Below are positions 1 to 64,000 of a stretch of DNA of 64,000 nucleotides, in pieces (the first letter of the stretch is position 1; every line of letters begins with the position of its first letter). The position numbers and the translations under genes are program-made. The notes under the pieces were generated by a model. That model saw only the letters and a program-made list of their open reading frames with translations. It had not been told where the DNA came from and searched no databases. This DNA comes from Hyphococcus sp. (GTDB taxonomy: Bacteria > Pseudomonadota > Alphaproteobacteria > Caulobacterales > Parvularculaceae). The stretch lies in NCBI GenBank assembly GCA_028281665.1, contig JANQJK010000015.1:1-64000 (forward strand), read 5' to 3'.

Positions 1-490
1 CTTGCTTGACGTCGACGCAGGCGTCGGCGCCGGAGTTGATTTTCGATTCAAACGAAACGTTTGACACAACCGCATGGGCCGTCACGTTTTCAGGATTGAA
101 GTTCAGGCAGGGCGCATTCATCGGCGCCTTGATGTGCACGCCGCGACCGGGGCCCCGATCGCCCTCGATGAAAACCGACTTGGTGAGTTCAATCGATTCT
201 TCGTAATTGCCGTGTTTGACATAAATGACGCCGCCTTCGGCAATGTCTTTCAGCGCCGCGGAAATGGTCTTGTATTCGCCGCGGCCATTGTCATCGACGA
301 CAATTTCCAGCTTGCCCTTTTTCTTCGCGCCGCCGCCGGATCCGCCGGAGGTCGTCGTGGCGCCGGGCTCGCGAATGGGGAAACCGCCGAGCGACTGCGC
401 GTTTGCGGCGTCGGCGATAACCAGCGTCCCTGCGGCGAACACGCCGGCAATCGGAGCGAATTTCATGGATACTGACCGTTTCATCTTCAT
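1..490 (-). CDS. Secreted right-handed beta-helix (pectin-lyase-fold) protein, partial
   Basis: The gene runs off the left edge, so only about the first 163 residues are visible. They start with a basic, hydrophobic signal peptide (cleavage likely near residue 31, after ANA). A Gly/Ser/Lys linker follows, then the segment YKTISAALKDIAEGGVIYV and a following strand, the usual N-terminal repeat of parallel beta-helix proteins. The start at 490 is chosen because GGAGGGG lies a few bases upstream; in-frame ATGs at 484 and 466 are alternatives. It lies 9 bases downstream of the Sel1-repeat gene, so the two are probably cotranscribed. An exported surface or periplasmic protein is likely. Substrate and activity cannot be told, because the rest of the helix is outside the window. 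Confidence 0.72.
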   Translation of the reverse strand, partial: MKMKRSVSMKFAPIAGVFAAGTLVIADAANAQSLGGFPIREPGATTTSGGSGGGAKKKGKLEIVVDDNGRGEYKTISAALKDIAEGGVIYVKHGNYEESIELTKSVFIEGDRGPGRGVHIKAPMNAPCLNFNPENVTAHAVVSNVSFESKINSGADACVDVKQ

Positions 491-499
491 CCCCTCCGA

Positions 500-1804
500 C
501 TATTGAACGTCGCGCGTGTATTCGAAACTGAGGCGCCGGAGCGCGTCATTAGCGGGCTTGTAGCCAAGCGCAGAGGCCTGCGCGAAGTGATATGCGGATT
601 TGCGCTCGTCCGGCGAAATCTCGTTGAGCCCCGTGGTGCCGTCGCGATAGACGACGCCGAGGGCGTAATGAGCAATGGCGAGGTCATGATCGGCGGCTTT
701 TTCGAGCCATGAGACGGCCTGCGATCCGTCCTGCGAAACGCCGATGCCGCGCACATGCATGATGCCGTAAACATATTCCGACATCGGATGCGCAACGCCC
801 GCCGCGTCGCCGAAGAGATCGACGGTCTGGCGCGGCGTCAGCACGCCGGTGACGACCGCCTGCTTTTCGTCTTCCGTCATCGTCGTATCCCGGGCGACGG
901 ATGCATATTGGAAACGGCGGATCGCCGCGCGGGTCGACGGGCCGAGCTTGTTGTCGACCGCGCCGGGCCGGAAGCCGAGGGCGCCCAGCGCCCGTTGAAT
1001 AAGTTCAACGTCGATATCCGAAACCGCTTTCAGCGCATCGGCCATCTTCAGTTCTTCATACTGACGTTTGAGGCGCTCCAGCTCTTCCTGCTGCGGCGTC
1101 TTGCCGGTGTATTCCGGCGGCAGGGGCGGCTGCCATCCCACTACCTTTTCGAGCGCCATGTCGCGCTCTTTCTTGTTCATGAGCGGCTCAAGAAACTCAA
1201 ACGCCGCCGAGGCCTCGCCCACGCCGCGCTCCTTGGCGAGCGCATAGAGCTGCAATGCGCGCATGTTGTCTTTTTCAACGCCCGCGCCCTTCTGATACAT
1301 TTCGCCGAGGCGATAGAGGTCGTAGGCGCTGCCGGCTTCAAAGGTCTGCGCAACGTAGTTTTCCGCCTTGTTGACGTCCGCCGTCGACATGCGGCCGCGG
1401 ATTTCGGGCAGTCGTTGTTCGGCAAGAATGCGCGCGTTGACTTCGTGGGCCGTGGGCGTCTGGTAGGCGGTGAAGTCGTGATAGGCGGCCAGCGTGTACC
1501 AGACGAGCGCCTGCACATTGTCCACGGGAATTTGTTCGAGCGGCGACGCGGCTTCCTTGGCGCCCTCAAGAGGTTTGCCCGAATACACGTCGCCCAGAAT
1601 TTTCTTGGAGCGAACGTCGCCGGCGACCGCGAAGCGCCGCCAGATATCGAGCGCCTGTTGATATTGCCCGTTTGCATAGGCCTGAACGCCGGCCTCATAG
1701 GTGGCGTGAGCCGGGCCAGCCGCCGCCAGCGCCAGCGCGGACGCCGCCGCCAGCCCGCCAAGCGCGCGGCGTGCTTTGCTTGCAAAAGTCATCGGATTTC
1801 TCAT
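500..1804 (-). CDS. Exported Sel1-repeat (TPR-like) protein with peptidoglycan-binding-like segment
   Basis: A 434-residue protein with a signal peptide ending near residue 34 (PAHA). Sel1-like helical repeats are visible at about residues 36-75, 158-200 and 340-415 (for example YGIMHVRGIGVSQDG). Between them, residues about 262-300 (IQRALGALGFRPG then GPSTRAAIRRFQ) match the core of the peptidoglycan-binding domain 1 fold. A charged helical stretch at 238-256 may be a short coiled coil. Such proteins are usually periplasmic scaffolds; a role at the envelope is inferred. It is probably the first gene of an operon with the beta-helix gene downstream. The specific function is unknown. Confidence 0.8.
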   Translation of the reverse strand: MRNPMTFASKARRALGGLAAASALALAAAGPAHATYEAGVQAYANGQYQQALDIWRRFAVAGDVRSKKILGDVYSGKPLEGAKEAASPLEQIPVDNVQALVWYTLAAYHDFTAYQTPTAHEVNARILAEQRLPEIRGRMSTADVNKAENYVAQTFEAGSAYDLYRLGEMYQKGAGVEKDNMRALQLYALAKERGVGEASAAFEFLEPLMNKKERDMALEKVVGWQPPLPPEYTGKTPQQEELERLKRQYEELKMADALKAVSDIDVELIQRALGALGFRPGAVDNKLGPSTRAAIRRFQYASVARDTTMTEDEKQAVVTGVLTPRQTVDLFGDAAGVAHPMSEYVYGIMHVRGIGVSQDGSQAVSWLEKAADHDLAIAHYALGVVYRDGTTGLNEISPDERKSAYHFAQASALGYKPANDALRRLSFEYTRDVQ

Positions 1805-1959
1805 TCCCAGCTTCCCCTCAACCAGTCACCCCGGTGATCGTCCAAACCGCCCCCACCCGCCGGAAACAAAGGCGCGGGGGACGGCCGAACGTCTTAAGAC
1901 TACATTAACCCTAAGGGTCCGGGAAGGCAAAAGCGGGGCAGGCAAAAGGCCGCGCGGGG

Positions 1960-2199
1960 TTAATCTTTGCCGCCCCGCGTGACCAGAAAGACGCAAGTTC
2001 CGCCCTGATCGGGGCCCCTGTCGCAGCCATGGCCGCCCTCCCGGCAACTGAGGGGGATATCGATCGCCGCGACCGGATCGTCAGCAAAAACAGTAAGTTG
2101 GGCCCCTTCGGGCAGGGCCCGCAGCGCGGCTTCGAGGCGAATGACCGGCATGGGGCAGCGATAGCCCGTAAGGTCGAGGATCTCCGCGGCGTTGGTCAT
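1960..2199 (-). CDS. TusA/SirA-family sulfur-carrier protein
   Basis: A 79-residue protein with the N-terminal CPMP motif (Cys15), the sulfur-carrying cysteine of the TusA/YeeD/SirA family, in the context LDLTGYRCPMPVIRLEAAL. The length is normal for the family. In E. coli TusA relays persulfide sulfur for tRNA 2-thiouridine and molybdenum-cofactor synthesis. Which paralogue this is cannot be settled from sequence alone. The C-terminal half holds two extra cysteines (CREGGHGC) that are unusual for TusA. It lies downstream of the TonB receptor on the same strand but is separated from it by a strong terminator, so it is probably expressed on its own. Confidence 0.8.
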   Translation of the reverse strand: MTNAAEILDLTGYRCPMPVIRLEAALRALPEGAQLTVFADDPVAAIDIPLSCREGGHGCDRGPDQGGTCVFLVTRGGKD

Positions 2200-2227
2200 A
2201 AACGCCCCTTAGAGGGCCCGCGGCCAT

Positions 2228-2257
2228 AAAAAAAGCCCCGCCTCGGCGGGGCTTTTT
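2228..2257 (-). terminator. Rho-independent terminator after the TonB-dependent receptor gene
   Basis: A perfect GC stem, GCCCCGC/GCGGGGC with loop CTCG, is flanked by an A run on one side and a T run on the other, so it can act on both strands. It sits 22 bases past the stop of the receptor gene and just before the TusA-like gene. Confidence 0.85.
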
Positions 2258-2278
2258 GTTTTGTTCGCGTCGGTCCCG

Positions 2279-4642
2279 TCAGAGCCCGAGTTGCAGCTCG
2301 ATGCCGACGATCCTGCCTTTGGTGATGGGCGAGAAGGTTCCGCCGCCAAGGCTTGCCGGAAGCTGCGTGTCGCCGCCGAAGTTGACCTCATGCAGCAGGT
2401 TTTTGCCGTACAGCGACAGGTCAACCCGCCCCTCAAACATCGATAGCGTTACGCTTGCGTCAACGATATCGAGCTCATTGAGGAAGCCCAGATTATTGTC
2501 CGTGTAAGGAGACGAATCGCGATGCGAATAATTGAAGCGCGTATTGATCAGCGTTTCGTCATTGATCGGAAGCGTGTGGACGAGCCCCAGCGACCAGGTC
2601 CATGGCGCAAGGCGCGGAATCTCCAGAGCGAAGTCCTCTTCGTCAATCACCATCGGCTCCGCGCCGTTATTGCTGATGTCCGCAAGGATTTCGTCATACT
2701 CGCCGCTCGCATGACCAAGTGAGCCTGTAAAAAGCAGGTTGTCGGTGAGCGAAATGCGCGTTTCCATTTCGATGCCCCAGATGGTCGCATCGGCCGTGTT
2801 GTCGATGATCTGCACGACGCCGGTGGTGGGGTCAGCGAGGTTGATCTCCCGCTGCATGTTGTTGATGTCGTTGTAATAGAACGCTGTGTTGAGCGTCACG
2901 CGGCCGTCGGCGGGTTGCGCCTTGAAGCCGACTTCGAACGCATTTACGGTTTCTTCGTCAAACGGGCCGGGATCGAAGATTGTCTCGGAGGTATTGCGGA
3001 AATTGTATCCGCCCGACCGCACGCCCTGGGTCCAGTGACCGTAGACGTTCAACTCTTCACGCGCGTCCCACTGGAAGCCGATCTTCGGCGTGAAGTTCGT
3101 CCATTTTTCGCTGTCGGTGAAGTCGATGGGACACGTGCCCTCGATGACGCCGCAGCCCGGGACGCCGAACACCGTCGTGGCGATATTGCCGTTGGCGCGG
3201 ATGTTGGCGATCACGACCGATTTTTCTTCCTGGGTCCAGCGTCCGCCCGCGGTGAGCGTCAGCGTGTCGGAAACATCGTAGTCAAGCTGGCCGAAGACGC
3301 CGAGCACGTCATGATCCTGGGCGCCGCCGCCAAAGAAGTTCTGTAGCCCGCCGAGAATGAAACGCCGCTCCGTATACGCAACATCCTGCGTAAAGTAATA
3401 GAAGCCGGTGGTCACATCGAGGTCGCCGAAGCGGCCATTATACCGGATTTCGTTCGATATCTGGTCCTGCCGCAAAGAAGCGGGCGAGTGAAAAAGGAAC
3501 AGCGGCGTGGCGTCGATGTCGCCAAGCGTCTCGGAACTGTAATCGCGCCATCCGAAAATGTTTGTGATTACGCCATCGCCGAAGCCAACATCGAGCGTAA
3601 TCTCTGCGGTGATTTGATCGGCTGTGTTGTCGTAGAATCCGCGTTCGTCAATCGAGAAATCGAAGCTGTCGCGCGGCGCCGTGAAGAAGAAGTTCGGGAG
3701 GCCGTTGCCGGCAACGTGGTTTTGCGACGCCGGGCCGTCGCCTTCGCTTTCGAAATGTTCATAGCTGACAAACACTTCTAACGTGTCGGTCGGTCGGAAC
3801 GTTACGGAAGGCCTGATGATAAAGGTTTCCGCGCGGCCGAAGTTCTCGAAATCATCCGTGCCGGGGCCTTGAACCAAGGCGCCCACGAGCGCGCCGGTGC
3901 CCGGCCCAAGAACCGGGTCAAGCGCCGCTGTGTAGAACGGGGTCGCAAGCGCATTGGGAACCGGCCCGCCGAGATAATTCCGGTGATAGCCGTTGTCCTT
4001 GTTGTAGTAGACCGAGACCCGCGCGGCGAGAACGTCTTCAGCGATCGGTCCGCCCACGGCCGCCATGGCGTAGTAGTTATTGCTGGTCGAGCGGAGGCCG
4101 CTCTCGACGGCGCCCTTAAAGGACGCTTCGAAGCCGTCGAAGGTTGGGCGTTTGTTGTTGAGCAACACGGCGCCGCCGGTCACGTTCCGGCCAAACAGAA
4201 TGCCCTGCGGGCCCCTCAATACCTCAATCGATTCAAGGTCAAAAATGTCAAAAACGACGCCGCTGTTGACGCCGAGATAGACCCCGTCCTTGAAGACGCC
4301 GACGGTCGGATCAATCGATGGAATCGAGGAGTTAATGCCGACGCCGCGAATGGAGAAGTTCGCCGTGCCCCGGGCCGTGCCGATATCGTCAAAAGAAACG
4401 TTCGGGATTGCGGTGGTCAGGCCCTGGAGGTCGCGCACCTTCAGCGCATCGAGCTGCTCAGCGCCATATGCGGTCACAGCAAGAGGGACGTCCTGAACGT
4501 TTTCCGGATCCTTCTTCTTGGTGCCGGTGACGAGAATGGTGTCCGTCAAGGCGTCCGTCGCCGACTGCGCCGCCGCCGTCATGGGCAGTGCAGCGCATCC
4601 GAGCGCGATCATCGAGGCCCGAAGGGCCAATCCTTTACGCAT
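2279..4642 (-). CDS. TonB-dependent outer-membrane receptor
   Basis: A 787-residue protein. It has a signal peptide (about 25 residues, ending AAAQ), a TonB-box-like segment (DTILVTGTKK), a plug domain at about residues 45-165 with the typical FSIRGVG and IEVLRGPQGILFGRN motifs, and a long beta-barrel ending in IVGIELQLGL. It resembles the broad iron-complex/unknown-ligand receptors abundant in Caulobacterales and sphingomonads. The substrate cannot be assigned: no siderophore or transporter genes are adjacent. The final residue is Leu rather than the more common aromatic residue. A 15-base palindrome lies in the upstream gap. Confidence 0.9.
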   Translation of the reverse strand: MRKGLALRASMIALGCAALPMTAAAQSATDALTDTILVTGTKKKDPENVQDVPLAVTAYGAEQLDALKVRDLQGLTTAIPNVSFDDIGTARGTANFSIRGVGINSSIPSIDPTVGVFKDGVYLGVNSGVVFDIFDLESIEVLRGPQGILFGRNVTGGAVLLNNKRPTFDGFEASFKGAVESGLRSTSNNYYAMAAVGGPIAEDVLAARVSVYYNKDNGYHRNYLGGPVPNALATPFYTAALDPVLGPGTGALVGALVQGPGTDDFENFGRAETFIIRPSVTFRPTDTLEVFVSYEHFESEGDGPASQNHVAGNGLPNFFFTAPRDSFDFSIDERGFYDNTADQITAEITLDVGFGDGVITNIFGWRDYSSETLGDIDATPLFLFHSPASLRQDQISNEIRYNGRFGDLDVTTGFYYFTQDVAYTERRFILGGLQNFFGGGAQDHDVLGVFGQLDYDVSDTLTLTAGGRWTQEEKSVVIANIRANGNIATTVFGVPGCGVIEGTCPIDFTDSEKWTNFTPKIGFQWDAREELNVYGHWTQGVRSGGYNFRNTSETIFDPGPFDEETVNAFEVGFKAQPADGRVTLNTAFYYNDINNMQREINLADPTTGVVQIIDNTADATIWGIEMETRISLTDNLLFTGSLGHASGEYDEILADISNNGAEPMVIDEEDFALEIPRLAPWTWSLGLVHTLPINDETLINTRFNYSHRDSSPYTDNNLGFLNELDIVDASVTLSMFEGRVDLSLYGKNLLHEVNFGGDTQLPASLGGGTFSPITKGRIVGIELQLGL

Positions 4643-4751
4643 AGAAACCTCCCTGTATGCGGCCCCGATCAGTCCGCGGGCGCACGCTTTATCACTTTGT
4701 AAAAACGGACAATGCAGGAAAAGCGCGCGCGGGCCAATCGCCCGGCGGTGT

Positions 4752-4766
4752 CGATAGCAGCTATCG
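4752..4766. promoter_or_regulatory. Perfect palindrome upstream of the TonB receptor; possible operator
   Basis: CGATAGC-A-GCTATCG, a 7+1+7 inverted repeat, lies 110 bases upstream of the receptor start. The rest of the 247-base gap (4643-4889) shows no gene. A role as regulator binding site is inferred only from position and symmetry. Confidence 0.35.
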
Positions 4767-4889
4767 CACTCTATTTGGGAACTTTTCGGCGCACCCTGTT
4801 GCGTAAACTCAACAGTGTATTAACGCGCCTGTTCACGTCCCGCGCCTATTGCCCGTCGACGCGTTGGAACGGCTCGCGGGTTTAAGCGT

Positions 4890-5648
4890 TTATTGGCGAT
4901 CGTTGCGGATGACTTTGGCGACCTGCTCCATGGAAAACGGGAAGACGATGGTATTGGTCCTGTCGCTTGCGATTTCCTGCAAGGCGTTAAGATAACGCAG
5001 CTCCATGGCGCCCGCTGACGTTGCCAGAATGTTTGCCGCTTCGGACAGTTTCGTCGCCGCCTGCTCCTCGCCGTCTGCGAGAATGACCTTGGCGCGCCGT
5101 TCCCGCTCCGCTTCCGCCTGCTTGGCGATCGCCCGGATCATTGAGGGGTCAACGTCCACATGCTTGATCTCAACATTCGAGACCTTGATGCCCCAGGCCT
5201 CGGTCTGCTGGTCGAGAATTTCCTGAATGTCCTTGTTGAGTTTGTCCCGCTCTTGCAGCATTTCGTCGAGATCGTGCTTGCCGAGGACGGAGCGCAGGGT
5301 CGTCTGCGCCAGCTGGCTGGTGGCGGCCATGAAGTTCTCGACCTGCACGATGGCGCGCACGGCGTCGACGACGCGGTAGTAAATGACGGCGTTCACTTTC
5401 ACGGACACGTTGTCCTGTGAGATCACATCCTGGGTCGGCACGTCGTGCACGAGCGTGCGCATGTCGACTTTCCTCATCACCTGCACGATGGGGATCAGAA
5501 TGACGAGGCCGGGTCCGGCGGCTTTGCGTCCCACGCGGCCAAGGGTGAAGATGACGCCGCGTTCATACTCTTTCAGAACTTTGATGATCGAGGAGGCGAG
5601 TGCAATCAGCGCCAGAATGATCGGGATATAAAAGCCGATGCCGCCCAT
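4890..5648 (-). CDS. Slipin (stomatin-like SPFH/band-7 membrane protein)
   Basis: A 252-residue protein with one N-terminal hydrophobic segment (about residues 4-22), an SPFH domain (EYERGVIFTLGRV, then GPGLVILIPIVQ, then KVDMRTLVHDVPTQDVIS), a charged helical stretch (AEAERERRAKVILADGEEQA) and an oligomerising C-terminus. This is the usual length and order for prokaryotic slipins. Slipins pair with NfeD-type membrane proteases. Here the gene directly follows two NfeD-domain genes on the same strand, 34 bases after the short one, so a joint role in membrane-protein quality control or microdomain organisation is likely. Confidence 0.93.
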   Translation of the reverse strand: MGGIGFYIPIILALIALASSIIKVLKEYERGVIFTLGRVGRKAAGPGLVILIPIVQVMRKVDMRTLVHDVPTQDVISQDNVSVKVNAVIYYRVVDAVRAIVQVENFMAATSQLAQTTLRSVLGKHDLDEMLQERDKLNKDIQEILDQQTEAWGIKVSNVEIKHVDVDPSMIRAIAKQAEAERERRAKVILADGEEQAATKLSEAANILATSAGAMELRYLNALQEIASDRTNTIVFPFSMEQVAKVIRNDRQ

Positions 5649-5682
5649 GGGAGTTCTCCTTTTGCCTGCGCCCTGCGCAGCG

Positions 5683-6003
5683 CTATTTCCGCTTCACCTT
5701 TAGCAGCAATCCGTCGACCGCCGCCACCGTAACGTCATCGCCCGGCGCCAATTCGTCCGTAGACGTTGCGCGCCACAATTCGCCGCCGGCGCGCACATGG
5801 CCCTCGCCCCCATCGGGTCCGCCCTGCCAGTCGACAACTTCCGCGCGCCTGACGCTCATCGCCTCGCCGACGCGAAAGGGCGTCTTCCAGCGCATGAAAA
5901 ACAGGCCGTATATCTTGGCGGCGGCGACAAGACTGAACCCGGCAAGCACGGCGAGAATCCCGAGGCCCACGGGATTTGACATGAGGCCGTCCGGGGATTC
6001 CAT
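5683..6003 (-). CDS. Short NfeD-like membrane protein (OB-fold only)
   Basis: A 106-residue protein with one transmembrane segment (about 12-34) followed by an NfeD C-terminal OB-fold domain (REAE/VDW...G..WRA.S.DELAPGDDVTVAAVDGLLLKVK). The pattern is the same as at the C-terminus of the larger NfeD protein encoded 5 bases upstream. No protease domain is present. Standalone NfeD OB proteins normally bind slipin partners, and the slipin gene follows directly. Confidence 0.87.
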   Translation of the reverse strand: MESPDGLMSNPVGLGILAVLAGFSLVAAAKIYGLFFMRWKTPFRVGEAMSVRRAEVVDWQGGPDGGEGHVRAGGELWRATSTDELAPGDDVTVAAVDGLLLKVKRK

Positions 6004-6008
6004 ATCGC

Positions 6009-7571
6009 CTATGCTCCCTTGGGCTGAAGCGCGCCCAGAAAGCTGCTCGCTTTCGCCTGCTTGACGACGAGGATGAGGCCGTCGACTTCGACGACGCGGA
6101 TCCGGTCCCCCGGCGTCAGGGGTTTATCCGACCGCGCGCGCCAGCGCTCCCCTTCGACAATCACCCAGCCTTCATTGCCGTCCCAGTCGTCGACGACGCC
6201 CTCACGTCGCCGGATGGCTTCCGCGCCGATCAGGGGCCCGTGGCTTCGCGACCCGACGATGGCGAACAGGATGAATGCGAGGAACGCCCCGGCGACCGCC
6301 AGAATGGACGCAATGACGCCCGGCGACACGCGATAGCCTTCCGGGAACAACACGAACAATCCGAAACCGAAGATCAGAAGTCCCGCAAGTCCCGCGAGAC
6401 CGAAGGTGGGCGTGAACGCCTCCACAAGGACAAGAACGGCGCCCGCAATCATCAGCGAAACGCCGAGCCAGCTGAAGGGCAGAACCTGAAACGCATAAAG
6501 GCCAAGAATGAAACTGATGATGCCCACCGCACCCGGGAAGATCGATCCGGGATTCCACATCTCGATGATGATGCCGGTGGTCGCCAGGGACATCAGGATG
6601 ACGGCGACATTCGGATCTGCGATGAAACTCAGGATCTGCTCAAGGAATGTGGGCTCGATCCGTTCCAGCTTCAGGTTTTCGGTTGCGATGGTTTTCTCGC
6701 CTGACGCGACGGAGACAGTCCGGCCGTCGATCTGGCGCAAGAGATCGTCAATATCGTCCGCAACAAGATCAATCACGCCGAGTTCGAGGGCTTCGTTGGC
6801 GGTGACGGAGGCCGCGTCGCGCACGGCTTTTTCGGCCCAGTCGGCGTTGCGGCCCCGTTCCTCCGCGAGCGCGCGGATATAGGCCACGGAGTCGTTGATG
6901 ACTTTTGCGCGCAGCGCATCGTTCGTCGAAAGCGCCGCCGCCTCCTCTTCGCCGGCGCGCTCGGGCTGGTCCGCGCTGTCGTCGGCGGCGGGTGTTTCCG
7001 CCGTTTCTTCCGCACTCTCCGTTTCGTTCGCGGCGGCGTCTGTGTTTTCGTCGGCGACGGTCTCTTCTTCTTCCGCAGCCGCGGGTTCGCTTTCTTCTCC
7101 GAACGGATTTTCGTCGAGCGGGTTGTCGTCGCCGGACGGCGCGCCGCCGACTTCGACCGGCGTCGCCGCGCCGGTGTTTGTGGCCGGCGCCATGGCCGAA
7201 ACATGGGCGGCGTACATGATGTAGAGCCCGGCGGAAGCGGACCGCGCGCCCTGGGGCGACACATAGGTCGCCACGGGCGTGTCAGACGCGAGGATCGCCT
7301 TGATGATGGTCTTCATGGAATCGACAAGCCCGCCCGGCGTATCGATCTCGATGATTACGAGCCCCTGCCCAGCGTCCGATGCGTTTTTGATTTCCCGGGC
7401 GAGATAATCGGCGACCGGCGGGGAAACCGGTCCGTCGATGGTCAGGATGACGCCGGTATCCGCCGGGTTGCCGGCGCCGTTCTGTGCAAAGGCGGAAATC
7501 GCATAAAGCGCTGCGCCGAGCGCTGCGATGACCGTCAGGACGAGGAGCCGTTGTTGTCGCTGAACCTTCAT
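6009..7571 (-). CDS. NfeD-family membrane serine protease (ClpP-class), with long acidic insert
   Basis: About 520 residues from the Met at 7571; a longer frame reaches 7664 but its extra N-terminus is polar and precedes a clear signal-like segment. Order: signal/TM (8-29), ClpP-class domain from about residue 38 (VILTIDGPVSPP, IDTPGGLVDSM), nucleophile in SASAG (Ser113), probable general base Lys223 (AKVINDSVAYIRAL), a block of transmembrane helices at about 330-460, and a C-terminal NfeD OB domain (WVIVEGERWRARSDKPLTPG). Residues about 148-212 are an acidic Glu/Ala/Asp-rich insert between nucleophile and base. The family includes the archaeal STOPP protease that cleaves stomatin-type partners, which fits the slipin downstream. 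Confidence 0.9.
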   Translation of the reverse strand: MKVQRQQRLLVLTVIAALGAALYAISAFAQNGAGNPADTGVILTIDGPVSPPVADYLAREIKNASDAGQGLVIIEIDTPGGLVDSMKTIIKAILASDTPVATYVSPQGARSASAGLYIMYAAHVSAMAPATNTGAATPVEVGGAPSGDDNPLDENPFGEESEPAAAEEEETVADENTDAAANETESAEETAETPAADDSADQPERAGEEEAAALSTNDALRAKVINDSVAYIRALAEERGRNADWAEKAVRDAASVTANEALELGVIDLVADDIDDLLRQIDGRTVSVASGEKTIATENLKLERIEPTFLEQILSFIADPNVAVILMSLATTGIIIEMWNPGSIFPGAVGIISFILGLYAFQVLPFSWLGVSLMIAGAVLVLVEAFTPTFGLAGLAGLLIFGFGLFVLFPEGYRVSPGVIASILAVAGAFLAFILFAIVGSRSHGPLIGAEAIRRREGVVDDWDGNEGWVIVEGERWRARSDKPLTPGDRIRVVEVDGLILVVKQAKASSFLGALQPKGA

Positions 7572-7700
7572 ACCGTCGCTCCGCCCCTTTTTGCTGCTGT
7601 CGTCCCCGCTCCCGTAAGATAAGCCCATATACGGGCATTTCAACGAAGATATGACGCTGGGCAAAAGGCCCCGTGGGGCGCAAAATCAGCGCGACCGGCC

Positions 7701-8936
7701 TTAATAGGCAGCGATTTCCACCGGATACCCGTTGTCGCGCAGGGACTGGATAATGCGATCGAGATGTTCCTGCCCCTGGGTGTCGAGGGTGACGTCCATG
7801 CAGGTCATCTTCGCGGGCAGGTCCGAATAGGTGCGGTGGTGCCCGACATCGATGACGTTGCCGTCCATGTCGGCGATGATCGAGGAAACGCGCACCAGTT
7901 GTCCGGGTTTGTCGAGGAGCTGAACGCGCAGACGGGCGAGGCGCCCCGCGCGGGCGAGATCGCGCATCAGGATCATGGACAATAGCCGCGCGTCGATATT
8001 GCCGCCGCACAGGACGAGGCCAACGGTCTTGCCTTCAAAGCGCGCCGGGTCCGCCATTACCGCGGCGAGCCCCGCCGCCCCGGCGCCTTCGACCAGCAGT
8101 TTTTGCTCGTTGATGATGAGGCTGAGCGCGCGCTCCAGCGTGCGTTCGTTCACCAGGACGATGTCGTCCACATGGGAGCGGACAATTTCCTGCGTAATCG
8201 CGCCGGCTTCGCGCACGGCGATGCCTTCCGCCAGGGTGTTGCCGCCGACGTCGAGGCCCGCGCCGTTGATGGCGTTCGCCATGGAAGGAAAGAGTTCCGT
8301 CTGTACGCCAATAATTTTCGTATCGGGGGACGCGTCCTTGAAGGCGAGCGCCATGCCGGCGATAAGGCCGCCGCCGCCGATCGGCGCAATCAGCGTGTCG
8401 AATTTCGGGCCGGCCTCAATCATCTCAAGCGCGATGGTTCCCTGGCCGGCGATAACGTCCGGGTCGTCGAACGGATGAATGAAAACGAGATTGCGCTCGT
8501 GTCCGAGCGCTCTGGCGCGCTCGCCTGCTTCATCGAAGTCGTCCCCGTGCAGCACGACTTCCGCGCCCAGCTCTCGGGTCTGGCGGACTTTCACGTCTGG
8601 GGTCGTGGTCGGCATGACTATGACCGCGTCAATACCGATCTCGCGCGCATTATAGGCGACCCCTTGCGCATGGTTGCCGGCCGACGCCGCGATCACGCCG
8701 CGCTCCTTGTCGGCGTCCGGCAGCATCATCAGCTTGTTCAGGGCGCCGCGCTGTTTGAACGCGCCCGTATATTGCAGGTTCTCCAGCTTCAGCCAGAGAT
8801 TGGCGCCCGTCATCGCGGAGAGTTTCTCGGCCGCCACCAGCGGCGTGTTCATGACGCGGCCGGCAATACGCGCCGCCGCCGCGCGAACGGCGCCGGCGTC
8901 GGGCGTTTTGGTTCCAGCGATGGCCTCGGCTTTCAT
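7701..8936 (-). CDS. ilvA: Threonine ammonia-lyase (threonine dehydratase)
   Basis: A 411-residue PLP enzyme that deaminates threonine to 2-oxobutyrate, the first step to isoleucine. The PLP lysine is Lys61 (YTGAFKQRGA), the Asn/Ser-rich substrate loop is ASAGNHAQGVA, and the phosphate-binding loop is GGGGLIAG. Residues about 325-411 form a C-terminal ACT domain (LRVQLLDKPGQLVRVSSII...), so this is the short form with a single ACT domain, and whether it is biosynthetic or catabolic is not decided by sequence. It is divergent from selO with a gap of about 86 bases. Confidence 0.92.
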   Translation of the reverse strand: MKAEAIAGTKTPDAGAVRAAAARIAGRVMNTPLVAAEKLSAMTGANLWLKLENLQYTGAFKQRGALNKLMMLPDADKERGVIAASAGNHAQGVAYNAREIGIDAVIVMPTTTPDVKVRQTRELGAEVVLHGDDFDEAGERARALGHERNLVFIHPFDDPDVIAGQGTIALEMIEAGPKFDTLIAPIGGGGLIAGMALAFKDASPDTKIIGVQTELFPSMANAINGAGLDVGGNTLAEGIAVREAGAITQEIVRSHVDDIVLVNERTLERALSLIINEQKLLVEGAGAAGLAAVMADPARFEGKTVGLVLCGGNIDARLLSMILMRDLARAGRLARLRVQLLDKPGQLVRVSSIIADMDGNVIDVGHHRTYSDLPAKMTCMDVTLDTQGQEHLDRIIQSLRDNGYPVEIAAY

Positions 8937-9022
8937 AACGCGCTACCTGATGGCGTAAGTTCTGTTCGCAGTTGCAGCGAAGCGTCGCTTCTTGGCGCCT
9001 TTTTGTAAAAAGGTCCATAAAA

Positions 9023-10477
9023 ATGCCCGAAAATTACCGCCCTGACCCGGCATTCGCACGATTGAGCAGCGAGGGCGACGGCGCGCCCTTTTTCGATCCG
9101 GTCGATGCGGCGACGTTCCCCGAACATATCCTGCGCTATCGCAACCAGGCCTGGGCGGCGCGGGTCGGGCTGGGGGACCTTGCTGACGCGGCGTGGCTCG
9201 ATCATTTCGGGCGGTTTCGGCCTCTCCCCGACAATCTGTTGCGGCCCTTGGCCATCCGGTATCACGGCCATCAGTTTCGAAGCTACAATCCGGACATCGG
9301 CGACGGGCGCGGATTTCTTTTTGCGCAATTGCGCGACGATCAGGACCGGCTTCTCGATCTCGGTACGAAAGGCTCCGGACAGACGCCCTATTCCAGGTTC
9401 GGCGACGGGCGCCTGACGTTGAAGGGCGGCGTTCGGGAGGTGCTCGCGACGGAGATGCTCGAAGCGCTCGGCGTTTATACGTCGAAAAGCTTCAGCCTGA
9501 TCGAGACCGGCGAGGCGCTTGAGCGCAATGACGAACCGTCGCCGACGCGCAGTTCGGTCCTTGTCCGGCTTTCTCATTCCCATGTTCGCTTCGGCGCCTT
9601 TCAGCGCCTTGCGTTTGAAAAGAACGACGAAGCCATCGGGGCGCTGGTCGACTACTGCATCGAGCATTTTTATCCGGCGCTGAAAGCGGAAACCGGTGAA
9701 GCGCGCATAATCGCTTTCTTTCGCGCTGTCGTCGCCCGCACCGCGAAGCTCGCCGCGCAATGGATGGCGGCCGGGTTCGTTCACGGCGTTCTCAATACGG
9801 ACAATATGAACGTCACCGGCGAAAGCTTCGACTACGGGCCGTGGCGCTTTGCGCCGGTTGCGGATCCGAATTTCACCGCCGCCTATTTCGATCAGACCGG
9901 GCTTTATGCGTTTGGCCGTCAGGCCGAGGCCGCGGCGTGGAATCTCGCGCAGTTCGGCGGCGCCCTGTCGCGCATTGCCGAGGCCGATGCGCTGACCGAG
10001 GCGCTTCGTCATTTCGGCGACGATTACGAGCGGGCGATGGCGGATGCATATTTCCGCCGGCTCGGGTTAGAAAGAACGGGCAGTGAAGACTACGCAACCG
10101 TGACGGCGTTGCTGCGCTGGATGACGGCGTCCGGCGCGCCATATGAGCAGGTCTTTTTTGACTGGTTCTGCGGGCCGGCCTCCGCGGAGCGCGCGCAGAA
10201 AAGTCCGATTGCTGAATTATACGACAAGGAAGAGTTCGCGTCCGTGCGCGACGGATTGATGGCGTCTTCGCCGTCGGACCCCGGTCGGCTGGGCCACGCC
10301 TACTTCGAAGGCCCGCGCCCCTGCACCATGCTGATCAACGAGGTCGAGGCCATATGGGCCGAGATTGCCGACAATGACAGTTGGGCGGCTTTCGAACAAA
10401 AACTCGCGGCGATTTTGGAGATGAGTGAAGCCTACGGCTTCGATGCGTCGCTTTATGACGCTGCGTCCATCAGGTGA
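9023..10477 (+). CDS. selO: SelO/YdiU-family protein adenylyltransferase (pseudokinase fold)
   Basis: About 484 residues from ATG at 9023 (AAAGGT just upstream); an upstream in-frame ATG at 8972 would add a non-conserved leader. Family motifs: HGHQFRSYNPDIGDGRG, LDLGTKGSGQTPYSRFGDGRLTLKGG split over residues about 105-130, and the metal/nucleotide site HGVLNTDNMNVTGESFDYGP. SelO enzymes transfer AMP from ATP to Ser/Thr/Tyr of proteins and are linked to redox homeostasis. The usual GHQFG is GHQFR here. The 3' end overlaps a small membrane ORF on the other strand by 8 bases. Confidence 0.9.
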   Translation: MPENYRPDPAFARLSSEGDGAPFFDPVDAATFPEHILRYRNQAWAARVGLGDLADAAWLDHFGRFRPLPDNLLRPLAIRYHGHQFRSYNPDIGDGRGFLFAQLRDDQDRLLDLGTKGSGQTPYSRFGDGRLTLKGGVREVLATEMLEALGVYTSKSFSLIETGEALERNDEPSPTRSSVLVRLSHSHVRFGAFQRLAFEKNDEAIGALVDYCIEHFYPALKAETGEARIIAFFRAVVARTAKLAAQWMAAGFVHGVLNTDNMNVTGESFDYGPWRFAPVADPNFTAAYFDQTGLYAFGRQAEAAAWNLAQFGGALSRIAEADALTEALRHFGDDYERAMADAYFRRLGLERTGSEDYATVTALLRWMTASGAPYEQVFFDWFCGPASAERAQKSPIAELYDKEEFASVRDGLMASSPSDPGRLGHAYFEGPRPCTMLINEVEAIWAEIADNDSWAAFEQKLAAILEMSEAYGFDASLYDAASIR

Positions 10478-10610
10478 CTGTCGAGGGCTTCAGCTTCTGA
10501 ACGCCGCGATGCAGCAGAATTGTCGCCGACAGCAGCATGTTCAGCGTCATAAAAGCGTAGAGCACGTATTCGACCGGGCTGGCCGTCTGCGCGAACTCGA
10601 TTGTAGGCAT
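10470..10610 (-). CDS. Small single-pass membrane protein, 46 aa
   Basis: A short frame: an N-terminal polar segment (MPTIEFAQTASPVEYV), a hydrophobic helix (LYAFMTLNMLLSATILL) and a basic tail (HRGVQKLKPSTVT). GGGGAG lies about 9 bases before the ATG, a good ribosome-binding site. It converges on selO, and the last 8 bases overlap. No family is recognised. A real gene is likely from the ribosome-binding site and clean membrane topology, but conservation was not checked. Confidence 0.55.
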   Translation of the reverse strand: MPTIEFAQTASPVEYVLYAFMTLNMLLSATILLHRGVQKLKPSTVT

Positions 10611-10664
10611 CTTCAGTCTCCCCGACCGCCGTCGCCATGACATCGAGGGTAAGGATCGGCCGGG

Positions 10665-10717
10665 CGCGTTAAAATTTCTTCAAATTTTACAACGCGTTGG
10701 TAAAGCCGTTGGTAACC
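10665..10717. repeat. AT-rich hairpin and short direct repeats upstream of the proteasome-like gene
   Basis: CGCGTT AAAATTT cttc AAATTTT ac AACGCG forms a 13-pair stem with a 2-base bulge (10665-10696). It is followed by two copies of CGTTGGTAA (10695-10703 and 10709-10717). They lie in a 279-base gap with no other gene, between a small minus-strand ORF and the proteasome-like gene. Operator or terminator function is inferred only from structure. Confidence 0.4.
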
Positions 10718-10889
10718 TTGGAAGGTCCTGTCGGGGCTGTGTTCCCCCTGTCACAGGGCGCGGCCCGCCTGGCCGCGCCTCGGCTCGTTATTGTTCCCAA
10801 TGGCGGGATTTATCGTTAACATCTGATAAATTGCGCGCTGGGGACGGGCCTTTTCGGGCCGGGCGCGGGTGGGAAGTCGTGAGGGGTCG

Positions 10890-12173
10890 ATGACATCCGA
10901 AGTCGTGTTGATGAACCGCCAGGCAGTGGCGATGGCAGCGGACAGCGCCGTCACAATCTCCGGCGACCGATATCTTAAAACCTATCAATCGGTGGACAAG
11001 CTGTTCCCGCTGGTCGAGGGCCAGCCGGTCGCGGTGATGATTTATAACAACGCCGAAATCATGTCGACGCCGTGGGAGACGGTGATCTCCCTTTACCGCG
11101 AGCAGTCGCGGGGCCGGCCGCTGGAAACGGTTGCGGCCTACGCCGAAGATTTCATGGAGTTTCTGTCCGGCAATCCGGACCTCTTTCCCGCAGACCATCA
11201 GGACACGGAATTTTTCAAGATGGTCGCCGTGGTCTATACGGTGATCGCTGAGGAATTCGACTATCAGGTCGAAAAGTTCCAGCAATCAAACTCCGGCCGC
11301 GTCACCGATCATGTGAGCGCGATCTTCGAGTATGTGGTTGGGCAGGTGCATGCGGATTATCAGCGCTATCCCGACGACAGCCCGCGCGCCGACCTGCCCT
11401 GTTTTCCAGACGGTATGGGCGAACAGGTTCGCCGGCGCTATGGCGGGGAGATAGACCAGCTTCTGGACAGCCTCCTGGGCTCGCTGCGCAACGAATATGC
11501 GGGGCTTCAGGTCAACGAGGCGACGAAATCGAAACTGCGCGAGATCGGCGGCTTTGCGGTGACGAAAGACGCGTTCTTTGAGCACTACACGGGCGTTGTT
11601 TTCGCCGGCTTCGGCAGCCGCGAGAAGTTCCCATCCATGCGCTCCTATCTGACGTCGAGCGTCGTCCTCGGCATCCTGAAGCGCAAGCGCGACCGCGGCG
11701 CGGACATCAACGCCGATTCCGGCCCCGTGTTTCAACCCTTCGCGCAGGACCGGATGATCCGCACCTTTCTGACCGGCATGGATCAGCATTTGCGGATGTT
11801 TATTTTCTCTGAATCCCTGAAGCTTTCCATGGGGCTCGTTACGGATGTGGTCGGGCGCACGCCCAACCTTTCCGACGCCCAGCGCGACAAGATCTTCAAG
11901 GATTACAGCCAGAACAACCTCCAGCATGCGCTGCATGAATTTTTCAAATCCATAGACAATTATCAGTATGCGGTGCATACGCGCCCGATCCTGCGGGCGG
12001 TAAACTCGCTGCCGAAGAAAGAGCTGGGCGAAACCGCCGCGTCGCTGATCAAGCTGAATTCGTTCCAGCAGAAGGTCATGCACTCCGTTGAGACGGTGGG
12101 CGGCCCGATCGATGTTGCGGTGATCACGCGCAATGGCGGGCTTGAGTGGTCCCGCGAGAAACCGGAGCTTTAG
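10890..12173 (+). CDS. Proteasome/HslV-like N-terminal nucleophile hydrolase, long form
   Basis: About 427 residues from the ATG at 10890, chosen because GAGGGG lies just upstream and because it exposes Thr after Met removal; a further ATG at 10869 would bury it. After Met removal the N-terminus reads Thr1, AMAADSAVT with Asp17, and Lys36 in VDKLFPL. This matches the Thr1/Asp17/Lys33 triad and the A-(A/G)-D-x-x-(A/V)-T strand of HslV and proteasome beta subunits. PVAVMIYNNAEIMSTPWE follows, where proteasomes have the GxxAD turn. A later VFAGFGSREKFPSM resembles a second sheet of the fold. At 427 residues it is over twice HslV length, with a mainly helical C-terminal part of unknown role. No HslU/ATPase is nearby. 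Cytoplasmic; substrate unknown. Confidence 0.7.
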   Translation: MTSEVVLMNRQAVAMAADSAVTISGDRYLKTYQSVDKLFPLVEGQPVAVMIYNNAEIMSTPWETVISLYREQSRGRPLETVAAYAEDFMEFLSGNPDLFPADHQDTEFFKMVAVVYTVIAEEFDYQVEKFQQSNSGRVTDHVSAIFEYVVGQVHADYQRYPDDSPRADLPCFPDGMGEQVRRRYGGEIDQLLDSLLGSLRNEYAGLQVNEATKSKLREIGGFAVTKDAFFEHYTGVVFAGFGSREKFPSMRSYLTSSVVLGILKRKRDRGADINADSGPVFQPFAQDRMIRTFLTGMDQHLRMFIFSESLKLSMGLVTDVVGRTPNLSDAQRDKIFKDYSQNNLQHALHEFFKSIDNYQYAVHTRPILRAVNSLPKKELGETAASLIKLNSFQQKVMHSVETVGGPIDVAVITRNGGLEWSREKPEL

Positions 12174-12175
12174 AG

Positions 12176-12607
12176 ATGGCCGAGCGGTTGAAGGAAATTT
12201 GGTCCGGCTTTTCAGTGCAGACCGAGCGCAGGCTTACCGGCAAGGGCGTCGACAATATCGTCGTGCCGCACCGGACCGATTACGATGCGCTCGACCGGCA
12301 GTTTCTGCCTGAAGGCTATGAGGGGCCGGCGGAACGGGCCTTTGCCGCGCTGCGGGCGGACCTCAAGGCGAAAGAAAAGAAGTTCGGCGGGAAGAAACGC
12401 ACGGCAAAGCCCGCGCCGCAGACGGGAAGCCCCGGCGATGAACTGCTCGACGAAAAAGCCTGGGGCAAGGACGACCTGAATGTCGGGCTCCTCTCCACGG
12501 CAATGCGCGTGGAGCGCACGGATCTCGACTATCAGCGTTTTATGGCGTCCGACGAAGGCAAAAAGACGCTGAAGCGCACGAAGAAAAAACGCTTCGGTAT
12601 TTTCTAA
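12176..12607 (+). CDS. Small basic protein cotranscribed with the Ntn-hydrolase; function unknown
   Basis: 143 residues starting at ATG 12176, two bases after the stop of the Ntn-hydrolase gene, so translation is almost certainly coupled. No known domain is recognised. The N-terminal third looks structured (VPHRTDYDALDRQFLPEGYEG). The middle is Lys/Ala/Pro-rich and probably disordered (about 62-85). A conserved-looking block follows (WGKDDLNVGLLSTAMRVERT, then YQRFMASDEGKK). The end is strongly basic and closes with KKRFGIF. It could be a substrate, adaptor or regulator of the hydrolase; this is inference from gene order only. Confidence 0.7.
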   Translation: MAERLKEIWSGFSVQTERRLTGKGVDNIVVPHRTDYDALDRQFLPEGYEGPAERAFAALRADLKAKEKKFGGKKRTAKPAPQTGSPGDELLDEKAWGKDDLNVGLLSTAMRVERTDLDYQRFMASDEGKKTLKRTKKKRFGIF

Positions 12608-12655
12608 CAAAAATCATTGGTTAGCAGAGGGCGCAAGCCCGGAGGCGGCGAGCGC

Positions 12656-13369
12656 TTATTGCCCGTCTATGGCGTCCTCAACCGTCTCGACGGCCTCTTC
12701 GACGGGATTTCCGGCGTCCTCGACCGCGCCTTCCACAGCCTCGGCTGCTTCCTCAAGAAGGCCTTCCTCCTCCGGCGCCGCGACGACGGCCGGCTCGGGA
12801 AACGGAACCGGATTGTCGGAGAGGGTGCCCAGATAGGCGAGAATGTCGACGCGCTGCGCGTCGCGCGGAAACCGCTGCACCATGGCGGTGCCCGGAAGAT
12901 ATTCCTGCGAGTTCTTGATATAGGCGTCGAGGCGCTCATAGGTCCAAACGCCCCCGGCGGACTGAAGCGCCGCCGTATAGCCATAGCCGGCAACGCCCCC
13001 GACTTCGCGTCCGACAATGTCCCACAGATGGGGTCCGGTGCCGTCCGCACCGCCTTTTTCGAATGTGTGGCAGGACGCGCAAATGGCGGATCGGCGCTCC
13101 CCGCTGGCGGGATTGGCCGAGGCGAGCGCGGTGGCGAGATCGAACGCCGGCTCCTCGTCCCCGCCGGCGCCGTGGGAGGCGATTTCAAGATCGACGCAGC
13201 AATAGGCGAGGTGCAGTTCCTCGCCCTTTTTGTGGTGCCCGCCGCCAATGATCGCCTTGGCAAGCTGCGGCAGGCCGAACACCAGCAATAGCACCGTCAG
13301 GCCTGCGGCGGCAATCTTGTTGAAAAGCAGCGGATCGCCCTGTTGATCGCCTTGGTTTTGGTCAGCCAT
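12656..13369 (-). CDS. Membrane-anchored class I cytochrome c with acidic tail
   Basis: 237 residues from the ATG at 13369; a longer frame to 13522 adds an Arg-rich leader and is rejected. An N-terminal membrane anchor (about 17-40) is followed by a haem c domain with CASCH (residues 97-101) and a probable axial Met163 (LPGTAMVQRF). This is the layout of CycM/cytochrome c552-type electron carriers that deliver electrons to terminal oxidases. The last 50 residues are a Glu/Ala/Val-rich acidic extension (VEEAVETVEDAI) not needed for haem binding. It is alone on the minus strand between the Ntn pair and pheA. Confidence 0.88.
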   Translation of the reverse strand: MADQNQGDQQGDPLLFNKIAAAGLTVLLLVFGLPQLAKAIIGGGHHKKGEELHLAYCCVDLEIASHGAGGDEEPAFDLATALASANPASGERRSAICASCHTFEKGGADGTGPHLWDIVGREVGGVAGYGYTAALQSAGGVWTYERLDAYIKNSQEYLPGTAMVQRFPRDAQRVDILAYLGTLSDNPVPFPEPAVVAAPEEEGLLEEAAEAVEGAVEDAGNPVEEAVETVEDAIDGQ

Positions 13370-13571
13370 CGCTTTCAGCCTCGAACTTATTGATATCCGG
13401 CATCGCTCGACGCGCCGCAGACGCGTTTCGCCGGTATCTAGCGGGGTCGGCCCGCAAGGGCAATCATGGCGCGCGTCCATGGAGCGCGGCCTTTTCGCGC
13501 GGCGCCGGAATTGTTTTTGCATGGCGGATTAGGCATAAGCCGCCGCTTCGGAAGAGATTGGAGCGCCGCCC

Positions 13572-14426
13572 ATGACCAGCGAAAATGCAAGCCCCGCGGA
13601 GCGCATCGCCTTTCAGGGCGAGCCAGGCGCCTTTTCGGAAGTGGCGTGCCGACGCTTTGCGCCCGGCTATGAGCCGCTGGCCTGCCCGACTTTCGAGGAT
13701 GCGTTTGAGGCGGTGAAATCCGGCCGCGCGGTCCGCGCCATGCTGCCGATCGAGAATTCCCTGGCCGGCCGGGTTGCCGATATCCACCACCTCCTGCCCG
13801 AAGCCGATCTCCACATTGTCGCGGAGCACTTCCTGCCCATCGAACACCATTTGATGGTCCGGCCCGGCGTCAAGCTTGAAGACGTCAAAGTTGCGCGCAG
13901 CCATGCGATGGCGCTCGGCCAGGTGCGCGGGTTCCTGCGGGAACACAGGCTGCGCGCCGAAGTTGCCGGGGATACGGCGGGCGCGGCGCGGCGACTGTCC
14001 GAGGCTGGCGGCATGGATGAAGGGGTCGTCGCATCGAACATCGCTGCGGAGATATACGGGCTGACGATCCTTGCGCAGAACATTGAAGACGCCGGTCACA
14101 ACACGACGCGGTTTCTCCAGATGGCCGACGAGCCCGACGACGCCGGGCCGGATGACGGTCCCGTCGTCACCAGCTTCGTCTTTCAGGTGCGCAACATCCC
14201 GGCGGCGCTTTATAAGGCGCTCGGCGGCTTCGCCACCAACGGCGTCAACATGACGAAGCTTGAAAGCTACCAGCTCGACGGCGCTTTCACCGCGACAATG
14301 TTTTACGCCGATATTGAAGGCCATCCGAGCGAGGAGCCCGTGCGCCTGGCGCTCGAAGAACTTGGATTTTTCTCAAGCTCGCTGAAGATTCTCGGCGTCT
14401 ATCCGGCGGCCAGCGACCGGCGGTAG
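13572..14426 (+). CDS. pheA: Prephenate dehydratase
   Basis: 284 residues. An N-terminal prephenate dehydratase domain (IAFQGEPGAFSE; LPIENSLAGRV; NTTRFLQM, holding the catalytic Thr of the TRF motif) is followed by an ACT regulatory domain (residues about 198-275, with KLESYQLDGAFTATMFY in place of ESRP). It converts prephenate to phenylpyruvate for phenylalanine and is probably feedback-inhibited through the ACT domain. There is no chorismate-mutase domain. A monofunctional enzyme of normal length for alphaproteobacteria. Confidence 0.95.
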   Translation: MTSENASPAERIAFQGEPGAFSEVACRRFAPGYEPLACPTFEDAFEAVKSGRAVRAMLPIENSLAGRVADIHHLLPEADLHIVAEHFLPIEHHLMVRPGVKLEDVKVARSHAMALGQVRGFLREHRLRAEVAGDTAGAARRLSEAGGMDEGVVASNIAAEIYGLTILAQNIEDAGHNTTRFLQMADEPDDAGPDDGPVVTSFVFQVRNIPAALYKALGGFATNGVNMTKLESYQLDGAFTATMFYADIEGHPSEEPVRLALEELGFFSSSLKILGVYPAASDRR

Positions 14427-14598
14427 CGGCGCGCGGCGCTGCTGGCGCCGGTGTATCGGCATGCCTGGCAACTGCAAGGCGTGATTGATTACCGCACGGC
14501 GGACAGTATCGTCCGCATGGAAATGGCGTTGGCGACCGGCATAAGGGTATGCGCGGCAGCCTTCGGGAATCTGCATTTCAACGGACAGGAAAAGAGCG

Positions 14599-15267
14599 AT
14601 GGTTGATTTTCGAACAGACGATGCGATTGCCTTTATCGATATGGATGACGGCAAGGCGAACGCCTTCAGCTTTGAAGCCATTGCGTCGATTGTCGAAGCG
14701 ATTGATGCGGCGGAGAAGAAAGAAGCGAGCGCTATTGTTCTCTCGGGTCGCGACGGCGTCTTTTCCGGCGGGTTTGACTTGAACGTCATGAGGGGCGGCT
14801 CGATGGACGACATCAATCGGCTGTTGAGCGATGGCGCCGGGATGTTGTTGCGCATCCTCCGCTCGCCCCTGCCGGTGGTTGCGGCGTGTTCAGGACACGC
14901 AATCGCCATGGGTCTTTTTGCGTTGCTTGCCTGCGATATGCGCATCGGTGCATCGGGCGACTTTAAACTTGTCGCCAATGAGACCGCGATCGGCATGCCG
15001 TTGCCGGTTTTCGGCGTCGAGCTGCCGCGGGCGCGTATCGACCCGCGCGTTTTTCACGACGCGATTGTGTTTTCTCGCGTCTTTTCTGCCGATGATGCGG
15101 CTGCCGTCGGTATATTGAGCCGGTCCGTTGATCCTGCATCGCTTGCTGCTGCGGCCCGCGAGGCCGCCGCGCAGCTCGGCGAACTGCCCCGGGGGTCCTT
15201 TGCGGCGAACAAGGCTTTGTCGAACGCGCCGATCATCAGTGCGATTGAAGCGGTTTATTCTGCCTGA
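14599..15267 (+). CDS. Crotonase-fold (enoyl-CoA hydratase/isomerase family) protein
   Basis: 222 residues. The crotonase core is visible: DDGKANAFSFEAI, the first oxyanion-hole segment VFSGGFDLNVM, and the second at GHAIAMGLFALLACDMRIG. The protein is short for the family (usually about 260) and stops soon after the C-terminal helices. The two glutamates typical of hydratases are not evident around residues 100-135, so the reaction (hydratase, isomerase or thioesterase) is not assigned. It stands alone in a 170-base gap after pheA. Confidence 0.85.
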   Translation: MVDFRTDDAIAFIDMDDGKANAFSFEAIASIVEAIDAAEKKEASAIVLSGRDGVFSGGFDLNVMRGGSMDDINRLLSDGAGMLLRILRSPLPVVAACSGHAIAMGLFALLACDMRIGASGDFKLVANETAIGMPLPVFGVELPRARIDPRVFHDAIVFSRVFSADDAAAVGILSRSVDPASLAAAAREAAAQLGELPRGSFAANKALSNAPIISAIEAVYSA

Positions 15268-15300
15268 CAGCGGTCCGCGTAATTTGAGGCGTCGTCCGTT

Positions 15301-16215
15301 TTATGGGTTTCCGCGCACCCAGACGCTCAGCAGTTGCCGCGCAATCGTGAACTTCGGCGGAACAAAAAAGTCGCGCTCCTCGCCGGCGAGCGTTGCTCGA
15401 ATGTCGGCTTTGTCGATCCAGCGGGCTTCAACGATTTCCGTCGTATCAAGATGAAGCGCACGCGACTGTGTATCGGCGATGAAGCCCATCATCATGGCGT
15501 TCGGGAACGGCCAGGGCTGGGAGAACTGGTAGCGGATGTCCGTAAGGGTAACGCCCGCCTCCTCGAACAGTTCGCGCTTCGCGGCTTCCTCCGGCGTTTC
15601 GGCGGCCTCTACGAAACCGGCGAGCGCCGAGAGAAAGCCCGGCGGGAAATGCGGCCCGCGGCCGAGCAGGCAGGCGCCTTCATGGACGGCGAGAACAATC
15701 GCGACAGGGTCGGTGCGCGGGAAATGTTCGGTCTCGCACGTCTCGCAACGCCGTTTCGCGCCGCCGTTTTTCATCGCTGTCGGCGCCCCGCAATTGGCGC
15801 AGAACCGGTGCTTGCGATGCCATTCGAAAAGCCAGCGCCCATGGCCGATAACGGCGAGATCGTCTTTGGAGACCATTCCCGCTGCTTCCCGGATCGGCGT
15901 GTAGGCGCCGATGTCGGCGAAGGGCGCGGCTTGCGGGTCCGGCCCCGCGCCCGATGCGTCGATTGCAAAAACCGCTTCCTCGCCGCGCAAGCCGAGCATG
16001 ACGATACCGGCGTCTCTCGGAAACTCGCCTCGGGCGGCGATGGAGAGAAACGCCGCCGCGCCATTCGCAATGAGCGGGTCGCCGCGCCACAGGGGGATCA
16101 TCACGCTTGACGGGTCACTGAGTTTTTTCGCGACAATCTCGTCCAGCGCCTCCTCATTGTTGAGGCGTGCCAGCGGCGAATGGGCGAACCAGTTGGGGTT
16201 TTCTGCCGGTTTCAT
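15301..16215 (-). CDS. nudC: NAD(+)/NADH pyrophosphatase (Nudix)
   Basis: 304 residues from the ATG at 16215; a TTG 36 bases upstream is an alternative. It has an N-terminal DUF-like domain, a zinc ribbon (CANCG ... CETC), and a Nudix box GFVEAAETPEEAAKRELFEE with AGV following. The NADH-pyrophosphatase signature SQPWPFPNAMMMGF comes just after. The enzyme splits NADH (and decaps NAD-RNA in E. coli) to NMN(H) and AMP. Cytoplasmic, normal length. Confidence 0.95.
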   Translation of the reverse strand: MKPAENPNWFAHSPLARLNNEEALDEIVAKKLSDPSSVMIPLWRGDPLIANGAAAFLSIAARGEFPRDAGIVMLGLRGEEAVFAIDASGAGPDPQAAPFADIGAYTPIREAAGMVSKDDLAVIGHGRWLFEWHRKHRFCANCGAPTAMKNGGAKRRCETCETEHFPRTDPVAIVLAVHEGACLLGRGPHFPPGFLSALAGFVEAAETPEEAAKRELFEEAGVTLTDIRYQFSQPWPFPNAMMMGFIADTQSRALHLDTTEIVEARWIDKADIRATLAGEERDFFVPPKFTIARQLLSVWVRGNP

Positions 16216-16310
16216 CGTCGCGGGTTTGGCCCATGGCGCCCGCCGGCGCAACGATGAATGCCAGCCCCCTTCCTATGGGCCGCCCTTGCAATTTGATTGA
16301 CGGGCGCGGA

Positions 16311-16316
16311 TATAAG
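16311..16316 (+). promoter_or_regulatory. Probable -10 element of the SRP RNA gene
   Basis: TATAAG ends 5 bases before the first stem base of the SRP RNA. The best -35-like hexamer is TTGCAA at 16286-16291, with a rather long 19-base spacer. Confidence 0.45.
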
Positions 16317-16317
16317 C

Positions 16318-16416
16318 CGGCGGAAGGCTGGCGGACGTGTCTCTCGCCAACCCGGTCAGGTCCGGAAGGAAGCAGCCGTAACGAGTTTCGACGCGGGTCG
16401 TTTCAGTCTTCCACCT
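16318..16416 (+). ncRNA. ffs: Small signal recognition particle RNA (4.5S type)
   Basis: The conserved SRP domain IV core is unmistakable: GGTCAGGTCCGGAAGGAAGC followed by AGCCGTAACGAG, with the GGAA tetraloop. The outer stem pairs GGAAGGCTG (16322-16330) with CAGTCTTCC (16404-16412), giving a molecule near 95-100 nt. The exact ends are estimated. It binds Ffh to target nascent membrane proteins. Its place just before dnaX is common in alphaproteobacteria. Confidence 0.95.
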
Positions 16417-16490
16417 TGTTTTAATCGGCACTTTTCCACACGGCCTTGATGCGGCTTTCGCTGCGCGCCCGGACCTCGCATAATAACCCT

Positions 16491-18326
16491 ATGAGCGACC
16501 TGATGAGCGATGCAGAAGCGGCCGGCGGCGCGCCCGCGCCTTATCAGGTGCTTGCGCGGAAATACCGTCCGCAGCGCTTTGAAGACCTGATTGGCCACGA
16601 AGCGATGGTCCGGACGCTCAAAAATGCCTTTGCGTCCGATCGCATCGCCCACGCTTATATTCTCACCGGCGTGCGCGGCGTCGGCAAAACAACGACCGCG
16701 CGCATTCTCGCCCGGGCGCTGAACTATGTCGGACCGGATGGCGAGCATAATGGCCCGCAGATGGACATGGCGGCGGAGGGCCTGCACTGCAAAGCCATCG
16801 CCGAAAGCCGTCACCCGGACGTCCTCGAAATGGACGCCGCCTCGCGCACCGGCGTCGGCGACATTCGCGAACTCATCGAGGGCGTGCGCTACGCGCCGGT
16901 TGAGGCGCGATACAAAGTCTACATCATCGACGAAGTGCACATGCTGTCGACGGCGGCGTTCAATGCGCTTTTAAAAACCCTTGAGGAGCCGCCGCCCCAT
17001 GTGAAGTTCATCTTCGCGACGACGGAAATTCGCAGGGTGCCGGTGACGGTGCTGTCCCGTTGCCAGCGCTTCGATCTGAAGCGCATCGATCCCGAAACGC
17101 TCACCGATCACCTCGCCAGTATCGCCAAGCAGGAAAACGTTGCGGTCGCGCGCGACGGCCTGTTCATGATCGCGCGGGCGGCCGAAGGGTCCGTGCGTGA
17201 CGCGTTGTCGATCCTCGATCAGGCGATCGTTCAGCATAAATCCGCAGACGGATCGAGCGGCGAAGAGATTGGCGCGGACGTGGTGCGCGACATGCTGGGC
17301 CTCGCGGACCGGACCCTGGTGTGGGATCTCGTCGGCGCGTGTCTCAAGGGCGACGCAAAAGCAGCTCTCGAAGCGTTCGCCGCCCAGTATGACGCCGGGG
17401 CCGAGCCTGCGGTCGTGTTGCGCGATATGCTCGACATTGTGCACCTGCTGACCCGCGTGAAAGCGGCGGGGCCGGAAGCGGCGTCCCATGGGGCGGCCGG
17501 CGAGGCGGACGCCGAGCGTGCAAAACAGCTCGCAGACGGGCTCGAACTCAATGCGCTTACCCGCGCATGGTCGTTGCTGATGAAAGGCATGGCGGAAACG
17601 AACGCCGCGCCGGATCCGCCGGCCGCCGGCGAAATGGCGCTGATCCGTCTCTGCTTCGCCGCCGATCTTCCGACCCCGGATGAAGCGCTCAAAGCCCTAA
17701 AAAAAAATTCTGAAAACGGGCGCGGCGCGGTGAGCGCGCCGCCATCGGCGCAGCCCGATCCGGCGCCGGCGACGTCCGCCGCAGGGGCGACGATCATCAA
17801 CATCGAGCCGCCCTTAAGGCAGGCGCCGGCCGCGCATGAAGAAACGCTTTGCTCGTTCGAAGACGTCACCCGCCTTGCGGGCCGCATGCGCGATGCGAAG
17901 CTTCGCACCGAGCTCGAATCCTATGTTCATATTGTGCGGTTCGACGAGGGCCATATCGAAATGCGCCTTGGCGACGGCGCCCCCGATACGCTGCCCGGCC
18001 GGCTGACCCGGCGGCTAAAAGAGTGGACCGGCCGGCAATGGGTTGTCTCTGTCACGGAGCAGGAAAACGGCGCGGCGTCCGTGCGCGACAAACGCATGGC
18101 CGAGGTGATGGCGGACCCGCTGGTCGCCAAAGCGCTGGAAGTCTTTCCGGGGGCGAAGGTGACGAGCGTGAAAGAGCCCGAGGCGCCCCTCGCGCCGGCG
18201 CCCGATGAGCTGGAAGAAGACCCGCCCATTGATCCTGAGGACGAGGATGCCGACATCGGGGCATTGGAAGACGACGATATTGTGCTCAGCGTGCTGCGCG
18301 GGCGAACCGACAACCAAAAAGGCTGA
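16491..18326 (+). CDS. dnaX: DNA polymerase III subunits gamma/tau
   Basis: 611 residues from the ATG at 16491; ATG 16503 and an upstream ATG at 16446 are alternatives. AAA+ clamp-loader ATPase: Walker A GVRGVGKTTTARIL, Walker B-type IIDEVHMLSTAAF, sensor IFATTEIRRVP with Arg finger SRCQRFDLKRI, then the oligomerisation domain, then the tau-specific C-terminal domain (about 440-560) and an acidic tail. Of the usual four zinc-binding cysteines only one (LHCKAIAES) is seen. A run of nine A (17699-17707) lies at codons 403-406, at the gamma/tau boundary. First gene of dnaX-ebfC-recR. Confidence 0.96.
   Translation: MSDLMSDAEAAGGAPAPYQVLARKYRPQRFEDLIGHEAMVRTLKNAFASDRIAHAYILTGVRGVGKTTTARILARALNYVGPDGEHNGPQMDMAAEGLHCKAIAESRHPDVLEMDAASRTGVGDIRELIEGVRYAPVEARYKVYIIDEVHMLSTAAFNALLKTLEEPPPHVKFIFATTEIRRVPVTVLSRCQRFDLKRIDPETLTDHLASIAKQENVAVARDGLFMIARAAEGSVRDALSILDQAIVQHKSADGSSGEEIGADVVRDMLGLADRTLVWDLVGACLKGDAKAALEAFAAQYDAGAEPAVVLRDMLDIVHLLTRVKAAGPEAASHGAAGEADAERAKQLADGLELNALTRAWSLLMKGMAETNAAPDPPAAGEMALIRLCFAADLPTPDEALKALKKNSENGRGAVSAPPSAQPDPAPATSAAGATIINIEPPLRQAPAAHEETLCSFEDVTRLAGRMRDAKLRTELESYVHIVRFDEGHIEMRLGDGAPDTLPGRLTRRLKEWTGRQWVVSVTEQENGAASVRDKRMAEVMADPLVAKALEVFPGAKVTSVKEPEAPLAPAPDELEEDPPIDPEDEDADIGALEDDDIVLSVLRGRTDNQKG
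17699..17707 (+). promoter_or_regulatory. A9 run in dnaX; candidate slippage/frameshift site making gamma
   Basis: CTA AAA AAA AAT TCT GAA: nine consecutive A. A net -1 shift (or one extra A in the mRNA) reads AAA TTC TGA and stops at once; a net +1 shift stops nine codons on at CGG TGA. The product would be about 407 residues, matching the length of a gamma subunit. A9 at the same place drives transcriptional slippage in Thermus dnaX (known). Function here is inference. Confidence 0.5.
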
Positions 18327-18332
18327 AGCGAC

Positions 18333-18653
18333 ATGGATATTGGCAAGATCATGAAACAGGCCGGCGAGATGCAGGCCAAGATGGCGGAGATGCAGGAAAA
18401 GGTCGCCGCCATGGAAGTGACCGGCGAGGCCGGCGCCGGCATGGTCAAGGTGACGCTGAACGGCAAGGGCTACGCCTCCGCCGTCGCCATCGACCCGGAA
18501 CTTTTCAATGGCGATGACCGCGAAGTCGTGGAGGATCTCATCGCCGCGGCGGTCAACGACGCCCGCGCCAAACTCGATACTCAGTCAGCGGAACAAATGA
18601 AGGCGCTGACCGAAGGACTGCCCATCCCGCCGGGCATGAAGATGCCGTTTTAA
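18333..18653 (+). CDS. ebfC: YbaB/EbfC-family nucleoid-associated protein
   Basis: 106 residues, normal for the family. Features: N-terminal amphipathic helix (IGKIMKQAGEMQAKMAEMQEK), the KVTLNGKGYASAVAIDPEL strand region and a C-terminal PIPPGMKMPF. It is a dimeric DNA-binding protein, found next to dnaX and recR in most bacteria. Here it follows dnaX by 6 bases, but recR is displaced about 750 bases by an inserted two-gene cassette. Confidence 0.95.
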   Translation: MDIGKIMKQAGEMQAKMAEMQEKVAAMEVTGEAGAGMVKVTLNGKGYASAVAIDPELFNGDDREVVEDLIAAAVNDARAKLDTQSAEQMKALTEGLPIPPGMKMPF

Positions 18654-18705
18654 TAGGTTGTGTAAAAGCCAAATCACTTTATGGATTACACTTCGGAGGT
18701 GCATC

Positions 18706-18969
18706 ATGGCGGTTAGTGAGCAAGAAAAACAAGTAGCCTTGAACTTTAAGGCATTCGAAACAAAGCTAAACGACCTCATCGATAAATACGCAGGTAAATG
18801 GGCTTTGCTTCGAGACGGAAGTGTTGTTGAAATATTTGATACGGCTCGCGATGCGCATATCGCAGCGTGGAAGATTTTTGACGACGAACGCTTTTCAGTT
18901 CAGGAAATATCCAAAGCTCCCGTGGACTTAGGTTTTTATTCATATGCCGGCAATACGCGGTCGCCATAA
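18706..18969 (+). CDS. Small protein resembling DUF5678, partner of the retropepsin gene
   Basis: 87 residues from ATG 18706, chosen for the strong site GGAGGT 5 bases upstream. The pattern DLIDKYAGKWALLRDGSVVEIFDTARDAHIAAWKIF (residues about 24-59) resembles the short YxGKWVAL domain called DUF5678, often encoded beside aspartyl-protease-like genes. The coding sequence is clearly more AT-rich than dnaX and recR on either side, suggesting transfer. It overlaps the next gene by 26 bases. It could be a substrate, regulator or antitoxin-like partner of the protease; function unknown. Confidence 0.72.
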   Translation: MAVSEQEKQVALNFKAFETKLNDLIDKYAGKWALLRDGSVVEIFDTARDAHIAAWKIFDDERFSVQEISKAPVDLGFYSYAGNTRSP

Positions 18970-19399
18970 TAAAAGTCAGATTTTTCTCGACGTTGTTATC
19001 ATTGATGTGCACCGAGATTCAACACCGATACCTGAAGTCGACTACCTTTCTATCTCTCTAGAGCCTTTGCGAGCTTTGGTTGATACAGGGGCTACCGCAA
19101 CCAGTATTACCCCTCAAGCCGCAGTCAAGCTTAAGTTGAGGATGGCCGGTCGACGGACCGTGCTTACGGCAAGCGGCGCTACGGACGTACCGTTTTACTT
19201 TTTTCAAGTTGGCTTTTCGTTCCCCAGTCCGGTCGAGCCCGTTTCCCAAGCGACACAATTTGAAGTGTTACCCGAGCCAGTGATCGGCTCAACTTTGATA
19301 TTTGATAATTCACCGTTCGATATCCTGCTTGGCATGGATGTTATTTCGCAAGGTAATTTGATGATTCGAAGAGACGGATCATTCAGTTTTGAGTTTTAG
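18944..19399 (+). CDS. Retropepsin-like aspartic protease
   Basis: 151 residues. The N-terminal half carries the single-lobe aspartyl protease motif [13 protein letters not shown] (catalytic Asp in DTGA), and the C-terminal half the hydrophobic-hydrophobic-Gly element [10 protein letters not shown] typical of retroviral-type proteases, which act as dimers. There is no signal peptide, so it is probably cytoplasmic. Start overlap with the DUF5678-like gene suggests coupled translation. AT-rich relative to its neighbours. It separates ebfC from recR, which are normally adjacent, so it is probably an acquired cassette. Substrate unknown. Confidence 0.8.
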
Positions 19400-19401
19400 T
19401 T

Positions 19402-20007
19402 ATGCCCGCCTCTCCCATCGGTCCTGAACTTCAACGTCTCATTGATCTCCTTGCGAAAATGCCGGGGCTGGGGCCGCGCTCGGCCAAGCGCGCGGCGCTT
19501 TATCTCTTGAAGAAGCGTGGGGCTGTGATGGAGCCCCTCGCCTTCGCGCTCGACGATGCGGCGAAGAAAGTCAAAGCCTGCGGCATTTGCGGCAACTGGG
19601 ATTCGATTGACCCATGCGCGGTCTGCGCCGACGAGAGCCGCGATAAATCCGTCCTTTGCGTGGTGCAGGATGTGGGCGATCTCTGGGCGCTGGAGCGCGC
19701 CGGCGCCCATAAGGGCCGGTATCACGTGCTGGGCGGGCTTCTGTCGCCTCTCGACGGCGTCGGCCCGGATGACCTCAATATCGGTCGGCTCATCGAGCGC
19801 TCAAAAGAGCCGGAGGTAAAAGAGGTGGTCGTCGCCCTCGCCTCCACCGTCGACGGCCAGACAACGGCGCATTATCTCACCGAACATCTGGAAAGCGCCG
19901 ATGTTTCTGTGACGCGCCTCAGCCAGGGCGTGCCCGTGGGCGGCGAGCTTGATCATCTCGATGAAGGAACGCTCGCCGCGGCGATGAAAACCCGGCGGGC
20001 GTTTTGA
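19402..20007 (+). CDS. recR: Recombination mediator RecR
   Basis: 201 residues, standard length. HhH element [18 protein letters not shown], zinc finger CGIC...CAVC (Cys60, 63, 72, 75), then a Toprim domain ([36 protein letters not shown]) and the C-terminal [21 protein letters not shown]. It works with RecF/RecO to load RecA at gaps. The start is 2 bases past the retropepsin stop, so it now depends on transcription through the inserted cassette. Confidence 0.96.
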
Positions 20008-20012
20008 TTGCG

Positions 20013-20058
20013 CTTCATCCTGAGGAGCAAAAATTCCTTCGGCCTTCTCAGGATGAAG
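20013..20058. repeat. 12-bp inverted repeat between convergent recR and GT87 genes
   Basis: CTTCATCCTGAG (20013-20024) and its exact complement CTCAGGATGAAG (20047-20058) are separated by 22 bases. There is no T run. It lies between the two convergent stop codons, so it may serve as a bidirectional terminator or be a dispersed intergenic repeat; the CTTCATCCTGAG motif is common between genes in several alphaproteobacteria. Confidence 0.6.
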
Positions 20059-20069
20059 GAATATTTGCG

Positions 20070-21293
20070 TCACGATGGACGAAGCGTCCGGCGCATCGTT
20101 AGTACAAAGACCAGCAGCACAATCAGAAAGCCGGTTGAAACGCCCTGCCGCATGTCGGCGAACATCGGCGTTGAAACGGAAAGCACCCAGACGGCGGCGA
20201 GCATCCACTGCTCGTATTTCAGCCAACCGGTCTGCACGGCCCGCATGACCACAACAGCGACCGGAAAGCCGAGAATGATAAGTTCGTAGTAGAACCCATA
20301 TGGCGCGATGAGGAAGACGCCGGCGATGAGCGCCGCGGCGCGCAAGGCGCCGTCATCGATCATGCGCCAGACGCGCCAGACCGCGGCTGCGGCGCCGATG
20401 CCGCAGACGAGGTGGAAAATGCGCGCCGGCCACTCCGGCAGGCCGGCGAAAAGCGCCGCTGAATAGGGCGAGGCCATCTTGGCGAGCGGCATCATGCCGA
20501 CGCTGACCCGCGCGCTCACCTCCGTCACCGAAGCAACAAATGCGAGCCACGGTTCGACGCCATAGGCGGCGAGGCTCAACGCCGCCATGACCGCGGCGGT
20601 AATCGCGGCGACGCCGATCGCGCGCCAGCATCCGGCAGCGAGGTAGGCGATCGGGATAAGGAGGCCGAGATGAGGTTTTACGGTGAGGAGACCCGCTGCA
20701 ATCCCCGCGACGATCGGGCGGCGTTTCGGATCGGTCGCAGCAAGGATCAACAGCGCGGCGGTGAGAAAACCGTTCTGTCCGCTGGTGAGGGCGATGAACG
20801 CAGCAGGCGATGCGATGATGGCGAAGAACAGCAGGTTGTTTTTAATTTCCCTACGGAGCAATGCTGCATAGGCGCCGGCGGTCGCTGCGGAAAAAACCGA
20901 AAAGCCGAGGAGGTACGGCATGCCCGCGAAAACGGCGATGACGAGAAAATACGTAGGCGGATATTGCCAGCTTAAGGTGAGGTCGTCCCGGCCGGGAAAG
21001 GCGGCGTTCAGCCGCCCCTGAAAATCCGCGACATTGTAAATATTGGCGGCGGCGCCTTCCGCGGCGGCCTGGGCGGCGATGAAGAAGGCGGAGAAATCCC
21101 CGCCGATCATGATCCCATTCGCCCCGGCGGTGGCGGCCACATACATCATCGCGCTGGTGGATACTGAAATCCCGGCCCAGACGCCGAAGACCAGCCATAG
21201 ATTGCGCCGCGTCGGGGCGAAGCGCCCCCAACGGATCGTCAGGGCGCCCGCGCCTTTCGGCGCCGGCTGGCCAGAATGTTCGCCCGTCTTCAT
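20070..21293 (-). CDS. Polytopic membrane protein, GT87 (DUF2029) glycosyltransferase-like
   Basis: 407 residues with about ten transmembrane segments. Near the N-terminus is GGDFSAFFIAAQAAAEG, then SWQYPPTYFLV and LLTVKPHLGLLIPI: the D-F...A and YPP/KPH motifs of the DUF2029/GT87 polyprenyl-phosphate mannosyl- (or arabino-)transferase family. The catalytic Asp is probably in the first external loop (GGDF). The acceptor is unknown. It is divergent from rmuC, with a large hairpin in the gap. Confidence 0.8.
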   Translation of the reverse strand: MKTGEHSGQPAPKGAGALTIRWGRFAPTRRNLWLVFGVWAGISVSTSAMMYVAATAGANGIMIGGDFSAFFIAAQAAAEGAAANIYNVADFQGRLNAAFPGRDDLTLSWQYPPTYFLVIAVFAGMPYLLGFSVFSAATAGAYAALLRREIKNNLLFFAIIASPAAFIALTSGQNGFLTAALLILAATDPKRRPIVAGIAAGLLTVKPHLGLLIPIAYLAAGCWRAIGVAAITAAVMAALSLAAYGVEPWLAFVASVTEVSARVSVGMMPLAKMASPYSAALFAGLPEWPARIFHLVCGIGAAAAVWRVWRMIDDGALRAAALIAGVFLIAPYGFYYELIILGFPVAVVVMRAVQTGWLKYEQWMLAAVWVLSVSTPMFADMRQGVSTGFLIVLLVFVLTMRRTLRPS

Positions 21294-21309
21294 GGGGCGC
21301 GTTTTAGTC

Positions 21310-21373
21310 CCCCGGGCCTTTCCCTTTCGTTTAGGGCGCGACGAGCCCCCAAACGAAAGGGAAAGGCCCGGGG
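21310..21373. repeat. Perfect 23-bp inverted repeat (large hairpin) between divergent genes
   Basis: The left arm 21310-21332 (CCCCGGGCCTTTCCC then TTTCGTTT) is exactly complementary to the right arm 21351-21373; the 18-base loop can add GGG/CCC pairs. It sits between the start codons of two divergent genes, where a terminator would be unexpected. It may be a REP-like element or a regulatory structure. Confidence 0.85.
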
Positions 21374-21421
21374 AGAAATTCCGCGGGACTCGGGGCCCCG
21401 AATCGGATAAATGTTCACGTT

Positions 21422-22858
21422 ATGATCTCATTTCTCGCCGATATTGGCCTTGCTCCCGGTTCGCCGGCCTTCTGGGTCGCCTTCGCCTTGCTGGCGGCGC
21501 TCATCGCTATCGCCGCGTTCTCACGCCAGTCGTCGGGGCAGGCCGCCGCGCTCGCCCAGTCGCTGGAAGCAACGCGGTTGAAACTGGCCGGCGCCGAGCA
21601 GCGGGCCGCCGACGCCGAAAGGCTTGAGGCCGAGCTGGCGGAAGAAAGACGCCTCCGGGCCGCCGCGGAAAACGTTTCGGCTGCGCAAGAGGCGAGGCTG
21701 GAAGAGCGCGAAAAGGCGCTCGCCGAGATGAAGGCGCGCCTTGACGCCGAGTTCAGGGCGACGACGGCGGACCTTTTGAAGGGCGCCCATGAATCGTTCC
21801 TTGAGCGCGCAAAAGAGACGTTCGAGCGCTACAAGACGACGGCCAGCGCGGAAGGCGAGCACCGCCGCAAGGCCCTGGACGATCTCCTGAAGCCCGTGAG
21901 CGAGACCCTGAAACGCTACGAGAAGGGACTTGCCGATATGCGCGAGGAGCAGGCGCAGGCCCGCGGCGCCCTCAAAAACCAGATCGGCGATCTCGCGAAA
22001 CATACCCAGGACGTTCGCGCCGAGGCGCAAAAACTGTCGACCGCCTTGCGCGCCGGGCCGAAAACCCGCGGGCGCTGGGGCGAGGAGCAGCTAAGAAACG
22101 TCGTCGAGATTGCCGGCATGACCGCCCATGTGGATTTCGTCGAGCAGGCCGCCCATGCGGACGGCGACAAGCGCAAAATCCCCGACATGGTGGTCAGCCT
22201 GCCGGGCAAGCGGGTGATCGCCGTCGATTCCAAAGTCTCCCTTGGCGCCTATCTCGACGCCGTTGAGGCCGAAACGGATGAAGCGAAAGCGGCGGCGCTT
22301 CATCGGCATGCGGACGATTTATGGAGCCACGTGAAATCGCTCTCCATGAAGGATTACGCTGCGTCCTTGCGGGATTCCCTTGACTACACGGTGCTGTTCC
22401 TGCCGGGGGAGCATTTCTTTTCCGCCGCGCTCGACGTGCGCCCGGAGCTTTATCAGAAAGCCTTCGAACAAAAGATTCTTGTGGCGACCCCGACCATTCT
22501 GGTTGCGGTGCTGAAATCGGCGGCCCTGAACTGGCGGCAGGAAAAGATGACGGAGCACGCAAACGAAGTCGCGGGGATGGCGAAAGACCTCTATGACAGC
22601 CTCGTTACGATGACCGGCAACATAAAAGCGCTTGGCCGTTCACTTGAAGGAGCGGTCAAAAACTACAATGCATCCGTCGGCGGGCTTGAGGGCCGCGTCC
22701 TTTCCCGCGCGCGCAAGTTCGCCGAATACCAGTTGCCCGGCGTCGACAAGGAAATGCCCGAGGCCGCGCGCGTCGAAGGCGCCCTGCGCGAGATGCGCGA
22801 CAGCCCGGAGCTGCGGCTTCAATTCGACGCCGGCGAGAAAAAGGACGATGCCGCTTAG
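21422..22858 (+). CDS. rmuC: DNA recombination protein RmuC
   Basis: 478 residues. One N-terminal membrane segment (about 13-31), a long coiled coil rich in Ala/Glu/Arg (about 38-200), then the RmuC nuclease-like domain with TRGRWGEEQLRNVVEIAGM, PDMVVSLPGKRVIAVDSKVSL and YTVLFLPGEHFFSAAL. RmuC limits sequence inversions at short repeats and is predicted to have a PD-(D/E)XK-like core; the VIAVDSKV stretch carries the D..K part. Normal length. Confidence 0.95.
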   Translation: MISFLADIGLAPGSPAFWVAFALLAALIAIAAFSRQSSGQAAALAQSLEATRLKLAGAEQRAADAERLEAELAEERRLRAAAENVSAAQEARLEEREKALAEMKARLDAEFRATTADLLKGAHESFLERAKETFERYKTTASAEGEHRRKALDDLLKPVSETLKRYEKGLADMREEQAQARGALKNQIGDLAKHTQDVRAEAQKLSTALRAGPKTRGRWGEEQLRNVVEIAGMTAHVDFVEQAAHADGDKRKIPDMVVSLPGKRVIAVDSKVSLGAYLDAVEAETDEAKAAALHRHADDLWSHVKSLSMKDYAASLRDSLDYTVLFLPGEHFFSAALDVRPELYQKAFEQKILVATPTILVAVLKSAALNWRQEKMTEHANEVAGMAKDLYDSLVTMTGNIKALGRSLEGAVKNYNASVGGLEGRVLSRARKFAEYQLPGVDKEMPEAARVEGALREMRDSPELRLQFDAGEKKDDAA

Positions 22859-22864
22859 GGCGGC

Positions 22865-24388
22865 TTAGGCGCGCTCCTTCTTCGCCAGACGCCAGACCTC
22901 GCGCATTTTCGGGGGCGAGGCCTGGAGGATCGCCTGACGGAAGATCCGCCCCATGGTCCGCATCAGGAAGAACGCGAAGGCGAGCATCAGCGCCGTTGCG
23001 CCGACAATCTCCCAGAGCGGCGGATCGGCGGCGGCGCGCATCATCACCGCGTAAGGCGTGTAGATTGGGATCCAGGTGAGAATGGTCGCGATGAGGCCGT
23101 TCGGCTCCTGAAACACCATGATCATGAAAGGGAGCGGCGCAAAGACGAGCAGCATGACCGGCCCCATATAGGACTGGGCGTCCTGGAGCGAATTCGATAT
23201 GGCGCCGATGGCGAGAAACAGCATGGCGAAAATCAGATAGGCGCAGAAGAAATAGAAAAGATAGATCAGCAGCAAATTCGATGAGGTCAGTGCACTGACG
23301 ATGGTCATGGCGATGCTCTCCTGTCCGCCCGTGTCAATCGTCGCGCTGATGCCGATCCCGCCGGCGATAAAGATGGTCGGCATGGTGAGGCCGACGGCGC
23401 CGATGCCGATCAGCTTGCCCATCATCAACTGGTTAGCTGTTATGGACGACAAGAGAATCTCGACGATCTTGTTCGATCGCTCCTCAATCGTGTTGGTCAA
23501 AAGGAGATTGCCGACCCCGAAAATGATGACCAGCAGCATATAGGTCATGGCCGCGGGAAGGCTCGATTCGATGCGGTCAATGAGGCCGAGCTTCGCCTCG
23601 CCCGGCGCCCGGTCGGGTCGAAAAGACGCAACCGGCGCATCGGTCGCCTCAATCTCTTTGACGGCGTCGTCGCCGACGCCCAGCGCATTGTATTTTTCCC
23701 GCTTCAGCGCGTCTGTGAGCGCCGTTGAAACCCGCGACTGGAGCTCGGCGTCTGTAATATGACGGCTCCAATATTGCGCGGAAGCCGCATTTTCCGACGA
23801 TCCAAAGTCCGCAGGGATGAGCACGGCGGCGAATAATGGCCGGGCGCCGTCAGGCGTTTCGATCAGCCGGTCCTCGACGAGATAGGGCCTCAGCGCCGCC
23901 TCCGCCTCCTCCATTGTTGCGGCCTTCGATGCGTCGGGCGGCGGCAAAGCGGCGATCTTGTACGCCACTCTCGGCGCCACAAAGTCCGGCGCGCCGGGTT
24001 TTAACATCGGGTGGGCAATATCCAGCGCTGCGGCGGACCTGCCCTCGGCTTCGAATGCTGTGAGGCGTTTGCGGTCAATTTGCGTCGGGGCAAATGGCGC
24101 GGGCAGCTCGGCGCCGCCCTCCGGCAGGTTGATGCGAAAATACGCGTCAAGGGCATCCAGCACCGCGTAAGAATGCCGTCGCTCGATCCGGTCGAGAATA
24201 TCGTCCTTGTAAAGACCGGTTTCATCGTACACGACGAAATAGCGCACCGGTTTGGTGCGCTCCGCCACGCCGACGGCGGCGCTGACGGCGACAAACCCGA
24301 GGGGAAACATGAAGAGGAAAATCAGAAAGCCGCGCGAGAAAACATATTGACGATATTCGCGCCAGGCGATGAGCAGGATCTGGTTCAC
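22865..24388 (-). CDS. ABC-2-type exporter permease (NatB-like)
   Basis: 507 residues. One N-terminal transmembrane helix (about 17-40), a large extracytoplasmic domain (about 45-270), then five or six helices (about 275-485). It overlaps the ATPase gene upstream by 4 bases (ATGA). This matches the NatAB/YhaP layout of drug or sodium exporters; the substrate is not known. The last residues are basic and cytoplasmic. Confidence 0.88.
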   Translation of the reverse strand: MNQILLIAWREYRQYVFSRGFLIFLFMFPLGFVAVSAAVGVAERTKPVRYFVVYDETGLYKDDILDRIERRHSYAVLDALDAYFRINLPEGGAELPAPFAPTQIDRKRLTAFEAEGRSAAALDIAHPMLKPGAPDFVAPRVAYKIAALPPPDASKAATMEEAEAALRPYLVEDRLIETPDGARPLFAAVLIPADFGSSENAASAQYWSRHITDAELQSRVSTALTDALKREKYNALGVGDDAVKEIEATDAPVASFRPDRAPGEAKLGLIDRIESSLPAAMTYMLLVIIFGVGNLLLTNTIEERSNKIVEILLSSITANQLMMGKLIGIGAVGLTMPTIFIAGGIGISATIDTGGQESIAMTIVSALTSSNLLLIYLFYFFCAYLIFAMLFLAIGAISNSLQDAQSYMGPVMLLVFAPLPFMIMVFQEPNGLIATILTWIPIYTPYAVMMRAAADPPLWEIVGATALMLAFAFFLMRTMGRIFRQAILQASPPKMREVWRLAKKERA

Positions 24389-25344
24389 TCCGCGGCCTCC
24401 TTCATCATGGCGCCGGCGCCTGTCTCGTCATCGTCCCCGGCAAGAGCGACGAAGATGTCGTGCAGGGTCGCGCCCGCCTGTTCGAACCGGGTGAGGACGA
24501 TGCCCGCCGCGACCGCGCGCTCCAGGAACGCCTGCGGCTCGGCTCCGTCGTCGAGTTCGATTTCGTAGGTTGTTTCCGCGCCGCTTTCGTCCTCAACGCG
24601 TATGCTGGCGACGCCGCCAAGGGCGGTCAGCGCGTCCATCGGCGCGGTCGTGCGCACGTGAAGGCGCTGCGCGAAGGAAGCCCGCGCCTCGCTCATGGCG
24701 CCCTCAAAGCGTTTTTCGCCATGGGCCATAATCAGGAAGCGGTCGCACAGGCGCTCCGCATGCTGCATCACATGGGTCGAAAAAATGATCGTCCGCCCGG
24801 CGGCGCGCTGATTGCGGATGAGGTCTTCGAGAGTCTGCTGGTTGATCGGGTCAAGGCCCGAAAAGGGCTCATCGAGAATGAGCAGCTCCGGCTCGTGGGC
24901 GATGGTCGACAGAAGCTGAACCTTCTGCGCCATGCCTTTCGACAGGGCCTCGCATTTCGAGCGCGCAAATTCCGCAAGGCCGAATTCCTCAAGCAGCGCC
25001 ATGGCACGCTTGCGGGCGGCGGCCCGGGGCACGCCGCGAAGCTGCGAAAAATAGGCGATCGAATCGACAGCCTTCATTTTTTTGTAGAGGCCGCGCTCCT
25101 CCGGGAGGTAGCCGATGCGCCGCCGCACGGGGATCGCGGAGTCCGAGCCGAGAACAACGATCCGCCCCGATGTCGGGTTAATGATGTCGAGCATCATCCG
25201 CAGCGTTGTCGTCTTGCCGGCGCCGTTAGGCCCGAGAAAGCCATAGATCTCTCCCGGCGCAACAGCGAAGGAGAGATCGTCGACGGCGGTGAAGCCTCCA
25301 TATCGCTTGACGACGCTCTCAAGCAGCACAACCGGTTCGGACAT
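24385..25344 (-). CDS. ABC transporter ATP-binding protein (NatA-like)
   Basis: 319 residues. Walker A GPNGAGKTTT (from residue 38), signature LSKGMAQKVQLLS, Walker B ELLILDEPFSGLDP, H-loop IIFSTHVMQHAE. A C-terminal extension of about 90 residues ends in an acidic stretch and is typical of this subfamily (DUF4162-like). It provides ATP hydrolysis for the permease encoded by the overlapping next gene. Confidence 0.93.
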   Translation of the reverse strand: MSEPVVLLESVVKRYGGFTAVDDLSFAVAPGEIYGFLGPNGAGKTTTLRMMLDIINPTSGRIVVLGSDSAIPVRRRIGYLPEERGLYKKMKAVDSIAYFSQLRGVPRAAARKRAMALLEEFGLAEFARSKCEALSKGMAQKVQLLSTIAHEPELLILDEPFSGLDPINQQTLEDLIRNQRAAGRTIIFSTHVMQHAERLCDRFLIMAHGEKRFEGAMSEARASFAQRLHVRTTAPMDALTALGGVASIRVEDESGAETTYEIELDDGAEPQAFLERAVAAGIVLTRFEQAGATLHDIFVALAGDDDETGAGAMMKEAAE

Positions 25345-25411
25345 GAAATCGATACCCTGATAGGACCCGCGACCTTATCGCGGGGTCGGCGTTAAAGAAG
25401 CGATAAGTGCG

Positions 25412-25852
25412 TCACCAGGAGCCCGTGTTTTCCATGCTGGCCCAGGGCTCGACGGGCGGCAGTCGCTCGCCGGCTTGCAGAAATTCGATTGAAATCCCGT
25501 CGGGCGAGCGGACAAAGGCCATATATCCGTCTCGGGGCGGCCGGTTGATGGTGACGCCGGCGTCGGCGAGCCGTTGGCAGGTCTCGTAAATGTTTTCAAC
25601 GCTGTAGGCGAGATGGCCGAAATTGCGCCCGCCCGGATAATCCTCCGCATCCCAATTATAGGTCAGCTCGATGAGGGGCGCCTTGTCCTTGCTGGCGCGC
25701 TCGACATCGTCGGGCGCAGCAAGAAACACAAGGGTGAAGCGCCTGGCGTCGTTTTCTATCCGATGGGTCTCGATAAGGCCGAGATGCTTGCAGTAAAACT
25801 CAAGGGAGGCGTCGAGATCCTTGACCCGAACCATTGTATGCAGAAAGCGCAA
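25412..25852 (-). CDS. gloA: Lactoylglutathione lyase (glyoxalase I)
   Basis: 146 residues, one VOC module pair. Metal ligands in the usual places: His6 (FLHTMVRVKDLD), Glu in LIELTYNW, His in FGHLAYSVENI, Glu in ISIEFLQ. It converts the methylglyoxal-glutathione hemithioacetal to S-lactoylglutathione. The C-terminal end WASMENTGSW is short and matches many alphaproteobacterial GloA proteins. Confidence 0.94.
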   Translation of the reverse strand: MRFLHTMVRVKDLDASLEFYCKHLGLIETHRIENDARRFTLVFLAAPDDVERASKDKAPLIELTYNWDAEDYPGGRNFGHLAYSVENIYETCQRLADAGVTINRPPRDGYMAFVRSPDGISIEFLQAGERLPPVEPWASMENTGSW

Positions 25853-25873
25853 CGCGAATCTCCTTGTTGTCCT

Positions 25874-26413
25874 TTAACGGGCGCGGATGATTTCATCTCG
25901 CAGATAACCGGGGCGCCGGGCGTGATACCGGCGCATGTAAAAAGCGACGATGGCGAGCCATATAATCAGGATTGCGAAATAGGCGTAAAACCCGGAAAAC
26001 GCTTCGGCCACATAGAGCTGGCAGACGGCGTCGCATTGCCACGATCCGATCTTCCGGGTTTCTCCGAGCTGCACATAGCGCACGATTTCCGCCGGCGGTG
26101 GGGTGAGGCCGAGTTTGCCGGCGGTCCACATGGAGCCCGCTATGGCGGCGAACGTAACCGGCAAAGACAGCGTGAACGTCGCGGCAATCGCCATTGCGTA
26201 GCCGGGGAAACGTGGTTCGTTGACCCGCCTGTAGATCGCCTTGAACGCAGCCTCGTCGAGATGGGCGACGAATTCCGGCTCCTGTTTCTGAAAATGCGCC
26301 CACTCAATCGCGGCGCCCTCCGCGATTTCCGCCTCAATGCCGCGCCGCCAGCGCCAGTAGAGCGCCGCCGCGGCGGCGAGCAGAGTGACGAGGAAGACAA
26401 AAAACGTGACCAT
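25874..26413 (-). CDS. Membrane protein of unknown function, 179 aa
   Basis: Three predicted transmembrane segments: N-terminal (about 2-20), middle (about 74-96) and C-terminal (about 140-160), with a charged cytoplasmic region between the first two (EFVAHLDEAAFKAIYRRVNEPRFPGY) and two cysteines in a short loop (WQCDAVCQLY). No domain recognised. It lies 21 bases upstream of gloA on the same strand and may be cotranscribed. Confidence 0.7.
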   Translation of the reverse strand: MVTFFVFLVTLLAAAAALYWRWRRGIEAEIAEGAAIEWAHFQKQEPEFVAHLDEAAFKAIYRRVNEPRFPGYAMAIAATFTLSLPVTFAAIAGSMWTAGKLGLTPPPAEIVRYVQLGETRKIGSWQCDAVCQLYVAEAFSGFYAYFAILIIWLAIVAFYMRRYHARRPGYLRDEIIRAR

Positions 26414-26456
26414 GGAAACGGAGAACTCTGAACGCCTTCGGGGTAGCCGATGTAGC

Positions 26457-27002
26457 CTAAAGGCGGGCCCGGCCCAAGGCGCTTGTCAGCGCGTCGGCGA
26501 AGCGGTCGCGCTCATCCGGCGAGAGGAAGGCGCCGAGGATCAGGGTTTTGCCCTTGGAGGTGACGCGAACCTGGCTTTCATGGGCTAATGGCCGGTCGAT
26601 TGAGACGCGCGTCCAAGCGGGCTGCAATCGCCACCGCGTCTCATGGCCGGAGGGCAGGGTTCGCGACACCCACATGTCGTCTTCGCTCACGCGAACGCGC
26701 TCGCGCAGCCGGCCCTGACGGTAGGAGAGCCTGAAGGCCAGCCAGACAAGGAAAACGTCAAGCCCGCAAAACCCGATCACCGGCCAGGCGCCGATGGCGT
26801 AAAAGTATGTTCCGAAAAGAAAGTTCGCGCCGATGACGACGGCCATGACGGCGACGAAGCCCGCATTGGGGAGCGACCGGTTCGGGTAAAGAACGGCGTC
26901 GAAGAGGGCCTCTTCGTCGCTCGCCGTCGGCGGCGGGCCGAGATCGCGGGCGCGGCCCTTCATGATGGGCGCCATGGTTTCAATGTCGCGAAGCCGTTCC
27001 AT
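26457..27002 (-). CDS. DUF2244 membrane protein
   Basis: 181 residues from the ATG at 27002; another ATG at 27044 is possible and neither has a clear ribosome-binding site. Two closely spaced transmembrane helices (about 46-90) are followed by a beta-rich domain (DMWVSRTLPSGHETRWRL..AWTRVSI; LGAFLSPDERDRFADALTSAL). This is the pattern of DUF2244, found next to nth or ctaG genes in alphaproteobacteria. It is divergent from nth. Function unknown. Confidence 0.75.
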   Translation of the reverse strand: MERLRDIETMAPIMKGRARDLGPPPTASDEEALFDAVLYPNRSLPNAGFVAVMAVVIGANFLFGTYFYAIGAWPVIGFCGLDVFLVWLAFRLSYRQGRLRERVRVSEDDMWVSRTLPSGHETRWRLQPAWTRVSIDRPLAHESQVRVTSKGKTLILGAFLSPDERDRFADALTSALGRARL

Positions 27003-27122
27003 GGGGGCGATGATAAGCGCGGGAGCGGGCGCTCGCAATTGCATCCGACTTCAACTTTCAAGTCGCGCCGGCGCCGTCTATGGTCCGCGCCGCCCTCTGC
27101 AACATCGGACCGCCCGCCGCTT

Positions 27123-27863
27123 ATGCCCCGCAAAATGACACGCGCAAACGCCGCGCTCCTTTATGAACGCCTGTCGCAATCGCGGCCCGACCCGACGACG
27201 GAACTGCATTTCAAGAACCCCTATACGCTTGTCGTCGCCGTTGCCTTGTCCGCGCAGGCGACGGATGAGGGCGTTAACCGGGCGACAGGCCCGTTGTTCA
27301 AGGTCGCCGACACGCCGGAAAAAATGGTCGCGCTCGGTGAGAAGACCCTGGCGGACTACATCAAGACGATCGGGCTGTGGCGCAACAAGGCGAAAAACGT
27401 CATCGCGCTCTCGCAGATGCTGATCGACGACCATAAGAGCGTTGTGCCGCGGGACCGCGAAGCGCTGGAGGCGTTGCCGGGGGTCGGGCGGAAGACCGCC
27501 AATGTGGTCCTCAATGTCGCTTTCGGCGAGCCGACAATCGCGGTCGACACCCATATTTTCAGGGTTTCCAACCGCACCGGCCTCGCGCCGGGCAAGAACC
27601 CGCTTGAGGTCGAGCTTGGCCTCGAAAAATCGACACCCGATGAATATCTCCAGCACGCCCATCACTGGCTGATCCTCCATGGCCGCTATGTCTGCAAGGC
27701 GCGCACGCCAGAATGCTGGCGCTGCGTTATCGCGGATATCTGTCAGTTCAAGGAAAAGACGCTGGAGCCGAAAGCCGCGAAAAAGGCCGGCAAGAAGAAG
27801 GCGCCGCCGGGCAAGCTGAAAACCGCGAAGAAGAAAACCAAATCAAAAAAGGCTCATGCATGA
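27123..27863 (+). CDS. nth: Endonuclease III (DNA glycosylase/AP lyase)
   Basis: 246 residues from ATG 27123. HhH-GPD core with LEALPGVGRKTANVVL (catalytic Lys), VDTHIFRVSNR (catalytic Asp), and the [4Fe-4S] cluster CKARTPECWRCVIADIC. It removes oxidised pyrimidines. The last 30 residues are an unusual Lys/Ala-rich tail (KKAGKKKAPPGKLKTAKKK) beyond the normal end of E. coli Nth (211 residues). The stop overlaps the pyrF start (ATGA). Confidence 0.95.
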   Translation: MPRKMTRANAALLYERLSQSRPDPTTELHFKNPYTLVVAVALSAQATDEGVNRATGPLFKVADTPEKMVALGEKTLADYIKTIGLWRNKAKNVIALSQMLIDDHKSVVPRDREALEALPGVGRKTANVVLNVAFGEPTIAVDTHIFRVSNRTGLAPGKNPLEVELGLEKSTPDEYLQHAHHWLILHGRYVCKARTPECWRCVIADICQFKEKTLEPKAAKKAGKKKAPPGKLKTAKKKTKSKKAHA

Positions 27864-28552
27864 CCGCAAACGACCGCCTGATCATCGCGCTCGATCTTCC
27901 CGATACGGATAAAGCGGAGCGCGCGATCAGCCGTATCGGCGATGCCGGACGGTTTTACAAAATCGGATATCAGTTGATGCCCATAGGCGGGCTCGATCTT
28001 GCGCGGCGGCTGTCGGCGGACGGCAAGAAGGTTTTCCTTGATTTCAAATTTCACGATATCGGCGCTACGGTTGAGCGCGGCGTGCAAAGCGTCTGCAAGC
28101 TCGGCGGCGATTTCCTCACGGTGCATGCCGAGCCGGACGTGCTGAAAGGCGCCGTCGCGGGGCGCGGCGACGACAAACGCCTCAAAATTCTGGGCGTGAC
28201 CGTGCTCACCAGCCTGGATGCCGCTGCGCTGAAAAAATCCGGCATCCATGTTGACCTGCCCGATCTCGTTCTTCGCCGGGCCGAGTTTGCCGCCGAGGCC
28301 GGGGCCGACGGTGTCGTCGCCTCGGCGCAGGAAGCCGCCGCGATCAAGGCGCGTTTCGGCGATGCGCTTCAGGTGGTCACGCCGGGGGTCAGGCCCGCCG
28401 GCGCCGCGGCGAACGATCAAAAGCGCGTTGTGACGCCGGCGGCCGCGGTGCAGGCGGGCGCGGATTTTCTTGTTGTCGGGCGCCCGATTGTCGAGGCGGA
28501 CGACCCTGCATCGGCGGCTGCGGCGATTGCGGCGGAGATTGCCGGCGCGTGA
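27860..28552 (+). CDS. pyrF: Orotidine 5'-phosphate decarboxylase
   Basis: 230 residues from the ATG at 27860, overlapping the nth stop by 4 bases; this fits the conserved start TANDRLIIALDLPD. Catalytic network: KVFLDFKFHDIGATV (Lys/Asp), with VTPGVRPAG and DFLVVGRPI closing the phosphate site. It makes UMP from OMP. Normal length. Confidence 0.96.
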   Translation: MTANDRLIIALDLPDTDKAERAISRIGDAGRFYKIGYQLMPIGGLDLARRLSADGKKVFLDFKFHDIGATVERGVQSVCKLGGDFLTVHAEPDVLKGAVAGRGDDKRLKILGVTVLTSLDAAALKKSGIHVDLPDLVLRRAEFAAEAGADGVVASAQEAAAIKARFGDALQVVTPGVRPAGAAANDQKRVVTPAAAVQAGADFLVVGRPIVEADDPASAAAAIAAEIAGA

Positions 28553-28641
28553 CGCTCTTTGCGCCGGCTCGGGCGTTGCTGTAGATTGGCTGGCAAAGGC
28601 GGGAAACGCCGCCGCCAAAGTATCAGGGAAGAAACGGGGTC

Positions 28642-30414
28642 ATGGGCGATCCGGGAAACCAGCCGGAAAGGCGCATCGAGCGCCGCTCCCGGCGAACCAT
28701 TTTCGACGCATATCTGGCGAGCGCGCGCAAGCATGGCGCAAATGCAGTCGTGCTCACCGATGGCGACGGAAAGAAATTCACGTTCAAGGACTTGACCCGC
28801 GCGGCGTTCGCCCTTGGCGGCGCGCTCGCCCGGATGACGAAACGCAAAGAGCGCGTCGGCGTTCTTTTGCCCACGGGCGCCGGCGCGATGATTGCGTTCT
28901 TTGCGTTGCTCTCGCGCGGGCGCGTGCCCGCAATGCTCAATTTCACGTCGGGTTCAAGAAATCTGCTTGCCGCGTGCAAGGCGGCCGAGGTCTCCAGGAT
29001 CGTCACCGCCAAAAAGTTCATCGACATTGCCGGTCTTGAAAAACTGGTTGAGGAACTGTCCGCCGGCGCGGAGATCATTCAGCTTGAGGATGTGCGAGAA
29101 ACCCTTACCTGGCGTGATAAAGCGCTCGCCGTCCTCGGCCCGCTCATTCCGAGTCTGACAACGGCGCGGTCGCATTTCGATGATCCGGGGGTCATCCTCT
29201 TTACCTCCGGCACGGAAGGCGCGCCGAAAGGCGTTGCGCTCTCGCACCGGAATATTCTGGCGAATACGGAACAGATTTCGGTCCATGTGACGCTGTTGCC
29301 GACGGACATATTCTTCAATCCGTTGCCGACGTTTCACTGTTACGGCCTCACCGCCGGCGCTCTCTGGCCGATCCTTAACGGGCATCCGGTGGTGCTGCAC
29401 CCGTCGCCGCTGCAAGTGAAAATCATCCCCAAGCGGATTTTTGAAACCGGCTCGACCGTTCTGTTCGCCACCGACACGTTTCTTTCCCAATATATGCGCG
29501 CGAGCGCCGACGGCGCCATGTCGTCGCTGCGCATCGCCGTTTGCGGCGCTGAGCGCGTGCGCGACGAGACCCGGCAGGCGGCGGAAAAGCGTTTCGGTTT
29601 TGAAGTGCTTGAAGGATACGGCGTTACCGAAGGATCGCCCGTACTCGCCGCAAATCAGCCGGGCGATATTCGCTCCGGCACCGTGGGCAAGATGCTGCCG
29701 GGCATTGAATCGCGGCTTGAGCCCGTTGAAGGGCTGGAGAATGCGGGCCGGCTCCATGTCAGGGGCCTCAATATCATGAAGGGCTATCTGACGGCGGACG
29801 AGCCCGGCGTCATCAAGCCGCCGCAGGACGGCTGGCACGACACCGGCGATGTCGTCGCTATCGATGAGCGCGGCTATGTTTCCATTCGCGGGCGCCTGAA
29901 GCGCTTTGCGAAAATCGGCGGCGAGATGGTGTCGCTGGCGGTTGTTGAGAACTGCGCCTCGGCGGTCTGGCCGGACAATCTGCACGCGGCGGCCATCCTA
30001 CCGGATGCGAAAAAGGGCGAGCAGATTATTCTCGTTACGGATCGACAGGAAGCGCCGCGCGGCGTGCTTCTCGCCTGGGCTCAAAGTCACGGCGTTGCAG
30101 AGCTGTCGGTGCCGAAGAGGATTGTTTCGGTCGACGAGGTTCCCGTACTCGGCACCGGCAAGATCGATTACCTGAAAGTCAAAACCATCGCCGAGGAAGC
30201 GCTGATTGCCCGCGAGGCGGAAAGCGCTGAAACAGCCGCGCCCGAGCCCACAAAAAAAGAACTGAAGCAGGCGGCGGCGGCCGAGCGGGCGGAGAAAAAG
30301 CGTCTCGAAAAAGAAGCGAAAGCCGCGGCCAAAGCGGAAAAAGAGGCCGCCGACGCGTCTTCCGGGCCTGATGTTTCAAACGACAATGAGGAGCGAAAAG
30401 ACGCGGCGGAGTAA
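28642..30414 (+). CDS. AMP-forming acyl-activating enzyme (acyl-ACP/acyl-CoA synthetase, Aas-like)
   Basis: 590 residues. AMP-binding motif VILFTSGTEGAPKGVALSH, A5-like GYGVTEGSPVLAANQPG, GWHDTGDVV, and the C-terminal hinge GRLKRFAKIGGEMVSL and catalytic Lys in GTGKIDYLKVK. It resembles the C-terminal synthetase half of Aas, which reattaches fatty acids to ACP, but the PlsC acyltransferase half is missing. Residues about 525-590 are a Lys/Glu/Ala-rich tail, probably a charged helix, of unknown role. Acyl chain and acceptor are not certain. Confidence 0.85.
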   Translation: MGDPGNQPERRIERRSRRTIFDAYLASARKHGANAVVLTDGDGKKFTFKDLTRAAFALGGALARMTKRKERVGVLLPTGAGAMIAFFALLSRGRVPAMLNFTSGSRNLLAACKAAEVSRIVTAKKFIDIAGLEKLVEELSAGAEIIQLEDVRETLTWRDKALAVLGPLIPSLTTARSHFDDPGVILFTSGTEGAPKGVALSHRNILANTEQISVHVTLLPTDIFFNPLPTFHCYGLTAGALWPILNGHPVVLHPSPLQVKIIPKRIFETGSTVLFATDTFLSQYMRASADGAMSSLRIAVCGAERVRDETRQAAEKRFGFEVLEGYGVTEGSPVLAANQPGDIRSGTVGKMLPGIESRLEPVEGLENAGRLHVRGLNIMKGYLTADEPGVIKPPQDGWHDTGDVVAIDERGYVSIRGRLKRFAKIGGEMVSLAVVENCASAVWPDNLHAAAILPDAKKGEQIILVTDRQEAPRGVLLAWAQSHGVAELSVPKRIVSVDEVPVLGTGKIDYLKVKTIAEEALIAREAESAETAAPEPTKKELKQAAAAERAEKKRLEKEAKAAAKAEKEAADASSGPDVSNDNEERKDAAE

Positions 30415-30415
30415 T

Positions 30416-31954
30416 CTACGGCGTTAACCGCGCCGCCGCTGCGGCACGTTCCCCGTCCTCGTCATTTTCAATTTTGCGTTCTTCGCTCTCGTCGGTTTGA
30501 GCGGAGACGTTTTCGTTTTCCGCCGCCGTCTCGTTTTCCGGGGAGGGTTGCATGTCGGGCGGCGCGGCGTCAGGTGGCCCGGTGTCAGGTGGTATGGCGT
30601 CCGGCGCTGCGACGACGGGAGGCGCGGTCAGCAGGCGCAATTCCTCAGCGGAAATCGCCTCCCCCGGATCTTCAAGAGGCGGCGGGCCGAGGCGACCGTG
30701 ATCCATATATTCGCGCACAAGCCTTGCCCATCCGGCGCGGGTGAAATGAAAAGCGCCGTCGGCGCCCGGGCGCGGGTCCCGCGGGGTTGCGGCGGCCCGT
30801 TCCAGCCAGCCGCGCCCGGCTTCCTCGCCGTGCAGCGCCGTCGCCGCCGTGGCGATCAGCGCATAGGCATGGGCGTTGGGCGCGGCGGTGATCAGCGGTT
30901 CGAGGCTTGCCATCGCCGCTTCGTAATCGCCGACAAGGTTGGCCGCGTGCGCTTTCAGGAGGGCCGCTTCATCCGTATCGGGGTTTTTTGCGGCAAGCTT
31001 CTTCAGTTTCTCCGCGCGCTTTTCCGCCGGTTCTTTCGCGTAGAGCTTGTCGTAGATTCTGATCAGGGCCGGGTGGGCGTCTTTTGCAAAGGCGGTTTCC
31101 AGAATGTTCGCCGCCTTGCCGGTCTTTCCGTTCTCGCTGCTGAGCGTCGCTGCAAGGACGGCCGCCGGCGTAAAGGAAGGCGCAAGTTTCAGCGCGGCCT
31201 CCGCTTCCGAAAGCGCGAGCGCTTTGTCGCCGGAAAGGCGTGCGGCGGCGGCGGCTGCGGCGTAGAGCGCCGCAGTGGCGCGATCGGCTTTCTCCGGCTC
31301 TATCAGCTTGTTGCGTCTGCCTTTGGCGATGGCCGTGCGCGTATCGCCCCAGGCGCCGCGCTCAAGGCCAAGATCGACCACGGACTGAAACGCCCATCCT
31401 GCGTTCGCGCGGAGGGAAAAAGCGCGCTCGGCGTAGTCGCGCGCCGTATCCTGTTCACCTTTTTTCAGGGCCTGGGCGTAAAGACCCTTTAGGCCCAGAA
31501 ACTCCGTCTCCGGCGCATCGAGCATTTTTGAAAAGCTCTGTGTTGCGGCCGCTTCGTCTCCGGAGAGTTGCGCCGCCTGCGCTGTCAGGAGGCGCGTCAG
31601 CGCCAGATCCTCCAGGTGTTTTTGCGCCACCCTGGCGTGATGGGATGCATCGGCGGCGTCGCCGACGGCGACCGCTTCCAGGCCGCGGGTGAGGGCCGCA
31701 ACGCCTCGTTCGCGCTTCGTCTCGGCGTCTTTCGCGCGGATTTTCGCCGGCAGCGCCAGAATGTCCTTGATCTTGTGAGTCGCGTAAACGGCGGCGAAAA
31801 ACGCGAATACCAGCGCGCCGATAATCAACCATGACGGGCTGTCGAAACGGACGCCGAAAGCCTCACCGCTGATGCGGCTGTCAAAGGTCATCAGCACCGT
31901 GATCGTTCCGGCGATGAGAACGGTCCAGAGAAGAAAGATCAAAATTCGCGTCAT
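30416..31954 (-). CDS. hemY: HemY-like TPR membrane protein
   Basis: 512 residues. Two N-terminal transmembrane helices (about 3-22 and 40-60) and the HemY N-terminal domain (DFDSRISGEAFGVRF-like start, then KIKDILALPAKIRAKDAETKRERG), then tetratricopeptide-type helices to about 430 and an acidic Pro/Glu-rich tail. Proteins of this group sit beside hemD in proteobacteria; the link to haem synthesis is from gene order more than biochemistry. It overlaps mic60 by 4 bases. Confidence 0.85.
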   Translation of the reverse strand: MTRILIFLLWTVLIAGTITVLMTFDSRISGEAFGVRFDSPSWLIIGALVFAFFAAVYATHKIKDILALPAKIRAKDAETKRERGVAALTRGLEAVAVGDAADASHHARVAQKHLEDLALTRLLTAQAAQLSGDEAAATQSFSKMLDAPETEFLGLKGLYAQALKKGEQDTARDYAERAFSLRANAGWAFQSVVDLGLERGAWGDTRTAIAKGRRNKLIEPEKADRATAALYAAAAAAARLSGDKALALSEAEAALKLAPSFTPAAVLAATLSSENGKTGKAANILETAFAKDAHPALIRIYDKLYAKEPAEKRAEKLKKLAAKNPDTDEAALLKAHAANLVGDYEAAMASLEPLITAAPNAHAYALIATAATALHGEEAGRGWLERAAATPRDPRPGADGAFHFTRAGWARLVREYMDHGRLGPPPLEDPGEAISAEELRLLTAPPVVAAPDAIPPDTGPPDAAPPDMQPSPENETAAENENVSAQTDESEERKIENDEDGERAAAAARLTP

Positions 31955-33474
31955 AAGGCTTCCGGTCCCGCCGCGCGATCCGCGAGTTCGGCGTTAAGCG
32001 ACTCCAGCGACGCATCGATTTCGGCCCGTTGGCGGGCGAGATCGATCCACCCGCTCATGGCTTCCTGTGCGGCGGGCGGCAGCGACCGAATTTCGTCGAT
32101 GGCGAGCGACAGTTTGCCCCGATCGACGGCGTATTCGGCGCGCGAAATGACGGCGCCCGGTCCATCGCCCTGCTGCGGCGACGCCGGGCGGATGTTAAAA
32201 AGCCCCGCGATTCGCGCTCCGTAGCGCTCGACGACGCCATCGGCGTTCTCCCGATTGGCCGTTGCGAGGCCGGCCCTTGCAGCCGCTCTAAATGCGTCGC
32301 GTATGGCTGGCATGGTCGGGGCGCCCGCCGCCGCATAGCGTTCCAGCAGCAACACCGGCGCCGTATCCGGTGCGGCCTGTTTGAGCGTTGTAAGCTCGGT
32401 ATCGAACGGTTCGCCGGTTTCGACCGCGCGCTGAATGGCGCTGAGCGCGACGGCGCCCGCCGCGATGGGAGACTGCCTCGCCGTGATTTTCAGGGCGTCA
32501 TTTTCCGCACGCAGGCGGGCGATTTCTGTTTGCGCCGTTTCAAGCTGCGCGCGCAGGCCCACAAGCGCTTCGTCTGCGGACATCAGCTCGTTGCGGCCGT
32601 CCTGAATTGCCGCTTCCAGCGCAGCGATCCGCTGGCGTTCTTCTGCCAACGCTGCTTCAAGCGGTGCAGTACCGTCTTCGGTCGAGAGTGTGGCCGCGCC
32701 TTGCGGGTTCTCTTCGTCGCCGTCGTCAATGGCTGGCGCATCGACGGCGTCGAGATTTGAGGTTGGATCATCTATGTCCGTAACCGGATCATTTTGATCC
32801 GGGACGATTGCATTCGGCGTTGGAGTTTCTTCCGGCGCCTCTTCTGCAAGCCCGGTTTCCGCCGCGGTCGCTGTCTCTTCCATCTCGAACGTAATTGCCG
32901 GCGCTGGTTCGTCGGCATTTACCGGTTCCGCGGCAGGCAGCGCGTCGGTCCCGGCAGATGCGTTCTTGGCGGCGTCCTGCAAGTCAGTGTTGGCAATCGC
33001 GTCGGGCTGCGTTGCAAGGCCGGCGACGCTTTCGTTGAGCGAAGATGTCGATGGCGGCGGCGTCGCCGGTTTGACGCCGGAGAAATCTTCATTGGCGAGT
33101 TTCCGGTCCTGCGTTTCCGCTGGCGTTTCCGCCGGCTCCTTGGTCGGCGCGGGTGCGTCGTCGGTCGCTTCCGCAACAGGGTCAGCGGTCCGCGCCGTCG
33201 TAAAATGCCAGACGAGGCCCGCCGCGATGGCGATGACAACGAGGCCGGCAAAAAAGAGGACGCCCGGGCTGACAAGCGACCGCCGGGGCGACGACGCATC
33301 GTTTGGGGGCGCATCGTCTGGCGGCGCCTCGTCAAACGGGTCGGCGGTCCCGTCCGTTTCGTCCGTAACGATTTCCGCATCGACCTCGGGAATGTCGTCC
33401 TTCTTCGATGCGTCGTTGTCCGATATCTGATCGTTGTCGCCGGCCACTGAAGATACTTTCGTCTGCTCAATCAT
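31951..33474 (-). CDS. Alphaproteobacterial Mic60 (mitofilin) homologue
   Basis: 507 residues. A long acidic cytoplasmic N-terminus, one transmembrane helix (about 72-92), a low-complexity Glu/Ala/Thr/Asp linker to about 275, a coiled coil (about 276-330) and the C-terminal mitofilin signature (SLAIDEIRSLPPAAQEAMSGW). Alphaproteobacterial Mic60 homologues, encoded between hemD and hemY, shape membranes and are the bacterial source of the mitochondrial cristae protein (established). Position and domain order here fit exactly. Confidence 0.85.
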   Translation of the reverse strand: MIEQTKVSSVAGDNDQISDNDASKKDDIPEVDAEIVTDETDGTADPFDEAPPDDAPPNDASSPRRSLVSPGVLFFAGLVVIAIAAGLVWHFTTARTADPVAEATDDAPAPTKEPAETPAETQDRKLANEDFSGVKPATPPPSTSSLNESVAGLATQPDAIANTDLQDAAKNASAGTDALPAAEPVNADEPAPAITFEMEETATAAETGLAEEAPEETPTPNAIVPDQNDPVTDIDDPTSNLDAVDAPAIDDGDEENPQGAATLSTEDGTAPLEAALAEERQRIAALEAAIQDGRNELMSADEALVGLRAQLETAQTEIARLRAENDALKITARQSPIAAGAVALSAIQRAVETGEPFDTELTTLKQAAPDTAPVLLLERYAAAGAPTMPAIRDAFRAAARAGLATANRENADGVVERYGARIAGLFNIRPASPQQGDGPGAVISRAEYAVDRGKLSLAIDEIRSLPPAAQEAMSGWIDLARQRAEIDASLESLNAELADRAAGPEAL

Positions 33475-33498
33475 AGTTAGGCGCGTGCGCGTCGCCCC

Positions 33499-34206
33499 TC
33501 AAGCGCGCCCGGTCATTATGGCGATCATGCCGGCGGCGTTGCGCTCGCTTGCGATATCGATAACGCGCCAGTCGGCCTCCGCAGCGACGTTCGCAACCGC
33601 GTCGCTCAGACAGATGGCGCGGCAGCGCGTTAAGGCTTCGGTAAGGTTTGCCGTCGCAACGAGGTCGAGAAAAAGCCGCGCCGTGCGCGGCGAAAACAAC
33701 GCGACGGCAAGGGCGCGCCCGCTCCCGAGCGCCGTGCGCGCCGCCTCGGGAAGAGCGGCGGCCTCCTCCGTTTCGTAGGCGACCATGCGGTCGGCGGTGA
33801 TCCCTCGTTTGCCCAGGGCGGCGATCAGGTCCCCCGCGCGGCGGGTCCCGGCGATATGGACAATCGGTTCGGTGACGGCGCCGCTTTCCCCGGCGATCAA
33901 CGCGGCGAGGGAGTCGACGTCGCCGCCGGCGACATGGACATTGGCAAATCCGGCTGCCAGCGCCGCCTCCGCCGTCGCCTCGCCGACGCAATAGACCGTG
34001 AGACTTCTGACGCGGCTGGCGCGGGCGAAGGCGCGCACGCCGTTGGCCGATGTGAAGGCGAGGCTGCCGGCGTTGCCCGGCGCCTCCCAATCCTCATGAA
34101 ACCGCACCGACATGAGCGGCGCGACGATGGGGTCGAGACCGGCGTCGCGGCAGCCTTGCGCGAATGCGTCCGCATCCGGTTGGGGCCGCGTGATCAGAAC
34201 CCTCAT
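33499..34206 (-). CDS. hemD: Uroporphyrinogen-III synthase
   Basis: 235 residues with the two-lobe HemD pattern: RVLITRPQPDADAF, LAFTSANGVRAFARA, YCVGEATAEAALAAGF, then the second lobe with VALFSPRTARLFL and AICLSDAVAN. It closes and inverts hydroxymethylbilane to uroporphyrinogen III. First gene of hemD-mic60-hemY. hemC, which usually precedes hemD, is not here: the next gene upstream is divergent tsaD. Confidence 0.92.
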   Translation of the reverse strand: MRVLITRPQPDADAFAQGCRDAGLDPIVAPLMSVRFHEDWEAPGNAGSLAFTSANGVRAFARASRVRSLTVYCVGEATAEAALAAGFANVHVAGGDVDSLAALIAGESGAVTEPIVHIAGTRRAGDLIAALGKRGITADRMVAYETEEAAALPEAARTALGSGRALAVALFSPRTARLFLDLVATANLTEALTRCRAICLSDAVANVAAEADWRVIDIASERNAAGMIAIMTGRA

Positions 34207-34326
34207 GGGCGGCCGCCTGTCTCCGTCGCCTCAAACAGCAACGGCAATGGTGATTGTTTCGATATCAAAACAGAGGCTCCTGATGTCGGGTCGGACAATT
34301 CGGCCTTGCCAGGGCGCGGCCTTTCG

Positions 34327-35490
34327 ATGTCAAAGGCGCCAATGGCGAATGAACATGCGCATAAGCCGAACGGCGGCCCGGAAACCGCCGGCGAAGTTGT
34401 CCTCGGGATCGAGACGAGCTGTGACGATACCGCGGCGGCGCTTGTGCGTCGACGGCCCGATGGAACGGCGCAAATCCTGTCCAATGTCGTGTGGACCGAT
34501 CATGACGATCACGCGGCCTTCGGCGGCGTCGTTCCGGAGATTGCCGCACGCAGCCATGTGGAGCGGCTCGACCTTGTCGTCGCCCGGGCGCTCCGCGAGG
34601 CCGGTATGGCCATCGCGGATATCGACGCCGTCGCGGCGACGGCGGGACCGGGGTTGATCGGCGGCGTCATGGTCGGCCTTACCGCGGCAAAGGCAATCGC
34701 GATGACAATCGGCGGGCCGCTGATTCCGGTGAATCACCTGGAAGGACACGCCCTCACAGTTCGGATGACGGACCGAGCTGAGTTCCCGTTTCTGCTTCTC
34801 CTGATTTCCGGCGGTCATACCCAGCTTGTCTGGGTCGCGGGGCTCGATGACTATCGCCGTCTTGGCTCTACTATTGACGATGCGGCGGGGGAGGCGTTCG
34901 ACAAAACCGCCAAGCTCCTGGGGCTGGGCCAGCCCGGCGGGCCGCGGGTCGAATCCGCGGCAGTCGGCGGTCGCGCAGACCGGTACGACCTGCCGGAGCC
35001 TTTGAAGACGCGGCCCGGATGCGATTTTTCATTCTCCGGCCTGAAGACCGCGGTGCGGGAAATTGCGGTGCGTATGACCGACGCGGAGGGGCGTATGGCC
35101 GGTCAGGACGTCGCCGATCTGGCGGCCGCGTTCCAGCATGCGGCGGCCCGGCATCTGGCCCGGCGCACCGGGAACGCGATGGAGCTGGCGGGCGTTGCCA
35201 GCGGCCAGGGAAGGCTTGTGGTTGCCGGCGGCGTGGCCGCGAACTGCACCATCCGCGCGATACTGAATACGGAATGCGAATGCAAAGGCTGGCGTCTGAT
35301 CGCCCCGCCCGCAAAATACTGCACGGACAACGGGGCGATGATTGCGTGGGCGGGCGCCGAACGGCTCGCCGCCGGTATGGCCCCGCCGATTGACGAGGCT
35401 CTGGCCTTTGCGCCGCGGGCCCGTTGGCCGCTGGCGCCGCCGCCGGAAGGCCGCGCCATTGGCGGCGGCCGGAAAGGCCCTAAGGCGTAA
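34327..35490 (+). CDS. tsaD: tRNA N6-adenosine threonylcarbamoyltransferase
   Basis: 387 residues from ATG 34327; ATG 34342 is an alternative and the open frame runs much further upstream without conserved sequence. ASKHA fold: VVLGIETSCDDTAAALV, metal-binding His residues in NHLEGH, ISGGHTQLVWV, FSFSGLKTAV, and VVAGGVAANCTIR. With TsaB and TsaE it makes t6A37 in ANN-reading tRNAs. Divergent from hemD and followed by a hairpin terminator. Confidence 0.95.
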   Translation: MSKAPMANEHAHKPNGGPETAGEVVLGIETSCDDTAAALVRRRPDGTAQILSNVVWTDHDDHAAFGGVVPEIAARSHVERLDLVVARALREAGMAIADIDAVAATAGPGLIGGVMVGLTAAKAIAMTIGGPLIPVNHLEGHALTVRMTDRAEFPFLLLLISGGHTQLVWVAGLDDYRRLGSTIDDAAGEAFDKTAKLLGLGQPGGPRVESAAVGGRADRYDLPEPLKTRPGCDFSFSGLKTAVREIAVRMTDAEGRMAGQDVADLAAAFQHAAARHLARRTGNAMELAGVASGQGRLVVAGGVAANCTIRAILNTECECKGWRLIAPPAKYCTDNGAMIAWAGAERLAAGMAPPIDEALAFAPRARWPLAPPPEGRAIGGGRKGPKA

Positions 35491-35514
35491 GAACAGGGCG
35501 TTGCAGACAAAATA

Positions 35515-35549
35515 AAAGCGCGGAAGCCAGGGTGAAGCTTCCGCGCTTT
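35515..35549 (+). terminator. Hairpin terminator after tsaD
   Basis: AAAGCGCGGAAGC (35515-35527) pairs exactly with GCTTCCGCGCTTT (35537-35549) around a 9-base loop. The terminal T run is only three, but the arms end in AAA/TTT, so it can work in both directions, also for the small ORF converging from the right. Confidence 0.75.
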
Positions 35550-35633
35550 CGAACCGTCGCAGCGTTAGGGAGGGTCATGTCCATGCAGGGGGGCGGGACA
35601 GACGCCGCGACGGCGGGGGTATGTGACGGGCCC

Positions 35634-35753
35634 TTAGGCGATAACGCCGCGGGTGGCGAAATCGGCCGCGATGTAAAGCACGGCGCCCAGAATGGCAGTC
35701 AGCGACAGGGTCGCGATAAGCTGAACGGCGGTGTCCTTAAAAGACGAAAACAT
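35634..35753 (-). CDS. Small single-pass membrane protein, 39 aa
   Basis: A short frame: polar start MFSSFKDTAVQL, a hydrophobic helix (IATLSLTAILGAVLYIAA) and DFATRGVIA. GAGG lies 9 bases before the ATG at 35753, which decides it over an in-frame ATG at 35768 whose site would be inside. The frame occupies part of a 535-base stretch that otherwise has no gene. No family is recognised; likely real from its ribosome-binding site and topology. Confidence 0.55.
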   Translation of the reverse strand: MFSSFKDTAVQLIATLSLTAILGAVLYIAADFATRGVIA

Positions 35754-35975
35754 GATGGTAGTCCTCATTCTGATCAAAAAGTTTGTTTGTTGTTGGCGTC
35801 CGGTGGGGGCGGTCCCCCAACCGACGCAGGGAGAGAAATAGGCGAACGTTGAACTGTTGTCAATGAACGAGAACGTTAATATTCATTTTTTTGTCGAATA
35901 ATTCTCAACCAGTGGTCAGCACAGCTGATCAGCGAAAAATCAATGGGTTAGCGCCCGCTGCGGGGTACGGTTGAC

Positions 35976-36006
35976 CGTAATGCATGGCGCATTACGCTAT
36001 TTTTTT
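35976..36006 (+). terminator. Hairpin plus T7 run with no gene upstream on the same strand
   Basis: CGTAATGC-ATGGC-GCATTACG followed by CTATTTTTTTGC: an 8-bp stem, 5-base loop and seven T on the + strand. The only + strand gene before it, tsaD, already ends at the terminator about 450 bases earlier. It may end an unannotated small RNA starting near 35880, where TTGTCA (35857-35862) is a possible -35. It also lies just past the stop of the minus-strand TetR gene. Confidence 0.5.
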
Positions 36007-36024
36007 GCAATATTATGTCAGAAA

Positions 36025-36645
36025 TTAAGTGGATTTGTGCCCGTGACGTGCGGCGCGACACTTCAATCCGTCCAATGCAAGCTCCAGAACAGCGTCGAGT
36101 TCTTCCTCGGTTTCGTTGTATTCGCCCTCATGGATGACGGAGGGCCCGGTGAACCGGAAAACCGTGTCCTGGAGGATTCTGGCGATCCTCTGCGCGTCGC
36201 CGACGTAAAAGTCGCCCCTTGCCTCGCCCTCCGCGAGGATCTCCGCAATGACCATGCCCTCGGCGCGCTCCCACTCAAAGGCGAGCTTCGGCCGTTCGAC
36301 CAGCAGTTCGCCAGAAAGTTCGTAAGCCTTCGGGTTGTTGTGAAACCGGTCATAGGCGACCCGGAATTTGTGCCTGAAACAGCGGCGGATCTTCTCCGCC
36401 GGCGTCAGTTCCGTGTCGCTGACGATGGCGCGCAGGGCGTCGATCGTTTCCCTGCGCAGGACGCGAACAAACGTTTCCGCGATATCGAGCTTGGACGGAA
36501 AGTAGCGATAGAGGTTGCCCGTCGACATGTTGCAGTCTTCGGCAATCTCCGACATGGTCGTTTTCTTAAAGCCGTAATGCAGGAATCGACCGCTCGCGGC
36601 TTCAAGAATCTTCTTCGCTGTATCGTCGAGGGTTTCTAGCGGCAT
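36025..36645 (-). CDS. TetR-family transcriptional regulator
   Basis: 206 residues. N-terminal helix-turn-helix: DTAKKILEAASGRFLHYGFKKTTMSEIAEDC then STGNLYRYFPSKLDIAETFV. The C-terminal ligand/dimer domain is not family-specific (TetR_C of the YbjK/AcrR kind). It lies divergently 91 bases from gpsA; the AT-rich gap (AATAATATATAG) could hold its own promoter and operator. Target unknown. Confidence 0.9.
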   Translation of the reverse strand: MPLETLDDTAKKILEAASGRFLHYGFKKTTMSEIAEDCNMSTGNLYRYFPSKLDIAETFVRVLRRETIDALRAIVSDTELTPAEKIRRCFRHKFRVAYDRFHNNPKAYELSGELLVERPKLAFEWERAEGMVIAEILAEGEARGDFYVGDAQRIARILQDTVFRFTGPSVIHEGEYNETEEELDAVLELALDGLKCRAARHGHKST

Positions 36646-36736
36646 GGGCCTCCACTTTTGTGTTTTGTTCGGTATGCCGTGAATAATATATAGATCGTTA
36701 AATCGTCACTGCGCAACCGCCCATACGAGATTCCCG

Positions 36737-37747
36737 ATGGATCAGGCTTCTCCCTTCAGTTCGATCATGATCGTCGGCGCGGGCGCGTGGGGCACGGCGC
36801 TGGCGAACCTGGTCGCCCGCAACGGCGTCGACACCATTTTGTGGGCGCGTGAGGCGGATGTCGTTTGCGCCATTCAGCAGGAGCGCGAAAACTCGATTTT
36901 CCTGCCCGGCGTCGCGCTCGATGCGCGCCTCAGGGCGACGGCGGACCTGTCTGCGGCGCGGGATGTCGACGCGATTCTGCTTGTGGTTCCGGCCCAGTAT
37001 AACCGCGCGATTTTCGGCGAACTCCGTCATTTTGCAAAAGAAACGACCCCCATCGCTCTTTGCGCAAAGGGTATCGAGACCGACAGCGGCCTGTTGATGA
37101 CGGAGGTCCTCGCCGAGGTCTGGCCCGAGGCGCGTCCGGCGGTGTTGTCCGGACCCAGTTTCGCCATCGACGTGGCGCGAGGGTTGCCGACGGCGGTGAC
37201 GCTTGCCTGCGGTGACCCCGCACTCGGCGAGCGATGGATGGCGAGCCTGCGCGCGCCCTGTTTCCGTCCTTATCTCTCGGGCGACCTCATCGGCGCGGAG
37301 CTTGGCGGCGCCGTCAAAAACGTTCTCGCCATCGCAGCCGGCGTCGCCGAGGGCCGCGGCTTTGGCGAGAGCGCGCGGGCGGCGCTGATTGCGCGCGGCT
37401 TCGCGGAATTTCAGCGGCTTGGCGTCGCCCTTGGCGCCGATGCGCAGACGCTGGCCGGTCTTTCCGGCCTCGGCGATCTCATCCTCACAGCGTCGTCGGA
37501 AAAATCCCGCAACATGTCCCTGGGGGTTGCTCTCGGGCGCGGCCAGTCGCTGGGCGAGATCATGAGCGACCGGGACACCGTCGCCGAAGGCGTCGCGACA
37601 GCGCCGGCGATCGTACAGCTCGCAGAAAAGGCGGGCGTCGAGATGCCGATCTGTATGGCGGTTGCATCCCTCGTCAGCGGCGAAAAGTCGGCCGATGAGC
37701 TGATTGCGGCGCTGTTGTCCCGCCCCCTGAAAAGCGCCGAGAACTGA
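36737..37747 (+). CDS. gpsA: Glycerol-3-phosphate dehydrogenase (NAD(P)+)
   Basis: 336 residues. Rossmann motif IMIVGAGAWGTALANLVARNG, KGIETDSGLLMTEV, SGPSFAIDVARGLPTAV, catalytic Lys in AELGGAVKNVLAIAAGVAEG, and AGLSGLGDLILT. It reduces dihydroxyacetone phosphate to sn-glycerol 3-phosphate for phospholipids. Normal length; tsaD and gpsA are near neighbours in many alphaproteobacteria. Confidence 0.96.
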   Translation: MDQASPFSSIMIVGAGAWGTALANLVARNGVDTILWAREADVVCAIQQERENSIFLPGVALDARLRATADLSAARDVDAILLVVPAQYNRAIFGELRHFAKETTPIALCAKGIETDSGLLMTEVLAEVWPEARPAVLSGPSFAIDVARGLPTAVTLACGDPALGERWMASLRAPCFRPYLSGDLIGAELGGAVKNVLAIAAGVAEGRGFGESARAALIARGFAEFQRLGVALGADAQTLAGLSGLGDLILTASSEKSRNMSLGVALGRGQSLGEIMSDRDTVAEGVATAPAIVQLAEKAGVEMPICMAVASLVSGEKSADELIAALLSRPLKSAEN

Positions 37748-37773
37748 CCGGTTCGTATACGGAATCTTAGAGA

Positions 37774-38478
37774 CTACCGCGCGATGGAAATCGCGTGAAG
37801 ATCGTAATTGTCCGCAAGATGTCGACGCAGGGCAAAGAAGAACAGGCCTAACCCGGTAATTTCAAGCGTCTCTTCCGCAACCATGGAGATGACATAGAGA
37901 TCGGCGTGAGCGCCGGTTTCGGCGGCGACCGCGCCGCCCACCATGTCCAACCCGATCGCGCCGCCGAGATAGAGCGTTCCGGAAGCGCCAAACAAAACCA
38001 GCGAGCGCCACGGGAGGCGGAGAAGGAACCTCGACAGGAAAAGGGCGAGGGCGATTACCGCAATGCTATAGGGAATAACCCATGCGAAGAAAAACACATT
38101 GGACGGGTCAAGCGCGTAGAAAACCGGTTCCGACAGCCTTTCATGGAGGCTTGCGACCTCATCGGCGGACAGGAACAAAAACACCCACGCCAGAACGGCC
38201 CAGTAAAACGCGTCGGCATCCTTTCTGGTTCGCGCGACAATCGCGATCAGGCAGAGCGCGCCGGCGTTAAAGAAAAGCAGGATCGACGAATACCAGGCCG
38301 GCAGGGAGTTTTCTTTGTCGAGACCGATGCGCCGCAATCGCGGAGAAGTCGGGTCCCCGCCGGTAAGCGCAATGAAGACTTCGCGTCCGACGCCGGCTGC
38401 GATGACCAGCAATCCGCCGATTAAAAGATACTTGCCGAGAGTCTTTAACTCCAGGCGCGGCTCGGGCGTGGTAACCAT
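37774..38478 (-). CDS. Polytopic membrane protein, 234 aa
   Basis: About six transmembrane helices (about 14-34, 57-77, 87-105, 125-145, 152-180, 198-218). The fragments FYWAVLAWVFLFLSADEVASLHE and DLYVISMVAEETLEITGLGLFFFALRRHL recall uncharacterised multi-pass proteins of Gram-negative bacteria; two acidic intramembrane positions (DE and EE) stand out. No function can be assigned. Converges with gpsA. Confidence 0.72.
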   Translation of the reverse strand: MVTTPEPRLELKTLGKYLLIGGLLVIAAGVGREVFIALTGGDPTSPRLRRIGLDKENSLPAWYSSILLFFNAGALCLIAIVARTRKDADAFYWAVLAWVFLFLSADEVASLHERLSEPVFYALDPSNVFFFAWVIPYSIAVIALALFLSRFLLRLPWRSLVLFGASGTLYLGGAIGLDMVGGAVAAETGAHADLYVISMVAEETLEITGLGLFFFALRRHLADNYDLHAISIAR

Positions 38479-38595
38479 AACGCTGCGAAACCCTCGCTCT
38501 TAACTTCGAGGGATTGGCGTCGCAAAAGGCGTGCCAGAAAGTTACACGTCCGCTAAGGAGCGCCCCATTCGGCAAAAAACGGACGCGAAATTTTA

Positions 38596-38994
38596 TCAGG
38601 AACGCTTGCGCTTATATGCTTTACAGCTTGCCTCGTAGGGCCGCGAATGAAGGCGTGCTTCCCAGCCGGCGGTCCATGCGTCTCCGCCGTTAACCCCGGC
38701 CCGCGCGCGGCACTGCTCAAAGCCCGTGCGATAGTCCGATGACAGGACCGACGTCGCTGCCGCAAGAGAGAACGCCTTGTCGTAGCATTCGCAGACAAGA
38801 TCGGCATCCTCTGTTGAGGCAAGGGTTAAGGGGCGAAGATCCGCATGGGTTTCAATGGGCACGGCTTCGATGGGCCGCTCGGCCGTATGCCCTGCGCCGG
38901 AAATGCTGGTGTTGGCGACCGCGTAGACCGCGACGGCGATCACGACCAGCGCCAGAACGCCCCCAAAAAGCGCTTCGATCTGAAGATTCCGCAT
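38596..38994 (-). CDS. Membrane-anchored small protein, 132 aa, unknown function
   Basis: From ATG 38994 (AGGGGA 7 bases upstream; a longer frame to 39045 lacks this). One N-terminal hydrophobic anchor (about 10-28), then a soluble part with three cysteines (LVCECYDKAFSL, FEQCRARAG, SCKAYKRKRS). No family is recognised. Pairing of the cysteines would imply a periplasmic location. Confidence 0.6.
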   Translation of the reverse strand: MRNLQIEALFGGVLALVVIAVAVYAVANTSISGAGHTAERPIEAVPIETHADLRPLTLASTEDADLVCECYDKAFSLAAATSVLSSDYRTGFEQCRARAGVNGGDAWTAGWEARLHSRPYEASCKAYKRKRS

Positions 38995-39178
38995 GGTTCT
39001 TTCCCCTGATGCAACCATCCCGCACGCCCGCGCCGAGCCGAACAAGGGCGGAACAGCGTTAACTCTACCCCGAAGCGGGGCCCTGCAAAAGGGGTTAATC
39101 GTCCCGGCGGTTGCTGCGAAAGCCGCTTGACTGCTGGGATTGCTCGATGATCATCGTTGCGGAAAGGGCGCAACCGAT

Positions 39179-39916
39179 ATGAAAAAAGACGAAAAAGCCT
39201 GCCTGGTCATCGGCGCCGGCGCCGGCCTCGGTGCAAGTCTGGCGCGGGCGTTCGCCCGTGAGGGGATGACGGTCTGCGTCACCCGCCGGCCCCGTCATCT
39301 GGAAGCGCTTGACGATCTCGTCGGCGAAATTGAGCGCGAAGGCGGCCGCGCGCGCGCCTTCGGCGTCGATGCCCGGAACGAGGAGGAAATGGTTTCCCTC
39401 GTCGATCGGATCGAGGCGGAGGTCGCGCCCCTTGAGGTCGTCGTCTTCAACATTGGCGCAAATGTTTTCTTCCCGGTCACGGAGACGACGACGCGGGTCT
39501 ATTCCAAAGTCTGGGAGATGGCGGCCTTCGCCGGCTTTCTTGCCGGGCGCGAGGCGGCGCGGGCGATGAAGCCGCGCGGGCGCGGCGCCATCCTTTTTAC
39601 CGGCGCGACGGCGAGCCTGCGCGGGGCCGCCGGTTTTTCCGCCTTCGCCGGCGCCAAGCACGGATTGCGCGCGCTTGCACAATCCATGGCCCGCGAATTG
39701 GGTCCGAGCGGCGTCCATGTGGCTCATGTGGTGATCGACGGCGCCGTCGCCGGCGCGTTCACCCGGGAGAACATTCCCGATTATGACGCAAAGCTCGCGC
39801 GCGGCGAGATCCTCCAGCCGGACGATATTGCGGCCAATTATGTCTGGTTATGGAAACAGCCGAAAAGCGCGTGGACCCATGAAATGGATTTACGTCCGTG
39901 GGCGGAGAAATGGTGA
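39179..39916 (+). CDS. Divergent short-chain dehydrogenase/reductase
   Basis: 245 residues from ATG 39179 (a GGAAAGGG element lies upstream). Rossmann motif CLVIGAGAGLGASLARAF; NIGAN in place of NNAG. The catalytic motif YxxxK reads FAGAK (in AGFSAFAGAKHGLRAL): the Tyr is Phe, while Ser (TGATAS) and Lys remain. This is typical of a divergent SDR group, so classical alcohol/ketone chemistry is doubtful. It is followed after 3 bases by the DsbA-fold isomerase gene and is likely cotranscribed. Confidence 0.85.
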   Translation: MKKDEKACLVIGAGAGLGASLARAFAREGMTVCVTRRPRHLEALDDLVGEIEREGGRARAFGVDARNEEEMVSLVDRIEAEVAPLEVVVFNIGANVFFPVTETTTRVYSKVWEMAAFAGFLAGREAARAMKPRGRGAILFTGATASLRGAAGFSAFAGAKHGLRALAQSMARELGPSGVHVAHVVIDGAVAGAFTRENIPDYDAKLARGEILQPDDIAANYVWLWKQPKSAWTHEMDLRPWAEKW

Positions 39917-39919
39917 AGC

Positions 39920-40510
39920 ATGACCAAAAAAACTGAATTCTATTTCGATTTCGCGAGCCCCAACTGTTACCTGGCCTACAAGGCGCTGCCGGACTACGTG
40001 GACATAAATGCGGTTGAGATCAAACCGTGTCTCCTGGGCGGAATCTTCAAGGCGACCGGCAATCAGGCGCCGATGGTCGCCTTCGGCGGCGTTAAGGGCA
40101 AACTCGCCTATGACATGCTGGAGATGCAGCGTTTCATCGCCCGTCACAGGCTGGACAAATTCCAGATGAACCCGAACTTTCCCATCAACACGCTGATGTT
40201 GATGCGCGGCCTTGTCGCCATGGAAGACCGGCAGACCGACTACATCGAGACCGTGCTGTCGGCGATGTGGGAAGAGGGAAAGAACCTCAACGATCCCGCG
40301 GTGGTCGCCGAGGTCTGGACGGCGGGCGGGTTTGACGCCGGGGCGTTGCAGGAAAGAATTCAGGATCCCGAACTCAAGCAATCCCTGGTCGACAAGACGG
40401 CGGCGGCCGTCGACCGCGGCATTTTCGGGTTGCCGGCGTTCTTCGTCGGCGACGAGATGTTTTTCGGCAAGGAGCGGCTTGGTCAGGTCGCCGAAGCGGC
40501 GGGCGCCTGA
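39920..40510 (+). CDS. DsbA-fold 2-hydroxychromene-2-carboxylate isomerase family protein
   Basis: 196 residues. It starts EFYFDFASPNCYLAYKAL, the GST-kappa/HCCA-isomerase N-terminus with the active Ser in FASP. LGGIFKATGNQAP and FGLPAFFVGDEMFFGKERL near the ends complete the fold. The best-known members isomerise an aromatic degradation intermediate with glutathione; here no such pathway is nearby, so only the family is assigned. Confidence 0.88.
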   Translation: MTKKTEFYFDFASPNCYLAYKALPDYVDINAVEIKPCLLGGIFKATGNQAPMVAFGGVKGKLAYDMLEMQRFIARHRLDKFQMNPNFPINTLMLMRGLVAMEDRQTDYIETVLSAMWEEGKNLNDPAVVAEVWTAGGFDAGALQERIQDPELKQSLVDKTAAAVDRGIFGLPAFFVGDEMFFGKERLGQVAEAAGA

Positions 40511-40519
40511 GGCGCGGGA

Positions 40520-41044
40520 TTAACCCGCCGCCGCGATGCCCTTTTCAATGAGCGCTTCGGCTTCCGCGCGGCTTCGCCATCCGACCAGCTTGACCCATTT
40601 GTCCGGTTCCAGATCCTTGTAGTGGTCGAAGAAGTGACTGATGCGTTCGATCAGGATTTCGGGCAGGTCCGAGTATTCCCGGACGTTTCGGTAATACCGG
40701 GTGAGGCGATCGGACGGGACGGCAAGGATTTTCTCATCCATACCCGCCTCGTCTTCCATCACGAGAACGCCGACCGGGCGCGCGGCGACCACGGCGCCGG
40801 GCACGAGCGGGCGGTTGCCCACCACCATGACATCGACCGGATCGCCGTCATCGGAGAGGGTTGCGGGAATAAAGCCGTAATTGCAGGGGTATCGCATGTC
40901 CGTATAGAGGAAGCGGTCAACGAACATGGCGCCGGAGGCCTTGTCGATCTCATATTTGATCGGGTCGCCGCCAAGGGGCACCTCAACAACCACATTAACG
41001 TCAGATGGCGGATTAACGCCGGGCGGGATCTTTGAAAAGTCCAT
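40520..41044 (-). CDS. ppa: Inorganic pyrophosphatase
   Basis: 174 residues, family I type. [17 protein letters not shown] and the metal-binding motif [16 protein letters not shown], then [14 protein letters not shown]. It hydrolyses PPi to two phosphates, here placed 3 bases after argG, whose reaction releases PPi. Operon with argG likely. Confidence 0.96.
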
Positions 41045-41047
41045 TGC

Positions 41048-42268
41048 CTATTTTTGGTCCTGATTGCGCCGCGCCAGCAGTTTCAGCCGCAGGGCGTTGA
41101 GCTTGATGAAGCCTTCGGCGTCTTTCTGGTCGTAAACCGCATCTTCCTCGAAGGTGACATGGGCTTCGGAATAGAGCGTTTTGTCGGACCGGCGCCCGAC
41201 AACATTTGCCGACCCCTTGTAAAGCTCGATATCGACCTCGCCGGCGACATGTTCCTGGCTTTTGTCGATGGCGGCCTGTAGCATTTCGCGCTCGGGCGCG
41301 AACCAGAAGCCGTTATAGATAAGCTCGGCGTATTTCGGCATCAGCTCGTCTTTGAGATGGGCCGCGCCCCGCTCAAGGGTGATCTGTTCGATACCGCGAT
41401 GGGCCGCGAGGAGGATCGTGCCCCCCGGCGTTTCGTAAATGCCCCGCGACTTCATGCCGATGAAGCGGTTTTCAACGAGGTCGAGCCGGCCGATGCCGTG
41501 CTTGCGGCCATAGTCGTTGAGCTTCGTCAGGAGTTCCGCCGGCGACAGTTTTTTGCCGTTGATGGAAACGGCGTCGCCTTTGTCGAAGCTGATGCGAATG
41601 AGCTCCGGTTCGTCGGGCGCGTCTTTCGGGTCGACCGTGCGCTGATAAACATAGTCCGGCGCCGGCTCGCCCGGATCCTCCAGCACTTTTCCTTCCGATG
41701 ACGTATGCAGCAGGTTGGCGTCCACGGAAAACGGCGCCTCGCCGCGCTTGTCTTTCGGGATCTGGATCTGGTGCTGCTCGGCGAAGGTAATGAGCTTCTC
41801 GCGGCTGTTCAGATCCCAGTCGCGCCATGGGGCGATGACTTTGATGTCGGGGTTGAGCGCATAGGCGTTCAGTTCAAACCGGATCTGGTCATTGCCTTTC
41901 CCGGTTGCGCCATGGGCGATGGCGTCCGCGCCTGTCGCCTCGGCGATTTCGACGAGCCGCTTGGCGATCAGGGGCCGGGCGATCGACGTGCCGAGAAGAT
42001 AGAGCCCTTCGTAAACGGCGTTGGCGCGAAACATCGGGAACACGAAGTCGCGCACGAATTCCTCGCGGAGATCCTCAATAAAGATCTCTTTGATCCCGGC
42101 GCGTTCGGCGTTCCGGCGGGCGGGCTCCAGCTCCTCGCCCTGGCCGAGATCGGCAGTGAAGGTGACGACCTCGCAATCATATTCGACCTTCAGCCATTTC
42201 AGGATCACCGACGTGTCGAGGCCGCCGGAATAGGCGAGCACGACCTTCTTGATGTTGCTGTTTTCCAT
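41048..42268 (-). CDS. argG: Argininosuccinate synthase
   Basis: 406 residues. ATP pyrophosphatase loop [18 protein letters not shown] at the N-terminus, [17 protein letters not shown], and [14 protein letters not shown] with [19 protein letters not shown] later. It joins citrulline and aspartate with ATP in arginine synthesis. First gene of an argG-ppa pair. The 282 bases between it and the divergent GIN gene hold nothing I can identify. Confidence 0.97.
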
Positions 42269-42550
42269 CTGCGGCGGTCCTTCCCCGATCGATGTTGCAG
42301 TGCGTCATCTTAAAAAAACTACCTCTTGGATCACTAAGGCCCGTTCGTCCAGAGAGAAACGCGACGAGGCGCGCGTGATTTTACGACGCATGGCTTTACG
42401 TATCCCGCGGAAGGCGGGTTTCTCGGCAAAACGGCCGTCTTTGGCGGGCGTTCCGCGTTCGGCCGGTCCCGGCGCGCGGCGAAGCGGTTTGCGGCGCGCC
42501 GTTTCGAGACGCTATTCTGCGGTCCACATTGGGCAAACGGGAGCGGACCC

Positions 42551-43597
42551 ATGCGTATTCTTTCAACTCTTAGCGCCGGCGTTGCGGCCGCGGCATTGAT
42601 GACGGGCGTTTCTTCTGCGGAGGAAACAAGGTCTTTTGACGATATCGAGCGCGTTGAAATCACGAATTTCATTGGCGCGGTGTCGGTCAGAACGGGCGGC
42701 GACAAGGTATCGGTGCGCAAGTCCGACGGAACCGATGCGGGCTATCCGTTTTACATGGAAAGCGAGCGCGGCGACCTCGTTCTGCGCAGCGACGAAGACC
42801 CGGACGATACGAGGTGGCGCAAAGAGGTGAACTGGCGCCCCGACGGCGACCAGGCGTTTGCAAAATACCTCGAAACCTATCCGTCGCTGGAAATCACCAT
42901 GCCGCGCGGAACGGCGCTTGCTTTTGACAGCGCGGTGGTCAGCCTTGTCGCGGACGACACCGAAGGCGCCCTCAAGGTTCGGCAGGGTTATGTGGACGGG
43001 CAGGTCGGCAACATTGCGACAGGGGATATCGCTATCCACGGTTCCGGCGATCTTGTTGTCGGCGACGTCGCCGGCGACCTGACGATCAAGATCCATGGCT
43101 CAGGCGACTTTGAGGCCGGCGACGCCGGGGCGCTTAAAGCCTCCATTCACGGGTCGGGCGATGTGGAAGCCGGAGACGTGGCGAGCGCCGTGGAAGCGTC
43201 GATCCACGGGTCCGGCGATATCAGTCTTGGCGACATTGCCGGCGCGGTCGATTTTTCAATTCACGGATCCGGCGATATTGACGCCGCCCATGTGGATGGC
43301 GGCGCCGACCTTTCCACCATGGGATCGGGCGACATGACGCTGGCCAGCATTAGCGGCGCAACCTCCGTCAGGATTCACGGCGCCGGCGATATCGATATTG
43401 CCGGCGGGCGTGCGGAAAATCTCCGTGTCCGAATTAATGGCTCCGGCGACTTTCAGCTTGCCGGGCGCGCCAGCAACCCCGACATCGGGGTAAACGGCAG
43501 CGGCTCGGCCTATGTCGAAGAGCATGACGGGCCCGTGCGCGTCAGCGGTCGTGGCGACGTCAAGATCAGCGGCGTCGACTACACCGACGACGACTGA
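42551..43597 (+). CDS. Secreted GIN-domain (DUF2807-like) protein with HGSGD repeats
   Basis: 348 residues. Signal peptide (about 1-23), then a beta-solenoid built from ten near-identical turns with the core HGSGD or close variants at residues about 163, 182, 200, 219, 238, 257 (MGSGD), 276 (HGAGD), 296, 315 and 332, spaced 18-20. A GGAG site precedes the ATG. GIN-type domains are usually exported adhesin-like or envelope-stress proteins; the exact role is unknown. Confidence 0.85.
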   Translation: MRILSTLSAGVAAAALMTGVSSAEETRSFDDIERVEITNFIGAVSVRTGGDKVSVRKSDGTDAGYPFYMESERGDLVLRSDEDPDDTRWRKEVNWRPDGDQAFAKYLETYPSLEITMPRGTALAFDSAVVSLVADDTEGALKVRQGYVDGQVGNIATGDIAIHGSGDLVVGDVAGDLTIKIHGSGDFEAGDAGALKASIHGSGDVEAGDVASAVEASIHGSGDISLGDIAGAVDFSIHGSGDIDAAHVDGGADLSTMGSGDMTLASISGATSVRIHGAGDIDIAGGRAENLRVRINGSGDFQLAGRASNPDIGVNGSGSAYVEEHDGPVRVSGRGDVKISGVDYTDDD

Positions 43598-43606
43598 TCC
43601 GGTTTG

Positions 43607-45298
43607 TCAGTTCGAAGGCGCGCAGCCGGCTGCATCCACAAGCGGCTGCGCAAACGCACTGTCCCAGATCACGATTTCCGCGATGATGGCGCAGCGATCT
43701 TCATCGTCGAGCGCGGCGTCGGACATGAGATCGCTCCTCAGCCGCTCGGCCGTATCGGCGTCATTGATAAGGTCGACCCCATCGGCGCCGGTGTCGAAGC
43801 GCATGAGCGCAGCGCCGTTTTTCGGCCATGGCGTCCAGTCGCGCCCGCCTGCGGCGCCGGGGTCCCCGCTTCTTGCAAAGGCCGCCCAGTAGGCGCCCAT
43901 GGCGCGGCTCAGCGCCTCGCGGGACGGAAGTGTTTTTTCCTCAAAGAAAATCTTGTCGTAACGCTCGCCGAAAAATTCAAAGCGGTTGAAGACAAACGGA
44001 ATCTCTACGGCGTGTCCGGCGCCGACCAGTTCCGCGAAGTCCGAGAAGAGAAACCTGCCGCTTTCGTCCCAGTCGAACCGGTAAGCGTAGACCTCGTCGT
44101 GACCCGCGGCGATCATATGGGCGGCCGGCTGGTCGACGGCCAGAATGCGCCAGACGCGGGCCATATAATGGTTGATGCGATCCCAGAAAACGCGGTCGCG
44201 CGGGACTACGAACAGGAAGAACTTGCGCTTCACATATCGCGGATCGCCAAAGTAAAAAAACTTCATCTCATCGCGGTTTGTGCCCGTGATGACGGGAACG
44301 GCGTTGAAGCTGTCGAGCGACGTGAAGGCCTCGCGCATCGGACCCGCAGGCAACGACACGCCGTCGGCGATCATGGTCGGCATGTCGAGGAAAGCGAAGG
44401 CGCCGTCTTTGTACGCATCAAACAGGACTTCCCGATCGACGGCGCGCAATTCATCCGGGTTCGTTGCGCCGATGCGCTTGACGATCGTGGCGGACGCGTT
44501 GCGATGTTCCCGTTCGGCCTTCTCCAGCGACATGCTGGCGAAGCTGCCGGACTGGATGATGGCGCGGTGAAAAAGACCTTTCGCGAGGGGCGAGGCCATG
44601 AGCGCGGCCACATTGGCCCCGCCGGCGCTTTCGCCGAAGATCGTCACCGTTTCCGGGTCGCCGCCGAACGCCGCAATATTGTCCCGCACCCATTCAAGGG
44701 AGGCGATGAGATCGAGGATGGCGAAGTTGGCCGCGCCGTCTTCTCGCGCTTCTGCGGTGTCGCGCAGATATTCGTGGGCGAAGAACCCGAACGGGCCGAC
44801 GCGATACTGAACCGCGACGATGATGACATTCTCGTTGACCGCAAGCTTTGAGCCTTCGTAGTTGGAGGCGCGGCCCCAGACATTGGCGCCCCCATGGATC
44901 CAGACCATGACGGGCAGGTCTTTCCCCTCAGCGTCCGGCGGCGCGTAAATATCGAGATAAAGGCAGTCCTCCGAACCGATGATCTCGCCGGGTTCGATGT
45001 CTTCCCCTTCGTTCAGCCTGTTGGAAAGCTGCATGCAGCGCTCCGCAAAACGGGTCGCCTCGCGTGCGCCCTCCCACGGCGCCGGCGCCTGCGGCGCTCG
45101 CCATCGAAGATCCCCTTCCGGCGGCGCGGCAAAGGGAATCGCCCGCCAGCTGTGGGCGCCGTCCGCGGTCGTGAACCCGACGACTTCGCCCTGGGCGGTC
45201 GTCCGCAGCGTTGAATCATCGGCGACCGCTTCCGCCGCCGGCTTCTGCGAACACGCGAACAGGCTGAACGCCAAGGCGAAAAAGAGAGCAGTGCGCAT
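43607..45298 (-). CDS. Type-B carboxylesterase, predicted lipoprotein
   Basis: 563 residues from the ATG at 45298. Hydrophobic signal ending LFACS, a possible lipobox. Alpha/beta-hydrolase triad: Ser in FGESAGGANVAAL, Glu probably in the PVITGTNRDEMKFF region, His in GAGHAVEIPFVF; oxyanion WIHGGANVWG; EDCLYLDIYAPP is the family signature. It hydrolyses carboxylic esters outside the cytoplasm; natural substrate unknown. Tail-to-tail with the GIN gene. Confidence 0.92.
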   Translation of the reverse strand: MRTALFFALAFSLFACSQKPAAEAVADDSTLRTTAQGEVVGFTTADGAHSWRAIPFAAPPEGDLRWRAPQAPAPWEGAREATRFAERCMQLSNRLNEGEDIEPGEIIGSEDCLYLDIYAPPDAEGKDLPVMVWIHGGANVWGRASNYEGSKLAVNENVIIVAVQYRVGPFGFFAHEYLRDTAEAREDGAANFAILDLIASLEWVRDNIAAFGGDPETVTIFGESAGGANVAALMASPLAKGLFHRAIIQSGSFASMSLEKAEREHRNASATIVKRIGATNPDELRAVDREVLFDAYKDGAFAFLDMPTMIADGVSLPAGPMREAFTSLDSFNAVPVITGTNRDEMKFFYFGDPRYVKRKFFLFVVPRDRVFWDRINHYMARVWRILAVDQPAAHMIAAGHDEVYAYRFDWDESGRFLFSDFAELVGAGHAVEIPFVFNRFEFFGERYDKIFFEEKTLPSREALSRAMGAYWAAFARSGDPGAAGGRDWTPWPKNGAALMRFDTGADGVDLINDADTAERLRSDLMSDAALDDEDRCAIIAEIVIWDSAFAQPLVDAAGCAPSN

Positions 45299-45427
45299 TG
45301 GAAATCCCCGGCTGGACTTGGTTTCGAAAACAATAGGCCGCAACGGGAAAGTTGTGGCAAGGAGATGACTCAGTGCGTAAGAGAATCACGCTATCAAATA
45401 ACCGCTTCGAAAACAGGAAAGTTGCCC

Positions 45428-45742
45428 ATGGTCAGCCCGCGTACCGGCTCAAAAGAAAACCCGTCCCAATTCGACTGTTATGACGATCTTGCAGGGGACG
45501 AGCCGTATTTCGTCATTCGCGCTGACGATCCTCTTTCCGATTCTCTCGTGGAATTGCACGCCTATATCGGCGCGGGACAGGCGGGCGCGGCCCATAACAA
45601 GCTCGCGGAAATCATGGCGCTCACCGCGGAACGCCCGCCGCGGCCTTCCGACTCCCCAAAATATCGCGAGACCTTTGCGATTTCGCAGTCCATGGAAGCC
45701 TGGCGCGGCGACAAACAGATGGCCGCGCGAAAAGCCGGCTAG
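45428..45742 (+). CDS. Hypothetical protein, 104 aa
   Basis: From ATG 45428; a longer frame from 45365 is possible. Acidic N-terminal part (NPSQFDCYDDLAGDEPYFVIRADDPL) and a helical part (LVELHAYIGAGQAGAAHNKLAEIMALTAE). No domain is recognised, although the phrase FVIRADDPL...LVE.HA resembles small uncharacterised alphaproteobacterial proteins. Codon use fits the surrounding genome. Confidence 0.6.
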   Translation: MVSPRTGSKENPSQFDCYDDLAGDEPYFVIRADDPLSDSLVELHAYIGAGQAGAAHNKLAEIMALTAERPPRPSDSPKYRETFAISQSMEAWRGDKQMAARKAG

Positions 45743-45792
45743 GGGCGCTGCGCCCGCCCAAACCTCAACCCGGCGAGAAAACCTGCGTTCGC

Positions 45793-45820
45793 TTGACGGC
45801 ATTCCCGTTTTGCTTATATT
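45793..45820 (+). promoter_or_regulatory. Sigma-70-like promoter placed for leaderless transcription
   Basis: TTGACG (45793-45798), a 16-base spacer, TATATT (45815-45820), then GGTACC and the ATG at 45827. The expected transcription start coincides with the A of the ATG, and no ribosome-binding site exists, so a leaderless mRNA is likely. Confidence 0.6.
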
Positions 45821-45826
45821 GGTACC

Positions 45827-46108
45827 ATGATACGTAAAAAAGCCGACAGTCGGCGAAAATCTGTTGATCGGGTGCAGACCGGGGTGCGCATCGAGAAGCG
45901 CCTCCTGAAGGTGCTGAAGGCGCTCGCCGCCGAAAAGGAAATGAGCCTTGGCGATCTGCTTGAGGGGATTTGCCTGCACGCGTTTGAGGGCAGCGAGCCT
46001 TTCGAGCCCGCGACCCTGAAACAGATTGCGGAGCTGAAGAAACTTTTCGGCCTCGACCTGACGGCGGCAGACAGTCACCGGCTTGAGGAAGAAGGATCGT
46101 CCCGATGA
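45827..46108 (+). CDS. Small RHH-like basic protein, 93 aa
   Basis: RVQTGVRIEKRLLKVLKALAAEKEMSLGDLLEGICLHAFEG looks like a ribbon-helix-helix unit: a basic beta strand, helix, turn, helix. The C-terminal half is helical (TLKQIAELKKLFGLDL). Probably a DNA-binding regulator. The stop overlaps the start of the SRPBCC gene (ATGA), so the two form an operon under the promoter just upstream. Confidence 0.65.
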   Translation: MIRKKADSRRKSVDRVQTGVRIEKRLLKVLKALAAEKEMSLGDLLEGICLHAFEGSEPFEPATLKQIAELKKLFGLDLTAADSHRLEEEGSSR

Positions 46109-46584
46109 AGATTGAAAAGCCCTATCGGCGCAAACAGACGGCGGTGATGGAAGTCGCCGCCAGTCCTGACGACGTCTTCGCGCTGATGTGTCCCGTGCGC
46201 GAGTATGACTGGGCGCCCGGCTGGACCACCAACATGATCCTTTCGAATTCGGGCCTTGTCGAACAGGACTGCATCTTCACGACGCCGGCCGGCGGCAATG
46301 ATGACAACAGCGAAGCGGTGTGGGTGACGCCGTTTCACGACCCGAAAAAGTGCGCGCTGACAATGATCAAGGTCGCGCCCGGAGCGTGCGTCACGCGCCT
46401 CGACATTGACGTTGCGGAGGGCGCGGCCGGCGCCATCCTGACGGTATCCTATGAGCACACGGCGCTGTCAGACGCTGGCCGCTCGGTTGTCGACGACCAC
46501 GGCGCCGCCAATTTCGAGGCGATGATAGGGCGGTGGAAAGCGGCTGTCGAAAACCATTTGGGTACGGAGAAAACGGCGGCTTGA
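46105..46584 (+). CDS. SRPBCC (START/Bet v1-like) family protein
   Basis: 159 residues. The segment VMEVAASPDDVFALMCPVREYDWAPGW fits the SRPBCC lipid-binding fold, with FTTPAGGNDDNSEAVWVTPFH and EGAAGAILTVSYEHTAL as later strands. Ligand unknown. The gene overlaps the RHH-like gene by 4 bases; regulation of or by a small hydrophobic ligand is a reasonable guess only. Confidence 0.75.
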   Translation: MKIEKPYRRKQTAVMEVAASPDDVFALMCPVREYDWAPGWTTNMILSNSGLVEQDCIFTTPAGGNDDNSEAVWVTPFHDPKKCALTMIKVAPGACVTRLDIDVAEGAAGAILTVSYEHTALSDAGRSVVDDHGAANFEAMIGRWKAAVENHLGTEKTAA

Positions 46585-46591
46585 GGCTGCG

Positions 46592-47821
46592 TTATTCCCC
46601 GTCAAGCGCATCCATTACGGAAAAGATGTCCTTGTCGCCCCGGCCGCACATATTGAGGAGGAGGATCTGCCCGGCATCCATTTCCTTCGCCTTGTCGACG
46701 GCCCGGGCGAGGGCGTGGGACGGTTCGAGCGCGGGGATAATCCCTTCGAGCCTCGAACAGAGCTGAAAGGCGGCGAGGGCCTCCGCGTCCGTGGCGTTGA
46801 GATATGTGGCGCGCCCGGACTCATGGAGCCAGGCGTGTTCCGGGCCGATGCCGGGATAGTCGAGACCGGCGGAAATCGAATGGCCCTCAAGGATCTGTCC
46901 GTCCTCGTCCTGTAGGAGATAGGTGCGGTTGCCATGAAGGACGCCGGGACGCCCGCCGGTGAGCGAGGCGCAGTGCTCGTCCGTATCGATGCCGTGCCCC
47001 GCCGCTTCGACGCCGACAATTTCGACCGCCGTCTCGTCAAGGAAGGGATGAAAGAGCCCAATGGCGTTCGAGCCGCCGCCGATGCAGGCCATGACGCAGT
47101 CGGGGAGGCGGCCTTCGGCCTTCATCATCTGTTCTTTTGCTTCCCGGCCGATGATCGACTGAAAATCCCGCACAAGTTCCGGGTAGGGGTGCGGGCCCGC
47201 GGCGGTGCCGATGATGTAAAACGTGTCGTCCACATTGGTCACCCAGTCGCGCAGCGCCTCGTTCATGGCGTCCTTGAGCGTCGCGCGGCCGGATGTGACG
47301 GGCACGACTTCGGCGCCCAGCAGCTTCATTCGGAAGACGTTGGGCTTTTGCCGCTCCACGTCGGTCGCGCCCATATAAACGACGCATGGCAGTCCGAAGC
47401 GCGCGCAGACGGTCGCCGTGGCGACGCCGTGCTGGCCGGCGCCGGTTTCAGCGATGATCCGCGTTTTGCCCATGCGTTTGGCGAGCAGGATCTGGCCCAT
47501 GCAATTGTTGATCTTGTGGGCGCCGGTGTGGTTCAGCTCGTCCCGCTTGAAATAGATTTTCGCGCCCTTGCCTGCGGGCGCTCCCGCGCGGCAATGCTCC
47601 GTCAGGCGCTCGGCGAAATAAAGCGGCGAGGGCCGTCCCACATAGTGCTTCAGATAGTAGTCGAGTTCTTCCTGAAATGCGGGGTCTTTCTGCGCGGCGC
47701 GATATTCTTTTTCGAGGGCCAGCACCAGCGGCATCAACGTCTCGGCGACGAAGCGGCCGCCAAACTTGCCAAAGCGGCCCTCTTCGTCGGGGCCCGTGCG
47801 GTAGGAATTGGGTTTGGTCAT
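46592..47821 (-). CDS. trpB: Tryptophan synthase beta chain
   Basis: 409 residues. PLP Lys in [29 protein letters not shown], and phosphate loop GGGSNAIG. It joins indole and serine. In most alphaproteobacteria the order is trpF-trpB-trpA. Here trpF lies 1.6 kb upstream, beyond a phosphatase gene and a Fic module, and no trpA follows: the next gene (46584) is on the other strand. trpB therefore probably relies on transcription from the Fic module or a nearby promoter. Confidence 0.96.
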
Positions 47822-47845
47822 CGCGGTCTTAATTCAAAGTAGAGA

Positions 47846-48439
47846 CTACGCATCTCGCAATTGTGCAGAAAGCAACTTAGCCAGGTAATCTTCCAAGACC
47901 GAAAAATCCAAGTTTCCCTGGTCCCAAGCGCGATCAGCGGCTTGCAACGCTGCATAATAGGGCTTTCGGTCCTCCCTAATTCGCTCCGGGACAATCTTTC
48001 TTCCGCGTAGCAACGCGCCAGCCCGAGCGCACATTAGATAGTAACATGTCGCTCGCGCCGTTCGCCCGTTTCCTTCGATAAACGGGTGTATCCAAAGTAA
48101 CCGCCATAATCCGTATGCGGCCAGTTCGGTTGGAGACCAATTGAACCAGTTTTCATGGATCGTCGAAATATACCTATCCACCAGCTCAGGAACATCTTTG
48201 AAGTGTGGCGGTTTGTGGTCGCCCACATATATTGGCTCCTCTCTGAATCGGCCGCCAAACTGGCAGATGTTTGCAACTGCGACATGGTTTAAGTGCCACA
48301 AAACATATTTATCGAAAGAGGTATGCCCATACTTTAGGCCAATTTCGATGCAGTTTGTGAGAAGATCGTATTGTCGAGCAAGATTAGCTTCCTGAACCTG
48401 CGAATAAAGCTCAGGGTCCTGTTCTTCTATTACGAGCAT
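47846..48439 (-). CDS. Fic-domain AMP-transferase, probable toxin
   Basis: 197 residues. Intact Fic motif HPFIEGNGRTAR with the catalytic His, preceded by the flap region (HFKDVPELVDRYIST). No inhibitory (S/T)xxxE(G/N) motif is evident inside the protein, as expected for a class I Fic enzyme controlled by a separate small antitoxin. The gene is more AT-rich than its neighbours. The small ORF upstream starts the unit, 13 bases away, as in toxin-antitoxin operons. Confidence 0.88.
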   Translation of the reverse strand: MLVIEEQDPELYSQVQEANLARQYDLLTNCIEIGLKYGHTSFDKYVLWHLNHVAVANICQFGGRFREEPIYVGDHKPPHFKDVPELVDRYISTIHENWFNWSPTELAAYGLWRLLWIHPFIEGNGRTARATCYYLMCARAGALLRGRKIVPERIREDRKPYYAALQAADRAWDQGNLDFSVLEDYLAKLLSAQLRDA

Positions 48440-48452
48440 TTATGTCGTGCTT

Positions 48453-48665
48453 CTAAGCTGATATTAGCCTATTGCGCGTTGATGCCTTGCGCGCAGACTC
48501 TTTCGTTATACGGTCGGCGCCAGCCGGTGCATTTCCGTAAATAAAGCTAACCCGTTGCTCGCGTAATTCATCGTCCGAAATACCCTTTTCTTTGGCATCA
48601 CGGAGCAACTCTTCCAGCTCAGGACGATCTGGAGCAGGCTTCAAAACAGATTTTCTTGCTGCCAT
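48453..48665 (-). CDS. Candidate antitoxin of the Fic protein, 70 aa
   Basis: From ATG 48665, GGGAG 8 bases upstream. Mostly helical: ELEELLRDAKEKGISDDELREQRVSFIYGNAPAG. The SFIYGN stretch sits where VbhA-type antitoxins carry S-x-x-x-E-G, but Tyr stands at the Glu position, so the usual inhibitory glutamate is not obvious. AT-rich like fic. Antitoxin role is inferred from order, size and spacing. Confidence 0.65.
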   Translation of the reverse strand: MAARKSVLKPAPDRPELEELLRDAKEKGISDDELREQRVSFIYGNAPAGADRITKESARKASTRNRLISA

Positions 48666-48688
48666 TAAAAATTCTCCCGCGGAAAGCT

Positions 48689-48731
48689 ACTATACCGTAC
48701 TAAACGTAGCGCGTGAAACTCTTTGTTTCAC
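48689..48731 (-). promoter_or_regulatory. Promoter and overlapping operator-like repeat of the Fic module
   Basis: Read on the minus strand: -35 TTCACG (48712-48717), 17-base spacer, -10 TATAGT (48689-48694). The inverted repeat GTGAAAC-TCTTT-GTTTCAC (48713-48731) covers the -35. This arrangement fits autoregulation, usual for toxin-antitoxin units. Confidence 0.5.
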
Positions 48732-48826
48732 CATATTTTGTGTTAAGACCCCAAACTTTCAATTAAGTGTGACAAACTGAATCAAATTCCGTTGATATTG
48801 GCGTCCTTCTGACCCAACGCCGCCCG

Positions 48827-49468
48827 TCAGTCCAGTTGGCTGAATGACGGCGCTTTTTCTTTTTCGCGACCGAACCGTCCGATGCTGAGCCATTCGCCGG
48901 GAATAACGATGAAGACGACGCCCTCGGGAATCTCCTCCTCCGCTTCTAAGGGCCCGGCGCCGTAGAGCGGCGCGATGTTGGAATGGCTGACCAGCATAAT
49001 GTTGGCGCCAGGATTGGCGGCAAGCTCCGCCTCGATTTCTTTCTTGAACGCGCTGACCTTGTCGGGTGCGGTCGTCATCTGGGAGTCGTGCGGGATCACG
49101 GGCGCGTCGCCGCCCGCGAGGATCGCCGTATCCCAGGCGCGGCACATGCGGCTCGTATAGGCTTTCAGGAGCGGGATGTTTTCCGCGGCGATCGTCTCGC
49201 CGATATACCGCGCCTGGCGCGCCCCGAACGCGCTCAGCCCGCGGCCATCGCCGAGCCGGCAGTCTGCGCCGATGCGCTCCGGCTCGGACTGACCGTGGGG
49301 CGAATGCGCGTGCCGCATCACCAGCACGTATCCGCCGTCGCGCAGCAAGTCATACTGTCGGGCGGGCGGGTCATACTCGTCAACCGAGCGGCCCTCCGAC
49401 GCGCAGGCAGACAAAATTGCTGCAAAAAATGCTGCGCACAAAAAGTGCAGCATAACCGATCTTGTCAT
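48827..49468 (-). CDS. Histidine-phosphatase (phosphoglycerate-mutase-like) lipoprotein
   Basis: 213 residues. Signal with lipobox LSAC, then VLVMRHAHSPHGQ (RHG variant RHA with nucleophilic His) and IMLVSHSNIAPLYGAG (second His). So an exported or periplasm-facing phosphatase of unknown substrate. It overlaps trpF by 4 bases (ATGA) and stands where trpB is normally found. Confidence 0.83.
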   Translation of the reverse strand: MTRSVMLHFLCAAFFAAILSACASEGRSVDEYDPPARQYDLLRDGGYVLVMRHAHSPHGQSEPERIGADCRLGDGRGLSAFGARQARYIGETIAAENIPLLKAYTSRMCRAWDTAILAGGDAPVIPHDSQMTTAPDKVSAFKKEIEAELAANPGANIMLVSHSNIAPLYGAGPLEAEEEIPEGVVFIVIPGEWLSIGRFGREKEKAPSFSQLD

Positions 49469-50139
49469 CGGTCTTTTGCCTTTGAGATAAAGGCCTTAAC
49501 GAGATCCGGATCCTTCTTCCCGGGCGCCGTTTCGACGCCCGAGGATACGTCGACGCCGATAAATGCCGCTGCGTCTTTTTGCGATGCAACAGCGGCGGCG
49601 ACATTCTCCGGATTGAGGCCCCCTGCGAGAAGGTATGGCGTGTCCCCGGCGTAGGATTTCAACGCCGTCCAGTCGAATTGAACGCCGTGACCGCCGGGTC
49701 GCGCGGCGCCGGGCGGGGGCTTGGCGTCAAAGAGGACAATGTCTGCGGCCTCAAGAAATTCATCGGCGGATGCAACGTCCGCCGGCGCCGTCACCGGCAC
49801 GGCCTTGATGATGTCGACCGCGAACTGCGAACCCATTTCCGCGCAGCGCTCTGCATCTTCATGGCCGTGAAACTGAAAATGGCTGAGAAAGGGCGCGACC
49901 TCGGACAGCTCCTTTTCGCCGGCGTCCACAAAGAGGCCCACCAGCTTCGGCAGGGCGAAGCCCTCATCGAAGCTCGTCTGTTTCAGTTCAAGTACAATAT
50001 CGTCGGCAGCTTCGGCGGAGAGAAAGCGCGGGCTTTTTCTGAAGAATACGAAGCCAAGATAATCGGCGCCGGCGCGGGCCGCGGCGAGGGCGGCATCGAG
50101 GTCGCGGACCCCGCAGATTTTGACGCCGACATCGTTCAT
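49465..50139 (-). CDS. trpF: Phosphoribosylanthranilate isomerase
   Basis: 224 residues. (beta-alpha)8 barrel with KICGVRDLDAALAAARAGADYLGFVF, the catalytic Cys in KICG, and LFDAKPPPGAARPGGHGVQFDW, then LLAGGLNPENVAAAV. Third step of the tryptophan branch after anthranilate. In line with ihfB-lapA upstream, the usual alphaproteobacterial order. Confidence 0.95.
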   Translation of the reverse strand: MNDVGVKICGVRDLDAALAAARAGADYLGFVFFRKSPRFLSAEAADDIVLELKQTSFDEGFALPKLVGLFVDAGEKELSEVAPFLSHFQFHGHEDAERCAEMGSQFAVDIIKAVPVTAPADVASADEFLEAADIVLFDAKPPPGAARPGGHGVQFDWTALKSYAGDTPYLLAGGLNPENVAAAVASQKDAAAFIGVDVSSGVETAPGKKDPDLVKAFISKAKDR

Positions 50140-50162
50140 ACCGGGCTCATGAGGCGTTGGGG

Positions 50163-50558
50163 TCAGGCATCTTCACTTTCCAGAAGCGGCGGTTCGGCTG
50201 ACGGCACGCTTGTCCGGTGCGCCTGGCGTTCGGCGTCCGCGTCGCGCAGCCGCGTTTCGAGGCGAGTGACCTCCTGGCTCAGTTCCCTGACGCGCTTCCG
50301 GTCCGCCCGCGCCGCGACGCGCTTCGGGCGCGCCGACAGCCAGGCGCCGAATGCGCCGGCGCCGAGACCGACGAACAGCATGACCATCAGCCACGCCCAG
50401 AGCGGCAAGGCCGGCGTCGTCAGGGCCGGGGCTTCAGCGTTGAAGGGGTCGAGGCTGACGGCCACAAGCTGCCGGTTCGCCACAAGAAACAGCACCGTGA
50501 GAATGAGCACGGGGATCCAGATCACGCGGAACAGCCATTTCTTCATGGCCGTGAGCAT
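50163..50558 (-). CDS. LapA-domain (DUF1049) membrane protein
   Basis: 131 residues (an alternative ATG is 12 bases downstream). Two transmembrane helices (about 13-30 and 50-74) and a C-terminal coiled coil (ELSQEVTRLETRLRDADAE). This matches LapA/YciS, which with LapB controls LPS synthesis in E. coli; alphaproteobacterial members are encoded after ihfB. No lapB here. Confidence 0.85.
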   Translation of the reverse strand: MLTAMKKWLFRVIWIPVLILTVLFLVANRQLVAVSLDPFNAEAPALTTPALPLWAWLMVMLFVGLGAGAFGAWLSARPKRVAARADRKRVRELSQEVTRLETRLRDADAERQAHRTSVPSAEPPLLESEDA

Positions 50559-50606
50559 CCCACAAAAGGGGCGGCCAGTTCAATCGCCGCCGCGCCGTCG
50601 CCGCCC

Positions 50607-50939
50607 TTACGAATCGTTCGGGCCGGACATTGCCTGGGTTGCGGCGTCGGAAAAGCGTCCGTCCTTGTTCATGCGATCGCGCAATTCTTTCCCAGCCTTG
50701 AAGAACGGCGTCCACTTTTCCTCGATATTGACGGCCTCGCCCGAACGCGGATTGCGCCCGACGCGCGCCGGCCGGTGCTTGACGGAAAAGGCGCCGAAGC
50801 CGCGCAGCTCCACGCGGTCGCCCCGCGCCAGGGAATCGGTGATTTCGTCAAAGACGATCGACACGATGCGCTCCACATCGCGATGAAAGAGGTTCGGATT
50901 CTCGTCGGCGAGTTTCTGAACCAGTTCGGACTTGATCAT
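50607..50939 (-). CDS. ihfB: Integration host factor beta subunit
   Basis: 110 residues. HU/IHF fold: [40 protein letters not shown] with the intercalating Pro region NPRSGE, then [11 protein letters not shown] (here [11 protein letters not shown]). DNA-bending architectural protein; partner is IhfA encoded elsewhere. The last 20 residues are longer than in E. coli (94 residues). Confidence 0.95.
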
Positions 50940-51093
50940 GATCGCTCCTCGCGCCCCCGTTTTCGCGCTGCTCGACGATAACTCAAACGCCCGTCGTCAA
51001 AAAATCTTGATATTTGAAGTGGTTACACTGGCAAAGGAGCCATGCGGCGTCAAGGCGCTTCTCGCCAATAGCGTGCGCCGGTAAGAGGTCCTC

Positions 51094-51870
51094 ATGTCGC
51101 GGCGTAATGACGACGAAACGAGTTTTGGATTTCGCACGGTACGGGCCGGCGAAAAAGCCGGCCTTGTGCGCGGCGTATTCGACAGCGTCGCATCGAACTA
51201 CGACGTCATGAACGATCTCATGTCCGGCGGCGTCCATCGGATCTGGAAATCCGTGCTCCTCGACCGCCTGGCGCCCCAACCCGGCCAGACGCTGATCGAT
51301 GTGGCAGGGGGCACGGGCGATGTGGCGCGGGGGTTCTTAAAACGGGCGAACGGGCGGGCGCGCGCCGACGCCGCCCCGCGGGCCCGGGCGCTGATTTGCG
51401 ACATCAATTTCGAAATGCTCCGGGCCGGCAGGACCGGCGATGACGCGTTCGGCGCGGATCAGATCGCGAGGATCTGCGGCGATGCGGAAGGGCTGCCGGT
51501 CGATGACAATGCCGGCGACGCCTACACAATCGCATTCGGCATCCGCAACGTCACGAATATGGATGCCGCCCTCAAAGAGGCGCACCGGGTTTTGCGGCCG
51601 GGCGGGCGCTTTGCCTGTCTTGAGTTTTCTCATCCGATTACCGAAGGCCTCCAGAAAATCTACGACGCCTATTCCTTCAACGTCATCCCGTGGCTTGGGG
51701 AAAGGGTGGCCGGCGACCGCGAGTCTTATCAATATCTCGTTGAATCGATCCGGCGCTTCCCGGCGCAGGATGCATTCGCCGCGCGTATCCGCGCCGCCGG
51801 GTTCTCGCGCGTGAAGTATGAAAACCTGACCGGCGGCGTCGCCGCCCTGCATATGGGCTGGAAGATTTGA
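51094..51870 (+). CDS. ubiE: Ubiquinone/menaquinone C-methyltransferase
   Basis: 258 residues. SAM motif [16 protein letters not shown]; family signatures [25 protein letters not shown] and [25 protein letters not shown]; end [10 protein letters not shown]. It methylates the quinone ring in ubiquinone synthesis. ubiB follows after 10 bases; operon. Confidence 0.96.
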
Positions 51871-51880
51871 GGCAGCGTCC

Positions 51881-53404
51881 ATGATCGCCGCTCTTGCCGA
51901 TTACGCCCGGCTCCTCCGCGCCGGATGGACGTTGATGCGCCATGACGCGCTTGTGCCGCGGGAGTATGCGCATCTCGCCCCTGGCACCGTGCGGGCCCTC
52001 GGCGCTTTTGCGCGCGTCGGCGCGCGGGGCGGCGATCTGCGGCCCGGCCAGCGCCTTGCCGCCGCATTCGAGCGTCTGGGGCCGGCCTATGTAAAGCTTG
52101 GCCAGTTCATGGCGACGCGGCCGGACATTATCGGCTTTGAACTCGCCGACGACCTTGCGCGGCTTCAGGACAAGATGCCGCCATTTGCGCAGGCTGAAGC
52201 CCGCGCCGAAATTGAGCGCGCCTTTGGAAAGCCGGTGGGTGAGCTGTTCGACGCCTTTTCCGAACCGATGGCGGCGGCCTCCATCGCGCAGGCGCACAAG
52301 GCGGTGCTGAAAGACGGCCGCAAGGTGGCCGTAAAAATCCTCCGCCCACAGATTGAGCGGAAAGCCGCTCTTGAGTTTCGGGCCTTCTCCCGCGCCGCGG
52401 GGCTCGTCGAAACGGTGTCGCAGACCGCCCGTCGCATGGAGCCGTCGAAATTTATCGAAACGCTGAAAGCGTCCGCCGCGATCGAGCTTGATCTGCGTAT
52501 GGAAGCGGGCGCCGCGTCCGAGCTTGCGGAAAATCTCCGCGACGAGCCGAATGTTCGCGTGCCCGACGTTGTGTGGCCGCTTTCCGCGCGCCGCGTCCTG
52601 ACGGTCGAGTGGATTGACGGCATTCCCATGGCCGATCTCGGCGCGATTGACGAGAGCGGCGTTGATCGCAGCTCGCTTGCCAAACTGGTGATCCGGGTGT
52701 TCCTGAAACAGGCGCTGAACACAGGGTTTTTTCACGCAGACATGCATCAGGGGAACATGATTATCGACGGCGACGGCCGGCTCGCGCTGATCGATTTCGG
52801 TATCATGGGGCGGCTCGACGAAACCGCGCGCCGGACATTTGCGGAGATCATTTACGGCTTCATCACCCGCGACTACCGGCGAACCGCGGATGTTCATTTT
52901 CGCGCCGGTTATGTGGACAAGGAGCATTCCCGCGAGGCCTTCGCCCAGGCGCTGCGCTCCGTCGGCGAGCCGCTTCAGGGACGCAACGCGGCGCAGGTCG
53001 ATATGTCCCGCGTGTTGCAGCAGCTCTTTGACGTCACGGCCATGTTCGACATGCATCTGCGTCCGGAACTGGTGCTGTTGCAGCGGACGATGGTGACGGT
53101 GGAAGGCGTCGCCCGCGTACTCGATCCGGAAATTGACATGTGGGACGCGGCAAGCCCGGTGGTGCGCGCCTATGTCGAAGACGCCATTGGCCCCGGCGCG
53201 CAGATCCAGCGGGCCCGCGACACCGCGCAAAAGGCGATGGAAATCGTGCCGGAACTGCCGGCTTTCGTTGAGGATGTCGGGCGCGCCGCACGCATCGTCG
53301 CGGCTGAGGATCGGCGCAGCGAAGGCAAGGCAACGCCTGCCCGCCTGGCCTGGTTCGTCGCCGGCCTCGCCGCCATTATCGCGATGCTGGCGCTGATGCG
53401 ATAG
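51881..53404 (+). CDS. ubiB: UbiB atypical protein kinase-like ubiquinone synthesis factor
   Basis: 507 residues. KxGQ signature YVKLGQFMATRPDIIG, the Ala-rich loop AAASIAQAHKAVLKDGRKVAVKIL, DFGIMGRLDE metal motif, and a C-terminal transmembrane end (LAWFVAGLAAIIAMLAL). Membrane ATPase needed for ubiquinone synthesis, coupled here with ubiE. Confidence 0.95.
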   Translation: MIAALADYARLLRAGWTLMRHDALVPREYAHLAPGTVRALGAFARVGARGGDLRPGQRLAAAFERLGPAYVKLGQFMATRPDIIGFELADDLARLQDKMPPFAQAEARAEIERAFGKPVGELFDAFSEPMAAASIAQAHKAVLKDGRKVAVKILRPQIERKAALEFRAFSRAAGLVETVSQTARRMEPSKFIETLKASAAIELDLRMEAGAASELAENLRDEPNVRVPDVVWPLSARRVLTVEWIDGIPMADLGAIDESGVDRSSLAKLVIRVFLKQALNTGFFHADMHQGNMIIDGDGRLALIDFGIMGRLDETARRTFAEIIYGFITRDYRRTADVHFRAGYVDKEHSREAFAQALRSVGEPLQGRNAAQVDMSRVLQQLFDVTAMFDMHLRPELVLLQRTMVTVEGVARVLDPEIDMWDAASPVVRAYVEDAIGPGAQIQRARDTAQKAMEIVPELPAFVEDVGRAARIVAAEDRRSEGKATPARLAWFVAGLAAIIAMLALMR

Positions 53405-53454
53405 ACGCGCCCCGCGAAGGTGACTTTCGCGTCCGCCGCGCCTATCTAATAGGC

Positions 53455-54690
53455 ATGACTACTGAGCCAAAACGTATTCTGCTGATCGTCGGCGGCGGCG
53501 TCGCCGCCTATAAGAGTCTTGAGTTAATCCGCGAGCTGGCGCGGCGCGATATCCGCTCGCGCGTGGTGCTGACGAAGGCGGGCGCGGAGTTCATCACGCC
53601 TCTCGCCGCTGCAAGCCTCTCCGGCGATAAGTGCTACACGGATCTTTTCGATCTGACCGATGAAGCGGAGATGGGCCACATAGAGCTTTCCCGCTCGGCG
53701 GACCTTGTGGTTGTCGCGCCGGCGACGGCGGACCTGATGGCAAAGGCCGCGAACGGGATTGCCAACGATCTTGCGTCGACGGCTCTCATGGCGACGGACA
53801 AGCCGGTGCTCTATGCGCCGGCGATGAATGTCAGGATGTGGGAAAATCCTGCGGCGCAACGCAATGTTGAGCGGCTCAAGTCCGACGGCGCCCTTTTTGT
53901 CGGGCCGGACGAAGGGGAGATGGCCTGCGGCGAATACGGGCCGGGCCGCATGGCCGAGCCGGTTGAGATCGCCGACGCGGTCGAGGCGCATTTTGCAAAG
54001 AACGCCGCCGGGCCGCTGACGGGCAAACGCATCCTCGTTACGGCCGGGCCGACCCACGAATCCCTCGACCCCGTTCGTTACATCGCCAACCGGTCGTCGG
54101 GCAAACAGGGCTACGCCATCGCCGCAGCGCTCCGCAATCTTGGCGGCGACGTCGTGCTTGTAACCGGGCCCACAAATGTCCCGCCCCCGAAAGGGGTCGA
54201 ACTTGTCCGCATAGAGACGGCGCGGGAGATGATGGAAGCGAGCCAAAACGCGTTGCCGGTGGATTGCGCCGTCTGCTGCGCTGCTGTCGCCGACTATCGC
54301 CCGTCCATCGAGTCCGAACACAAGATTAAAAAGGAACGTGGCGGGCTGACGTCAATACCGGTTGCAGAAAACCCGGATATTCTGAAAACGATTTCGCAAC
54401 TGAAAAACGGCCGTCCGCGTCTGGTGGTCGGGTTCGCCGCCGAGACTGACGACGTCGTCACCCATGCGGAAGTCAAGCGAAAGCGAAAAGGGTGCGACTG
54501 GATGGTTGCCAATGACGTGTCGCCGGGAGAGCACTGCGCCATGGGCGGCGAACGCAATACCGTTTATCTGATTACGGATGAAGGCGACGAGGCGTGGCCG
54601 GAAATGCCCAAGGCCGAGGTTGCGCAAAAGCTCGCATCGCGCATTGCAAAAGCGATCTCCGGTCCAACGCTTGTAAAGGCCGCCGAGTAG
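53455..54690 (+). CDS. coaBC: Bifunctional phosphopantothenoylcysteine decarboxylase/synthetase
   Basis: 411 residues. CoaC half: ILLIVGGGVAAYKSLELIREL, GHIELSRSADLVVVAPATADL (active His), APAMNVRMWENPA, and EGEMACGEYGPGRMAEP (Cys). CoaB half: KRILVTAGPTHESLDPVRYI, NRSSGKQGYAIAAAL, and ERGGLTSIPVAENPDIL with the Lys-rich nucleotide site. It makes 4'-phosphopantetheine for coenzyme A. Just upstream is CCTAT-CTA-ATAGG. Confidence 0.96.
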   Translation: MTTEPKRILLIVGGGVAAYKSLELIRELARRDIRSRVVLTKAGAEFITPLAAASLSGDKCYTDLFDLTDEAEMGHIELSRSADLVVVAPATADLMAKAANGIANDLASTALMATDKPVLYAPAMNVRMWENPAAQRNVERLKSDGALFVGPDEGEMACGEYGPGRMAEPVEIADAVEAHFAKNAAGPLTGKRILVTAGPTHESLDPVRYIANRSSGKQGYAIAAALRNLGGDVVLVTGPTNVPPPKGVELVRIETAREMMEASQNALPVDCAVCCAAVADYRPSIESEHKIKKERGGLTSIPVAENPDILKTISQLKNGRPRLVVGFAAETDDVVTHAEVKRKRKGCDWMVANDVSPGEHCAMGGERNTVYLITDEGDEAWPEMPKAEVAQKLASRIAKAISGPTLVKAAE

Positions 54691-55329
54691 ATGAGCGGCT
54701 TTTCCTGGCGCATTGCCGAGGAAACGGACATCCCGGCGATATCGGCATTGCAGTTGCGGGCGATCGAAGAATTGCAAAGGCCGTTTTTGACGCCGGCGCA
54801 GATTGAGTCTTCAAAAAAAACCATGGGCCTTGACCGTCAGCTGATCGATGACGGCGCCTACTTCATGATCAGCGAAGAGGGCGGCCCGGAAAATGTTTTT
54901 GCGGGCTGCGGCGGCTGGGGCCGGCGCGCGACGCTGTTCGGCGGCAGCCACTCCGAGGGCCGGTCCGATGCGTTTCTCGATCCGAAAACCGAGCCGGCGC
55001 GCATCCGGGCGATGTATACAAATCCTGATTTTACCCGCAGGGGCGTCGGAAAACTGTTGCTCGCGCTGGGCGAGCTTGCCGCTTCCGAGGAAGGCTTCTC
55101 CAAAATGACTCTCGGCGCGACGCTGGCCGGCATGCCGCTTTACGAGGCGGCGGGGTTTCGCGCGATCTCACGCGACGAAGATCCCGCCGGGGACGGTTTG
55201 AATGTGCCAGTGATCACCATGGAAAAGCCGATAGACCGCGACGGCGCTGTGTCTGTTATCGCGACGGCGACGGGCGAGGCCGCCGCGGAGACCGTGAGGC
55301 GCCTTGCCCAGGCGCGCCCGTCTTATTGA
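54691..55329 (+). CDS. GNAT-family N-acetyltransferase
   Basis: 212 residues. Starts at the base after the coaBC stop. GNAT motif A: MYTNPDFTRRGVGKLLLALGE (the R/Q-x-x-G-x-G/A element is RRGVGK), then MPLYEAAGFRAIS. Substrate unknown; probably cotranscribed with coaBC. It converges on the cupin gene with a 7-base overlap. Confidence 0.87.
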   Translation: MSGFSWRIAEETDIPAISALQLRAIEELQRPFLTPAQIESSKKTMGLDRQLIDDGAYFMISEEGGPENVFAGCGGWGRRATLFGGSHSEGRSDAFLDPKTEPARIRAMYTNPDFTRRGVGKLLLALGELAASEEGFSKMTLGATLAGMPLYEAAGFRAISRDEDPAGDGLNVPVITMEKPIDRDGAVSVIATATGEAAAETVRRLAQARPSY

Positions 55330-55754
55330 TCGCCCGGCGCCCAGTCTTTCGGCGCCAGCTCGAACGTTTCAAAAAGAAATCCCGGCGACACGGTGCATCC
55401 CGCCAGGGTCCAGTCGCCGAGGCTTTCCGCCGACTGCCACGCGTTCGGCGGCACGATAATTTGCGGCCGCTCGCCGGCGTCGATGCGCGCGCCGAGCGTT
55501 AAATGCTCCGTTGTCTGAGCGTCGGCCGAGATGGAAAGACGTAAAGAGGCGCCAGCGTAATAGTGCCAGACCTCGGCAGCGTCGACCCGGTGCCAGTGTG
55601 AGCGTTGGCCGGTTTCAAGCAGATAATAGATCGCCGTGCCGGCGGCGCGCGCGCCGTCCTTCGCGTCAGCGCGCCATGTTTCGGCGTACCATCCGCCTTC
55701 AGGATGCGGTTTCAGATTGAGCGCGTCGATTATCGCCCTGGCGTCGGCGATCAT
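55323..55754 (-). CDS. Cupin DUF985 family protein
   Basis: 143 residues. DUF985 signature: LKPHPEGGWYAETWR, TAIYYLLETGQRSHWHRVDAAEVWHYYAG and PPNAWQSAESLGDWTLAGCTVSPGFLFETFEL. RmlC-like cupin of unknown substrate. The start overlaps the fabI stop (ATGA), so it is the last gene of the fab operon. Confidence 0.9.
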   Translation of the reverse strand: MIADARAIIDALNLKPHPEGGWYAETWRADAKDGARAAGTAIYYLLETGQRSHWHRVDAAEVWHYYAGASLRLSISADAQTTEHLTLGARIDAGERPQIIVPPNAWQSAESLGDWTLAGCTVSPGFLFETFELAPKDWAPGDQ

Positions 55755-56572
55755 TCCTTCAGCGCGCCCTCATCGGGCATGCCGACAATGTGGAAGCCGG
55801 CGTCCACATGGTGGGTCTCGCCGGTGCAGGAAAGTCCGAGATCGGAGAGGAGATAAAGTGCGGCGCCGGCGACGCCGCGGGGATCGGTGTCGTCGCGTAA
55901 GGGGGAGGCGAGGCGATTAAACGAAAACATGTGTTTCCCCGACGAGATGCCGGCGGCGGCAAGAGTCTTGATGGGCCCCGCCGAGACCGCATTGACGCGA
56001 ATGCCCCGGGGGCCGAGGTCGCGGGCGATATAGCGCGTCGATGCTTCAAGGGCCGCCTTCGCGACGCCCATGACATTGTAGTTCGGCACTGTCCGTTCGC
56101 TGCCGAGATAGGTCAGCGTGATCATGGAACCGCCCGGGTTCATGAGTTCGGAGGCCCGCCGCGCCGCATCGACAAAAGAATACGCCGATACGTCCATCGT
56201 ATCTTTGAATATCTGGCGTGTCGTGTTCGCCACAAAGGATCCTTCAAGGGCCGACTTGTCGGTAAAGGCGATGGCGTGCACGAGGAAATCGAGTTCGCCC
56301 CATTTGTCTTTGACGGACGCAAACGCTGCATCCATGGACGCATCGTCCGTAACATCGCATTCGACCAGCAGCTCCGCCTCGACGCTTTCCGCAAGCGGAC
56401 GCACGCGGCGCTCAAGCGCTTCGCCCGCATAGGTGAACGCCAGCGTCGCGCCTTGCGCATGCAGTTGCCGGGCGATGTGCCAGGCGATCGAATTTTTGTT
56501 GGCGACGCCCATAATGAGGCCGCGCTTGCCTTTCATCAGATCGCCTTTTGGAAAGGTAGGTTCTGCGCCCAT
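55751..56572 (-). CDS. fabI: Enoyl-[acyl-carrier-protein] reductase (NADH)
   Basis: 273 residues; GAGGAAG before the ATG supports the start at 56572. NADH motif GLIMGVANKNSIAWHIARQL, catalytic Tyr/Lys in YNVMGVAKAALE (Y-x6-K), and SAGPIKTLAAAGI. It performs the last step of each fatty-acid elongation cycle and is the triclosan target in many bacteria. Part of fabA-fabB-ORF-fabI. Confidence 0.95.
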   Translation of the reverse strand: MGAEPTFPKGDLMKGKRGLIMGVANKNSIAWHIARQLHAQGATLAFTYAGEALERRVRPLAESVEAELLVECDVTDDASMDAAFASVKDKWGELDFLVHAIAFTDKSALEGSFVANTTRQIFKDTMDVSAYSFVDAARRASELMNPGGSMITLTYLGSERTVPNYNVMGVAKAALEASTRYIARDLGPRGIRVNAVSAGPIKTLAAAGISSGKHMFSFNRLASPLRDDTDPRGVAGAALYLLSDLGLSCTGETHHVDAGFHIVGMPDEGALKE

Positions 56573-56594
56573 CGTTTCTTCCTCTCGATTGATT

Positions 56595-56789
56595 TTATGC
56601 GCCTGATTGGCTGCGCGTGATTACCAGCATGACGGCTACGAAATAGGCCAGCCAGATTAGCGCGTAAATGCCGAATCGCGTGATCGGCGGCAAGGCGCGG
56701 ACGCTTCGCAGGATCAGGCGAAACCACCAGAGCCCCAGCGTTGCAATTACTGCGGCCGCGATGGCTGCGCCGATTTGTTCGTCGCTCAC
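56595..56789 (-). CDS. Small membrane protein inside the fab operon, 64 aa
   Basis: Two hydrophobic helices (about 6-28 and 40-58: IGAAIAAAVIATLGLWWF and GIYALIWLAYFVAVMLVI) joined by a basic turn (RSVRALPPITRF). It starts 6 bases after the fabB stop and ends 22 before fabI, so it is almost certainly cotranscribed. No family is recognised. Confidence 0.65.
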   Translation of the reverse strand: MSDEQIGAAIAAAVIATLGLWWFRLILRSVRALPPITRFGIYALIWLAYFVAVMLVITRSQSGA

Positions 56790-56795
56790 GGGCGC

Positions 56796-58010
56796 CTAAA
56801 CGCGCGCAACGGCGAGGCTGCCATTGGTGCCGCCAAAGCCAAAGCTGTTGGTCAGGAAGCAGTCGATCCTGGCGTTGTCGACGCGCTCGCGAATGACGGG
56901 GAGATCTTCGAATTCCGGATCGATATTTTCGATATGGGCCGATGCGGCGAGGAACCGGTCGCGCATCATGATGAGACCGTAGATCAGCTCCTGAGCGCCG
57001 ACGGCGCCGAGGGAGTGACCGGTAAGCGATTTCGTCGACGAGAATGGCGGGATTTCCGAGCCGAAGACTTCGCGAATGGCCTGCGTTTCTTTCCGGTCGC
57101 CCACCGGCGTCGACGTGCCGTGCGGGTTCACGTAATCGATCGGTTGACGGACGGTTTCGAGCGCGCCGCGCATGCAGCGGACCGCGCCCTCTCCCGATAG
57201 CTGCACCATGTCGTATCCGTCGGAATTGGCGAAGTAGCCGACGATTTCGCCGAGAATTTCAGCGCCGCGTTTTTTTGCGCGCTCATATTCTTCGAGAATG
57301 ACGACGCCGGCGCCGCCGGCGATGACGAACCCGTCGCGGTCTTTGTCATAGGCGCGGCTCGCCGTCGACGGATTGTCGTTGTGGCCGGTGGACATGGCGC
57401 CCATGGCGTCAAACAGGTTGGCGAGCGTCCAGTCGCATTCCTCGCCGCCGCCGGCGAACACAATATCCTGCTTGCCCATCATGATCTGCTCGGCTGCGGC
57501 GCCGATACAATGAACCGATGTGGCGCATGCGGACGAAATCGAATAGTTGACGCCCAGAATCTTGAATGGCACGGCAAGGGTCGCGGAATTTGTCGACGAC
57601 ATCGCCTTCGGGACGGCGGTCGGGCCCACTCGCTTGGGGCTCTTGTTGTTTCGCGTGATGTCGGCGGCCTCGACGATAACGCGGGTTGACGGGCCGCCGG
57701 AGCCCATGACGATGCCCGTCATCGGGTGGCTGATCTCGTCGTCGGAAAGACCGGCCTGGGCGAGCGCTTCCTGCATGGCCACGTAATTCCACGCCGCGCC
57801 TTCGCCCATGAAACGCCGGGTGCGCCGGTCCAGAATGTCCTCGATATTCATTTTGGGGCGAGCCCAGACCTGGCATTTGAAACCGTGTTCGGCGAATTCT
57901 TCCGAATGCGTCACGCCGGATCTCAGGTTTTTCAGCGCATCGGCAACCTCTTCAACATTGTCGCCGATCGATGAAACGACTCCCATGCCGGTAATGACCA
58001 CTCGCCGCAT
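56796..58010 (-). CDS. fabB: Beta-ketoacyl-ACP synthase I
   Basis: 404 residues. Thiolase fold with catalytic Cys in SSACATSVHCIG, His in NPHGTSTPVGD and His in TGHSLGAVGAQ, and VITGMGVVSSIGDN at the start. With FabA it makes unsaturated fatty acids. 38 bases after fabA. Confidence 0.96.
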   Translation of the reverse strand: MRRVVITGMGVVSSIGDNVEEVADALKNLRSGVTHSEEFAEHGFKCQVWARPKMNIEDILDRRTRRFMGEGAAWNYVAMQEALAQAGLSDDEISHPMTGIVMGSGGPSTRVIVEAADITRNNKSPKRVGPTAVPKAMSSTNSATLAVPFKILGVNYSISSACATSVHCIGAAAEQIMMGKQDIVFAGGGEECDWTLANLFDAMGAMSTGHNDNPSTASRAYDKDRDGFVIAGGAGVVILEEYERAKKRGAEILGEIVGYFANSDGYDMVQLSGEGAVRCMRGALETVRQPIDYVNPHGTSTPVGDRKETQAIREVFGSEIPPFSSTKSLTGHSLGAVGAQELIYGLIMMRDRFLAASAHIENIDPEFEDLPVIRERVDNARIDCFLTNSFGFGGTNGSLAVARV

Positions 58011-58048
58011 AAGCGCCTCTCTCTACTTATTGGATCGCGTTGCGAATC

Positions 58049-58582
58049 CTAAAGGTCCAATCCCGCGTCGAGTTGCTCGCGCGAGAACAGGCCGACCCGC
58101 AAATCCTTCGCCCTGTATATGTCCCGGCCGTCGACTTTCATAACGCCGTCGGCAATGCCGAGGACGAGCGGCCGGCGCATCATCCGCCGGATGTTGATCT
58201 CGTATGTAACAATGCGCGCGCTCGGCACAACCATCCCGCCGAATCGCACATCCTTCGCGCCGAGCGCGCGGCCATGTCCGGGATTGCCGGACCATGTCAG
58301 GAAAAACCCGATAAGCTGCCATAGCGCATCGAGGCCGAGACAGCCCGGCATCACCGGATCGCCCGGAAAATGGCAGTCAAAAAACCAGAGATCGGGATTA
58401 ATATCGAGCGCAGCCTCGATATAGCCCTTGCCGTACTCGCCCCCGTCCTCGGTGATCGACGTCACACGGTCGAACATCAGCATTTGCGGCACCGGCAATT
58501 GCGCCGTGCCTTCCCCCGCAAACCCGTGATACCCGCACTCCAGCAGCTCCTCGCGATTGTAGGCGTTCTTCTTGTCCAGCAT
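58049..58582 (-). CDS. fabA: 3-hydroxydecanoyl-ACP dehydratase/isomerase
   Basis: 177 residues. Hotdog fold with the catalytic His in [20 protein letters not shown], and [15 protein letters not shown]. It introduces the cis double bond at C10. First gene of the fab operon; the upstream SH3 gene on the same strand is 74 bases away. irr, a frequent upstream neighbour in other alphaproteobacteria, is not present. Confidence 0.96.
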
Positions 58583-58656
58583 ATCCCTCGTCGCGCTTAC
58601 CTTGCGCGTTGGTAACGAGGCCGCCGCGTGCGGTCAATCAGGCCTCGCAGGACGCA

Positions 58657-59241
58657 TCAATGAGGATCGGCGTCGGCCGGCACGCCCCAAAACCCATCTT
58701 GCGGCGCCCAGCCCCTGACATTCGGCGCCGAGATTTTTACCCAGCCGTCGCGAGACTTTTCCACGCGCGCAATAAGACCGCGTCCGAGACGCGCTTTTTG
58801 CGTCGCACCATCGCTTGGCCGCGCTCTGAGGATAAGCCCCTCTTCGATAACGATGGCGGTCTTTGCGCCGGAAAGCTTGGTGCGATGGATCCAGCATTCG
58901 TCTCCCTCCGGATCGCGGATTTTCCGCCAGTGATCGCGCGTTTCGGCGATTACCATGGCGGGCAGGCCGCGGCGGCGATAGGTGATCCGAACCGGGTGGG
59001 CGAAAGTCGGTCCGGCCCGGCAGAACGTCTTTTCCGCCTTCAGCGAGACAAAGCGCGGTACGGGCAGACCGGACGGGGTATCGAACCGGATTTCGGTCAT
59101 GGGCGTTGCGGACGCTTGCAGATCGCCCGCCTGCGCAGTCATATTGAGGGCGCAGACGACGGCGGCGCAATAGACGGCGGCGCAATAAACGGCCAGGCGG
59201 CGCAACCGCACGGCGCCGGATGAATGGGAGTTATGGGTCAT
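58657..59241 (-). CDS. Exported bacterial SH3-domain protein
   Basis: 194 residues from ATG 59241. Signal peptide containing a short duplicated segment (VYCAAVYCAAVVCA), then two SH3_3/SH3-like units: VPRFVSLKAEKTFCRAGPTF...RDHWRKIRDPEGDECWIH and IVIEEGLILRARPSDG...RDGWVKISAPNVRGWAP. The family (DUF1058-like) is probably periplasmic and envelope-related. Function not known. Confidence 0.82.
   Translation of the reverse strand: MTHNSHSSGAVRLRRLAVYCAAVYCAAVVCALNMTAQAGDLQASATPMTEIRFDTPSGLPVPRFVSLKAEKTFCRAGPTFAHPVRITYRRRGLPAMVIAETRDHWRKIRDPEGDECWIHRTKLSGAKTAIVIEEGLILRARPSDGATQKARLGRGLIARVEKSRDGWVKISAPNVRGWAPQDGFWGVPADADPH
59161..59190. repeat. 15-bp tandem duplication in the signal-peptide region
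   Basis: GGCGGCGCAATAGAC and GGCGGCGCAATAAAC stand head to tail with one mismatch, adding five residues in frame to the leader of the SH3 protein. It looks like a recent slippage duplication. Confidence 0.85.
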
Positions 59242-59336
59242 TGGGAAACGGAAACGCCGGCACACATGAATAATCTGTTACACCATCACGAAGGCGTTAA
59301 TACCCGGTTAACCGTCATGGCGGCGGGAGGAAAGTC

Positions 59337-60326
59337 ATGACCGGCGCAGTGAAGGTCGCCCTTACGCGCCGCCTGCCGGAGCAGGTGGAAAACCGGTTGT
59401 CGGCGTTGTTCGACACTGTGCTGCACGATGCGGACGAGCCGCTTTCCCACGCCGCATTGATTGAGCGCGCGCACGGCGTCGACGTTCTTGCGGCAACTCT
59501 TGGCGATAAACTTGACGCCGCTTTTTTTGACGCCGTCGGCGACCGGTTGAAGCTTGTCGCTAATTTCGGCGCGGGGATCGATCACATCGATGTGGCGGCC
59601 GCCAACGCCAGAGGCATTATTATCACCAATACGCCGTCAGTGCTCGCCGAGGACGCGGCCGATATGGCGATGGCGCTCATTCTCGCCGTGCCGCGCCGGC
59701 TTGTTGAGGGCGTGACGGCGTTGCGCGACGGAAAATTTGAAGGCTGGTCTCCAACGTGGATGCTTGGCCGGCGCGTGCGCGGCAAAAAGCTGGGCATCAT
59801 CGGGCTGGGCCGCGTGGGAGAAGCAATCGCGCGACGTGCGCGCGCCTTCGGCCTTTCCGTTCACTATCACAATCGCAATCCCATCAACCCGCATATCGAG
59901 GATGAGCTCGAAGCGACGTACTGGGACAGTCTCGATCAGATGTTGGCCCATGTCGATATTGTCTCCGTCAATTGTCCGCATACGCCGGCGACGTTTCATC
60001 TGCTCTCGCGCCGGCGTCTCGATCTCATGCAGCCGCACGCCTATCTCGTAAATATCTCCCGCGGCGAGATCGTCGATGAGGGCGCGCTCGCAGACATGAT
60101 CGAGGCGGGCCGCCTCGCCGGCGCCGGCCTTGACGTCTATGAGCGCGGCGGGCCCAACGACAAACTGTTGGGCCTTTCGAATGTCGTTCTGTTGCCGCAC
60201 ATGGCGTCCGCCACGGTGGAGAGCCGGATCGAGATGGGCGAACGGGTGATCATCAACATCAAGATGTTCGCCGACGGCCATAAACCCCCGGACAGGGTCA
60301 TCCTGGGCCTTGATTCAGGCTGCTAG
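59337..60326 (+). CDS. D-isomer-specific 2-hydroxyacid dehydrogenase (glyoxylate/hydroxypyruvate reductase type)
   Basis: 329 residues. NAD-binding GIIGLGRVGEAIARRARAFG, catalytic Arg in VNISRGEIVDEGAL, Glu in LDVYERG, His in VVLLPHMASATVESR. It resembles GyaR/GhrB enzymes that reduce glyoxylate or hydroxypyruvate; the substrate is not proven. The gap of 244 bases after it (60327-60570) shows no gene I would support. Confidence 0.92.
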   Translation: MTGAVKVALTRRLPEQVENRLSALFDTVLHDADEPLSHAALIERAHGVDVLAATLGDKLDAAFFDAVGDRLKLVANFGAGIDHIDVAAANARGIIITNTPSVLAEDAADMAMALILAVPRRLVEGVTALRDGKFEGWSPTWMLGRRVRGKKLGIIGLGRVGEAIARRARAFGLSVHYHNRNPINPHIEDELEATYWDSLDQMLAHVDIVSVNCPHTPATFHLLSRRRLDLMQPHAYLVNISRGEIVDEGALADMIEAGRLAGAGLDVYERGGPNDKLLGLSNVVLLPHMASATVESRIEMGERVIINIKMFADGHKPPDRVILGLDSGC

Positions 60327-60570
60327 GCGCGGGCGGCGTTCATTTGTTCGCAGGAATCGTTACCGATTGAATACCGATGGCGGGGCGCCGCTTCCTCGGG
60401 ACATGAAGGGTTGGCGGGATTGCCACCGCAGGCGTCGCATTCCGGTAACACCCGCTCACGGTTCTGCGACAATTCCAAGAATTTAGTTGAATCACAATCG
60501 TCTCGGCGCACATTGGCCGGACCGATGGCGACGGGCTGTCGGCGGTGGATATGGTTTGAAGGTTCAGCGC

Positions 60571-61032
60571 GTGCGTCGCTTGTTTTTGACATCGTTTTTG
60601 TTTGCGATCGCTGGATCGGCCCTGGCGGACTCCGCCGGATTTGTGAACCTCTATTCGCTGAAAACCGATGGGCCGGTCGCCGCGGTGCAAACGACCTTTG
60701 ACGCCGAACCCGGTCAGGCCGTCCGCATTACGATCTACGACAGCGCCGACAGGTTTCTCGAAGAGCCCTATGCGAAGCGCGACGGCCGCATCGACGAGCG
60801 CGGGCTCGCCGTCGTGCCCCTCGACGATATCGAGCCGGGCGAGTACTCCCTCGCGGCCTATCTCGACGAAAATGGCGACGGCAAGCTCAATCGGGGCAAA
60901 TTCCTCGGTTTTCCCAAAGAGCCGGTCGCGTTTTCCAACGGCGTCAAACCGAAACTCAGCAAGCCGAGTTTTGAAGAGACGAAGGTCGCCGTTGATGCGG
61001 ACAGTATTGTCGTGATCACGCTGGACGATTAG
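60571..61032 (+). CDS. Exported DUF2141 family protein
   Basis: 153 residues from the GTG at 60571, with GAAGG upstream; this places the signal peptide (RRLFLTSFLFAIAGSALA) at the very start, where longer frames do not. The DUF2141 pattern VRITIYDSADRFLEEPYAKR ... IEPGEYSLAAYLDENGDGKLN (calcium-loop-like DENGDGKL) is clear. Function unknown. Tail-to-tail overlap of 4 bases with YceI. Confidence 0.83.
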   Translation: MRRLFLTSFLFAIAGSALADSAGFVNLYSLKTDGPVAAVQTTFDAEPGQAVRITIYDSADRFLEEPYAKRDGRIDERGLAVVPLDDIEPGEYSLAAYLDENGDGKLNRGKFLGFPKEPVAFSNGVKPKLSKPSFEETKVAVDADSIVVITLDD

Positions 61033-61655
61033 CGCCGGCGGATGAACTCCGCCTCAATCTCAATCGCAATCTCATCGCCGACGATCCCGGAGAACCGGTC
61101 TATGCCGAAATCCGTGCGGTCAAACGCGCCCCTTGCCGAGAAGCCGACCACATAGGCGCCGCCGCGCAGACGGTCGCGGGCGCCGCCATTGAATGTAACC
61201 GCAAGGCTTACCGGCGCGGTAACGCCGCGCAGGGTCAGATCGCCGGTGACAATACCGGATTTTTCGCCCGTGATATCCAGCGATCTGGAGACGAAGCGCG
61301 CCGTCGGAGAACTTCCCGCCCCGAGCCATTGATCGGATTTCAGCGTTTCGGCGAAGGCGTCGTTGGCGATATCGAGACTGCCGACCTCAATGATCGCCTC
61401 GACGCTGGCGGCCTCCGGCGCGTCCGGATCGAAATCGAGGACGGCGTTAAAAGTCTCAAACCGTCCGACAAAATCGGAAAATCCCAGATGGTCGACGCGG
61501 AAGATCAGCGCGGCGTGTTCGGGATCGAGTTCATACTCGCCGGCCCGCAGCGCGGCGGCGCCGGTGTCGACATCGGGCGCCACAAGGGGCGCCAGCGTCG
61601 ACGCGCAGGACCCGGACAGGACAGCGGCGAGAACGGCGACGGCAAGCCGGGTCAT
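61029..61655 (-). CDS. YceI-family protein, predicted lipoprotein
   Basis: 208 residues. Signal ending GSCAS, then the YceI lipocalin-like fold: YELDPEHAALIFRVDHLGFSDF, FETFNAVLDFDPDAPEAASVE, ARFVSRSLDITGEKSGIVTGDL, TLRGVTAPVSLAVTFNG, and GIDRFSGIVGDEIAIEIEAEF. Members bind polyprenoid chains; the ligand is unknown here. Four bases before moeB on the same strand. Confidence 0.93.
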   Translation of the reverse strand: MTRLAVAVLAAVLSGSCASTLAPLVAPDVDTGAAALRAGEYELDPEHAALIFRVDHLGFSDFVGRFETFNAVLDFDPDAPEAASVEAIIEVGSLDIANDAFAETLKSDQWLGAGSSPTARFVSRSLDITGEKSGIVTGDLTLRGVTAPVSLAVTFNGGARDRLRGGAYVVGFSARGAFDRTDFGIDRFSGIVGDEIAIEIEAEFIRRR

Positions 61656-61659
61656 TGGA

Positions 61660-62427
61660 TCACTCCTTCGTCAGCGGTCCGCAATCGGGGCAGGCGGGAT
61701 CGGCGTGCAGGGTCACATTGCGGAACGCTGCGCCCAGCCCGTCATAAAGCAGCATGCGCCCGGCCAATCCCTCGCCGATTTCCAGAATTTCCTTCACCGT
61801 TTCCATGGCCGCCAGCGCGCCGACGATCCCGGTCACGGCGCCCATGATCCCTTCTTCGGCGCAATTGACCTGGGCGTCGAGCGGGGGTTCTTCCGGCACG
61901 AAGCACCGGTAGCACGGCAATTCGCCGGGCGCCTTGTGAGGTTTGTACGTCGTCAGCTGACCTTCAAATCGTCCGACTGCGGCGGAAACGAGCGTTTTGC
62001 GCGCGCGGATGCAGGCCGCGTTAAGCGCGTAACGGGTTTTGAAATTGTCCACCCCTTCGACCACGAGGTCATAGTCCGCGATCAGGCGATCGGCGTTGCC
62101 CGTGTCGACCCGTGTTTCGTGGGGGACGATCTCAACATGCGGGTTAAGCGCGGCGATGAATTCCGCGGCGGCGTCGACCTTGGGGCGTCCGACATCCGTC
62201 GTCTTGAAGACAACCTGCCGCTGCAAATTGGAAAGAGAAACCGCATCGTCGTCGCAGACGCCGATGGTTCCGACGCCGGCGGCGGCGAGATACTGAATGA
62301 TCGGCGCACCGAGGCCGCCCGCGCCAACCACCAGCACGCGCGCGGCGATCAGTTTCTGCTGTCCCTGTCCGCCGACCTCGCGCAGCAGGATGTGACGGGC
62401 ATAGCGCTCGCGTTCGTCGTCATTCAT
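61660..62427 (-). CDS. moeB: MoeB/ThiF-family adenylyltransferase
   Basis: 255 residues. E1-like fold: YARHILLREVGGQGQQKLIAARVLVVGAGGLGAPIIQYL, nucleotide loop DDDAVSLSNLQRQVVF, and zinc ligands CYRCF near 160 plus CPDC at the C-terminus. It adenylates the C-terminal Gly of MoaD (molybdopterin synthase) or ThiS; which one is not decided, as no moa or thi gene is adjacent. Confidence 0.92.
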   Translation of the reverse strand: MNDDERERYARHILLREVGGQGQQKLIAARVLVVGAGGLGAPIIQYLAAAGVGTIGVCDDDAVSLSNLQRQVVFKTTDVGRPKVDAAAEFIAALNPHVEIVPHETRVDTGNADRLIADYDLVVEGVDNFKTRYALNAACIRARKTLVSAAVGRFEGQLTTYKPHKAPGELPCYRCFVPEEPPLDAQVNCAEEGIMGAVTGIVGALAAMETVKEILEIGEGLAGRMLLYDGLGAAFRNVTLHADPACPDCGPLTKE

Positions 62428-62502
62428 GGGTTTACCCTACGCCTCGGCGCCCGCGCCGCTCAAGCCGGTTGACGCAGGCATGAGCGTTGCGCGATATCGC
62501 CC

Positions 62503-63453
62503 ATGATGACCGACGCCAATCCAGAAATCGCGATTTCCGCCAAAGGCCTGCGTAAAATCTATCGTGGCAGCGGCAAAGCGCCGGCGAAGGAAGCGCTGAA
62601 AGGCGTCGACCTTTCCATACGCACCGGATCCATTTTTGGCCTTCTGGGGCCCAACGGGGCCGGCAAGTCCACCTTTATCAACATACTCGCGGGGCTGGTG
62701 ATGAAGACCGAGGGCGAAGTGCTCGTCTGGGGCTTCAACATAGACCGCAATGCGCGTCAGGCCCGCGCCTCCCTCGGCGTGGTGCCCCAGGAAATCAACA
62801 TGGATGTCTTCTTCACGCCAAAGGAGGCGCTGGAGATACAGGCCGGCCTTTACGGCGTGCCGAAATCCAGACGGCGCACCATGGAGATCCTGACAGCGCT
62901 GGGGCTCGACGACAAAGCATCCGCTTACGTGCGGCAGCTTTCCGGCGGCATGAAGCGGCGGCTGCTCGTTGCAAAGGCGATGGTTCATTCGCCGCCGATC
63001 CTCATCCTTGATGAACCGACCGCCGGCGTCGACATCGAACTCAGGAAACAATTGTGGGATTATGTTCTTGAGCTTCATGAGCAAGGCGTCACAATTGTTC
63101 TGACGACGCATTATCTCGAAGAGGCGCAGGAGCTTTGCGAGGAAATTGCGATCATTCACGAGGGGGATGTGGTTGCGTGCGAGCCGACGGAAAAGCTGAT
63201 CGCATCCCTTGATTCCAAAACGCTCATGGTGACCCCGCTTGAGGCGCTTGCGGCGGCGCCGGCTCTTGGAGATTTCGGCGCCGAGCTGAAGCCGGACGGA
63301 CGCCTTGCGATCCCGTACCAGCCGTCGAAGGCGCAGGTTGCGGAAATTCTTGAGCGGCTCTCGGCCGCCGGCGTCGGCGTCAAGGATTTGTCGACGGTCG
63401 AATCGGACCTCGAAGACGTATTTCTTGAACTGACCTATCGCCGGGCGGGGTAG
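62503..63453 (+). CDS. ABC transporter ATP-binding protein (YadG-like)
   Basis: 316 residues. Walker A GPNGAGKSTFINIL, signature LSGGMKRRLLVAKAM, Walker B PILILDEPTAGVDIE, H-loop TIVLTTHYLEEAQ. A C-terminal accessory domain (about 225-316) is like YadG. The permease (YadH-type) normally downstream on the same strand is missing here: the next two ORFs are on the minus strand and the first is AT-rich. Confidence 0.92.
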   Translation: MMTDANPEIAISAKGLRKIYRGSGKAPAKEALKGVDLSIRTGSIFGLLGPNGAGKSTFINILAGLVMKTEGEVLVWGFNIDRNARQARASLGVVPQEINMDVFFTPKEALEIQAGLYGVPKSRRRTMEILTALGLDDKASAYVRQLSGGMKRRLLVAKAMVHSPPILILDEPTAGVDIELRKQLWDYVLELHEQGVTIVLTTHYLEEAQELCEEIAIIHEGDVVACEPTEKLIASLDSKTLMVTPLEALAAAPALGDFGAELKPDGRLAIPYQPSKAQVAEILERLSAAGVGVKDLSTVESDLEDVFLELTYRRAG

Positions 63454-63463
63454 AGTACGCTGA

Positions 63464-63748
63464 CTAAAAACGCGCCAAAATTTCATCCAACGAAGGGGAA
63501 TTTACTTTACAGGACCATTTTCCGTAACCGTGATCTTCAAAGTAATCGCCTCGCTCTTGGTATTGCGGTGAACTCACGCAGTGTGCTTGTAGTGTTTGAC
63601 GAATCTCCGCTTCCCATTCGTATGGAAGCTCTCTTCCGAATTTTTTACAGATGGTTCTCACCTGCTTATAGATGTCAGGGTTAGACATCTCGCCTCGACC
63701 TTCCATCGCCCAGATCATGTAGCGGTACATTGGCGTGTTATCTCGCAT
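63464..63748 (-). CDS. Small winged-helix-like protein, 94 aa
   Basis: The region MSNPDIYKQVRTICKKFGRELPYEWEAEIRQTLQAHC, then a loop and FEDHGYGKWSCKV, resembles the HARE/Mrr-N-type winged helix found at the N-terminus of restriction-like HNH proteins, but here it stands alone. The start at 63748 has GGAG upstream; inner ATGs are possible. AT-rich compared with its neighbours, hinting at transfer. Function unknown. Confidence 0.6.
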   Translation of the reverse strand: MRDNTPMYRYMIWAMEGRGEMSNPDIYKQVRTICKKFGRELPYEWEAEIRQTLQAHCVSSPQYQERGDYFEDHGYGKWSCKVNSPSLDEILARF

Positions 63749-63770
63749 TCTTCACTCCGTGTAAAAAGCA

Positions 63771-64000
63771 CTAGCCTGCTTCGATTTCTCTCACGCGCTG
63801 TGAGTCTTTGTTTCGAAGAATGATCGTATGATTGACGGCAACCGATTCTTTTTCTTTCAGCAGCGTATTGCCTTTTTGCTTTCCCATCTCCGCGACGCTT
63901 TTCAGCCCGGCGAGCCGTTCCGCGCCATCGAGTGCGGCGGCGTCGGCGCCGTAATAGTCGAACCAGGGAAGCCCCGCCTCCGTATAGGCTGCGGCGGTCA
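63771..64000 (-). CDS. Unknown protein, C-terminal part only
   Basis: The frame is open to the right edge and ends at the TAG at 63771-63773. Visible C-terminus, about 75 residues: YTEAGLPWFDYYGADAAAL, DGAERLAGLKSVAEMGKQKG, then an end rich in charged residues (NKDSQRVREIEAG). GC-rich codons match the genome until the last 30 codons. The family is not recognised. Confidence 0.6.
   Translation of the reverse strand, partial: TAAAYTEAGLPWFDYYGADAAALDGAERLAGLKSVAEMGKQKGNTLLKEKESVAVNHTIILRNKDSQRVREIEAG

Follow-up and report, generated by a model that had tools for sequence, protein, structure and literature searches.

How would a proteasome-like Ntn hydrolase reach its targets when the gene beside it codes for a small basic protein in place of an AAA+ unfoldase? 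This question is raised by a two-gene locus of Hyphococcus sp. (Alphaproteobacteria; Parvularculaceae), which lies in the 64,000 nucleotides analysed here, positions 1 to 64,000 of contig JANQJK010000015.1 (assembly GCA_028281665.1), hereafter the window. Its features, in window positions, are the following:

10890..12173, + strand, gene of the proteasome-like Ntn hydrolase (the enzyme), 427 aa, fits family PMI-4; ATG at 10890, stop at 12173
12176..12607, + strand, partner gene, 143 aa; product basic, with helical segments and without a stable predicted fold
10881..10886, + strand, GAGGGG, by its sequence probably the ribosome-binding site that serves the enzyme gene, retained in several congeners
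10893..10895, + strand, codon of Thr1 (Thr2 of the precursor), the predicted nucleophile; 84/84 rows of alignment A2
10941..10943, + strand, codon of Asp17 (precursor Asp18); 84/84 rows of A2
10998..11000, + strand, codon of Lys36 (precursor Lys37), equivalent of proteasome Lys33; 84/84 rows of A2
11190..11564, + strand, first helical insertion of the enzyme, residues ~101-225, after helices H1/H2, from the secondary structure of the model
11874..12008, + strand, second helical insertion, residues ~329-373, between H3 and H4, from the secondary structure of the model
12096..12104, + strand, Val-Gly-Gly (403-405), ahead of the final two strands of the enzyme; 84/84 rows of A2
12584..12604, + strand, C-terminal tail of the partner, KKRFGIF; terminal Phe in 44/45 host-family partners

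Organization of the locus

The stop codon of the enzyme gene and the start of the partner gene are separated by 2 bases. As the start of the enzyme, the ATG at 10890, which a first-pass annotation made from the letters alone had also preferred, is favoured over a GTG at 10869 because it opens a conserved MTSE and closely follows GAGGGG, and because GTG occupies the 10869 position in 0/15 relatives compared. Eight flanking ORFs were scanned; they include threonine ammonia-lyase, a member of the YdiU/SelO family, prephenate dehydratase, an enoyl-CoA hydratase type, NAD diphosphatase, the clamp-loader ATPase DnaX, a cytochrome c-like protein that falls under the family cut-off, and one ORF without a match. 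Consistent with the first description of the locus, no AAA+ unfoldase gene was recognised among these eight ORFs, and no proteasome subunit or ATPase gene adjoins the enzyme. Both genes are under purifying selection, with Ka/Ks of 0.023-0.054 for the enzyme and 0.078-0.123 for the faster-evolving partner (three comparisons; the ratios are rough given that Ks is high, up to 2.0).

Active site and fold of the enzyme

As read from the sequence, removal of the initial Met is predicted to expose Thr1, and a start of this kind would need no propeptide; in the mature numbering the site consists of Thr 1, Asp 17 and Lys 36. Alignment A2 brings together the window enzyme and 83 proteins out of the 95 non-redundant ones that the collection loci supplied (L021-L029 were left out), at 95% to 22% identity to the window enzyme. 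The three residues, put forward earlier from the window sequence, are invariant in all 84 rows, as are Met50, Gly235, Gly240, Gly242 and Val403-Gly-Gly405 (precursor numbering). Met-Thr with Asp at the matching spacing is found in 206 of the 209 loci that carry the enzyme gene; these loci include duplicates, and represent 166 distinct sequences, 164 of which start with Met-Thr. The exceptions are L073, which has masked bases, L106, where the contig end truncates the gene, and L127, in which Met-Thr-Ala occurs just upstream in a different frame. Asp was part of one of the two patterns used in the collection search and is a given for the loci found by that pattern; Thr2 and Lys37 were in neither. 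A stretch that may hold the equivalent of the oxyanion-hole Gly47 reads MIYNNA in the window enzyme and MIYGNA or similar in several relatives. Three divergent relatives outside A2 (L026, L028 and L029) keep Met-Thr, the Asp and a nearby Lys, have an altered C-terminal Gly-Gly, and may form a separate subfamily; their partners are devoid of the tail described below.

An AlphaFold2 model of the enzyme, built on A2, reached a pLDDT of 89.1 and a pTM of 0.85. A Foldseek search of the PDB at E<=0.001 returned 31 matches, all 31 of them proteasome entries with probability 1.00, which cover approximately the whole enzyme with TM-scores (by target length) of 0.40-0.51; we attribute the high global rmsd of about 20 A to the two insertions. 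By this model the enzyme has the alpha-beta-beta-alpha, proteasome-type Ntn fold that had been suspected, with helices 62-73 and 81-93 in the H1/H2 region and terminal strands at 407-413 and 417-422. A helical C-terminal half had also been described: the extra helices are there, placed in two insertions within the Ntn core and not in a C-terminal half. Against viral models, no match reached E<=0.001 (best 1.6e-3), and one of the next ones was named as a proteasome subunit.

Sequence searches gave much weaker evidence than the fold. Pfam Proteasome matches 8/84 family members (best E 2.4e-4), a profile search found 1pma_B weakly (E 0.0026 over 18 residues), and the profile comparison with the HslV of the same genome was also weak (E 0.095, probability 0.6%). 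For both window proteins, Pfam, NCBIfam and the 2023 PADLOC library yielded nothing over the cut-off, the only trace being DUF6853 at E 0.077; PHROGs yielded only phrog_5990, of unknown function, and the direct PDB sequence search two weak beta-glucosidase matches. Profile matches to cullin and to designed helices were set aside, as they look like spurious helical matches.

The enzyme belongs very probably to a published family

Among 22 proteasome-like families listed by Fuchs, Alva and Lupas (2021; PMC8665760) is PMI-4 (PMI, proteasome homolog with multiple insertions), in which long insertions follow H1/H2 and separate H3 from H4, and which is the only listed PMI group with phages and with cyanobacteria. 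The window enzyme resembles PMI-4 as given in the consulted part of that survey in its proteasome-like core, in both insertion sites and in the absence of an AAA+ partner, and its family likewise extends to many phyla, Euryarchaeota (here one archaeal locus, L127) and phages. Judged by these features, the enzyme is very probably a member of PMI-4, whose representative is HDY66466.1; the small group PMI-3 has both insertion sites as well, and only the narrower distribution listed for it separates the two. The family has therefore very probably been in print since 2021, so that "undescribed", as the locus was first labelled, does not apply to the enzyme. The survey came upon no genomic context pointing to a particular function, and in the part of it consulted a partner gene or context is not reported (PMC8665760). 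By titles and abstracts, this is the only paper in the literature searched that treats the enzyme family; neither the recurrent partner nor its tail turned up in that literature, subscription journals lying mostly outside the search. GiPD474, which PMC12724215 describes as having an ATPase domain, was rejected as a member of the family.

The enzyme shares with HslV the Thr1, Asp17 and Lys33-type site; in contrast, the HslV of the same genome is a protein of 190 aa (as listed) encoded beside HslU, and this true HslV-HslU pair is located on contig C5 while the window is on contig C7, which supports the earlier statement that the two are distinct. The 20S proteasome beta subunit gives the best fold matches (probability 1.00), but the enzyme has two large insertions. 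Anbu is recognised by a C-terminal helix H5, whereas the enzyme model ends in strands. Connectase, a proteasome-like relative with target-specific chemistry, is a ligase; as far as the survey consulted describes it, it is devoid of H1/H2 and has an insertion between S3 and S4, unlike the enzyme, which has H1/H2 (PMC8665760).

A small partner gene recurs downstream of the enzyme

From the 209 loci with an enzyme gene, 202 usable enzymes were obtained, which were reduced to 75 below 70% identity; the sequence downstream was long enough in 70 of these (the exceptions are L041, L043, L045, L148 and L153). A partner was defined as an ORF of 33-190 aa led by a Shine-Dalgarno (SD) sequence and starting from -40 to +40 of the enzyme stop, and control genes were drawn from the same loci. 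Such an ORF follows the enzyme in 61/70 non-redundant loci as compared with 65/272 control genes (Fisher p 1.4e-22, a value that is too small, since the 70 loci are still related). For SD-led ORFs of up to 80 aa the counts were 45/70 and 27/272, for small ORFs with or without an SD sequence 66/70 and 114/272, and under a first, stricter rule 49/70 and 46/270; the looser criteria for partner and terminator were chosen after inspection of the data, and the same rules were applied to the controls. Four of the 70 loci have no partner candidate (L048, L103, where a candidate lies 50 bases away, L130 and L155). A stem-loop terminator is present directly downstream of the partner in 25/66 cases versus 7/272 control stops, and within 90 bases after the enzyme stop in none of the 70 loci. 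Transcription units often end past the partner, and the locus is a two-gene operon; the dedicated small partner supposed from the window alone is a recurrent feature of the family.

The host partner was predicted without a stable fold (pLDDT 69.2, pTM 0.25), its conserved residues are distributed throughout the protein in the host family, and Pfam and NCBIfam gave it no match to an ATPase family. Across branches, sequence homology between partners does not rise above shuffles, as would be the case if the small ORF were merely a translationally coupled neighbour, functionally unrelated to the enzyme. This is the least probable of the readings weighed here. Against it stand the enrichment over control genes, the terminators placed after the partner, the persistence of the pair in prophages where it stands alone, and a Ka/Ks that stays below 1 in the partner pairs compared, from host and phage, by which the partner ORFs look like real genes.

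The operon, which pairs the enzyme with a single small and largely unstructured protein, could also be taken to encode an enzyme and its substrate, the partner being a small precursor cut or ligated at a short motif in the manner of connectase, for which the survey, so far as consulted, provides the precedent (PMC8665760). The tail conserved in chromosomal lineages would fit this scheme. However, a motif common to all partners was not found, and conservation across the whole of the host-family partner suggests more than a cleavage site; we regard this reading as distinctly unlikely. An aromatic-Pro motif, recurrent in the partners by eye, failed to beat shuffles.

Distribution and lineages of the pair

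By its best named relatives, the host is a Marinicaulis-like member of Parvularculaceae. The enzyme, at 65% identity or more, is present in 56/60 host-family genomes (the window's own included; one copy is split by contig ends). The other four are G042, which is 66% complete, G050, which retains an end of the partner at the edge of a contig, and two genomes that look truly without it, G055 and G057, the latter having a distant copy only. The partner was found in 56/60 host-family genomes and in 0/40 other genomes searched. Both genes occur in 55/60, always on the same contig and strand and less than 70 bases apart, which answers positively the early suggestion that there would be genomes keeping the two adjacent. 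Since SelO lies upstream of the pair in many relatives, the pair is taken as a vertically kept chromosomal unit. Class-wide, the pair was counted in 16/385 genomes (the window's own included); it is near-core in Parvularculaceae and sporadic elsewhere.

A FastTree phylogeny of 75 enzymes, rooted at the midpoint, contains a mobile branch (support 0.985) whose partners measure 34-99 aa, with nearly all of them under 80, whereas in the alphaproteobacterial lineages outside it, the host family included, partners have about 90-194 aa; partner size tracks the enzyme tree. The partner in L108 has 119 aa. Besides its chromosomal copy, the host-family genome G052 carries a second, distant one that belongs to the mobile branch and is accompanied by a partner of 57 aa (L024 4975-6327, reverse strand).

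Chromosomal alphaproteobacterial partners mostly end in a basic-aromatic tail, of the type KRFGIF or KFLGLF in the host family and RRRSWLGRLFGR-like in other alphaproteobacterial lineages. A pattern written after inspecting the tails fits 44/45 host-family partners and 20/26 other alphaproteobacterial partners of that kind, versus 3/49 short partners, 4/698 background ORFs and 64/3300 shuffles. The first-pass annotation had compared KKRFGIF with the SRFIL end of HslU; this likeness is loose, as the HslU of the same genome ends in SKYIL, and partner tails are closer to the C-terminus of MinD, as exemplified by RRGLVARLFGH (L112) and RKGLLSRLFGGG of an alphaproteobacterial MinD. The likeness is that of a short tail alone, and the comparison was confined to it; the MinD tail is a membrane-targeting anchor. 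Two of three alphaproteobacterial MinD tails fit the pattern. In a helical-moment test, 3/23 and 3/45 partner tails gave p<=0.05, and the MinD controls behaved likewise (0/3). The enzyme itself has an aromatic-basic C-terminal extension in 54/58 members of the mobile branch and in 0/17 outside it. Read at the level of sequence, these tails and the extension are a lead, not a proof, for membrane or target tethering.

A free, conserved C-terminus of the host-family partner, together with Thr1/Asp17/Lys36 and the Ntn fold of the enzyme, would also suit a compartmental degradative protease on which the partner docks through its tail like HslU or the HbYX activators. Against this, according to the part of the survey consulted, insertions at both sites could block ring or double-ring assembly, and the first might alternatively swing outwards (PMC8665760), which also makes doubtful the self-compartmentalising enzyme imagined at the outset; in addition, the partner is without an ATPase family match and the tail is found in so few short partners. 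We consider this reading very unlikely.

Proposed mechanism

We tentatively favour a putative mechanism in which the Ntn hydrolase is tethered or activated by its dedicated small partner, which replaces an AAA+ unfoldase. Met removal would expose Thr1, which would then attack amide bonds of one or a few specific targets, while the two helical insertions would keep the enzyme from closing into a double ring. By itself largely unstructured, the partner would fold on the enzyme and either activate it or bring it to the target, and in the chromosomal lineages of Alphaproteobacteria the complex would stay at the inner membrane by means of the partner's basic-aromatic tail. Targeting, which elsewhere is the job of HslU or another AAA+ ring, would be done by the partner, without unfolding. 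In Parvularculaceae the pair would serve a near-core function, and in prophages and satellites it would be an accessory gene. As the partner classes have no homology above shuffles, a single shared mechanism is an assumption. If the partner does target the enzyme without ATP, this would be a different route to specificity for a proteasome-fold enzyme; the recurrent operon partner gives a first handle on the function of PMI-4 and makes it testable by co-expression.

Mobile copies and their surroundings

Relatives of the enzyme were detected in 13/50,697 phage records, in 10/72,556 plasmid records and, with one distant blastn query, in 22/5426 E. coli genomes; a viral contig collection provided 159 stretches with relatives, of which 80 were kept. 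Some copies are terminal in streptococcal prophage and satellite records, and others lie among late genes. Among the ORFs closest upstream of the enzyme in 44 viral loci, 9 match HTH_3 and 4 the repressor peptidase family Peptidase_S24 (the tallies overlap); lysis-type domains are the next recurrent kind, with 1-2 each. Two forms were seen in E. coli: in one, the enzyme follows an HTH gene, which we infer to be a repressor and which lies opposite YdaS/YdaT-type genes near recE/recT; in the other, it stands alone on the opposite strand between the Q antiterminator and methyltransferase genes. Sites like these (record ends, the late region, positions after the repressor) often host lysogen-expressed accessory genes, and the prophage and satellite copies are probably expressed in the lysogen.

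The pair could then be a lysogen-expressed defence or toxin-antitoxin-like module, in which the partner would keep the hydrolase inactive until phage infection frees it; cleavage of a host or phage protein would halt the infection, and the Parvularculaceae copy would have been domesticated. The HTH_3 and Peptidase_S24 genes upstream, the placement in E. coli prophages, the position of enzyme and partner at the end of satellite records L043 and L045, the faster evolution of the partners, and the islands that some rhizobial copies share with multiubiquitin/ThiF genes are all in line with this reading. PADLOC, however, matched neither of the two window proteins, and a scan of 125/169 neighbours for defence systems gave only scattered matches, such as a single PDC-M62A and a single PtuA; in the host family, the near-core presence and the low Ka/Ks fit better with a housekeeping role. 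We see it as a possibility on the unlikely side, and one that the prophage and satellite copies, some of them in E. coli, make directly testable. A further-reaching version of the tethered or activated hydrolase would make the pair a two-component proteasome-like machine of a new class. A small non-ATPase adaptor, anchored to the membrane in chromosomal lineages, would take the place of the AAA+ unfoldase. The pair would be a near-core function for one bacterial family; in prophages and phage satellites it would act as a module for defence or exclusion, expressed in the lysogen and, in some rhizobia, located next to genes of ubiquitin-like conjugation. Taken as a whole, this version is unlikely.

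After two of the E. coli prophage enzymes, the partner ORFs (L213 10308-10457 and L214 9198-9302) are unannotated in RefSeq; by eye, both are flanked by a ribosome site and a terminator-like hairpin.

On rhizobial plasmids, multiubiquitin, ThiF E1 and DUF6527 genes lie ~1-4.5 kb from the enzyme in two arrangements (L048 2733-4799, L049 7671-11157, L050 7699-11188 and L210 8687-12203), and in Rhizobium loci a Clp protease subunit joins the multiubiquitin/ThiF genes. Multiubiquitin relatives occur in 161/72,556 plasmid records, but of the 10 records with the enzyme at least 5 have them next to it, four of those five being close relatives. In L049, the enzyme is separated from the multiubiquitin operon by a gene at 6396-7213, which by eye resembles an ADP-ribosyltransferase-type toxin, together with an HTH gene and a small gene.
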